IMG/VR virus record: IMGVR_UViG_3300043466_000268
Coordinates: 1-32,810 of that record
Source of the DNA: a virus
Strand: one strand, 5' to 3'
DNA length: 32,810 nt
Shown here: in pieces, positions 1 to 32,810 of the stretch
How the letters are laid out: every line of letters starts with the position of its first letter
Numbering within the stretch: position 1 is the first letter of the stretch
Made by a program: the position numbers and the translations under genes
The notes under the pieces: generated by a model
Databases searched by the model: none
Told to the model about the DNA's origin: nothing
The model's input: only the letters and a program-made list of their open reading frames with translations

Positions 1-157
1 CTCTTCGTAGCTTTTACCTTTCTCGCCTTTAACGTGTATAGAATACTGCTTACCTTTAAACCAGTAATTAGAAACGTTCTCCAATGGCAGACCTACCGCA
101 TCGCATTCGGTAGCCAAAGCTGGATGGTGGTTTAAGCGCTTATGCCTTTGTACTCTA
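1..157. repeat. Terminal overlap, left copy (circular genome)
   Basis: These 157 bases are repeated at 32654-32810, in the same orientation. I found one difference: G at 127 against A at 32780. The metallophosphoesterase reading frame runs without interruption through the join, which shows that the molecule was closed into a circle during assembly. Inference: this is assembly redundancy of a circular or circularly permuted genome, not a biological terminal repeat. Confidence 0.93.
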
Positions 158-315
158 CGAAGTAAAGCAATTCTTAAAGCATCCTTGTTAATGTGTGGAT
201 AAATGTCAAGCAAATGCCGAACGATTTTACCTTGACTTTCAAACTGCCCAGTCTTATATAATTCTAGCGCCTCTAGACTTACTTGTTCAGTACTCTTATT
301 AGCGTTGTTGCTCAT
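1..315 (-). CDS. Metallophosphoesterase, N-terminal part (gene crosses the circle junction)
   Basis: ATG at 315-313 opens a frame that leaves the window at base 1 and continues in frame at 32653 down to a stop at 31814. Joined, the protein is 384 aa; this part encodes residues 1-105 (start MSNNANKSTEQ). The segment is charged and lacks the catalytic motifs, which lie in the other part. It resembles a DNA- or RNA-binding N-terminal extension (LLRRVQRHKRLNHHP). The start overlaps the end of the preceding 66-aa gene by 17 bases, so the two are probably translationally coupled. It is the last gene of the late region before the terminator at 31733-31764. Confidence 0.88.
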   Translation of the reverse strand, partial: MSNNANKSTEQVSLEALELYKTGQFESQGKIVRHLLDIYPHINKDALRIALLRRVQRHKRLNHHPALATECDAVGLPLENVSNYWFKGKQYSIHVKGEKGKSYEE

Positions 316-499
316 ATTCTATCATTAATTGGTCGACAAGAAACTCTAGATTATTTGCGAGCTTCATGCGTAGCACGAATGTACTATCGTCCATTTGGTT
401 TACCGTCTCAAGAATGTCAAGCATAGTACCCAACATTTTGACCGTACTCAATTCCTCGTTTTGTGTTTTTGCCACCGGTTCGATTTCTATCTTATACAT
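299..499 (-). CDS. Hypothetical 66-aa protein
   Basis: A small, largely helical, acidic protein (MYKIEIEPVA...YEQQR) with no motif I recognise. The ATG at 499 overlaps the 3' end of the secreted/membrane protein gene at 487-855, and its own end overlaps the start of the metallophosphoesterase. It therefore sits in a tightly coupled chain with the lysis genes. No signal peptide or membrane segment is visible. A structural or regulatory role cannot be told apart from sequence. Confidence 0.72.
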   Translation of the reverse strand: MYKIEIEPVAKTQNEELSTVKMLGTMLDILETVNQMDDSTFVLRMKLANNLEFLVDQLMIEYEQQR

Positions 500-855
500 A
501 AATAGCCAAGTAAGATAGTTGACAAAATAAAGAAGTTTCTTTGCCAGCCGTTACGCGTTCTTTTCTTTTCGCTTTTAAGCAAAGATTTTTCTGTCTCCCA
601 TATCTTTGACTGCCTAGCATAACTTTCGTCCGTTAGGATAGAGATATAAGCCTTTGAAAGTGAATCTTTCTTTAGTAGAACCTTGCGCTCTTGCAAGTCG
701 TGGATAATAGTATCCATTAGCGTAACCGGTATGCTGATATTCTTACCGAAATTTGGAGTAGTTCCGTAGAAAATTTGTGCGCTGGCTATCTGTGTAAACA
801 AAAGGAATACGATAGATAACAGAATCGATTTTGATAATTTGCTTTTTAAGTTCAT
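487..855 (-). CDS. Secreted protein with C-terminal membrane segment; spanin-like candidate
   Basis: 122 aa. The N-terminus has a clear signal peptide: a Lys-rich head (KSKLSKS), a hydrophobic core (ILLSIVFLLFTQIA) and an ASA-Q cleavage site near residue 26. The middle is Lys/Glu-rich and helical. The C-terminus (FFILSTILLGYL) is a second membrane segment. There is no lipobox cysteine, so it is not a classical Rz1-type lipoprotein. Its first 113 bases overlap the 82-aa gene at 743-991 in another frame, the kind of nesting seen in Rz/Rz1 spanin pairs, and it lies downstream of the lysozyme. Function is inferred from position only. Confidence 0.7.
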   Translation of the reverse strand: MNLKSKLSKSILLSIVFLLFTQIASAQIFYGTTPNFGKNISIPVTLMDTIIHDLQERKVLLKKDSLSKAYISILTDESYARQSKIWETEKSLLKSEKKRTRNGWQRNFFILSTILLGYLCIR

Positions 856-991
856 TGGTCTGAATTAATGTAGTTTTAGCTTGATTATTCGTCCGTTTTT
901 TTGTCCAATCGTTGTAAACATAGGCCACAAAAAACAAAAGCAGTAACATTGTTACCGCCTTAATCACATTAGTATACTGGTCAAGATTCAT
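743..991 (-). CDS. Small N-terminally anchored membrane protein; i-spanin-like candidate
   Basis: 82 aa with one membrane segment at about residues 10-27 (VIKAVTMLLLLFFVAYVY), followed by a polar, Lys/Gln-rich helical region. This is the topology of an inner-membrane spanin subunit. Its ATG overlaps the lysozyme stop (981-983) by a few bases, and its 3' 113 bases overlap the next gene in a different frame. Established knowledge: phage spanin genes follow the endolysin and are often overlapped by their partner. No sequence family is recognised, so the spanin label is inference. Confidence 0.68.
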   Translation of the reverse strand: MNLDQYTNVIKAVTMLLLLFFVAYVYNDWTKKRTNNQAKTTLIQTNELKKQIIKIDSVIYRIPFVYTDSQRTNFLRNYSKFR

Positions 992-1448
992 ACAAGTCAG
1001 CTTCTGCCATTCTACGATTTGTCAATCCTTTTAAAACTTTACCTGCTGCCTTATTCCATTTAAGGAACTCGTTACGAATTGTAACGTCTTGCGGATTCTT
1101 GTTTACTTTTTTTAGCAAAGTGCTATTCTTTAGAGCATTGACACCCACATTATAAGCGAATGATACCAGCGCATCAAATTGGTTTTGATTAATGTCATCA
1201 CGACAAAACGAGTCAACCGATTTCTCATAACTTCCTAGCATATTGATAAGCATTGTGGAGGCTTGAGCTTCTGTAATTGCTTTATCGCTTAGTGTAACTC
1301 TTAAACCGTTAGGATAGTACGTTGCGCCATATCCAATTGTTTTAGCGCCTCCGCTACAAATGTAAGGCTTGGCTTTAAATCCCTCAAATCGTTTGATCAG
1401 GCTTATTCCCTTTTGGCCGACTGCGCTTATTTTCATTAGGTTTGCCAT
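981..1448 (-). CDS. Endolysin, GH24 (T4/P1-type) lysozyme
   Basis: 155 aa, the usual size of a phage lysozyme. It should hydrolyse the glycosidic bond between MurNAc and GlcNAc in peptidoglycan to lyse the cell. The catalytic signature E-x8-C-x5-T is visible (Glu22 in RFEGF, Cys31, Thr37 in TIGYGAT), with Cys replacing the T4-type Asp as in P1-like enzymes. Further family features are NQNQFDALVSFAYNVG near residue 100 and a C-terminal GLTNRRMAEADL. No signal peptide is visible, so a holin would be needed. The start at 1448 overlaps the holin candidate by 65 bases; an alternative ATG at 1436 would remove four residues. Confidence 0.93.
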   Translation of the reverse strand: MANLMKISAVGQKGISLIKRFEGFKAKPYICSGGAKTIGYGATYYPNGLRVTLSDKAITEAQASTMLINMLGSYEKSVDSFCRDDINQNQFDALVSFAYNVGVNALKNSTLLKKVNKNPQDVTIRNEFLKWNKAAGKVLKGLTNRRMAEADLYES

Positions 1449-1713
1449 CTAGTTTTTGACGAAGCTCTACGTTTTCAGTTCTTAACGTATGTACTTCTGT
1501 GGTTAGCAATTCAATCTTCTCTTTTAATTCCGCTACTTCCGCTTTCATGTCTGTCGCCATCTCTCTCCAAATCTTTATAGCCTCTTGTACATTGGTAATT
1601 TCAGAACCTTGTATCTCTACGGTTTCTTTTTTCTTGCCCACTAGCCATCCAAAGAATGCAGAGAATGCAGATACAAATGCCGGGAAGATTACGTTTTCAA
1701 AATCAAAGTTCAT
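1384..1713 (-). CDS. Holin candidate: N-terminal membrane segment plus coiled coil
   Basis: 109 aa. The N-terminus carries one hydrophobic segment (IFPAFVSAFSAFFGWLVG, about residues 9-26) followed by Lys residues. A long heptad-like helix rich in Glu, Lys and Leu follows (about residues 48-90), and the tail is basic and polar. The gene lies immediately before the GH24 lysozyme and overlaps it by 65 bases, so a holin or holin-accessory role is likely. Single-TM proteins with a coiled coil in this position are common in Bacteroidetes phages. The family itself is not named with certainty. Confidence 0.7.
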   Translation of the reverse strand: MNFDFENVIFPAFVSAFSAFFGWLVGKKKETVEIQGSEITNVQEAIKIWREMATDMKAEVAELKEKIELLTTEVHTLRTENVELRQKLDGKPNENKRSRPKGNKPDQTI

Positions 1714-1716
1714 AGC

Positions 1717-2007
1717 TTATAACGTACCTACTTGTGCTTCTTCTTCTTGAGTTAATTCAGCTACTCTCTCAGTAAGTCCAAGAGTATCTAGCGCCCAGTC
1801 TACAATGATTTGGTCGCTTACTCCCCACTCAGAAACAATTGACTCTGGGATAATAAGATTACCTTCTTCAATCATTCTATTGAATTGGCTTTGCAAACAA
1901 AAGTAAAGATTTTGAGTAGGCTGATTTAAAGCGTAATTAATCACGTTTAAAACTACTCTATCTGCAATCTCTCTAATGCCTTTAACTGGCTCAATGAATA
2001 CTATCAT
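1717..2007 (-). CDS. Hypothetical 96-aa protein
   Basis: A soluble-looking protein starting MIVFIEPVKGIREIADRV, with a C-terminal acidic tail (LTQEEEAQVGTL). I do not recognise a family. It follows the 89-aa gene by one base and precedes the holin candidate by three, so it belongs to the same transcript. The position, between the tail-fibre block and the lysis genes, would suit a minor structural or lysis-accessory role, but the sequence does not show one. Confidence 0.72.
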   Translation of the reverse strand: MIVFIEPVKGIREIADRVVLNVINYALNQPTQNLYFCLQSQFNRMIEEGNLIIPESIVSEWGVSDQIIVDWALDTLGLTERVAELTQEEEAQVGTL

Positions 2008-2008
2008 A

Positions 2009-2278
2009 TTAGTCTTTTATAAATACTTCTAATAATTGAGCTTTGGCCAAAACCGTGAAGCTTTCTGAATCTTTAATAAATGTTTTTAAGGTTTCTTGGT
2101 CTGACTTGTCAAGGTCAAGTACCTCTCCTTTAAATAGTTTCTTTGCCCAATCCCAGAACTTTAAAGCATCGCCTTTGCTTGCTCCAGCTAATGCTCCCGA
2201 AAGCATTTTACCAGCGTTTCCTCCTTCAAAAGCAATCTCGTCTAATCCTAAAAAATCAAAGTTAAAATCTAATTTCAT
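2009..2278 (-). CDS. Hypothetical 89-aa protein
   Basis: A small acidic protein starting MKLDFNFDFLGLDEIAFEGG. It has a glycine/alanine-rich stretch (GKMLSGALAGASKGD) that might form a hairpin or amphipathic helix, and no clear transmembrane span. It is the first gene after the large surface protein, separated by a 54-base gap that contains the repeated 17-mer at 2296-2312. A new transcript may therefore begin here. I do not recognise its function. Confidence 0.72.
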   Translation of the reverse strand: MKLDFNFDFLGLDEIAFEGGNAGKMLSGALAGASKGDALKFWDWAKKLFKGEVLDLDKSDQETLKTFIKDSESFTVLAKAQLLEVFIKD

Positions 2279-2295
2279 TACGTTAGTTGTTTGGT

Positions 2296-2312
2296 TCTCT
2301 AATAAATAGCAA
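2296..2312 (-). promoter_or_regulatory. 17-bp repeated upstream element, copy 1
   Basis: On the minus strand this reads TTGCTATTTATTAGAGA and is identical to 10071-10087. A 16-base version with one mismatch lies at 19442-19457. This copy is in the gap before the 89-aa gene, 17 bases from its ATG. It could be part of a phage-specific promoter, for example one recognised by the sigma-like protein at 24714-25235, or a translation or processing signal. Only its recurrence upstream of genes is directly seen. Confidence 0.45.
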
Positions 2313-2332
2313 AATTGAAATTGTTTAAATTA

Positions 2333-4486
2333 CTATGCAATATAGTAACCATTAAAATCTACTAACAAGTACATATTTCTTGAATAAGCTTTTGTATTTA
2401 TATCAACAACAAAAGGTACTCCATAATCACTAAATGAAGCAAATTTATTTGGATTAGTTAGTATAGTAAAAATTCCGGGATATGCTCCTCCAATACCTCT
2501 ATCAATATCAAAATAGACAGTAAAACCAAATTTTATAATCCCATTTTCATATCTAAAGTCATTCATTGGATTTTGTGGCCAATCTTTAATTATATTTCTG
2601 TAATAAGTAGTAACCTGAATTGGAGAATTAAATATTGGTGTAAATGGTACTGTGTCTCTAACAACATAAGGAGTAGGAAACGGCTCATTTAATCTTTGAC
2701 CTTCTTGAGTAGTTTTTAAAATTGGTTTATTTACATCATTAAATGGATTTCTGTCTGGTGCCCAAAAAACCTCTAATCTATAATTGTTAACCCAAAAAAT
2801 GCTAGCATTTGATTGACTAACAAATTGCGCATTTTTATTAAAATAAAAACTAACTACTTGATTTCTTGGTACAGATGCGTTATTTGAATTTATAACCAAG
2901 TTATCATTTAACGTTTTTGGAACATCAAAAGCATAATAAAAATCTAATGGTATTTTAAACATTACTCTAAATGAATATTGACCAGCAGGTATATAATTTG
3001 TTTTGCTTGAAAAACGAACTTGATCTCCGCTTTGAACATTAAAATTAAAGTAAGTAGTATTATAATCAATTTGCAATTGACTAAAAGCGCTTATCCAGCT
3101 AGGAATAAAAGCATTAATACTTAATTCATCGTTTCCACTATTTCCGTTATTAATAGTTAATGTAGCTATGTAATAAGCATTATCTCCCGGAGCAGCTCTT
3201 ACTGCATATCCCGGAGGATCGAAATCAAAGTTGTAAACGCTAGTAGTTAAAGAATAAACCGGTTCTTGATTAATTGTAATACTTGTGGAATTTGAGTTTA
3301 CTGGAGGATTTTGAATATTACCTCCCGTTCCAAAAGTAAAAAAACTATAAGTTCCAATACCAATACCAGTAACGGTAAATCTAAAATCTGCATTATAGCT
3401 AGGAGACAACTGCTGGTCAGTAGTCATTGTAATAGTATTCGTAGCTTGATTTACGCTAAAACTCCAACCAGCTGGAGCATTTTGTAAACCAGTATAATAA
3501 AGTCCACCCGGCAAATTACAAGTAAGCGTAATTGTTCCACTTGTAAATGTCGTAAAGTTTCTAATGTTTATATTTAATGTAGTATTTTGAAATCTGTTTA
3601 TTGTACTTGGACTAATACTTTGTACAAGTTGCAAGTTTGGATAAACAAATCCACAAGTCCCTTCGCTATTTGCTACCGCTTGAGCGTTTGCATCTAGCCA
3701 GTTATTGGCAAGCCTTACCGATTCTGCTCTAGCTTGATTTTCTGCGTCTTGTTGGCTAACAAAGCTAGTAATTGTAGTAGTAAAAAATGGACTCCAAACT
3801 TGAACAAATGAACCGGTGCCAAATTCTCCGCAGTTGTTACGTTGTAAAGTTCTATCTCTGCGCTCTGTAACCGTAGCCGTATAAGTCGCAGTCGTTACGG
3901 TTGTCGCAGTTGTATTGGAATAACGTATTGTTGGATCTCCTCCTCCATTAACACTAGCTTGGTTATAATATGTGCCAGAATTAAAGGTTTTAATAATAAT
4001 ATAGAATGAAGCTGACTGGCCAATTTGTAAAGCACCAGTATAAGTAATCAGAACATTTTGACCCGTAATTGTATAAGTCATGTCGCTACCGGTAACGGAG
4101 CTTATTATTATATTATTAGGAATAGTATCGTAAATAAAGATATTACCTTGAGTAGAAGTCTCTCCGTTATTTGTAACCGTCAAAAAGTAGTTAAAGAACT
4201 CGCCAGCGTTGGCAGATGTCGCAGCTTGCTTTGTGATTTGGAGAAATGGCTTTGGCTGACCGCAAGTTTGACAATACCGGTACCATTCGTCTGGAAAAAC
4301 CGTAGGCAAAATTCCGTCTGGCTTATAAGGCGAATTTTGATTTAATGGTATTGTCTGCCCTGAGATATTTTGCAGTTGTCCAAGCTCGGCAATTGTAATA
4401 GAAATCGGAGGATTCTGTAAAGATTCCCCCGTGATTTCATTGTATACATCTGCAAAGGACATCTGTCCCGAAGCTTGTAAAGCCAT
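2333..4486 (-). CDS. Large surface/structural protein with DUF11- and DUF5977-like modules
   Basis: 717 aa. The N-terminal 90 residues include a CxxC pair (YCQTCGQP). Next comes an Ig-like DUF11-type repeat (KQAATSANAGEFFNYFLTVT, about residues 105-195), then a DUF5977-like stretch (QDAENQARAESVRLANNWLD ... EGTC, about residues 240-280), then further beta-rich repeats such as PSTINRFQNTTLNINIRNF. The composition (Asn, Thr, Ser, Tyr-rich; few charges) is typical of extracellular beta proteins. It follows the tail fibre gene by one base. Likely role: a virion-surface or host-binding protein of the tail tip. The specific location is inference. Confidence 0.78.
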   Translation of the reverse strand: MALQASGQMSFADVYNEITGESLQNPPISITIAELGQLQNISGQTIPLNQNSPYKPDGILPTVFPDEWYRYCQTCGQPKPFLQITKQAATSANAGEFFNYFLTVTNNGETSTQGNIFIYDTIPNNIIISSVTGSDMTYTITGQNVLITYTGALQIGQSASFYIIIKTFNSGTYYNQASVNGGGDPTIRYSNTTATTVTTATYTATVTERRDRTLQRNNCGEFGTGSFVQVWSPFFTTTITSFVSQQDAENQARAESVRLANNWLDANAQAVANSEGTCGFVYPNLQLVQSISPSTINRFQNTTLNINIRNFTTFTSGTITLTCNLPGGLYYTGLQNAPAGWSFSVNQATNTITMTTDQQLSPSYNADFRFTVTGIGIGTYSFFTFGTGGNIQNPPVNSNSTSITINQEPVYSLTTSVYNFDFDPPGYAVRAAPGDNAYYIATLTINNGNSGNDELSINAFIPSWISAFSQLQIDYNTTYFNFNVQSGDQVRFSSKTNYIPAGQYSFRVMFKIPLDFYYAFDVPKTLNDNLVINSNNASVPRNQVVSFYFNKNAQFVSQSNASIFWVNNYRLEVFWAPDRNPFNDVNKPILKTTQEGQRLNEPFPTPYVVRDTVPFTPIFNSPIQVTTYYRNIIKDWPQNPMNDFRYENGIIKFGFTVYFDIDRGIGGAYPGIFTILTNPNKFASFSDYGVPFVVDINTKAYSRNMYLLVDFNGYYIA

Positions 4487-4487
4487 A

Positions 4488-6734
4488 CTATTTTTCTAGT
4501 GCTTCAACCTTAGCTTGTAAAGATTCTATTAATACTTTTTGCTCCTTAATCGCCTCAATTAATAACGCTGAAATGTTTCCGTATTCAACTCCCATAAGAC
4601 CGTCGTTTCCTTTGTTTACAATTTCAGGCAGAACTTTGTCAATCTCTTGAGCAATTACTCCAGCGTGTCTGTCTTCGTCGTAGATAGTGTTATAAGTATA
4701 TCCAGAGATTTCACTAACTTTTTGCAAAGCGTTTTCGATGCGCTCAATGTTTTTCTTTAGGCGAACATCAGAGTTGGCCGTAATAGAACCAGTCGCGCGT
4801 ATTGAACCAGAAACATACAAGCGCTCCCCGTTGTCGGTAGTAGTTCCCATAAGAAAATTACCTCCGTAAGTTATAGCGGCTTGGTCTCCATTACCGTTAT
4901 AAAATCTTAACTGAGTATTATTGGCAGGACGATACATTAACCAAGTAGTAGAATTTGCACTATCCTCCAAAATAATACCTGCTTCTACGGCTGATGTAGT
5001 TCTTTTCGCTTTAAAATAAGAACTATATCCACTATAATTAGATATGCACATTAATTGATTAGGGCTAGTATCGTTAATGCCTATATTTCTATCAGCAGTT
5101 ATACGCATCCGTTCAATTGATCCATTAGTTTCAAAAAGTATAGGTTGCGCATCAGCAGTTTGAATAGAAAATTGATCACCAGTTACTTTTATGTTTTCTG
5201 TACGAATATCAAGTCTTCTTGCACTATTGGCTTGTCCTATACTTATTGCAGTTGTAGTTCCAGCAGTAATAAATCTGGCTAATCCAGTTGCACTTGAACT
5301 ACCAACACCACTAGAAGTTTGCACATCTAAAGTATTTGCAGGAGAAGAAGTTCCGATACCTAATTGTCCAGAAGCAGAAATACGAATCCGCTCAGTATCA
5401 TTAGTTCCAAAAATTAAACTTGAATTTCCAGAATTTATTATATAAGCATTATTCTGTAAAAAGGTTGCAACTACAGCACTACCAGCAATACCCATTGCTA
5501 AACTTGCAGTAGAAGACGAATTGCTGAAAACTTGATTAGAAAACAATGTTGTTCCATTATTTACTATATTAAATTTACCGCTTGGAGTATTAGTTCCAAT
5601 CCCTACGCTAGTACCATTATCAAAAATTTGACTTATTCCAATTGCACTAGATGAAGTAAATTTAGTAATATAATTTGTAGTTCCACTAAACGCTCCAGCA
5701 TACTGAGGAATATTTAAAGTTCCTGCGCTAAATGTCGCAGCTCCAGAAGTACCGGTAGTTGTAAGCGTTACGGTTGCTTGCTTGTTGTTAAATGTAGTCC
5801 AATCGGTAGAACTTAAATACCCATTAGTCGAAGCTCCAGATTGCACTACTTGAATGCTCAAATTACCAATCGTCTTATTCGTTCCTCCGTCTGGAAACAT
5901 TAAAACATTACTTGCTACCTCAGTAACATTACCAAGAGTTAAAGCGTTTTGCTTTCCGTTAAATGTATTCCAATCTGTTGAGCTAAGAAATCCGTTTGTA
6001 GAAGTATTTGCTTGCGTTATTCCAATTGCACCGGTAGAACTATTGTAAGTAATTGGCGCAGTTCCACTAAGTGAAGTAAGTGAAATTCCTCCTAATCCTG
6101 CAAGCGTATAATTTGGAACGTTTAAAACTCCAGTCGTATTGTTATAGCTAGATACTCCACTATTGCCAGTAGTAGTCAAAGATATTAAAGCACGAATACT
6201 TGCATCCGTGTAAACCGTTCCCGAGTAGCTAAATACACCGGTAGAAGAGTTATAAGAAAGTCCAGCTCCTGCGCTAAATAATGCTCTTATAGAAGCATCC
6301 GTGTAAACCGTTCCAGAGTACGCAATAACTCCAGTAGTAGAATTGTAAGTAATTCCGGTGCCTCCACTAAGAAAGCTTGCAGTTATACCACCAAGTCCAG
6401 CCAAAGTATAAGTAGGTACGTTTAAAACTCCCGTAGAATTGGAGTAAGTGCTAGCTCCTGAGTTTCCCGTAACCGTTAAGCTTATAGCGCCTCTAGCTCT
6501 AGCATCTGTAAAGTATTTATTAGTCGGAGTTGCAAGCTCTTGAATGTCATCTGTGTCAAGAACTACCGTACCTACTAAGCCGTTTACTGAAATTACCGCG
6601 CCACCAATTGCAGCTTGCAATTCAGCAATAGTTTTCTTAAACAATTGTCCAGTAGAAGCATCTCCTAACGGAAATAAGTCCGTACTCTGAATCGTAGTCT
6701 TAGCTACTAATTGGTTTATTTTCTTATTTGCCAT
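4488..6734 (-). CDS. Tail fibre with C-terminal peptidase S74 intramolecular chaperone
   Basis: 748 aa. A short N-terminal region (KKINQLVAKTTIQSTDLFPL) probably docks to the tail. A repetitive Gly/Ser/Thr-rich shaft follows, with duplicated units such as SGTVYTDASIRAL, TGVLNVPxYTLAGLGGI and STNGxLSSTDWxTFNxKQ, and then beta-helix-like segments. Residues 655-748 are an S74 chaperone domain: SDVRLKKNI carries the autocleavage Ser, with GVIAQE and a terminal coiled coil (IEAIKEQKVLIESLQAKVEA). Family knowledge: this domain trimerises the fibre and then cleaves itself off. It should act in host recognition. The gene overlaps the 152-aa gene start by one base. Confidence 0.92.
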   Translation of the reverse strand: MANKKINQLVAKTTIQSTDLFPLGDASTGQLFKKTIAELQAAIGGAVISVNGLVGTVVLDTDDIQELATPTNKYFTDARARGAISLTVTGNSGASTYSNSTGVLNVPTYTLAGLGGITASFLSGGTGITYNSTTGVIAYSGTVYTDASIRALFSAGAGLSYNSSTGVFSYSGTVYTDASIRALISLTTTGNSGVSSYNNTTGVLNVPNYTLAGLGGISLTSLSGTAPITYNSSTGAIGITQANTSTNGFLSSTDWNTFNGKQNALTLGNVTEVASNVLMFPDGGTNKTIGNLSIQVVQSGASTNGYLSSTDWTTFNNKQATVTLTTTGTSGAATFSAGTLNIPQYAGAFSGTTNYITKFTSSSAIGISQIFDNGTSVGIGTNTPSGKFNIVNNGTTLFSNQVFSNSSSTASLAMGIAGSAVVATFLQNNAYIINSGNSSLIFGTNDTERIRISASGQLGIGTSSPANTLDVQTSSGVGSSSATGLARFITAGTTTAISIGQANSARRLDIRTENIKVTGDQFSIQTADAQPILFETNGSIERMRITADRNIGINDTSPNQLMCISNYSGYSSYFKAKRTTSAVEAGIILEDSANSTTWLMYRPANNTQLRFYNGNGDQAAITYGGNFLMGTTTDNGERLYVSGSIRATGSITANSDVRLKKNIERIENALQKVSEISGYTYNTIYDEDRHAGVIAQEIDKVLPEIVNKGNDGLMGVEYGNISALLIEAIKEQKVLIESLQAKVEALEK

Positions 6735-7192
6735 TAACTTGGATAATTAAAATCAGTAGGAATTTGACATCTATTTGATAGCATAGGAAAGCTAATTGTT
6801 ACATCTGCCTTTACACCTGCTAAATAATCTTTCTCGTTTTCTGTAAAGTATTCTAAAGTAATGTTATCGCCAATCTCCCAATCAAATCTAGGGAAGCGTA
6901 GCATCGAAACAATATCCTGCGCAATAAGTAACTGATCGGATAATACTTCTGTTTCATTACTCTCGTCTTGTAGTTGTCTATCTAGGAAGAACAAGCTGAA
7001 ACTCATGTCCAAAGATTTAAGGTTTATAGCGCTACCAGTAAGCGAAAAGAACATTGCAGGATAAACATTATCAGCTTGAGCTAAGAACTCCCACACATCG
7101 CCAAAGTAGACCGTATTAATTTGGTCGTGGCTTTGCGCTATGTCCTTGAGTAACTTGACCGTCTGGTTTAATGTTAGTGATTTTGGCGCCAT
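6734..7192 (-). CDS. Neck/tail-terminator-type protein candidate
   Basis: 152 aa, starting MAPKSLTLNQTVKLLKDIAQ. It has mixed alpha/beta character and the phrases INTVYFGDVWEFLAQAD and YPAMFF. Proteins of this appearance and size recur next to head-tail connectors in Bacteroidetes phages, but I cannot assign a named family. It lies between the connector-like 194-aa gene and the tail fibre, and its stop overlaps the fibre start. A role in joining head and tail or ending the tail tube is inferred from context. Confidence 0.7.
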   Translation of the reverse strand: MAPKSLTLNQTVKLLKDIAQSHDQINTVYFGDVWEFLAQADNVYPAMFFSLTGSAINLKSLDMSFSLFFLDRQLQDESNETEVLSDQLLIAQDIVSMLRFPRFDWEIGDNITLEYFTENEKDYLAGVKADVTISFPMLSNRCQIPTDFNYPS

Positions 7193-7250
7193 TTTGCGAT
7201 AAATAAATCTTTAGTTTTTCAATGTTCTTTCTACTATAATCTTTCGGCAT
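7116..7250 (-). CDS. Possible 44-aa basic protein
   Basis: The ATG at 7250-7248 follows the stop of the 194-aa gene by one base (TAATATG), the same close coupling used elsewhere here. The product, starting MPKDYSRKNIEKLKIYL, is basic and soluble. Its last 77 bases overlap the 152-aa gene in another frame. If it is not real, 59 bases would remain non-coding between two otherwise tightly packed genes. The evidence is spacing only. Confidence 0.4.
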   Translation of the reverse strand: MPKDYSRKNIEKLKIYLSQNGAKITNIKPDGQVTQGHSAKPRPN

Positions 7251-7251
7251 A

Positions 7252-7836
7252 TTAGCAACAGAAACCAGTTTGACCTTGATACTTTTCTTCGAATGATAAA
7301 CCACTTCCGCATCCTTCGCAATCGCCTAAATAAATAGTCGTAGAGTAAGCAGAATTATCTGGATGAATTGCATCTAGTCCAGAACCCGGATTTAAATATA
7401 AATTGTATTTTCCTTGCGCTGCGTTTTGCTTTAAAAACTTTACCGTTCTCTCAGCGTAGAACTCAGCTCTCTTGCGATACCTTGCAGATATATCTAGCAA
7501 GTCTTGCATCTGTGGCTGATCTGTATTATCCGAAGTTTTACGAACCAAGCCTTTATTATAAAATTGATAGCTTAGTCCAGTTGGAAGCTCCGATAGAACG
7601 TAGTAAACTAGCGTATCTGTGATATAGTTGTCCAATAGTGCAACTTCGTCGGAGTCTAAGTTATTAGCTACAATTCCGTCTTGCAATCGCTCGTATAATC
7701 CGGTGCCAAGTAAAGGATGAATGTACATGTCTTGCGCAGTTTTTATCTCTGGCAAGACTAGCTTATCATCAACATTCGCATGAAGGCCAGAACGCTCTTT
7801 AATTGTACTTACAGAAATGTATAATGTATTCTTCAT
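7252..7836 (-). CDS. Head-tail connector/adaptor-like protein
   Basis: 194 aa, starting MKNTLYISVSTIKERSGLHA. The first 150 residues are strongly helical, with a pattern seen in gp6-like head-tail adaptors of Bacteroidetes phages (LLGTGLYERLQDG, DNYITDTLVYYVLSELP, ARYRKRAEFYAERTVKFLKQ). The C-terminus is Gly/Cys-rich (GDCEGCGSG ... FCC), which could bind metal or form disulphides. It lies directly downstream of the portal gene (one-base gap), which supports a connector role. The family assignment is from memory of sequence style, not a search. Confidence 0.72.
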   Translation of the reverse strand: MKNTLYISVSTIKERSGLHANVDDKLVLPEIKTAQDMYIHPLLGTGLYERLQDGIVANNLDSDEVALLDNYITDTLVYYVLSELPTGLSYQFYNKGLVRKTSDNTDQPQMQDLLDISARYRKRAEFYAERTVKFLKQNAAQGKYNLYLNPGSGLDAIHPDNSAYSTTIYLGDCEGCGSGLSFEEKYQGQTGFCC

Positions 7837-7837
7837 C

Positions 7838-9688
7838 TTATCCTTTTTTAATAACCGTTTGAGCTAACCATCTGTGCCGGCAACTTGGAGAATGGTCTCC
7901 GTTTGGTCTAGTCCACCATCCACCTCGTCTGTCAAATACCGAATACCCAAGTCTTGCGCTAATCGTTTCAATTTCTGCTCTTGAATACAATCTATCTAAC
8001 TGCATTAATCTAGCGCAGAATGGTCTGCTTGGTCGCTGAGCGCTATTGCGTTGTCCCGGTGGAATGTCTGTTCTCCACTCGTAAGAATAACGAACCATAA
8101 AAGTAGTAGTCTGCGCCTTTGGAGCATTTAACTCGCTTAATGGTCTTGGCAAACTTCTTTCTAGCGTTCCGCCTACTTCTTTAATTCTTACTATGCCTCT
8201 AGTAGATAAACCTTCTAGAACTCTCTTGATAATATTTACATCTGTCTTTAGCGTTCCAGAAATAACCTCAGCGGTAACGCGCTTATCCTTTTGAATCAAG
8301 TCTAATACGTTTGCTTCTAATACCGTTAGCGCTTGCTCTGCAAACTCTAAATTCATCTCCTCCTCCGCTAAAGTAGCGCTTGCGCCAAATACCTCTCTTG
8401 ATTTAAATATAGCGTAGTCTTCTTTGCTTTCGCCAAACTCTGCAAACATGTTAATGACATCGTCATCAGAAAAACTAGCTTTCATCTGCTCAGTTGCAGT
8501 AGGAATAGCCTCGTTTATTGTTTCTGTATCATACTTAGACATATCAATACCTAGCTTCTCAAGTATCCAAGCTTTCGGAGCAATCTCTTTAATAACTGCC
8601 TCTGAAAAGTCGATACCGATAGGCTCGACTGGTACTATTTGCATTTCGCTTGAAGCACCATGTAATTTGGCAAGTAGATTGAATACTTGTTCAAGATATA
8701 TTTGCTTATCATTGATATATGTATTTTTAAATATCTCGTATGAATCACGCATCTGCTGACGAGAACCTAATTGTCCCGGAGTAGAAATACCAAACAAGTC
8801 TGGCGCAGTAATTTGATGACCAGCGTATAAGTTTTGCTGAATTAACTTATCTACGTTTTGGAAGTCTTCCTTTGTAATATCCGAAGCTCCTAAGTCATCA
8901 ACTATCGGCTTGCGTGATGCGTCGTTTGTAAATGAAAGGATAAACTTCTTACCATCTGATCCGGTAAATCTTTCCGTAAACTTGCGCTCTATTGTGCGCT
9001 TCTCGTCATCTGTTGGCTCGCCATTTGGTAAAGTGATTAACTTGCTTGCGCTGAATCCAGTTTGAGCATTTCCTAAAACATGCTTAGATATTTCAATGTC
9101 TGACTCAATGTAATTTAAAGCACCGAAATAACCCGGTAAAGCGTAAGCATTAAGATTAGGACGATACTCCTTTAGGTAAAGAATCTGAGTACCTGTGCGA
9201 ACTTGAGAATTGAATGCGTTGTAAACTTCTTTCTTGTAATTTCTTTCTTTCCAATTGTCCGAATACCAGTACTGAGTATTATCTTCGTTGGCTCTTACTT
9301 TAGTGTAGTCAATATGATAAATCTCATTTAGATTCTCGCCTACTTGAGACCAAATGATTTGCAAGTATGCACCGCCAAAGATTTCAATGTCGGTAGATAC
9401 TTTGCGCAATACTTCGGTTAACGACTCTGATTGGTTTGCGCTCGCGATGAATTGTTCACCAATGGGATCAGCGTCCCCTACTATTTTGAAACCGTTACCA
9501 GTAATGTAGTTAACCTTGCCTTTGATAATCGCATTATGCTTCGCGGACTTGTTAAACAAGTCAACTAGATAATTGGGATATTCGTTTTTATGTCCAAACT
9601 CAATATAGCCTCCGCCTTCGCCTTTCTTCTCCTTGTATTCTGGTTGCTTGGCTTCCGCGAATGAAAGCACTAATAATTCATTGCTCAT
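7838..9688 (-). CDS. Portal protein fused to winged-helix-like and MuF-like C-terminal domains
   Basis: 616 aa. Residues 1 to about 400 look like a phage portal: an acidic/Gly N-terminus, YPNYLVDLFNKSAKHNAIIKG, YITGNGFKI, FGGAYLQIIWS and GHQITAPDLFGISTPGQLGS. A central segment (about 450-525) resembles a winged helix (LEANVLDLIQKDKRVTAEVI followed by IIKRVLEGLSTRGIVRIKE). The last 85 residues resemble a MuF-type or related domain ending in GGWWTRPNGDHSPSCRHRW. Portals normally form the dodecameric DNA gate at the capsid vertex. Here the gene lies after the capsid gene, not next to the terminase. The ATG overlaps the stop of the 128-aa gene (ATGA). Confidence 0.88.
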   Translation of the reverse strand: MSNELLVLSFAEAKQPEYKEKKGEGGGYIEFGHKNEYPNYLVDLFNKSAKHNAIIKGKVNYITGNGFKIVGDADPIGEQFIASANQSESLTEVLRKVSTDIEIFGGAYLQIIWSQVGENLNEIYHIDYTKVRANEDNTQYWYSDNWKERNYKKEVYNAFNSQVRTGTQILYLKEYRPNLNAYALPGYFGALNYIESDIEISKHVLGNAQTGFSASKLITLPNGEPTDDEKRTIERKFTERFTGSDGKKFILSFTNDASRKPIVDDLGASDITKEDFQNVDKLIQQNLYAGHQITAPDLFGISTPGQLGSRQQMRDSYEIFKNTYINDKQIYLEQVFNLLAKLHGASSEMQIVPVEPIGIDFSEAVIKEIAPKAWILEKLGIDMSKYDTETINEAIPTATEQMKASFSDDDVINMFAEFGESKEDYAIFKSREVFGASATLAEEEMNLEFAEQALTVLEANVLDLIQKDKRVTAEVISGTLKTDVNIIKRVLEGLSTRGIVRIKEVGGTLERSLPRPLSELNAPKAQTTTFMVRYSYEWRTDIPPGQRNSAQRPSRPFCARLMQLDRLYSRAEIETISARLGYSVFDRRGGWWTRPNGDHSPSCRHRWLAQTVIKKG

Positions 9689-10071
9689 ATATCTCGTACT
9701 TTGTAAGTATTCGGTGTATTGTTGTAGCTAGTAAAGCTAAAATCTGTTGCATCTTTTAGGTTCATCTGACCAGTTTCTACGATGCCAGTAGCATTAGCGG
9801 GGTTTAAATTGCTTGTGCTTGTCTGCTCGTAAATAACATAGCTATACTCCCCGCTTGTCTTGTTAGTAAAATGAGTATTTATAACAATATTAAAGCTATT
9901 AAAACGCTCTTTGTAGCTTGATAAATCAGCGCTTCCAAGAATAACAAAACTTACCGTTGTGTTGTCCGTTCTAGACTTGAAAATAAATAGCCAATTGGGA
10001 GAAGTCAAAGTAGCTTTCTCGGTTAGCGTTAATACTATATTCTCAGTCTGGCCTTTAGTAAAGTGAATCAT
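9685..10071 (-). CDS. Conserved Bacteroidetes-phage structural protein (128 aa)
   Basis: A beta-rich protein starting MIHFTKGQTENIVLTLTEKA, with SGEYSYVIYEQTS and ATGIVETGQMNLK. I recognise this as a small protein that recurs in head/neck modules of Bacteroidetes phages, without a proven function; a head-decoration or neck role is plausible. It is the first gene after a strong terminator (10112-10138), and its ATG abuts the 17-bp repeated element at 10071-10087. It therefore probably starts its own transcript together with the portal gene. Confidence 0.78.
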   Translation of the reverse strand: MIHFTKGQTENIVLTLTEKATLTSPNWLFIFKSRTDNTTVSFVILGSADLSSYKERFNSFNIVINTHFTNKTSGEYSYVIYEQTSTSNLNPANATGIVETGQMNLKDATDFSFTSYNNTPNTYKVRDI

Positions 10072-10087
10072 CTCTAATAAATAGCAA
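10071..10087 (-). promoter_or_regulatory. 17-bp repeated upstream element, copy 2
   Basis: Identical in sequence to 2296-2312 (minus strand TTGCTATTTATTAGAGA). It lies in the 40-base gap between the terminator at 10112-10138 and the ATG at 10071-10069; its final A is the first base of that ATG. Since a terminator precedes it, a promoter for the portal transcript must lie in or near this gap, unless the terminator is leaky. The exact role is inferred. Confidence 0.45.
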
Positions 10088-10111
10088 TACTTTTATTTTT
10101 ATCCTTAAACG

Positions 10112-10138
10112 AAAAAAGGGTAGGACTTCTGCCTACCC
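10112..10138 (-). terminator. Intrinsic terminator after the 172-aa gene
   Basis: On the minus strand a perfect 7-bp stem (GGGTAGG at 10138-10132 with CCTACCC at 10124-10118) with a 7-base loop is followed directly by six U residues. It lies 29 bases after the stop of the gene at 10167-10685. This is the clearest rho-independent terminator in the window. Confidence 0.9.
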
Positions 10139-10166
10139 AATTCTCTCGCCAACCAAACGAACTATC

Positions 10167-10685
10167 TTACGAAGCTACCGTTAAACCTGCGATAATACCA
10201 GCTGAAACCTCTGGAGATAACTCGCCTTCAGAACCGCTGAAAGTTAAAGTGTAACCAGAACGATCTCCCTGAGCAGTACCAGTTGCGCCGTTTCCGCCAG
10301 TCAAATTGATACCATGAACTTTACCAAGTAGCCAATACTTGCCGTTATTATCTCCTACTACCGCTTGCAAAGTATTTTGTGCTAGTAATAGAATCTCGTT
10401 ACGAGTATTTGCTTGCAATTTGTTTAATATAATGGATAATTCTTGAGCGTAGAATACCGTTCCATTTTGAACTGAAGCCGTAATGTTTTCGGTAAGTGAA
10501 GAAGTACCCGGTACCAATTCATATTTACGGAACACCTTAGACGCTTGCTTAACTACTGCCGTAATAACGCCAGAAGCTTGAGTAACGCTAGTTACGTTTT
10601 TCGATTCAATAAAATAAACTTCGGTAATTCCACCTAAAGAGTCTCTACAATCTAATGTATATCCTTGAGTCAATGCACAAGCCAT
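10167..10685 (-). CDS. Structural protein, probable tail-tube or head protein (172 aa)
   Basis: The chosen ATG at 10685 gives MACALTQGYTLDCRDSLGG; an upstream start at 10724 is possible but would reach back into the preceding terminator hairpin. The N-terminal MACxLTQGYxLDCRDS is a pattern I recall from abundant structural proteins of Bacteroidetes phages. The rest is beta-rich with a Gly/Ser-rich C-terminus. The gene forms its own unit between two hairpin terminators, directly after the capsid gene. That suggests a highly expressed virion protein, for example the major tail protein, for which no other candidate is obvious. Confidence 0.78.
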   Translation of the reverse strand: MACALTQGYTLDCRDSLGGITEVYFIESKNVTSVTQASGVITAVVKQASKVFRKYELVPGTSSLTENITASVQNGTVFYAQELSIILNKLQANTRNEILLLAQNTLQAVVGDNNGKYWLLGKVHGINLTGGNGATGTAQGDRSGYTLTFSGSEGELSPEVSAGIIAGLTVAS

Positions 10686-10713
10686 ATTATTTTTCTTTAA
10701 AGTGTTAAAATTA

Positions 10714-10741
10714 GGGGAGTCCAATCCAATGGAATCTCCCC
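10714..10741 (-). terminator. Hairpin terminator after the major capsid gene
   Basis: On the minus strand GGGGAG (10741-10736) pairs with CTCCCC (10719-10714), extended by TCC/GGA inside with a small bulge. TAATTTT follows. It lies 9 bases after the capsid stop. The U-tract is weak, so it may act partly as an mRNA-stabilising or attenuating hairpin. Confidence 0.72.
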
Positions 10742-10749
10742 GAAGCTAT

Positions 10750-11712
10750 TTAAGCTAAGATAAAATCTACTACTTCAGCAGGGAATGCAAAGTTTACACC
10801 CATTTTGAACTCAGATACAAAACGAACTTGATCTGCTTCTTTAGCGTAGAACAATTCGAAACGCTCTTCTTCGTTCAATAAATCAGTACCTAAGAACAAG
10901 TTAGACAAACGAGTTGCGTAAATCTTAGAAGTTCCGTTCAATCCCGGAGTTGCTACTACCTTGATTTGAGTACCCGGTAAAACAAACTCAGAATCTGCTG
11001 CACCGTCAAAAGTATAAGCGAACAAGTTAGCGTTCTTTAATGCGATAGTGTAAGTACGGAATACGTCTTGACCTACCATGATAGCTACATCGTCTTTTCC
11101 TACAATCTCAGCAGGGATAGCTTTGTAAACTGCATCTAGAACTGCAATTACTACACCAGCAGTAATACCAGCAGAAGCTGCCAAAGGAGTTCCGTAGAAT
11201 CCAGAAGTATTAGCGTGAATTACTGAAGCAGAAGCAGCAGCTACTAACTTAGCTAAACCGTCAAACTTGTTCAAGTTTACGTTAACTGAAGTAGTGTCTC
11301 CTTGCCAGATAGCAGTCTCTAATTGAGCAGCAATCTTATCAGCTTTACGTTGTGAGTACTCAGCAGCGTAAGCAGTAGAATCATAAGAAGAACCAGCAGT
11401 TAATGCTTTTTGCAAGTACTTAGACTCTAAATCCTTAGGGCAAAGTGCCTCGTTAACTTTAATCTTACCAATCGTAACCGTACGTTGTGTGAAAGAAGTT
11501 GAACCAGAAGCAGTAAATCCACATGAACCACCGTCTTGGAAGATAGCGTCTGTGTCCATGATATTAATCGTCTCTGCTGATTTTACTCCTAACATTACGT
11601 TTCCTTGAGCCTTAATCAAAGAAGCCGTTTTTGCGCCTAATACAGAAGAAGCTACTAATTGAGCTACGTTTTCTTCCGTGTAATTTGCTAGTGTGCTTAC
11701 TACAAATGCCAT
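10750..11712 (-). CDS. Major capsid protein
   Basis: 320 aa, typical of a small HK97-fold capsid subunit. Features in order: N-terminal arm (MAFVVSTLANYTEENVAQLV), a Gly/Ser/Thr-rich stretch (GGSCGFTASGSTSFTQRTVT), the phrase KVNEALCPKDLESKYLQKAL, a middle helix (ADKIAAQLETAIWQGD) and a C-terminal segment RFVSEFKMGVNFAFPAEVVDF, which is characteristic of these capsids. It follows the scaffold-like gene after a 25-base A/T-rich leader and is followed by a hairpin terminator, consistent with high expression. The assignment is strengthened by the protease-scaffold-capsid order. Confidence 0.88.
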   Translation of the reverse strand: MAFVVSTLANYTEENVAQLVASSVLGAKTASLIKAQGNVMLGVKSAETINIMDTDAIFQDGGSCGFTASGSTSFTQRTVTIGKIKVNEALCPKDLESKYLQKALTAGSSYDSTAYAAEYSQRKADKIAAQLETAIWQGDTTSVNVNLNKFDGLAKLVAAASASVIHANTSGFYGTPLAASAGITAGVVIAVLDAVYKAIPAEIVGKDDVAIMVGQDVFRTYTIALKNANLFAYTFDGAADSEFVLPGTQIKVVATPGLNGTSKIYATRLSNLFLGTDLLNEEERFELFYAKEADQVRFVSEFKMGVNFAFPAEVVDFILA

Positions 11713-11737
11713 TTTTTTTAAATTTAAATTGTGATTT

Positions 11738-12325
11738 TTATTTTACAAATTTAGCCATAAAGCGATCAACCTTGTCCGCCTTTGACTCTGTTACTTTAAA
11801 TGATTGCTTAGGAGCTTGGATAGCATCTGCACTTGGCATCTTAGCTAACTCTTCTACTAAAACAAATACTTTTTCAAATGCTTGATTAAACTTACCATCC
11901 ATCTCGTCTAACTTTGCTTTTAACGCATCGTTCTCAGCTTTCAAGTAGTTAATAGTTGCATCCATTTCGTCGAATTGATTTGACATTTCCATTTCTTTTT
12001 CTTTTGTCATTTCATCTTCTACCTCTGGCATTTCAGCTATTGGAGATTCGATCCCTTCGACCTTACCTTCAACTACTGAGACCATAGTACCATCCACTAA
12101 TTCGTACTCGCCATTAGGCGCAGCAACCGCATTACCAGACTCGTCTACTAGCATCGCATCTGCTCCAATTTCTAAAGCTGACAAATCCATTTTGCTACCA
12201 TCCATAAGATCGTAGGTTTCGAATGTCAACTCAGTAGCTGGCTCTTGCGCTACCTCTTCAGCTTGCACTTCTGTTTGACCAGAAAGCAATACTTTGATTT
12301 GCTCAATTCCTTCTTTTACCGTCAT
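11738..12325 (-). CDS. Scaffold-like protein
   Basis: 195 aa, very acidic and low in complexity. The first half is Glu/Val/Asp-rich (EVAQEPATELTFETYDLMDG). A coiled coil follows at about residues 110-150 (EMEMSNQFDEMDATINYLKA and KAKLDEMDGKFNQ). The C-terminus is short and basic (KADKVDRFMAKFVK). This pattern, with a basic capsid-binding tail, and the position between protease and major capsid genes fit an assembly scaffold. The beta-type N-terminal part (DESGNAVAAPNGEYELVDG) recurs in Bacteroidetes phage scaffolds. It would be lost from the mature capsid. Confidence 0.78.
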   Translation of the reverse strand: MTVKEGIEQIKVLLSGQTEVQAEEVAQEPATELTFETYDLMDGSKMDLSALEIGADAMLVDESGNAVAAPNGEYELVDGTMVSVVEGKVEGIESPIAEMPEVEDEMTKEKEMEMSNQFDEMDATINYLKAENDALKAKLDEMDGKFNQAFEKVFVLVEELAKMPSADAIQAPKQSFKVTESKADKVDRFMAKFVK

Positions 12326-12367
12326 TGTGTTTTACTTTGTGTTTATAAATAAATTAATCTGAATACT

Positions 12368-12964
12368 TTATCGTTTAACTTGCTCAAGAATATTTACAAT
12401 CTTAGACCACATCGCCTCTTCTACGCTTATAGATTGCTTCTCTTTTTTGTAGTTAAATATGCCTTCAACTGAAAAACCTTTAAATTCTCCAGTCTTTATC
12501 TTTTGCCATACATCCTCGTTTTCTACCTTAAAGCTTCCGAACCAAGAACCTTCTGGTGCATCCTCAAATCCTTTCATTGGAGAAATACCTCTTGCAGAAT
12601 CTACAATAAATGACTCGTACAAAGTTATACCGTCAACTGCTTGCGCTTCATCATGCATTAAGTTTACGTTTGACTGATAGCCTTTCTTAAAAAACTTCTG
12701 TGCTATCTTTTCAATCGTTTCTTTTGTAAAAGTTACATAGTATTCGCCATGCTGATCGTTTCGATAGATAGGAGTATCTGCAAGCATTAAAGCCCCAGAT
12801 ACTATTCGTCTGTCCTCTGATTGGATAGCAAAGTTATTGCGAGCTTCTTTAAACTTTAAGAAGTTGCGCTCTATTGCTGGTCTGTCAACTAAGGCCACAA
12901 AGTCTACCTCTGCGCCATCGTTTAAATCGTCGCTAATCTCTAGCTGATAAATTGGTAAATCCAT
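12368..12964 (-). CDS. XkdF-like prohead protease
   Basis: 198 aa, the size of a phage capsid-maturation protease. The family look is that of XkdF/S78-type serine proteases: an N-terminal VDFVALVDRPAIERNFLKF, GALMLADTPIYR, GEYYVTFTKETIEKIAQKFF, a probable catalytic His in VNLMHDE, a Ser in ESFIVDS, and the C-terminal GFSVEGIF. It would cleave scaffold and perhaps capsid subunits inside the prohead. The gene is followed by the scaffold and capsid genes and begins three bases after the tape-measure stop. Confidence 0.85.
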   Translation of the reverse strand: MDLPIYQLEISDDLNDGAEVDFVALVDRPAIERNFLKFKEARNNFAIQSEDRRIVSGALMLADTPIYRNDQHGEYYVTFTKETIEKIAQKFFKKGYQSNVNLMHDEAQAVDGITLYESFIVDSARGISPMKGFEDAPEGSWFGSFKVENEDVWQKIKTGEFKGFSVEGIFNYKKEKQSISVEEAMWSKIVNILEQVKR

Positions 12965-12966
12965 AG

Positions 12967-14709
12967 TTATATTCTTGCTGCGTTTTCTATTCTTCTAATT
13001 CTTTTTTGGCTTCCAGTAATATCCGACTCCACTACATAAGCTCTAGCTACTACGTTGCTAATTGTGTTTAAACTTGTAGCATCTAAAGCCGTTGGCGCTA
13101 TCGGTTGAAATTGTGGAACAATAGGAGCAATAGTATTTGAAACTGGAACGTTAGGAGTTGAAGAACCACCGGAACTAGCTGATTGTATAATATTTTTAGC
13201 TTGCGCAATATTTGCTAAAATCTTTATTATACCAGCAGCGTATTTTGCGAATCCACTAATACCACCAGTTGCTAAGTTGTCAGGACTAGGAGCAGAAGTA
13301 GAAGCAGTTAAACCAGAGATTGCTACACCAGTATCAATTGCAATTTGAGTTAACGCTAATCCCTTTTGTAATCCAGAACCTTGTTCTGCAAAACCAGATA
13401 AAATTCCTAGAGTATCTGCTGCAATATTTAACTTAGCAATCTTTAATGCATTTGCGGTTCTAATTTCAGAATCTGCGCTTTTTTTAAGCGACTTATCCAT
13501 TGCACTTGTAATAATTGAAGCAGTTTTATTTCTTTCTGAAATTTCTTTAGCTCCTTGAATTTCTAACTTTTCAAGTTTTAAATCAATTTCTTTTTCTTCG
13601 TCCTCAGTTAATTTTCTGCGATTATCTTTAAACAATTGGAATTTTTCTTCCTCGAATTTCTTAGTTATAAAATACTTTGTTTTTTCATTATTACTGAAAA
13701 GCTCAATGTCGCTTTGGTATTGTAAATTTAACTCAGCTAATTTTGCTTCATATTCTGGAGTTCCTTTTTTGCCTATCTCTAGTAAACGCTCAAATCTCTT
13801 TTGCTCTAAAGCAATTTCCTTCTCTACTCTTTCCTCAGCAATTTGTAATTCTCTTTGTTGAGATTTTAATTTATTAGCAACTTGTATTTCATTATAATTT
13901 TCTTTTGCCTGAGTTAATTCTTTTTCGGCTTCTTTTTGAACATCTGTATTTCCTTGAACTTCTTCGCCATACCTTGCTAATGTTTTTATTCTTAAACGGG
14001 CAAATTTTTCTTCTATTGCAGAAATTTCTTCCTCTTTTGCTTTGCTTATTTTAGCTTCATTAATTGCATTTTTACGCTGTCTTTCTAACGACTCAAGCTC
14101 TCCTTCTTTTTGCGCTTTTGCTCCCCTAGCAGAATCGTCTTGAAATTGCTTTAACTTTTTCCTTACATCCTCAATTCCATCCTTATATTGTTGCCAAAGT
14201 AAATAACCAGATGCCAATGTTACCGCTAATGCGCCTAGTCCACTTGCTATAATAGCACCCCGAAGCGTTGCAAAAGCTTCTACTACTTGAGTTTTAATTA
14301 CTAATGCTAAGTTCTTAAAACCATCAATTGAACCTAAGATAGTATTAAGTCCTTCGGATAAAGCTAATGCGCCTTGTACTTTTAATAATTGCTTTTGTAC
14401 ATTCTCCGATTCTACACCAAATAAAGCTAATGCGCCTTGAGCAGCTGCAAATGCTCCAGTAACTCCAGCGATAGATTGACCAAAAGCTCTAAACTTGGCA
14501 TCCGGATTGAATGCGTCAATAGTATCTTTTGCATCGCCAATACGATCCTTTAACTCTGCTGCTCTTCGTGCTGCATTTGCAATTGCTTGTGCTGAAGCTC
14601 CAGCCGTATCTTGTAACCTTGCTAACTCTTGCGTTGCCTCTCTTAATTGACTACGCAGACTTTTAGTGTCCGCTACTAGATTTATACCTACCGTTTCATT
14701 TACTGCCAT
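12967..14709 (-). CDS. Tape measure protein
   Basis: 580 aa. The N-terminal 60 residues form a coiled-coil start (DTKSLRSQLREATQELARL). A membrane-like segment lies at about 150-175 (GAIIASGLGALAVTLASGYL). A long Lys/Glu/Arg-rich helical region follows (about 185-405), and then a Gly/Ala-rich hydrophobic region (LGILSGFAEQGSGLQKGLAL, ISGFAKYAAGIIKILANIA). This is the standard tape-measure design. Its length would set the tail length; 580 aa suggests a fairly short tail. The start overlaps the preceding gene (TAATG). It is the last tail gene before the head module, an unusual position. Confidence 0.88.
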   Translation of the reverse strand: MAVNETVGINLVADTKSLRSQLREATQELARLQDTAGASAQAIANAARRAAELKDRIGDAKDTIDAFNPDAKFRAFGQSIAGVTGAFAAAQGALALFGVESENVQKQLLKVQGALALSEGLNTILGSIDGFKNLALVIKTQVVEAFATLRGAIIASGLGALAVTLASGYLLWQQYKDGIEDVRKKLKQFQDDSARGAKAQKEGELESLERQRKNAINEAKISKAKEEEISAIEEKFARLRIKTLARYGEEVQGNTDVQKEAEKELTQAKENYNEIQVANKLKSQQRELQIAEERVEKEIALEQKRFERLLEIGKKGTPEYEAKLAELNLQYQSDIELFSNNEKTKYFITKKFEEEKFQLFKDNRRKLTEDEEKEIDLKLEKLEIQGAKEISERNKTASIITSAMDKSLKKSADSEIRTANALKIAKLNIAADTLGILSGFAEQGSGLQKGLALTQIAIDTGVAISGLTASTSAPSPDNLATGGISGFAKYAAGIIKILANIAQAKNIIQSASSGGSSTPNVPVSNTIAPIVPQFQPIAPTALDATSLNTISNVVARAYVVESDITGSQKRIRRIENAARI

Positions 14710-16889
14710 TAGTTTGCGTATGTTAATTCAAGCACTCTCAATAATTCTACTTTGGTCGTTTTTGGTATGGTTGGATTAAAATCAATAATTTTATTTAATC
14801 TAAATAAAGCTCCGTCTATATAAATTAACCTTGCAAAATTTAAAGAATAAATATCTTCGATTGTCAAATATAAATAGCAAGTAAGAAGCTTACTATCCTT
14901 GCTTGTAATCTCCGCAATATACTCAGACCAAAAAGCAGTAAATAAATTGGTAGTCGGATAAGGATTTGTTAACGTAAAATATAGTTGATTTGGAACTGCA
15001 AAGTTCAAATCGTTTGTTGGCTCAGTAGGATTATCTAAATGTCCAGCATATCCGTAAGCATTTAAATGTCCAGAAGTAGCATTTGAATTAGAAGGATAAG
15101 CTTGTTTAATATGATAATTTGCTACACCTTCAACATAAGCATACTGCATAATCCTAATGTTGTGGTCTTTAGGAATTTCAGTCCCGTTTTCAATACTAAA
15201 TATTGAACTTGCAAGTTTTGTGTCAGCAGAAGAACGTTTAACCAAAATCGAAGGCGAAAATATTACTTCTACATTCTGGCTATCTTCTGCAAATTGATAC
15301 TTGCTATCCTCCCTTCTATCTGCGTAGGTTTGATTGTATTTGCTTTGGTATTGGTCATTATAATAATCATCATCCTCTTTGTACTTGAACTCAAAATAAC
15401 GAGCGTTTAATTCGCTCATAGGTTTAAGGGAAACCTCTTTACTATGGTCTACTTTGTTTGACCAGTCTACGGAATCCGCTGAAGGATCGGAAAGCAAAAG
15501 TAAACCAGTAGGATCGCCTGGTTCTCCATGCAAAAGCAATTCGCCTAAATCATTTATCTTTAAGAATCCAGCTCCTTTTAAATAGAAGTCAATATATGGC
15601 TCAATAAGTAAATGATTGCTGAGTTCAGCATCCTCAAAAACATAAAGATTAAATAGCCTACATACTGAAGCAAAGAAATCCTTTTGTTGAATTCCTTTTG
15701 GAAGTAGGTTTTTCATGTTTAACTCGTCCCCTAATTCTGCTTTTGTTACTACTGGATAATCAGTAATAAATCTTAACGTAATGTCTGGAAATAAAATACA
15801 ATCATTTGCTGCCGAACCAAATGAATAATCAACTGAAATTACATCGCCTGAGGATAAGCTTGTTTCAATTATTACATCTATCTCAAAAATTTGAAATTCT
15901 GCCGTTGTCGTAAATGATTCGTAATATAAAAGTGAAGCATTTTTGTAAACGCTAAAAGTAAAGTTTCCTACCCTATTAAGGTAAGGCAAACCATTTAATC
16001 TAATTTTACCTAGTAGATTTTCTTCTTCTCCATTATATTCAAATACTTGATTATTTGTAGTTTCAAATAATGACAAATTGCTTATGATAAGAAATTCAAG
16101 TGTTCCGGAAGTTGGCAGTAATCCTTCAGTTCTTGTAACTTCAAGCAAGTCTTGCCTTAATTGTTCAAGCTTTGCTTTGTTATTTGGGATAAGCAAGCTT
16201 TTGAAATATGGAGTTTCAAAAAACGCAGACTCGTATGTATAGTTTGCATTCTTAATAATCGAATCCATGAATTCGTAAACGTGAAAGGCTGGTCTAAACG
16301 CATCAATATGGTAATCTGAGTTATTTCCGTTATTACCTCCATGCTTGCATTTTCCGTAATCAATCAAAGGATAAACTACACCAATTCCAGAAGCTACTGC
16401 ACCAGACGGATCCCATGAAGCTACTATATTATCAATAGTCCATAGTTCTGCATAATCATTAAAGTTATCCATGTCTTCAATTAGGCTATTGCCAATCGCA
16501 GCAGAAAAACCTCCAAGCTCGCCAAATACTACGCACTCGTATTCAATTGCTCCGTCATTGATTCGAACCTCTAGTAAGCGTAATACACCTTTAAAAACTT
16601 GAATTTTATTTACAAAGATTTTAGCCTCCGCTTGCTTAGTTGGATCAAAATTGTAGCCAACATTTGGAAGGTCAGGATTGCTAACGAAATAATTATTAGC
16701 ACTAGCAAAATTATATATGTGGCCAAAGACCTTATTGTTATTAGCATTGCCCGGAAGTGTGATGGTCTTTGAATAGTTTGTATTCCTAGACGCAAAGTCC
16801 TTAATGTCATCTATTGCATAGTTTAGTTCTGCGCCTATATCATCAAATAAATCTAATCTACTACCTTCAATTAATATTTCACTTATCAT
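14709..16889 (-). CDS. Large tail/baseplate protein (726 aa)
   Basis: Starts MISEILIEGSRLDLFDDIGA. The N-terminal 150 residues (FASRNTNYSKTITLPGNANN; KIFVNKIQVFKGVLRLLEV) are of a type I recognise in distal-tail or baseplate proteins of Bacteroidetes phages. The remainder is beta-rich with many aromatic residues. It overlaps both neighbours by only a few bases (ATGA and TAATG), so it is translated with the 378-aa and tape measure proteins. A role at the tail tip, perhaps as hub, is inferred from size and position. I see no lysozyme or peptidase motif. Confidence 0.78.
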   Translation of the reverse strand: MISEILIEGSRLDLFDDIGAELNYAIDDIKDFASRNTNYSKTITLPGNANNNKVFGHIYNFASANNYFVSNPDLPNVGYNFDPTKQAEAKIFVNKIQVFKGVLRLLEVRINDGAIEYECVVFGELGGFSAAIGNSLIEDMDNFNDYAELWTIDNIVASWDPSGAVASGIGVVYPLIDYGKCKHGGNNGNNSDYHIDAFRPAFHVYEFMDSIIKNANYTYESAFFETPYFKSLLIPNNKAKLEQLRQDLLEVTRTEGLLPTSGTLEFLIISNLSLFETTNNQVFEYNGEEENLLGKIRLNGLPYLNRVGNFTFSVYKNASLLYYESFTTTAEFQIFEIDVIIETSLSSGDVISVDYSFGSAANDCILFPDITLRFITDYPVVTKAELGDELNMKNLLPKGIQQKDFFASVCRLFNLYVFEDAELSNHLLIEPYIDFYLKGAGFLKINDLGELLLHGEPGDPTGLLLLSDPSADSVDWSNKVDHSKEVSLKPMSELNARYFEFKYKEDDDYYNDQYQSKYNQTYADRREDSKYQFAEDSQNVEVIFSPSILVKRSSADTKLASSIFSIENGTEIPKDHNIRIMQYAYVEGVANYHIKQAYPSNSNATSGHLNAYGYAGHLDNPTEPTNDLNFAVPNQLYFTLTNPYPTTNLFTAFWSEYIAEITSKDSKLLTCYLYLTIEDIYSLNFARLIYIDGALFRLNKIIDFNPTIPKTTKVELLRVLELTYAN

Positions 16890-18022
16890 CTGTATTGAGT
16901 TTGTTGTTTGACTCCTAAATCAAAGTTCAATTCGTAGTTAAACATTTTGTCTGCCGTGTCTACCTTTTCTTCATAGCTAGTCTCCCGCATGATAATAGGA
17001 TAGTAGTCATCTCCTCTGTATAAGTAAGCCTCGTTACTAGATATTAACTGAGCGCCAAGCTCGTAATCCGCAGCGCTTAAATAATCAGAAACAACTTTGT
17101 AGCCGTATTGAACATTACCAGCAAAGCCTTGAGTTCCTCCAAAGTGAACACCAGAACTATTTTTGTGTGCCATTGTAGTTCCTACTCTTCTATACTCGTT
17201 TGTCTTGTAAGTAGAACGAGATACTTTTTGGCTTTCTCTTGATAGTAACCTAAATACATAAGAGTCGTAACCTCCAAATTTATTTTGGAAAACTAATTGA
17301 ACTGGAGTAAAACGCGGAGCGCAAACTTGCTTAACTACGATGGAGTCTGATCCGATGGTAACTCGCCAAGAATAAGTACTAGTAGTAATAAAAGTACTTC
17401 CCAAATATGTGTTGATTGCAAAGGGAGAAAAGTCTAAAATAAGTCCAAGATTAGTACCAAGTCCAGCGCCAGTAGCGCTTGCCCCATCATTAGCACCGCC
17501 TTCGGTTAGCTTTTGAATTGTGGCCGTAACGTTTGCAGCTGAAGCGTTAAAATATGTAATATAAAACTTTTCGCCCGGCACTACATTGCCAGCAGTTCTG
17601 TCTCTAGAAGTTAAGAATTTATTTGCATATCCGCTTATTGATTCTCTAAAAGGATCAAGCGCATAGTTCCAACCTTTAGCAGTTGAGGAACTAAGATTAG
17701 TTGTTAATGAACCGCCAACTTGCTCCCCATAAATTACCGTAAAGTCGACGCTAAGAAAGTTAGCTGAGTATTGGAGTAGGTTGAATCCGCTTGTTCCAAA
17801 GCCAGTAGAGAAGTAGTTTCTGATAATTGGAGCTGCATCGAATACACCATATCCACCTTCGTCTGGATAATTTTTAACGGTTGCGACGGTAACGCCACCA
17901 ACTTGTACATCAAATACATATTTAAAATTGTTTTGCGTTGAATTGTTTGAGCTAACAACAAACCACAGCGCATCGTGTGCTGAAGTATAAGAAGCTGGAA
18001 CGCTTTGAACCGTTATTGCCAT
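16886..18022 (-). CDS. Tail protein, probable distal-tail/baseplate component (378 aa)
   Basis: Starts MAITVQSVPASYTSAHDALW. It is beta-rich, with FDAAPIIRNYFSTGF near residue 65, and a segment CAPRFTPVQLVFQNKFGGYDSYVF near residue 230 that recurs in tail proteins of Bacteroidetes phages. The C-terminal part contains RVGTTMAHKNSSG. It lies between the tail-completion candidate and the 726-aa tail protein with TAATG and ATGA overlaps. Whether it is the distal tail protein or another baseplate ring protein cannot be decided from sequence. Confidence 0.76.
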   Translation of the reverse strand: MAITVQSVPASYTSAHDALWFVVSSNNSTQNNFKYVFDVQVGGVTVATVKNYPDEGGYGVFDAAPIIRNYFSTGFGTSGFNLLQYSANFLSVDFTVIYGEQVGGSLTTNLSSSTAKGWNYALDPFRESISGYANKFLTSRDRTAGNVVPGEKFYITYFNASAANVTATIQKLTEGGANDGASATGAGLGTNLGLILDFSPFAINTYLGSTFITTSTYSWRVTIGSDSIVVKQVCAPRFTPVQLVFQNKFGGYDSYVFRLLSRESQKVSRSTYKTNEYRRVGTTMAHKNSSGVHFGGTQGFAGNVQYGYKVVSDYLSAADYELGAQLISSNEAYLYRGDDYYPIIMRETSYEEKVDTADKMFNYELNFDLGVKQQTQYR

Positions 18023-18690
18023 TATTTAAAATTTTGTCTAATATTTAATATTATGTCTTGACCTAATGCTTTGGCTAGTTTAACTTGAAATTCTTTACCA
18101 AATGCTTTATCTAAATTATCCTCAAAAAATCCTACTCTTGGCATCCCTCTTTTCTTTATTGCCTTAGCCGTATTTGTTGCAATCTGTTTTAACTTAGCTT
18201 GCTGATTAGTAATATTACCAAGTGTTTTACGTTTACGTTGTAATGGACTTAAATTCTTTCTTTGGTCATCGTTCCTAATATAATTTCTATGCCTCATATA
18301 CCATTGCATCAAAGCATTAACCATACTAGCAGACACGCTTAATGTCCGATAGGAGTATGGACTAGAAATAGGTTGTTTGCTTTTAATGCCTTTAACTCCC
18401 TTATTTTGAAAATCATAATATTTAGAAGCAGGATTATTTTTACTATAACCAATTGTTAAGCTATACTTATTTCCTTCTTGCTTTATGGAGCTTACCTCCA
18501 TGTCTGACAAATTGCCTTTGTCTACTTTTTTCTTTTTATTTATTCTAGCAATTGCAAGCTTCATAAATTGATTTGCTCCTTCAAGCATTACCGCTTGAAC
18601 TCCGTCTAGTTCTACTTCTGCTTGCCTAGATATACCGCCAGCAGTAAAGTTATTACCTAAAGAAGCTTGCGCTTGACTAATGCTTTGCAT
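18022..18690 (-). CDS. Tail-completion/neck (HK97 gp10-like) protein candidate
   Basis: 222 aa and basic. The N-terminal helix region (QAVMLEGANQFMKLAIARIN) is followed by a beta section (KYSLTIGYSKNNPASKYYDF then QNKGVKG) that recalls gp10-like neck proteins, where a tyrosine-rich strand precedes the NKG turn. The C-terminal half is highly basic with helices (RKNLSPLQRKRKTLGNI). The start overlaps the end of the frameshifted chaperone reading frame by 14 bases. A tail-tube completion role is likely but unproven. Confidence 0.68.
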   Translation of the reverse strand: MQSISQAQASLGNNFTAGGISRQAEVELDGVQAVMLEGANQFMKLAIARINKKKKVDKGNLSDMEVSSIKQEGNKYSLTIGYSKNNPASKYYDFQNKGVKGIKSKQPISSPYSYRTLSVSASMVNALMQWYMRHRNYIRNDDQRKNLSPLQRKRKTLGNITNQQAKLKQIATNTAKAIKKRGMPRVGFFEDNLDKAFGKEFQVKLAKALGQDIILNIRQNFK

Positions 18691-18958
18691 ACGCTTTTTT
18701 CATTTGATCGGAATCGAAAGCATTTTTAGCTTTCAAATAGCTTAAATCATTTAGTGCTTGTATGGTTGGTAATTCATATACATCTGCAAGCTTTATCTTT
18801 TCGTGTTCGGAAATTATTGAAGCCTGATAAATCCACCCATATTGTCGCATAAATCCTGCACCGTTTTCTCTGCCTGCTCCTGCGGCATTCCCGTCTTGAT
18901 CATCTCCTCCTTGAAATAATCCTTTAAATTCATTATCGAGTCGGCGAATACTTGACAA
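18677..18958 (-). CDS. Tail assembly chaperone extension (T part, made by -1 frameshift)
   Basis: 93 codons from the TTG next to the T9 run to the stop at 18677-18679. There is no good start codon of its own; it is entered by a -1 shift at the slippery run (18957-18965). The linker is rich in Gly/Asp/Asn (GGDDQDGNAAGAGRENGAG). The C-terminal part (RQYGWIYQASIISEHEKIKL, ELPTIQALNDLSYLKAKN) resembles the T domain of tail chaperones that bind the tape measure. The predicted fusion is 167 + 93 = 260 aa. It overlaps the 0-frame protein by 145 bases and the next gene by 14. Confidence 0.85.
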   Translation of the reverse strand: MSSIRRLDNEFKGLFQGGDDQDGNAAGAGRENGAGFMRQYGWIYQASIISEHEKIKLADVYELPTIQALNDLSYLKAKNAFDSDQMKKAYAKH

Positions 18959-19458
18959 AAAAAAACCACGCTTCCATAAACCGATTCGAATGGCGCACCT
19001 AGTAAATCTTGCGCATATTCATCGTGCTTACTTGCATCGTACTTTGCTAACTTCCATCCTCGCCAAGTCTTCTTCATAGGCATAATCATTGAAGCTGCAA
19101 TCTTATGCAAGTTGTTTGTTATATCTGAACCAAAGTACTTCGTTTCAATGTAGCGCGCGTATGGAATATTTCTAATGTCGTAAATGCACCTATATTGCCT
19201 TCCGTTAATCTTTATAAAATCTTTTGGCTTTGGCTCTGGTTTTGTCTTGGTAATAAAATCAATCTCTTTCAACTGCTCTTTTAAATCAGCAATCGACAAA
19301 GAATCAATTTGCGCTTCTGTTCGGTTAGTTAGAATTGCTAAAGTTTTTACCGCCAAATCTAGTTCTGTATCTCCGTCTTTTTTAGACATAAGATTTTCGA
19401 TTTGTTGGTATTGCCAAAGTGTTACATTACTCCAGTTCATATCTTTAATAAATAGCAT
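18814..19458 (-). CDS. Tail assembly chaperone (G part, 0 frame)
   Basis: 214 aa if read without frameshift. It is mostly helical: WQYQQIENLMSKKDGDTELD, AVKTLAILTNRTEAQIDSLS, a beta turn INGRQYRCIYDIRNIPYARY, and SVVFF at the slippery site (codons 164-168). Established knowledge: siphophage tail chaperones are made as G and longer G-T forms and keep the tape measure soluble while the tube polymerises. The ATG at 19458 overlaps the terL stop (TAATG). An alternative ATG at 19440 (MNWSNVTLW) would leave 16 bases of leader matching the 17-bp repeated element, so the start is not certain. Confidence 0.82.
   Translation of the reverse strand: MLFIKDMNWSNVTLWQYQQIENLMSKKDGDTELDLAVKTLAILTNRTEAQIDSLSIADLKEQLKEIDFITKTKPEPKPKDFIKINGRQYRCIYDIRNIPYARYIETKYFGSDITNNLHKIAASMIMPMKKTWRGWKLAKYDASKHDEYAQDLLGAPFESVYGSVVFFCQVFADSIMNLKDYFKEEMIKTGMPQEQAEKTVQDLCDNMGGFIRLQ
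18957..18966 (-). other. -1 ribosomal frameshift site (T9 slippery run)
   Basis: The minus strand reads G followed by nine T and then GTC. In the 0 frame the codons are GTT TTT TTT TGT, so T TTT TTT is a perfect X XXY YYZ heptamer. A -1 slip continues with TTG TCA into the 93-codon frame. Both frames downstream look like real protein. Whether a downstream RNA structure stimulates the shift was not established. Confidence 0.85.
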
Positions 19459-20624
19459 TATGAAAAATTATACCTTCCGCTCCCAGACTTGAAGTCAAAC
19501 TTGCGCCAAGCTAAGGCCAAAGCACAAACCGTGTCATCGTGAAAGCCAGAAGGAGCGGAGTACTTTACTCCGTGAGAACTATATTGATATTCAAAAATTT
19601 CAAGCTCTTGCCTTATCATTCCATCTGGATAGTGTATCCGTTCTTGATGGATAGCTACTTGCAAACCTAACATTATTTCCTGCTTGCTTTGGCTAGTAAA
19701 TTTAAAGCCTTCTACATCTAGGCCATCTCTTTGCAATTGCTCTACGATTGGATCGCCTACACCAGTAGCATCTATTATCATTGGCGCTTTAGGCAAGTTG
19801 CGAATCTTATTCTGTGTGCTTGCCCAGTCAGATTGAAAGCGTTCAAAATAAGCCACATTCCCTGCGTTGTCCATCCCGATAATTACCGTCCAGTCGTTAT
19901 ACTTAGCCAAGTCAATTCCGTAGCATTTAACCGCGTTAGTCGAAATATTCGAAACGCATTTTAAGATTGCTTGGCTACCAAATGGATTTGCTGCGTTCTC
20001 TGCTGGGTTAGCCATGTACTCCTGCTCGAATACTACCGTTGGCAGTTCAGCTCTTGCGGCATCAATCTCTGTCTTTGCAATATGTGGATTGTCGTAGGTA
20101 GAATATTTAAATGATTCCCATTCATCATTAGGAAGCAATCCTTTTAAGTAAAGCGAATAAAAGAAGTTCTTGCCTTTAGGAGTAGAAACAAATAAAGCCT
20201 TGCCTTTGTAATCGGTTAGTGTCGGCCGAATAGAATTAAGCCATCCGTTTTCAAGATCAGGTATAAATGATGCCTCGTCAATAATAACGTAATGAAACTT
20301 TAAACCTCGAAGGTTGTCTAGTCGTTCTCCGGTAAAGAACCGAATTGTTCCGCCAGTCATTAATTTTAAAGTAAGGTCTGAACGATTGGCAACTGCTACC
20401 TCCATCGGTAGTAACTTGCAAAGCTCGTCAAAAAATACTTTGGCTAAATGATAGGTAGGAGTTATGTAAGCCACTTGTTGGCCTTTCAAAGATTCAACAG
20501 AAGAAATTACTTGGCTGATTAAAGATTTGCCAAACCTTCGACCGCACATCAAAACTCTAAATCGAGCTTTACTCCCTAGAACTTTCCTCTGTGCTTCGTG
20601 AGGTATCGGTAAAATAATCTCCAT
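19458..20624 (-). CDS. terL: Terminase large subunit
   Basis: 388 aa from the ATG at 20624 (a TTG two codons upstream is also open). The ATPase domain has Walker A GRRFGKS (28-34), Walker B VIIDEA (113-118) and coupling motif STPKG (148-152). The nuclease domain has the expected acidic residues: Asp238 in GIDLAKYNDW, Asp285 in IIDATGVGDP, Asp363/364 in FHDDTVCALA. It would pump and cut DNA at the portal. It is somewhat shorter than many TerL proteins but has all motifs. It overlaps the small subunit by 56 bases and is followed by the tail chaperones, not the portal. Confidence 0.96.
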   Translation of the reverse strand: MEIILPIPHEAQRKVLGSKARFRVLMCGRRFGKSLISQVISSVESLKGQQVAYITPTYHLAKVFFDELCKLLPMEVAVANRSDLTLKLMTGGTIRFFTGERLDNLRGLKFHYVIIDEASFIPDLENGWLNSIRPTLTDYKGKALFVSTPKGKNFFYSLYLKGLLPNDEWESFKYSTYDNPHIAKTEIDAARAELPTVVFEQEYMANPAENAANPFGSQAILKCVSNISTNAVKCYGIDLAKYNDWTVIIGMDNAGNVAYFERFQSDWASTQNKIRNLPKAPMIIDATGVGDPIVEQLQRDGLDVEGFKFTSQSKQEIMLGLQVAIHQERIHYPDGMIRQELEIFEYQYSSHGVKYSAPSGFHDDTVCALALAWRKFDFKSGSGRYNFS

Positions 20625-20967
20625 TTGCAAACTTGATAGTAATCTCTGTGTCTTGCTTTACATCTGCCGTTTCCTTTGGCTTACCAAATACTCTGCTTAG
20701 TAATGTTTCAATTGAATACAAACTACCTTTTTCCAATGACTTGCGCATCGCTCCAGCTATTGTCTTCTCTAATATAGTAGCATCTGGATTCTCATAAACC
20801 TTTCTTAGCTCCTCAATGTTCATTGAAAGCATATTACGAATAGACATATTAATCTCAGTCATATTGTATCCGGCATCTTTTAATCCAGTTACATAAGACT
20901 TTGGCCTTCCGTTTGGATTGCCTGATTGACCTTTCTTAAAAGGAATTAAATTGTCTTCGCTTGCCAT
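20569..20967 (-). CDS. terS: Terminase small subunit-like protein (DUF5681-type N-terminus)
   Basis: 132 aa. The N-terminal FKKGQSGNPNGRPKSYVTGL is the hallmark of DUF5681 proteins, usually encoded next to TerL. A helical middle region follows (EELRKVYENPDATILEKTIA, MRKSLEKGSLYSIETLLSR). The C-terminus is polar and Thr/Ser/Glu-rich. It probably recognises phage DNA and recruits TerL. It overlaps terL by 56 bases and the methyltransferase gene by 22 bases. Small-subunit function for this family is inferred from gene order. Confidence 0.85.
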   Translation of the reverse strand: MASEDNLIPFKKGQSGNPNGRPKSYVTGLKDAGYNMTEINMSIRNMLSMNIEELRKVYENPDATILEKTIAGAMRKSLEKGSLYSIETLLSRVFGKPKETADVKQDTEITIKFANGDYFTDTSRSTEESSRE

Positions 20968-22091
20968 ATTTCTCCGTTTCTTTTAATTACTAAACTTGGA
21001 TCTAATTGATTCATTCTTTCAAGTATAACTTGACAATATTTTGGATCTAATTCTATGCCAAAACATTTTCTACCAATTTGATGAGAAGCTACCATAGTAG
21101 AACCTGATCCTAAAAAAGCATCATAAATATTTTTTTTATCTGGATTATCTTTTAAAGCCATTTCTATTAATGAAATTGGTTTCATAGTAGGATGAACGGT
21201 ATTTCTTTCTCTTTTAGTTTGCCATACATCTCCTCTAATTGTTTTTTGTCCTCCAAATTTTCCGTGATATAAAATTATCTCATGTTGCTTGAAATACTTG
21301 TCTAAATGCTGAGCTGGATTTACCTTATCCCAAACAATAAAAGATTTAACTGGCTTTTGCAAATCTTCCATTGCCTTTCTAAATAAATGAGAATATTGCC
21401 AAGAACAACAAACATAAAAAGTATCGCAGTTAACATTTATTGCATCATAAATAAATTGAGTAAAATCTTCGTCACTCATTTTATCATTTGCAATCTTATC
21501 TCTTTTGTCTTTTACTCCTTGATAATCTATATTATAAGGAGGATCCGTAAAAACCATTTCAATATTATTACCGTTTAATACTTTAGCAACTGCATCACTA
21601 TCTGTAGAATCTCCGCATAGCAATCTGTGATTTCCAATCTCAAATAAATCTCCTAAAACTATATCCGTTTTAATTTCATCAGGTACTTCGTAATTATCTT
21701 CTTCGGCAGTTCCTTCGTCTTTTATATCAAATACTGGCAAATCTAATCCCCAAGCCTCAAGCTCTTCGCTATCCCATTCGTTGGCAATCATATCCCAGTC
21801 CCATTCGCCTCCGCTTGTATTATCCTTGATAAGAAATTCTCTCTGTTTGTCCTCTGATAAATCAGCGACAATAACTGGTATCTCTTTAATGCCTGCCTCT
21901 TTACAAGCTCTAAACCTCATATTGCCACCAAGAATAATCATATCCTTGTTTACAACTATTGGCCGAATGTTGAGCATCTCAGGGAAATCCTTTACGGATT
22001 GCACTAATTTTTTAAATTTATCGTCCTTTATTAATCTTGGATTATTAGGATTTAATTTAATGTCAGTAATCTTGGTTAAGCTTGGTTGCAT
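20946..22091 (-). CDS. ParB-domain / DNA N-methyltransferase fusion
   Basis: 381 aa. Residues 1-95 form a ParB/sulfiredoxin-type domain (IRPIVVNKDMIILGGNMRFR ... CKEAGIKEIPVIVADLSEDK). Residues 145-365 are a DNA amino-methyltransferase with the catalytic DPPY (183-186), HPTMKP (300-305) and the SAM-binding FLGSGST (326-332). The order DPPY before FxGxG places it in the beta class; the product could be N6-methyladenine or N4-methylcytosine. There is no restriction gene beside it, so it probably protects phage DNA or marks it for packaging. It overlaps terS by 22 bases. Confidence 0.93.
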   Translation of the reverse strand: MQPSLTKITDIKLNPNNPRLIKDDKFKKLVQSVKDFPEMLNIRPIVVNKDMIILGGNMRFRACKEAGIKEIPVIVADLSEDKQREFLIKDNTSGGEWDWDMIANEWDSEELEAWGLDLPVFDIKDEGTAEEDNYEVPDEIKTDIVLGDLFEIGNHRLLCGDSTDSDAVAKVLNGNNIEMVFTDPPYNIDYQGVKDKRDKIANDKMSDEDFTQFIYDAINVNCDTFYVCCSWQYSHLFRKAMEDLQKPVKSFIVWDKVNPAQHLDKYFKQHEIILYHGKFGGQKTIRGDVWQTKRERNTVHPTMKPISLIEMALKDNPDKKNIYDAFLGSGSTMVASHQIGRKCFGIELDPKYCQVILERMNQLDPSLVIKRNGEIWQAKTI

Positions 22092-22094
22092 GTT

Positions 22095-22628
22095 TTATTT
22101 TTTAAATAGTATTGTCCACTCTGTTGGAATTGTTAAACGCTTATGAACCGAATATCCGTACTCATCAAAGAAAGCTATCCATTCGTCTACTTGCTTTATA
22201 TTTATATGTCCCCACCAAGAATCGAACTCTGGAGTCGTAGTGTAAGGAGTTGAGGATAGTAGAAAGTAGTCAGCCGTAATAGTTTCTAAGTATTCATTTA
22301 TCTGCTCGTCTGTGCAATGCTCCAAAACTTCTATGCTTACTATCATTTGCGTATGCGTAGGATAGTTTCCTAGATCGTGCAGCTCAACTCCTCTAGTCTT
22401 TGCAAAGTCCCTATGATATTTGTTCGGTTCGATTCCGTAGTAGTCGCATCCTTTGTGGATTAGGCATTCGCCTAGCGTTCCAAGTCCGGCACCAATCTCA
22501 ATAAAATTACGCGCGTAGTTTTTAATAATGTTTGCCGTCCCATCCATTAGCATAAAATACTCTGGATTCTCTGGAGTAATTCCGTTATGAATCTCATGCT
22601 CGAAAAACTCTTTGTCAGTTGCTTGCAT
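22095..22628 (-). CDS. Class I SAM-dependent methyltransferase (small-molecule/sugar type)
   Basis: 177 aa from the ATG at 22628, which overlaps the end of the 142-aa gene. The Rossmann signature is FIEIGAGLGTLGE (SAM-binding motif I), followed by YYGIEPN (motif II acidic strand end) and SIEVLEHC (motif III/IV). The C-terminus has DSWWGHINIKQVDEWIAFF, as in Methyltransf_11/23-type enzymes that act on sugars, lipids or quinones. It lacks DPPY and is unlikely to be a DNA N-methylase. Its neighbour upstream is a glycosyltransferase, so a glycan substrate is plausible. This is inference. Confidence 0.82.
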   Translation of the reverse strand: MQATDKEFFEHEIHNGITPENPEYFMLMDGTANIIKNYARNFIEIGAGLGTLGECLIHKGCDYYGIEPNKYHRDFAKTRGVELHDLGNYPTHTQMIVSIEVLEHCTDEQINEYLETITADYFLLSSTPYTTTPEFDSWWGHINIKQVDEWIAFFDEYGYSVHKRLTIPTEWTILFKK

Positions 22629-23043
22629 TATCAATTTGCTCTAGTTTTCTTATTGCCCACTCTATTCCTTCCGTTCCGCCCCAAGCATCCCACATCAAGC
22701 CTCCGCATCCTTCATCGTAAGGAACATCTTTGTATTGTTGATGCCTTTTAAATGAAGCCATTCGAGCAATCGTATCTCTTGTTATATTTTCGCGCTTTGC
22801 TAATTGGTTTGCTCTTGCTTTTCCTACTGGTGTACCACAATCTCCCCAGCCATTCTTACTAGCATATTCTACCGCTCGCCTTGCGTTGTTTACCGCAGCT
22901 TCTGGATAGTCATTATAGGTATCTGCAAATTGGCCACTTGCAAGGATTGCTTGCCAAACTTCCGTAGCTTTTTCTTCTGTGTCATAGACGCAAGCGCCTC
23001 CACCGATTCTGTACTTTCCGTTACTGCATTTAATTACTGGCAT
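22615..23043 (-). CDS. Conserved phage protein with KCSNGKYRIG and GWGDCGTPVG modules
   Basis: 142 aa made of two modules. Residues 1-40 (IKCSNGKYRIGGGACVYDTE) resemble a tiny stand-alone phage protein. Residues 45-137 (YPEAAVNNARRAVEYASKNG, GDCGTPVGKARANQLAKREN, ITRDTIARMASFKRHQQ, GCGGLMWDAWGGTEGIEWA) form a module that I recall from phage head-associated and portal-fused proteins. Neither has a proven function. Conserved Cys, Gly and Trp residues suggest a compact, possibly DNA- or metal-binding fold. It begins one base into the stop of the glycosyltransferase gene. Confidence 0.78.
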   Translation of the reverse strand: MPVIKCSNGKYRIGGGACVYDTEEKATEVWQAILASGQFADTYNDYPEAAVNNARRAVEYASKNGWGDCGTPVGKARANQLAKRENITRDTIARMASFKRHQQYKDVPYDEGCGGLMWDAWGGTEGIEWAIRKLEQIDNASN

Positions 23044-24062
23044 TACCTTAATAGTTTATTATAAATAGCCGTTCTAGCTATGTTGTGGCGAAATAAATCG
23101 TAATGCTTTCTAACATATTCGCCATTACTTAAACCGTAGTCTTCTCGCATATCCTTGCTCTCTGCCATCCGTCTTAAATCTTTCTCCCAATTTGTAACTG
23201 GAAATATGGTCGGAATGTCTGCGTAAGGATCGCGGTTCATTGCCATTATCGGAATGTTCTTTGCGCCAGCTTCCAATGCCTTTAGATTTGACTTTAGCTT
23301 ATTAAATCTATTATCAAGCAAAGGAGTTACAAGTATGTCGGCCTCCGCGTAATGGTTCATATAAAGGTCTACCGGTAAGCTCTCAAGTATTTTATATTCT
23401 AGCTTTTCGTTGGCCGTGTAGATATTTGCCATCTCGTCCCAATGCCATTTGTTAAATTCATTCCATCCGCAAAGTAGCATCCTCGTATTTGCCGCAAATC
23501 GCTTATCTTTTGACAAAGCATAAATCGGTGCTTTAAGTTGCTTAATGTCTGGATAATGAGTAATGCTTCCAGTATGCGCAATGGTTACCTTGTCATGCGG
23601 AATCTTTACAATCGTAAACTGGTCTTTATCAAATGGCAAAGCGTTAGGTATTACTTTGCAGTTTTTGTTAATCTTAATTATCTCTGCCCATAGCCTCGAA
23701 TGAGTACAAGTAACTAGGTCTGCATGCTTAATGTAGGATTGGATAATTTTACCTATTCCATTTAACCGGTAATTGGAATATGATAAATGCTGAGTAAATA
23801 GTTCCCAGTAGTCGTCAATATCTACTACCAATTTAAAGCCATACTTCTGCTTCCATTCTAGGATTTTAATCAAGCTCTCAGTCTCGCAAAACCGATTGAC
23901 AAGAAAGATATTTATATCCTTCTCCTTAATCATTTCTTCGGTTGGAGTATCGGTTATTAGCGCATACTGCTTTTCCATTGTAGACAAAGGTAAAGCTATT
24001 CGATGGTATGTGACTCCGCTATGCCTGCTTCCGCTTCCTAGTATTCTTAATTGGTTGCTCAT
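23043..24062 (-). CDS. Glycosyltransferase, GT4-like
   Basis: 339 aa from the ATG at 24062 (MSNQLRILGSGSRHSGVTYH). A longer frame exists upstream but lies inside the preceding gene. Expected GT-B features: the Gly-rich N-terminal loop, a central FKLVVDIDDYWELF (79-86), the domain linker near HADLVTCTHSRLW, HTGSITHYPDI, and the nucleotide-sugar-binding motif FNKLKSNLKALEAGAKNIP (253-271). It would transfer a sugar, either to host surface glycan, to a virion protein or to modified DNA. It overlaps the previous gene by 44 bases and is followed by the GWGDCGTPVG protein and the SAM methyltransferase. Confidence 0.88.
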   Translation of the reverse strand: MSNQLRILGSGSRHSGVTYHRIALPLSTMEKQYALITDTPTEEMIKEKDINIFLVNRFCETESLIKILEWKQKYGFKLVVDIDDYWELFTQHLSYSNYRLNGIGKIIQSYIKHADLVTCTHSRLWAEIIKINKNCKVIPNALPFDKDQFTIVKIPHDKVTIAHTGSITHYPDIKQLKAPIYALSKDKRFAANTRMLLCGWNEFNKWHWDEMANIYTANEKLEYKILESLPVDLYMNHYAEADILVTPLLDNRFNKLKSNLKALEAGAKNIPIMAMNRDPYADIPTIFPVTNWEKDLRRMAESKDMREDYGLSNGEYVRKHYDLFRHNIARTAIYNKLLR

Positions 24063-24318
24063 TCGTTTCGGTTGGTTGTAATGCGTTGCGCTTTTCCATG
24101 AACTTAATGCCATCGTAATGCGCAGATAATCTTTTAAGTAAGTCAAACACGCAAGCGCCACACCATGCGTTTAGTACAAATTGTGCATCTAAGTTGCGTT
24201 GGTAAATCCTAGTATATTCGTCTAATATCGGAAAGTCAATATGTCTACTAAATCCAAGCTTGACCGCTTCGAAGTTAATGATATGCTCCTCTAAGAATTT
24301 AATGTCTTCGCTTGTCAT
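24019..24318 (-). CDS. Hypothetical protein with a Cys pair (99 aa)
   Basis: The start ATG at 24318 overlaps the previous stop (ATGA), giving MTSEDIKFLEEHIINFEAVK. A conserved-looking WCGACVFDLLKRL with CxxC lies near residues 55-68, and the C-terminus is basic (NTRKRKQA). Small CxxC proteins of this size occur beside cysteine-containing membrane proteins in Bacteroidetes phages. The neighbouring 74-aa membrane protein also has a CxxC (CVPC), so the two may work together. I do not recognise a biochemical function. Confidence 0.7.
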   Translation of the reverse strand: MTSEDIKFLEEHIINFEAVKLGFSRHIDFPILDEYTRIYQRNLDAQFVLNAWCGACVFDLLKRLSAHYDGIKFMEKRNALQPTETNEQPIKNTRKRKQA

Positions 24319-24539
24319 AGTTTTAAAAGTAATCTGTAAATAACTCCGCCTACTACACCAGCTACAAAGATAGAAGCGATGAAGCTTACTAGATTGTCTG
24401 GCATCAAAAACATAATCATTGCCGACCAAGTGCTAAGACAAGGTACGCAATTAAATGGCTTAAAGTTTAAATAAAAACTTTTGTGCAGGTTTGTCATGTT
24501 TACAAATACTGCAAATGCAATCGCGGCTATTATTATCAT
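24315..24539 (-). CDS. Small membrane protein with CVPC motif (74 aa)
   Basis: Three hydrophobic segments are visible: MIIIAAIAFAVFVNM at the N-terminus, WSAMIMFLMP in the middle and LVSFIASIFVAGVVGGVIY near the C-terminus. A short loop contains FNCVPCLSTW. Its ATG at 24539 overlaps the preceding gene stop (ATGA). It may be an inner-membrane protein that affects the host envelope, or act with the downstream Cys-pair protein. The role is unknown. Confidence 0.7.
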   Translation of the reverse strand: MIIIAAIAFAVFVNMTNLHKSFYLNFKPFNCVPCLSTWSAMIMFLMPDNLVSFIASIFVAGVVGGVIYRLLLKL

Positions 24540-24724
24540 GTGTTATAAATTTCTTCTACTACTAACTCCCAGTAAAAACGATCGTCAATTTTAAGCTTCT
24601 GGTCTTTGACTACTTGACAAATAAACAAAGCAAATTCCTTAGCCTTATCCTTGTTACCGGTAAAGTAAATACCTTGATTGACTAGGTACTCTGCTCTCTC
24701 GTATGGTTTTAAATTATCTGTCAT
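24536..24724 (-). CDS. Hypothetical 62-aa protein
   Basis: Soluble protein starting MTDNLKPYERAEYLVNQGIY, with a helical pattern (KDKAKEFALFICQVVKDQKL) and an acidic C-terminus (WELVVEEIYNT). Its start overlaps the sigma-like gene by 11 bases, so it is probably co-translated with it. I do not recognise a family; an accessory role to transcription is only a guess from position. Confidence 0.65.
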   Translation of the reverse strand: MTDNLKPYERAEYLVNQGIYFTGNKDKAKEFALFICQVVKDQKLKIDDRFYWELVVEEIYNT

Positions 24725-25235
24725 CTCTTAGCTTTTTTCTGATTATCGTAATCGCCTTGACTACGCTTTGATAAGGTATCTTAGTTTTTCGTGATACCTC
24801 TGTCTGATTAAATCCTAAATCTATCCAAGCCTCTAGCATTCTATCCTCGTACCAAGAAAGCGATTTACGATTTTCTTCTACTTTGATAAATAGCAATTCT
24901 TTGCCTTCCTTAGAATTGTCTTGTACATCTGCTAGGTTTTCAAAGCCTTCAATGCTTTCGTACTTAGCGCGGAAGTTCCTAAAAAATGGCTGATTCATCG
25001 AAGTCGAATAAATCATATTTAACATGCACCTAACTAGCCAGAACTTTAAACCACCCAAGCCATTGTTGTTATAAATGCTCCAGAACTTCTCGTCTGTTAT
25101 TGAGCAAAGGCTAACAAACATCTCTTGCCTTAGTTCATCTCTTAGTGAAGCTGGTTGCATCTTTCTTAGCGCGGAGGCTATCTCTTTACTTTCATAAAGC
25201 TCTGCAATTAGTTCGCTTCGAGTTTTTACGTTCAT
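24714..25235 (-). CDS. Sigma-70-like RNA polymerase sigma factor
   Basis: 173 aa. The N-terminal two thirds resemble region 2 of extracytoplasmic-type sigma factors (LRDELRQEMFVSLCSITDEK; LGGLKFWLVRCMLNMIYSTS). The C-terminus is a region-4-like helix-turn-helix (LGFNQTEVSRKTKIPYQSVV then KAITIIRKKLR). Phage sigma factors redirect host RNA polymerase to late promoters. The position between early/replication genes and the packaging block suits that job. It overlaps the 33-aa gene by four bases. It is divergent, so the call should be checked by profile search. Confidence 0.72.
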   Translation of the reverse strand: MNVKTRSELIAELYESKEIASALRKMQPASLRDELRQEMFVSLCSITDEKFWSIYNNNGLGGLKFWLVRCMLNMIYSTSMNQPFFRNFRAKYESIEGFENLADVQDNSKEGKELLFIKVEENRKSLSWYEDRMLEAWIDLGFNQTEVSRKTKIPYQSVVKAITIIRKKLRDDR

Positions 25236-25333
25236 CGTTCTTTAGATTTTTGAATAATCATGTAAATCATAAAAACAATAAAAGCCACTTCCGCAATAGC
25301 TACGAAAATGGCTTCAATAATTAATCTATCCAT
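25232..25333 (-). CDS. 33-aa single-pass membrane protein
   Basis: ATG at 25333, stop at 25232-25234. The product is almost entirely one membrane helix (IIEAIFVAIAEVAFIVFMIY) with a basic tail (QKSKER). The start overlaps the DUF3310 gene by 8 bases and the stop overlaps the sigma-like gene (ATGA), so it fills the gap exactly. Such micro-proteins are common in phages and often unannotated. Function unknown. Confidence 0.66.
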   Translation of the reverse strand: MDRLIIEAIFVAIAEVAFIVFMIYMIIQKSKER

Positions 25334-25598
25334 TCAGTTTATTAAGCTCATGCTCCAAGTACCAAATGGCTTTTAGCAGATCTTGTTTTTGGTTTCCCTT
25401 CTTATCGGCTCTCAAAATATACTTTATTGCGTTTCCAGTATTAAAGCTCAAATTAAAGTCATCGATAATGTCAATAACCTCAAAGCGATTGCCTTGATAA
25501 TGTAAAGGCGAATTAACTAATTCTACTTTTATTGGTTCCGGTATGTCCTCAATGATTATCGGCATATCGTCCCAAACCTTTTCGACAAACTCTTCCAT
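25326..25598 (-). CDS. DUF3310 protein
   Basis: 90 aa. The core NSPLHYQGNRFEVIDIIDDF and GNAIKYILRADKKGNQKQDL plus KAIWYLEHEL match the small DUF3310 family found in many phages, often annotated as a nucleotide kinase-like protein without biochemical proof. The first 30 residues are an acidic extension (EEFVEKVWDD). It begins one base before the stop of the 64-aa gene, and its end overlaps the 33-aa gene. Confidence 0.86.
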   Translation of the reverse strand: MEEFVEKVWDDMPIIIEDIPEPIKVELVNSPLHYQGNRFEVIDIIDDFNLSFNTGNAIKYILRADKKGNQKQDLLKAIWYLEHELNKLNG

Positions 25599-25793
25599 TT
25601 AGTTTAAAGAATCTAGTGTTTCGTTAAATGTAATAAGCTGAATAACTGAACCACCAACAAACTTGCAAGTGCCTTCATTGTCTCCTTGCTGCTGAATATT
25701 CTGAGATAATTGTTCAATTTCCTCTTGATTAATCCATCTTCTTACAATACCGCCGTCTTCGTTTCTTGTTGTAATCTTTACAAATTTTGCCAT
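25599..25793 (-). CDS. Hypothetical 64-aa protein
   Basis: Starts MAKFVKITTRNEDGGIVRRW. A beta-type N-terminus is followed by a Gln-rich helix (QEEIEQLSQNIQQQGDNEGT) and a short beta end (GGSVIQLITF). It lies directly after the A/T-rich gap containing a promoter-like sequence, so it may open a transcript containing the DUF3310, 33-aa and sigma-like genes. No family recognised. Confidence 0.68.
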   Translation of the reverse strand: MAKFVKITTRNEDGGIVRRWINQEEIEQLSQNIQQQGDNEGTCKFVGGSVIQLITFNETLDSLN

Positions 25794-25822
25794 GATTTTT
25801 TTTGTTTAAATTATTTGTCATA

Positions 25823-25852
25823 TAAATCTATAAACATTTTTTTAATAATCAA
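25823..25852 (-). promoter_or_regulatory. Bacteroidetes-type promoter candidate before the sigma-factor operon
   Basis: On the minus strand TTG (25852-25850) and TAGATTTA (25830-25823) are separated by 19 bases. The established Bacteroidetes pattern is TTG about 17-23 bases before TAnnTTTG; here the last base is A instead of G. Distance to the ATG at 25793 leaves a short leader of about 20 bases. The gap is A/T-rich, so chance similarity is possible. Confidence 0.4.
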
Positions 25853-25862
25853 TGCTAACTTC

Positions 25863-26207
25863 CTAAAAATCAATATCTAAGCCGTAAGATTTAAGCAATA
25901 TATTTAGCTGAGTATTAAGTCCTTCGTGTCTTACTTCATCCATGTCAGCCATTATCATTCCTAGCTTAAAAAACTTTAGCATTACATCCCCAGCCATAAC
26001 GTGCTGGTCTACTGCATCGCCATAAGAACCTTTTTCGTAAAGCTTATCGGTTATCGTTACCAATTCTTTTAATAAGTTCTGGCTTTTAAATTTTAGCGAT
26101 TGCTTATTGTAAACGGATTGACGGAAGTCATTCTCAATATGATCTACTAACGCGTTGGTTAATCCTGCGTAAATTACAAATGTTTCTTTGTCTGTAAGCT
26201 TTTTCAT
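25863..26207 (-). CDS. Hypothetical 114-aa helical protein
   Basis: Starts MKKLTDKETFVIYAGLTNAL and appears all-helical (VDHIENDFRQSVYNKQSLKF, AGDVMLKFFKLGMIMADMDE). No motif is recognised. Its ATG overlaps the stop of the 73-aa gene (ATGA), and a 69-base non-coding gap with a candidate promoter follows. It is therefore probably the last gene of the replication/recombination transcript. Confidence 0.7.
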   Translation of the reverse strand: MKKLTDKETFVIYAGLTNALVDHIENDFRQSVYNKQSLKFKSQNLLKELVTITDKLYEKGSYGDAVDQHVMAGDVMLKFFKLGMIMADMDEVRHEGLNTQLNILLKSYGLDIDF

Positions 26208-26425
26208 TTTGATTGGTTTAGTTTATCTTTAATCATTTTTACTTTTAGGAAGCTAAGTAACTGCAAGTATCCCTCGCAATATAATAATCTTTCTCTATTG
26301 GTTTGCAAGCTCTTAGCTAAATCGTTTATAAATATTCCGTTGCCTAAGTCAAGCTCTGTGTTTGGTTCTATGCTTTGTGCATCAATCCAATCAATAGCTC
26401 TCTGGTAATTGTCCGGAATCCTCAT
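26204..26425 (-). CDS. Hypothetical 73-aa protein
   Basis: Starts MRIPDNYQRAIDWIDAQSIE. It is helical, with the phrase FINDLAKSLQTNRERLLYCE, which might be a small helix-turn-helix, and a basic C-terminus (KMIKDKLNQSK). It begins after a 22-base spacer created by the tandem duplication at 26427-26485. DNA binding is a weak inference. No family recognised. Confidence 0.66.
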   Translation of the reverse strand: MRIPDNYQRAIDWIDAQSIEPNTELDLGNGIFINDLAKSLQTNRERLLYCEGYLQLLSFLKVKMIKDKLNQSK

Positions 26426-26426
26426 G

Positions 26427-26485
26427 TAAAAATTTCAATTCTTAGATTTAATTATAAATAAAAATTTCAATTCTTGGATTTAATT
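26427..26485. repeat. Imperfect tandem duplication at the rusA 3' end
   Basis: Two 27-base copies (26427-26453 and 26459-26485) start 32 bases apart and differ at one position (A at 26444, G at 26476). The right copy encodes the last residues of the RusA-like protein (RIEIFI). The left copy overlaps its stop codon and otherwise forms the leader of the 73-aa gene. A recent 32-bp duplication explains this simply. Confidence 0.85.
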
Positions 26486-26786
26486 TGTCTATGTTCTTTG
26501 TCATAAATAGCCTAACGCATAACCGATCGTTGGCTATAATACCGCAGCTCTGTAAGCAATCTAAAATAACCTTTGCTGCGTTGTCTAGGTCTGACCGATT
26601 AGACTGAAAGTAAACAATAATATTAATTCCAAACTCTACGCTTATGGTTTCTCTTATCGTTAGCGTTTGCAACCTAAAGCTCTCTTCGTACTGGAGTAAT
26701 GGCTTAGACTTGTAAAGCCGATTATTGCCAATACGATAGCCGTTAGATTTACTAGGCACTTGGCCGTAGATAGTAAAGTTTATCAT
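26448..26786 (-). CDS. rusA: RusA-type Holliday junction resolvase
   Basis: 112 aa, close to the 120 aa of E. coli RusA. The N-terminal IYGQVPSKSNGYRIG matches the family start. The catalytic acidic cluster is RSDLDNAAKVILDCL, with Asp66, Asp68 and Lys72, and the final Asp is Asp87 in GIIANDRL. It would resolve four-way junctions during recombination or before packaging. It lies two bases after the 68-aa gene. Its 3' end is inside a tandem duplication. Confidence 0.92.
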   Translation of the reverse strand: MINFTIYGQVPSKSNGYRIGNNRLYKSKPLLQYEESFRLQTLTIRETISVEFGINIIVYFQSNRSDLDNAAKVILDCLQSCGIIANDRLCVRLFMTKNIDKLNPRIEIFIYN

Positions 26787-26788
26787 TG

Positions 26789-26995
26789 TTAATAAGTTTC
26801 CTTAAAATATTCTTCTGCATTATCGTGAAATAATACTTCGTAATTAAAATACCCAGAATCAAATGCATTCATTATCTGCTCTTTCTCCATTTGTATTGCT
26901 TCTGGAATATATTTATCCCTTACAACTTCCATTTCAAAATTATATTGACTCATTTTTTCTACTAGCCACTCTACTGCTGTTTGTTTAGTTTCCAT
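26789..26995 (-). CDS. Hypothetical 68-aa protein
   Basis: METKQTAVEWLVEKMSQYNF, then MEKEQIMNAFDSGYFNYEVL and an acidic end (DNAEEYFKETY). Proteins with KQTAVEWL...MEKEQI..A...G recur in Flavobacteriaceae phages and prophages, without assigned function. The ATG overlaps the preceding gene by 11 bases. It is helical, soluble and acidic. Confidence 0.72.
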   Translation of the reverse strand: METKQTAVEWLVEKMSQYNFEMEVVRDKYIPEAIQMEKEQIMNAFDSGYFNYEVLFHDNAEEYFKETY

Positions 26996-27215
26996 TTTGC
27001 TTTATGATTAAAATTCCACTCTTTGTATATCTGCCCGGTTCTAGTTTTTGATTCCAGTAATCTCTGTCTACTTCCATTTCAAAGATTGGCTTGTTTGATT
27101 TTAAAACAAAGCGTTGTTCGATTTTCTTTACCTCTTTGGTTAGTAAATTGTAAATTACTAAACCGGTGCAAATTATAGTAACGATGAACGTTAGTAGTTT
27201 GATTGTCTTTATCAT
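26985..27215 (-). CDS. Small membrane-anchored protein (76 aa)
   Basis: One N-terminal membrane segment (LLTFIVTIICTGLVIYNLL, about residues 7-25) is followed by a Lys-rich stretch and a small beta domain (EMEVDRDYWNQKLEPGRYTK, GILIIKQNG). There is no clear signal-peptidase site, so it probably stays anchored. It starts 11 bases after the 251-aa gene. Function unknown; an envelope-directed early protein is one possibility. Confidence 0.7.
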   Translation of the reverse strand: MIKTIKLLTFIVTIICTGLVIYNLLTKEVKKIEQRFVLKSNKPIFEMEVDRDYWNQKLEPGRYTKSGILIIKQNGN

Positions 27216-27226
27216 TTTTTTAGTGT

Positions 27227-27982
27227 CTAATTTTCTATCGGTTTAATCTTTCCATCCTTGTCAATCTCTGATTCAAAATTAACAAGGTCATTAATAAACT
27301 CTTTGTAAGCCTTAGTCTTGCAAGCTACCTTAAATTCTTCGCCTTGCAAATGCTTAAACTTCTCAGCAATCCTTAGCTTGTCTTCTACCGGAGTTGTGTA
27401 AATGCCAAACTCACTTAGATAATCGTAGAGAATATGCAAACCTCCAGCAATCCAGACAAACTCTTTCTTTGCCTTCTGCGCCTTCCAAATTTCTTGCGCG
27501 TACATATTTGCAGTTTCAATGCTTTGAGTCTTTAAAACGCTATCACAAGGCTTAGGCTTGGCAGGTTCTTCTTGCTTTGGTATTGCTCTTGTCTCAGTTC
27601 TTGCATAATCTAGGTAAGCGTTTACAATTCTAGCAAAGTATTCGCATGAAAAGTTCTCGTAAGTCTTTACATCTACGCTAAACCTTCCAGCAACTGCAAG
27701 CTCGAAAGCTAACTTAATTTCTGCAATTGTCTGATTTGCAAAGTTTGTCTTTATAAAATTTATTAAGACTAGCTTTTCTTCGTCCGTTGGTAGGTTGTTT
27801 CCCCGCAGTCCTACAAGAATCATTACATAGCGAAGAACTTGCTTTAGGTCTTCCTCGTTTTGCTTTCTAATTGCTAAACCATTTTGAGCTGAAAGTATCT
27901 GGATGCCTAGACCTTTACCAATTTCTGAGTGCTTCCATTCTGTCGTGGCTAGTTCCCTTTGGTTTGTCGTTTGAATTTCCAT
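27227..27982 (-). CDS. Putative replisome-associated protein (251 aa)
   Basis: Starts MEIQTTNQRELATTEWKHSE. A helical region at about 45-135 (LKQVLRYVMILVGLRGNNLP, EEKLVLINFIKTNFANQTIA, YENFSCEYFARIVNAYLDYA) is of a type I have seen in Bacteroidetes phages next to initiator-like genes. A proline-rich linker (IPKQEEPAKPKP) and a second helical domain follow. It overlaps the preceding initiator-like gene by 68 bases. The pair may act like a replication initiator with a helicase-loader or adaptor. That function is inferred from order only. Confidence 0.7.
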   Translation of the reverse strand: MEIQTTNQRELATTEWKHSEIGKGLGIQILSAQNGLAIRKQNEEDLKQVLRYVMILVGLRGNNLPTDEEKLVLINFIKTNFANQTIAEIKLAFELAVAGRFSVDVKTYENFSCEYFARIVNAYLDYARTETRAIPKQEEPAKPKPCDSVLKTQSIETANMYAQEIWKAQKAKKEFVWIAGGLHILYDYLSEFGIYTTPVEDKLRIAEKFKHLQGEEFKVACKTKAYKEFINDLVNFESEIDKDGKIKPIEN

Positions 27983-28601
27983 TGTATTCTTTTTTAGGTT
28001 TAAATAATCCTTTCCAGTTTCCAGCCATAGCCGAAGAAATCATTTCCGAAAATTCTTGGTCATTACATTCTTCCCATTTTTTTAAGAAAGCTTCGAATCC
28101 CAATTTAGTATATTTTTCTTTCTTTTCTATTTTATAAGAAATCCATTTTTTTATTTCTTCAATCCTAAAATCTGTATATTGGTAATTAGGTAAAATAGTA
28201 TTAAAGTAAACAAGTATATCTATACTAGCAGTGCTTTGGACTTGCTTTGGCATGTGCTTTGTGTCGTGCTTCGACAATGCTTTGCCAAGTGCTTTGGTGT
28301 TTGCTTTGGTAAAATTTACTAGAGCAATTACATTCGCAGAGTACTGGTTTTTTGATTTTTCTACCAATTTAATAAAACCAATTTCTACTAAATCTAATAA
28401 AGCAGAATGATAAGTTTTGTAATTTTTAATACCTACTGCTTCCATTACCATAGTAGTAGGTAAGCCAAACTTATCCTTCCATCCTAATCTATTGCAATGC
28501 TCAATAGCAAAAAAATAAATAGCTGCATGATTTGGTTTTAACTTATCTGGGTTCTCAAAAGAGTAATCCCAGTAGTTACGAGATAGTGAATAAATATCCA
28601 T
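27915..28601 (-). CDS. Replication initiator-like protein (winged helix)
   Basis: 228 aa from the ATG at 28601, which overlaps the 69-aa gene stop (TAATG). The N-terminal half resembles the winged-helix of DnaD/replication-initiator proteins: AAIYFFAIEHCNRLGWKDKF, GLPTTMVMEAVGIKNYKTYH, DLVEIGFIKLVEKSKN. The C-terminus has the short motif FSEMISSAMAGNWKGLFKPK, like the DnaD C-terminal tail that contacts helicase or DNA. It probably binds the phage origin and recruits host replication proteins. No origin repeat is evident inside the gene; a GCTTTG-rich patch near 28227-28310 is the only candidate. Confidence 0.74.
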   Translation of the reverse strand: MDIYSLSRNYWDYSFENPDKLKPNHAAIYFFAIEHCNRLGWKDKFGLPTTMVMEAVGIKNYKTYHSALLDLVEIGFIKLVEKSKNQYSANVIALVNFTKANTKALGKALSKHDTKHMPKQVQSTASIDILVYFNTILPNYQYTDFRIEEIKKWISYKIEKKEKYTKLGFEAFLKKWEECNDQEFSEMISSAMAGNWKGLFKPKKEYNGNSNDKPKGTSHDRMEALRNW

Positions 28602-28810
28602 TAGCACTCAATTGTAAATGAGATTTTAGCTTCGATTAAATCGTAAGAATCGAGAGTTACTAAAAAATCAGTTTCATTTAAATTAAATTCAAATTCTGTA
28701 TTTAAATTTTTGCGAGCTAAATCTAAATAGATTCTACCAAGTGCAAAATAATAGGCCGATTTGTTTGGACTACGACCGTCAATTGTTCTTACAAATAAGT
28801 TAACTTCCAT
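28601..28810 (-). CDS. Hypothetical 69-aa protein
   Basis: MEVNLFVRTIDGRSPNKSAY then FALGRIYLDLARKNLNTEFE. It is a small alpha/beta protein ending in TIEC, with no membrane segment. It follows the structured 124-base gap at 28811-28934, so its expression may be controlled there, and it overlaps the initiator gene by three bases. No family recognised. Confidence 0.68.
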   Translation of the reverse strand: MEVNLFVRTIDGRSPNKSAYYFALGRIYLDLARKNLNTEFEFNLNETDFLVTLDSYDLIEAKISFTIEC

Positions 28811-28831
28811 GATAATATTTTAAAATAAAAA

Positions 28832-28913
28832 TGCCTCATAAATCAATTGGCTCACTACTTCCAATATCAATACAAGGCACTTAATTCTTTAAATCGCTAT
28901 AATGTAGTGAGGC
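28832..28913 (-). promoter_or_regulatory. Structured leader with competing stems (possible attenuator)
   Basis: Inverted repeats seen directly: CTCACTAC (28851-28858) with GTAGTGAG (28904-28911); GCCTCA (28833-28838) with TGAGGC (28908-28913); TGCCT (28832-28836) with AGGCA (28875-28879); and ATTGG (28846-28850) with CCAAT (28861-28865). The 8-base arm at 28851-28858 is the loop of the inner ATTGG/CCAAT hairpin, so these pairings are alternatives or form a pseudoknot. On the minus strand the hairpin is followed by ATTTTTATTTT, then the ATG at 28810. It could be a terminator or attenuator before the replication genes. Confidence 0.55.
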
Positions 28914-28934
28914 GATTACGATTGCAATATAAAA

Positions 28935-29201
28935 CTAATTGTCAGATTTACAAAGTCTTTTCGAGAATATTCCGAAATGATCTGGGAAATCTTTCTCAAA
29001 CTTACGAGCGTAGTCTGCCGTAAAAGAATTATTTACTTTGTATTTGTCATTCCCAGATACCATTGAATGCCATCTAATGACTTCAAAAATCTGTTTGGCA
29101 CCGATACGCTTGTAGCCTCTATTTATTAGCTGAAACGCGTACTTCTTGAATGATTCGTAGACCATTGGATTCTCTTCGTGATATTTTATAAAGCTTCTCA
29201 T
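28935..29201 (-). CDS. Conserved phage protein (88 aa) of unknown function
   Basis: Starts MRSFIKYHEENPMVYESFKK. The pattern (ENPxVYExFKKxAF ... GYKRIGAKQIFEVIRW ... NNSFTADYARKFEKDFPDHF) belongs to a small family found in many phages and prophages, probably a DNA-binding or replication-linked protein but without experimental function known to me. It is followed by the structured gap at 28811-28934. It may overlap the 55-codon frame at 29119-29286. Confidence 0.82.
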   Translation of the reverse strand: MRSFIKYHEENPMVYESFKKYAFQLINRGYKRIGAKQIFEVIRWHSMVSGNDKYKVNNSFTADYARKFEKDFPDHFGIFSKRLCKSDN

Positions 29202-29286
29202 TTCTTATTAAGTTTAGTTTTTTATAATTAAGTTCTAATTGCTTGGACAAGTTTTCTTGCCACTCGTTAAATGTTAAATCTTTCAT
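29119..29286 (-). CDS. Possible 55-aa protein
   Basis: The ATG at 29286 overlaps the stop of the 42-aa membrane gene (ATGA). The product starts MKDLTFNEWQENLSKQLELN and looks protein-like until it enters the 88-aa gene, which it overlaps by 83 bases. This long overlap lowers confidence. Without it, 81 bases would be non-coding in a very compact region. Confidence 0.42.
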   Translation of the reverse strand: MKDLTFNEWQENLSKQLELNYKKLNLIRNEKLYKISRRESNGLRIIQEVRVSANK

Positions 29287-29411
29287 TTGTTAAAAAATAA
29301 AAATACAAATATTAAATAAACAAGTATGCTTACTCCAGCGCCTATGACTCCTATGAAAGCCATAAACTCTGCGGCATCGTAATGCCTTTTTGATTTACCT
29401 TGAAAGCTCAT
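29283..29411 (-). CDS. 42-aa membrane protein
   Basis: ATG at 29411, stop at 29283-29285. A polar start (MSFQGKSKRHYDAAEF) is followed by one strongly hydrophobic helix (IGVIGAGVSILVYLIFVFLF) and ends FNK. The start overlaps the 66-aa gene by 17 bases and the stop overlaps a possible next gene. The spacing pattern and clear membrane segment support it. Function unknown. Confidence 0.62.
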   Translation of the reverse strand: MSFQGKSKRHYDAAEFMAFIGVIGAGVSILVYLIFVFLFFNK

Positions 29412-29595
29412 TGTTAAGTTGTTTAGATTCCATAACTAATTTTACCTCGTCCATTACTTCCTCGTTTTTCACTTTGCCATAAACTACTGACTGCACTAAT
29501 GGCATCGACCATTGTCTGGCCGAGAATGGCATGACTCCCTTTTTGTTTAGGTTGTCAGCCACCTCTTGATATAAATTTAATTTTTTAATCTTCAT
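29395..29595 (-). CDS. Hypothetical 66-aa basic protein
   Basis: MKIKKLNLYQEVADNLNKKG, then PFSARQWSMPLVQSVVYGKV and KNEEVMDEVKLVMESKQL. The order helix, ARQWS turn, helix could be a small winged-helix or helix-turn-helix fold, which would fit an early regulator, but no family is recognised. Its ATG overlaps the 59-aa gene by 11 bases. Confidence 0.68.
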   Translation of the reverse strand: MKIKKLNLYQEVADNLNKKGVMPFSARQWSMPLVQSVVYGKVKNEEVMDEVKLVMESKQLNNELSR

Positions 29596-29764
29596 TTTCT
29601 TCTTCGTTTAATTCCTCTTCTATCTCTTCTACTTGGCCGTGATCTCGTCCTATCTTTTCTCGCAGTCTTACAATGTCTTCTGGTGTTTCGCAGTAATGCC
29701 TTTGCCAGAAAGTACGATAATTTAAGTGAGACCGGTAAGTAAATATATAGTTAGCTGGCTTCAT
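29585..29764 (-). CDS. Hypothetical 59-aa protein with acidic tail
   Basis: ATG at 29764, stop at 29585-29587. The N-terminus is basic and aromatic (MKPANYIFTYRSHLNYRTFW), and the C-terminus is strongly acidic (VEEIEEELNEEENED). It overlaps the preceding gene by 14 bases and the next by 11, filling what would otherwise be a 155-base gap. Function unknown; the charge pattern could suit a protein that mimics nucleic acid or binds a basic host protein, but that is speculation. Confidence 0.65.
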   Translation of the reverse strand: MKPANYIFTYRSHLNYRTFWQRHYCETPEDIVRLREKIGRDHGQVEEIEEELNEEENED

Positions 29765-29948
29765 TTCCGATTTGCTTTTTAGTTAGATAATCTCTAAGGT
29801 CTTCGCTTATTCTTCCAAGCTCTACCTCTTTGGCTAAATGCTTGGCCACCACTTGCTGGTATGCTTCGAATCCTTCTTTGCTACCGTTAAGGATCATGCG
29901 TAAGCTGATACGCATAAACTCAAATTCTGCTATCTCTTGGCTAGTCAT
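29751..29948 (-). CDS. Hypothetical 65-aa protein
   Basis: The preferred ATG at 29948 follows the previous stop by one base (TGATATG) and gives MTSQEIAEFEFMRISLRMIL; a longer frame upstream would lie inside the SSB-like gene. It is helical and mixed in charge (FEAYQQVVAKHLAKEVELGR, DLRDYLTKKQIG). No family recognised. It sits in the recombination gene cluster. Confidence 0.68.
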   Translation of the reverse strand: MTSQEIAEFEFMRISLRMILNGSKEGFEAYQQVVAKHLAKEVELGRISEDLRDYLTKKQIGNEAS

Positions 29949-29949
29949 A

Positions 29950-30258
29950 TCAAAACGGAAGATCAGACTTTGAATTACGAACTTCTTGCATGTGTCTTTC
30001 ATTATCAATCGCCATTGACATCGGATTAATTTCCCGTACTGGAGCGCTTACCTTCTCCCAAGTATCTAATTCCATGTAGTACTTGCCTGACTTAGCCGAG
30101 TTAATCTTTAAGTTAACCCAGCCATTCTTAGAGTTTGCTTGCAGGAATGCGATTGCATCCTCTACTTTGACCGACATATTACCGACCACCCAGTCCGGAG
30201 CATTGTCCGAACGTTTGAAAATAAAACCATCTGCGAATACTTTTTCTTGCTTTTCCAT
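29950..30258 (-). CDS. SSB-like protein (102 aa)
   Basis: A compact beta-type domain (DGFIFKRSDNAPDWVVGNMS ... GWVNLKINSAKSGKYYMELD TW) is followed by a flexible linker and the C-terminal tip KSDLPF, which matches the acidic-hydrophobic tail (DxxPF) of single-stranded DNA-binding proteins. That tip recruits partner proteins. It is shorter than typical SSB and lacks an easily recognised SSB OB-fold motif. It is adjacent to the ERF annealing protein (TAATG overlap), where phage SSBs are often encoded. SSB activity is inferred from the tail and the neighbour. Confidence 0.72.
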   Translation of the reverse strand: MEKQEKVFADGFIFKRSDNAPDWVVGNMSVKVEDAIAFLQANSKNGWVNLKINSAKSGKYYMELDTWEKVSAPVREINPMSMAIDNERHMQEVRNSKSDLPF

Positions 30259-30770
30259 TACTTTGTTAGTTGTAGTTTACGAGTTGTGAATAATTTAATG
30301 TCCGATTCTGTTAATGCTGATTTATACTTGGCATAAAGGTTTTCTAAGTCCTTTCCATTGTGGCACAAGTCTAATAATTCTGGAGTAAATTCTGGCGCTT
30401 TTACTTGAGTACCTGAAGCATCCGTGTCTTTGTCTGTAACCAATCCAAGAATAGCCGATAGGCAGTATCTGCGGAAGTAAGTAACACCCGAACCGTAAGC
30501 TTGGTAATCGTTCATGCTTCCTAGTTTTACCTTTGGTATTTCCGTGAAGCTTTCAAGTTGCTCTCCGCTTTCTACATGAAAAAGGATAGTTCTTATGCCA
30601 TCGTTTTCAAGGAGCTGAGTAAAGCAAAGCTTGTGCTTTTTAAGTAGCGGATTAATTACGCTAAAGATTTGTGGCAAATCTGCGTAGGTGTAGTTATGGC
30701 CTTTCGTATCCTTGTGGATAATAGGGCAGTCGTTTTGAAAGTCCGACAGACTTTTAATTAGGTTTTTCAT
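30258..30770 (-). CDS. erf: ERF-family single-strand annealing recombinase
   Basis: 170 aa. Characteristic ERF features: YTYADLPQIFSVINPLLKKH (28-46) and the core MNDYQAYGSGVTYFRRYCLS (86-105), followed by AILGLVTDKDTDASG. ERF proteins form rings and anneal complementary single strands for phage recombination and genome circularisation. The C-terminal third (PELLDLCHNGKDLENLYAKY) is a helical partner-binding region. The start overlaps the 48-aa gene and the stop overlaps the SSB-like gene. A RusA resolvase lies further downstream, completing a recombination set. No exonuclease was found. Confidence 0.9.
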   Translation of the reverse strand: MKNLIKSLSDFQNDCPIIHKDTKGHNYTYADLPQIFSVINPLLKKHKLCFTQLLENDGIRTILFHVESGEQLESFTEIPKVKLGSMNDYQAYGSGVTYFRRYCLSAILGLVTDKDTDASGTQVKAPEFTPELLDLCHNGKDLENLYAKYKSALTESDIKLFTTRKLQLTK

Positions 30771-30913
30771 TTTAGTATTTGGACAAATTTAGATTTAGAT
30801 TTACTTGTTTCGTTTTTAATTAAATCCTTGACTTCCCAAAGCTGAGGATTGTACGACCAGGTCATAGTATAGTACCCAGCATCGTCTTTAAATTGCGCCT
30901 TGATCGTCTTCAT
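30767..30913 (-). CDS. Hypothetical 48-aa protein
   Basis: ATG at 30913 overlaps the 38-aa gene stop (ATGA), and its stop at 30767-30769 overlaps the erf ATG (ATGA). The product starts MKTIKAQFKDDAGYYTMTWS, with a short repeat of Lys/Ser near the end (TSKSKSKFVQ). Double coupling in a compact operon supports it. Function unknown. Confidence 0.64.
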   Translation of the reverse strand: MKTIKAQFKDDAGYYTMTWSYNPQLWEVKDLIKNETSKSKSKFVQILK

Positions 30914-31026
30914 GATAAGATGGAATAAAACGCGATTGCTAATGCCAAGAAAGCTACTTGCTTTGCGAATGGGATAATGTCAGCCTTGCTGAAATCTCCG
31001 ATTAAAAGAGTGATAATGTTTTTCAT
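30910..31026 (-). CDS. 38-aa membrane protein with the repeated leader
   Basis: ATG at 31026, stop at 30910-30912. A polar start (MKNIITLLIGDFSKADIIPF) is followed by a C-terminal hydrophobic helix (AFLALAIAFYSIL). Its start codon lies inside one copy of the 51-bp repeated leader (31019-31069), so it is probably regulated together with the 80-aa gene that carries the other copy. Function unknown. Confidence 0.6.
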   Translation of the reverse strand: MKNIITLLIGDFSKADIIPFAKQVAFLALAIAFYSILS

Positions 31027-31069
31027 TTTGGTAAGGTTTAAGATTGCCAGAGAATCCGCTCTGGCTCGG
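31019..31069 (-). repeat. 51-bp repeated hairpin leader, copy A
   Basis: Identical to 31311-31361. On the minus strand it contains a perfect 7-bp stem (GCCAGAG / CTCTGGC) with loop CGGATT, then AATCTTAAACCTTACC, AAA and an ATG followed by AAAA. It includes the start codon and the beginning of the second and third codons of the 38-aa gene. A shared protein- or RNA-binding site, or a translation control element, is likely. Confidence 0.9.
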
Positions 31070-31075
31070 GTTTTA

Positions 31076-31318
31076 TTAAAATTTATTTGGCTGATAATAA
31101 TAGGCTTGTGTTTTTTCTTCTTGACCTAATAAAATTTTAGCCATTTTACATTTAATCATTCTAGGGAAATTCATTGTAAAAAAATCAACACACCATTGGC
31201 TATTGTGTTTTCCATTAATAAGAATGCACAATTCTCGTGTAACGCTTTCGGCATCAATTGCATTTGTAATCAATGGCTTTGTTTGTAGTAAATACGATAA
31301 TCTTTCTTGCTTTTTCAT
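31076..31318 (-). CDS. Hypothetical 80-aa early protein with the repeated leader
   Basis: Starts MKKQERLSYLLQTKPLITNA. It is mixed alpha/beta and basic, with three Cys residues (Cys31, Cys43, Cys57) and a Tyr/Gln-rich end (TQAYYYQPNKF). Its ATG lies in copy B of the 51-bp leader, and copy A follows its own stop by six bases. It is the second gene after the strong early promoter. No family recognised. Confidence 0.68.
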   Translation of the reverse strand: MKKQERLSYLLQTKPLITNAIDAESVTRELCILINGKHNSQWCVDFFTMNFPRMIKCKMAKILLGQEEKTQAYYYQPNKF

Positions 31319-31361
31319 TTTGGTAAGGTTTAAGATTGCCAGAGAATCCGCTCTGGCTCGG
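31311..31361 (-). repeat. 51-bp repeated hairpin leader, copy B
   Basis: Second identical copy, placed before the 80-aa gene, including its ATG and first codons. The two copies begin 292 bases apart. Sequence outside the 51 bases differs at once on both sides, so the leader moved or was copied as a unit rather than as part of a larger duplication. Confidence 0.9.
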
Positions 31362-31367
31362 CAATTA

Positions 31368-31592
31368 TTAATAATGTATTTCCCAACCTTTAGGAATCCA
31401 TTTCATAGAAAATACAACATATCCCGAATGCAATTCATCTAAATTACCTGATTGTTCCAATTCATATTGGTATTTAAGGGCATCAATTTGATATTTAAAA
31501 CAAGCCATTAATTCGTGTTTTAATCCTGCAAATAATTTACCTTCTTTTGTTGGAGCGTAATAAACCCCAAAGCCTACTATTGAATTTTCCAT
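31368..31592 (-). CDS. Hypothetical first early protein (74 aa)
   Basis: Starts MENSIVGFGVYYAPTKEGKL. It has a helix (HELMACFKYQIDALKYQYEL) and an aromatic beta end (YVVFSMKWIPKGWEIHY). It is the first gene behind the TAnnTTTG promoter at 31634-31641, so it is probably made right after infection. Small first early proteins often act on host functions, but nothing in the sequence shows a target. Confidence 0.7.
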   Translation of the reverse strand: MENSIVGFGVYYAPTKEGKLFAGLKHELMACFKYQIDALKYQYELEQSGNLDELHSGYVVFSMKWIPKGWEIHY

Positions 31593-31633
31593 TTTGTTTA
31601 GGTTTTTCGATTGCTTCGTTGCTTTCGATATGT

Positions 31634-31641
31634 CAAAGGTA
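31634..31641 (-). promoter_or_regulatory. Early promoter, Bacteroidetes -7 box
   Basis: The minus strand reads TACCTTTG, a full match to the TAnnTTTG -7 box known from Flavobacterium and Bacteroides. It lies between the terminator of the late region and the first early ATG (31592), leaving a leader of about 35-40 bases. No good TTG box is seen at the usual distance; the upstream region is a run of A and T. Confidence 0.7.
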
Positions 31642-31732
31642 ATACTTAATTTGTAATAAAAAAACTTTTTTTAATTTATTTTTAAATAATACTCTAATAT
31701 TTGCCTAACAAATAACCTTTTATTTGCACAAC

Positions 31733-31764
31733 AAAAAAGCCACCAGATAAAATCCAATGGCTTT
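31733..31764 (-). terminator. Terminator at the end of the late region
   Basis: On the minus strand AAAGCCA (31764-31758) pairs with TGGCTTT (31742-31736), with a 15-base loop that has a small inner GAT/ATC pairing, and the run continues with T residues to 31733. It lies about 50 bases after the metallophosphoesterase stop and before the early promoter, dividing the circle into late and early transcripts. Confidence 0.78.
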
Positions 31765-31813
31765 CTTTACTAAACCTAAACCTATAAAAATTATGAAAAC
31801 AAAAACAAAGCTA

Positions 31814-32810
31814 TCAAAAAATATGTGAAAGCCTAGCGACTTGACCAAATTCTTTGTGATGGATAAATCCTTCTACCGCTTTGGTCGCATGCTGGTAAGC
31901 GTTTCTGTGATGCCATGAATCCGTTCCGCTTGGAGATCGTAAGCTTTCAACCGTAACTCCGATATAATCTTTGCTAATCTTATGATGCAAGTGATGGCTA
32001 TAAACGTAGCGGTGCTTAGTATCAGACCAATGCTTTGGAGACTCTTGCGCCATAAGTAAAGGTAAGTCTTGTGGCTTTGCTCCATCTCCATGCGTTGTGC
32101 CTATTAAATTGCTTCCATAAATGTAATACTTACGATGCGCAATCGAACAATCGAATGTAATGTTTGGCGAATTTCTAAACCAGCTCTGAATGACATCTGC
32201 CAAAAAGAAGCCATTTGTATAATCGTGATTTGAAGGATTAAAGACAAAGTGAACATCTGCGATTTGCATAAGTAGTTCCAAAACCTCTACATACAATTGT
32301 TTTGCGATAAGGAAACTTTCATACCACATTCCGTCTGTATCCTGCGGAGTTCCGCTAGTAGTCTGGCGCTTAGGAGTATCAATGTGCAGAATGTCATTGC
32401 CTCCGATAAATAGAACCTTGTCAATATTAAATCCAGAAGCTTTTTGAATAACTCCACGAACTCCTTCCAGTACTCGTTGAACTGCAATCTGTGAATTGTA
32501 ATCCTCGCCAGTTTCAAATGAACTAGCAAGTTTGCCTATGTGAATGTCCGCAGGATCAACAACTAACAAATGGCCGTCTACAATATTACTACGGATAATC
32601 GTTTCATATTTAGGCGAATGCTCGTTCATTGATATTACTATCTCATCGCGAATCTCTTCGTAGCTTTTACCTTTCTCGCCTTTAACGTGTATAGAATACT
32701 GCTTACCTTTAAACCAGTAATTAGAAACGTTCTCCAATGGCAGACCTACCGCATCGCATTCGGTAGCCAAAGCTGGATGATGGTTTAAGCGCTTATGCCT
32801 TTGTACTCTA
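31814..32810 (-). CDS. Metallophosphoesterase (calcineurin-like), catalytic part
   Basis: Continuation of the gene that begins at 315; bases 32654-32810 repeat its 5' part. In the joined 384-aa protein the metal-binding motifs are complete: DIH (Asp141, His143), GGNDxLH (Asn191, Asp192, His195), SNHD (His248), THGD (His293) and HHLHH (325-329). It should hydrolyse phosphodiester or phosphomonoester bonds with two metal ions; the substrate is unknown (nucleic acid or nucleotide are usual guesses). Proteins with DPADIHIGKL are frequent in Bacteroidetes phages. A strong terminator follows. Confidence 0.9.
   Translation of the reverse strand, partial: RVQRHKRLNHHPALATECDAVGLPLENVSNYWFKGKQYSIHVKGEKGKSYEEIRDEIVISMNEHSPKYETIIRSNIVDGHLLVVDPADIHIGKLASSFETGEDYNSQIAVQRVLEGVRGVIQKASGFNIDKVLFIGGNDILHIDTPKRQTTSGTPQDTDGMWYESFLIAKQLYVEVLELLMQIADVHFVFNPSNHDYTNGFFLADVIQSWFRNSPNITFDCSIAHRKYYIYGSNLIGTTHGDGAKPQDLPLLMAQESPKHWSDTKHRYVYSHHLHHKISKDYIGVTVESLRSPSGTDSWHHRNAYQHATKAVEGFIHHKEFGQVARLSHIF
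32654..32810. repeat. Terminal overlap, right copy (circular genome)
   Basis: Second copy of bases 1-157. The single difference (A at 32780, G at 127) is synonymous: the codon is CAT here and CAC in the left copy, both His. This is better explained by variation in the phage population or a sequencing error than by two functional copies. Confidence 0.93.

Follow-up and report, generated by a model that had tools for sequence, protein, structure and literature searches.

How does a tailed phage read a run of nine T residues that lies where two overlapping reading frames meet, in the gene directly behind its large terminase gene? We examined this question in a window of 32,810 bases, which makes up a single IMG/VR uncultured virus record and holds only one A/T run of at least nine bases, an A9 on the plus strand at 18957-18965. 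The best explanation, which we hold with moderate confidence, is a recoded chaperone-type gene, G/G-T, expressed mainly by transcriptional slippage on this run.

The first frame, G, is an ORF of 214 aa on the minus strand (18814..19458) and has about 180 relatives within its clade. Its start ATG shares one base with the stop codon of terL, the last base of that codon, and the slip site corresponds to its codons 165-167. On the minus strand the junction reads AGC GTG GTT TTT TTT TGT CAA, with the heptamer T_TTT_TTT in the 0 frame of 19458..18814; the recoding site itself (18957..18965, minus strand) has the form G-T9-G, read as GTT TTT TTT TGT in the 0 frame. An earlier note on this DNA had described such a nine-T run with an in-frame heptamer, and we confirmed the A9 at 18957-18965, with a C next to it at plus-strand position 18966. 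The second frame, T, is a -1-frame ORF of 93 codons from the slip (18677..18958, minus strand; LSSIRR...GFMRQYGWIYQ...AYAKH) that has its stop at 18677 and is conserved in both clades described below. The 0 frame continues for 47 further codons past the T9, and the C-terminus of G and the N-terminus of T share an overlap (18817..18958, minus strand) that the substitution pattern in 107 relatives marks as dual-coded. These codon counts, and a predicted G-T fusion of 260 aa, were those of the earlier note and were reproduced on recomputation. The trans-frame peptide predicted for this phage is HDEYAQDLLGAPFESVYGSVVFFLSSIR, and the 0-frame peptide is HDEYAQDLLGAPFESVYGSVVFFCQVFADSIMNLK.

Under the proposed mechanism, expression would usually yield G, whereas in a minority of events at the T9 the first part of G would be fused to the -1 frame to yield G-T. 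RNA polymerase would add one U on the run, and the resulting U10 message would read GTT TTT TTT TTG TCA. Some G-T may also come from -1 slippage of the ribosome on T_TTT_TTT.

To what extent is the run itself conserved? A protein search of IMG/VR returned 11 relatives with 64-100% identity, all of which carried G-T9-G in the same phase with both frames open. With profile searches this clade (clade 1) grew to 109 distinct loci, with G identities as low as about 43%, and exactly nine Ts were present in 107 of them. One host-linked clade-1 match (L173) belonged to a Chitinophagaceae MAG, which suggests that the hosts are Bacteroidota. Further searches set out from a second clade (clade 2), that of the cultured phages P12024S and P12024L described below, and one of them used T-domain patterns alone and was hence blind to the run; the further loci again carried T9, or T10 through substitution in a flank. 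Across all loci, the 303 distinct junctions comprised 289 with T9 and 12 with T10, besides one with an internal deletion and one with T5, and no T7 or T8 occurred among them. The comparison of homologues that the earlier note had proposed as a check thus found the run and both frames conserved, with at least nine Ts at 301 of 303 junctions. A broken run beside two open frames, which the earlier note had held would speak against a programmed event, was confined among the 303 to an internal deletion in L073/L150 and to the error-riddled L340. In the former (the same contig, at about 4350-4480), an in-frame deletion in G takes out the run and leaves both frames open; the latter has T5 and many indels in an error-prone contig. 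The locus L072, which is similar to L073, stops near the same point, and L073 may be misassembled. The contigs of L148, L149, L416 and L452 begin at or within T.

At the level of single bases, no substitution was found at positions 2-10, the nine Ts, in 289 aligned junctions, compared with 17 changes at position 1, where all four bases occur, and 11 at position 11, where three do; no other base within 30 nt was invariant. Because this substitution tally was limited to runs of at least nine Ts, run length is more fairly judged from the unrestricted tally of 303 junctions. The first codon of the site is GTT, CTT, TTT or ATT (always V, L, I or F), and the fourth always begins with T (TAT, TGT, TAC, TGC, TGG, TTC or TTG, encoding Y, C, W, F or L). 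The wobble bases of Val-Phe-Phe underwent no change on a tree of 107 relatives, against a mean of 13 changes at other conserved 2-fold codons and 16 at 4-fold codons. Judged from these alignments, at least nine Ts are required.

The G protein also led to cultured phages. A tblastn search of G against annotated phages gave no match, and it was through fold similarity alone that a relative was found there: an AlphaFold model of G (pLDDT 85), used for the fold search, matched P12024S_38 of Nonlabens phage P12024S (Foldseek E 1.7e-8, about 21% identity). In P12024S and P12024L (Nonlabens/Persicivirga; JQ823122 and JQ823123), G follows terL as it does in the window. P12024S has C-T9-A in the same phase as the window, with the -1 frame, which encodes the T domain known from the window, running into P12024S_39, and P12024L (locus L344) has an identical design. 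Both differ from the window in that Leu (CTT) rather than Val precedes the run and that the 0-frame tail is shorter, at 24 codons past the run. P12024S_38 and P12024S_39 are annotated as separate hypothetical proteins, the latter as its own gene from an ATG, and are assigned to different PHROGs (32199 and 38404), but a single recoded gene (L342:23136-23830) is the better reading. No comparable T9 gene was present in the regions examined of Flavobacterium phage 6H, a weak fold match, or of Polaribacter phage P12002L.

Does the slip occur during transcription or on the ribosome? The strongest alternative is programmed -1 ribosomal frameshifting of the lambda type, in which two tRNA-Phe would slip back one base on T_TTT_TTT and the two extra Ts would be kept by the proteins. 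We regard this as possible but not probable. A perfect heptamer lies in the 0 frame at every junction, and -1 ribosomal frameshifting is the known mechanism of lambda G/GT and is also established in many tailed phages (PMC5009743); this route, in addition, needs no unusual behaviour of the polymerase. However, seven bases should be enough for a ribosome, yet nine are invariant and neither T7 nor T8 occurs in the 303 junctions despite the variability of positions 1 and 11, although the protein may partly hold positions 2 and 10. U_UUU_UUU also belongs to the sites that in E. coli are much weaker than A_AAA_AAG (PMC5009743). Moreover, no significant or common pseudoknot-free RNA fold was found downstream of the run in 22 representatives (mean z of -0.92 over 60 nt and -0.58 over 100 nt), and inspection by eye gave no consistent Shine-Dalgarno-like element upstream.

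Bacterial mRNA is known to gain nucleotides by slippage on nine As or Ts (PMC5009743), and an A/T run of nine whose length is conserved among homologues has been described as a mark of purposeful transcriptional slippage (PMC1088944). The run described here is an A/T homopolymer of nine or more bases with its length conserved among homologues. Because exactly nine bases are constrained and no downstream RNA structure was found, transcriptional slippage is favoured over, or alongside, ribosomal slippage, and is probably at work here. Given recoding, we infer that transcription is the main slipping step, a preference that is real but not strong. Of the programmed -1 frameshift put forward in the earlier note, the fusion of the two frames stands, on the invariant run, the dual coding and T frames without a start, whereas for the slipping step transcription suits the data no less well than the ribosome, given the nine-base constraint and the lack of any downstream RNA structure in the search.

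We also asked whether such runs are avoided elsewhere, using 261 kb of non-G ORFs from related phages. The T7 heptamer occurred at 0.72 of expectation in frame, compared with 0.71 and 0.72 out of frame, and is therefore not specially avoided in frame, a further point against the ribosomal route. T8 was depleted to 0.22 in these ORFs. Runs of at least nine As were depleted to 0.30 of expectation in whatever frame, as would be expected if the polymerases of these hosts slip there. Runs of at least nine Ts outside the gene were not depleted (3 seen, 2.4 expected), which weighs against a run-length mechanism.

What the two products do is suggested by their neighbours, all of which lie on the minus strand. 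Directly upstream of G is terL, the large terminase gene (19458..20630; PHROG phrog_2, E 2e-41; Pfam Terminase_6N). Directly downstream is a candidate HK97 gp10-like tail component (18022..18690), which matched Pfam HK97-gp10_like at E 0.007, under the curated cut-off, and is syntenic in 105 of 107 relatives. It is followed by a 378-aa beta-rich protein in what is putatively the tail-tube gene position (16886..18022; AlphaFold pLDDT 87; syntenic in 100 of 107), the model of which gave nothing convincing against PDB folds, just Ig-like chance matches. Next comes a 726-aa conserved tail-region protein (14709..16889; syntenic in 92 of 107), and P12024S has a similar protein of 754 aa at its position in a comparison by eye. 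The 580-aa product of the following gene (12967..14709) is a probable tape-measure protein, judged by eye from its coiled-coil-like and hydrophobic sequence. Homologues of this candidate, 556 to 802 aa long, were present in 8 of 8 records tested. Their N-terminus is conserved (L173, L009, L084, L140, L104, L164, L089 and L043), and the variation in length between 556 and 802 codons predicts different tail lengths. The order terL, G/T, gp10-like, 378-aa and 726-aa protein is common to about 100 relatives, and the gene layout of P12024S, read by eye, is similar to that of the window. The T ORF is separated from the tape-measure candidate by three genes, and the gene list thus bears out the position given in the earlier note, right behind terL and at a distance of three genes from the tape measure.

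Together, the conserved gene order, the P12024S layout and the G/GT anatomy are best explained if G/G-T is a pair of tail assembly chaperones, and on this anatomy and synteny we consider that identity likely. By analogy with lambda gpG/gpGT, the G portion would keep hold of the tape-measure protein, with the T portion recruiting the subunit of the tail tube. G and T had no informative match, and none to a known tail chaperone, in Pfam and PHROGs; a profile search of PDB sequences likewise gave none; and Foldseek returned no PDB entry at E 0.001 or better for the G model. One weak BFVD match to a protein named tail assembly chaperone covered 53 columns at E 0.42. Tail chaperone families are known to diverge until their kinship can no longer be recognised. 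The likeness to lambda G/GT drawn in the earlier note is thus plausible in gene order and anatomy, although it finds no counterpart in a family or fold match.

The same missing matches leave room for a second alternative, in which the recoding is real but the proteins serve a different terL-linked step, for example packaging or the joining of head and tail. The position of the gene would suit this, since it stands directly after terL and three genes before the tape measure, whereas lambda G/GT stands directly before it. We nevertheless think it unlikely: the two overlapping ORFs, the -1 frame and the small T domain form a G/GT architecture, and tail-region genes follow in an order kept in about 100 relatives and in P12024S.

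A third alternative would do without recoding altogether. T could be an independent overlapping gene that starts either with the TTG at the run or with an ATG at its codon 37, in which case the run would be incidental. For the window taken alone such a start is conceivable, given these two codons; T codon 1 is TTG in most clade-1 members, the window included, 105 of 107 relatives have the ATG (FMRQYGW) at codon 37, and it is from such an ATG that P12024S_39 has been annotated as a separate gene. However, T codon 1 is TTA rather than TTG in 29 of 107 members, and none of the 107 has a -1-frame start codon ahead of the run. Several T frames of clade 2 contain no ATG, GTG or TTG at all, and in this clade the first T-frame start mostly lies at codon 58 or later, beyond the conserved WGWY motif. 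These startless T frames exclude independent initiation for the family, and an independent start would in addition leave the invariant T9 unexplained.

The substitution pattern leads to the same point. Among 107 relatives, parsimony changes per site at the three 0-frame codon positions numbered 5.6/3.0/17.6 ahead of the run, compared with 5.1/6.8/7.1 where the frames overlap; counted in the T frame, the region that encodes T alone had 6.1/3.7/14.9. The loss of the third-position peak exactly in the overlap indicates that both frames are coded. The peak has already gone in the first 16 codons past the run, well ahead of the ATG at T codon 37, which indicates that the -1 frame is used from the run onward rather than from that ATG. 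The 0-frame C-terminus beyond the run is itself conserved. We therefore consider an independent T gene highly improbable, and programmed recoding of G/T, one gene from two overlapping ORFs, nearly certain on the comparative evidence.

A chance T run was considered and rejected. A sequencing or assembly error in a genome that truly has one continuous ORF through T10 might be suspected of an uncultured contig, and in L141 the ORFs are indeed fused in frame by T10, but it can be dismissed almost entirely, because the same run recurs in about 300 other contigs from many metagenomes (T9 at 289 of 303 distinct junctions) and in the sequenced isolates P12024S and P12024L, with constraint on both frames and on the 0-frame C-terminus past the run. 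L141 itself (3512-4279), a near relative of L139, has G and T as one continuous ORF of 256 codons. Its T10 may be a real variant or an assembly error; with the ORFs fused in this way, a separate G could arise only through slippage.

We compared the locus with known recoding systems. Lambda G/GT and its tailed-phage counterparts were described by Xu, Hendrix and Duda (2004), as cited in PMC5009743 and PMC3711429. As in lambda, the first ORF is short and has the slippery site near its end, the second is in the -1 frame and needs no start of its own, and the tape measure lies downstream in the same block. Both overlapping ORFs are under protein constraint, the slippery site at the frame junction is conserved, and T lacks a start of its own in some members of clade 2. 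Unlike lambda, which has a mixed heptamer, these phages have an invariant T9, and the gene lies right after terL instead of between the major tail protein and tape-measure genes. There is also no detectable sequence or fold similarity to lambda G/GT, and the mechanism is possibly transcriptional. In Thermus dnaX and IS elements (PMC1088944, PMC5009743), as here, a homopolymer of nine bases has a conserved length, and the number of added bases sets the choice of product, as we propose for G/G-T. However, those examples are A runs (PMC1088944), whereas this is a T run in a gene of the phage structural region; and slippage in dnaX gives a shorter product (PMC1088944), whereas here it would give the longer one.

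The broader proposal, that programmed transcriptional slippage on an obligatory T9 gives rise to the G/GT-type chaperones of a large unannotated group of tailed phages, whose hosts are apparently Bacteroidota, is one for which we see the case as evenly balanced. If it is true, RNA polymerase rather than the ribosome sets the ratio of G to G-T, and in aquatic phages that form a large and abundant group a ratio-sensitive step of tail assembly is fixed at mRNA synthesis. To our knowledge, no phage tail chaperone has previously been associated with transcriptional slippage. Recoding of tail chaperones is already known; what is new is the obligatory nine-T site in a large unannotated group with cultured members, and we found no prior description of this site in the open-licence literature. 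P12024S and P12024L were both isolated on a cultured host, which makes the choice between transcription and translation directly testable. The recoded genes are absent from current annotation, with PHROGs splitting the halves of P12024S into separate unknown families, and a simple annotation rule for these phages would be to look behind terL for overlapping ORFs joined at nine or more Ts.

Two further features of the window were observed outside the recoded locus. The portal protein (616 aa; 7838-9688, minus strand) has a long C-terminal extension, possibly a fused domain, with weak winged-helix-like Pfam matches and a Cys/His/Trp-rich end. At 20946-22091 (minus strand), adjoining the small-terminase candidate, a ParB-like N-terminal domain is fused to an N6/N4 DNA methylase.
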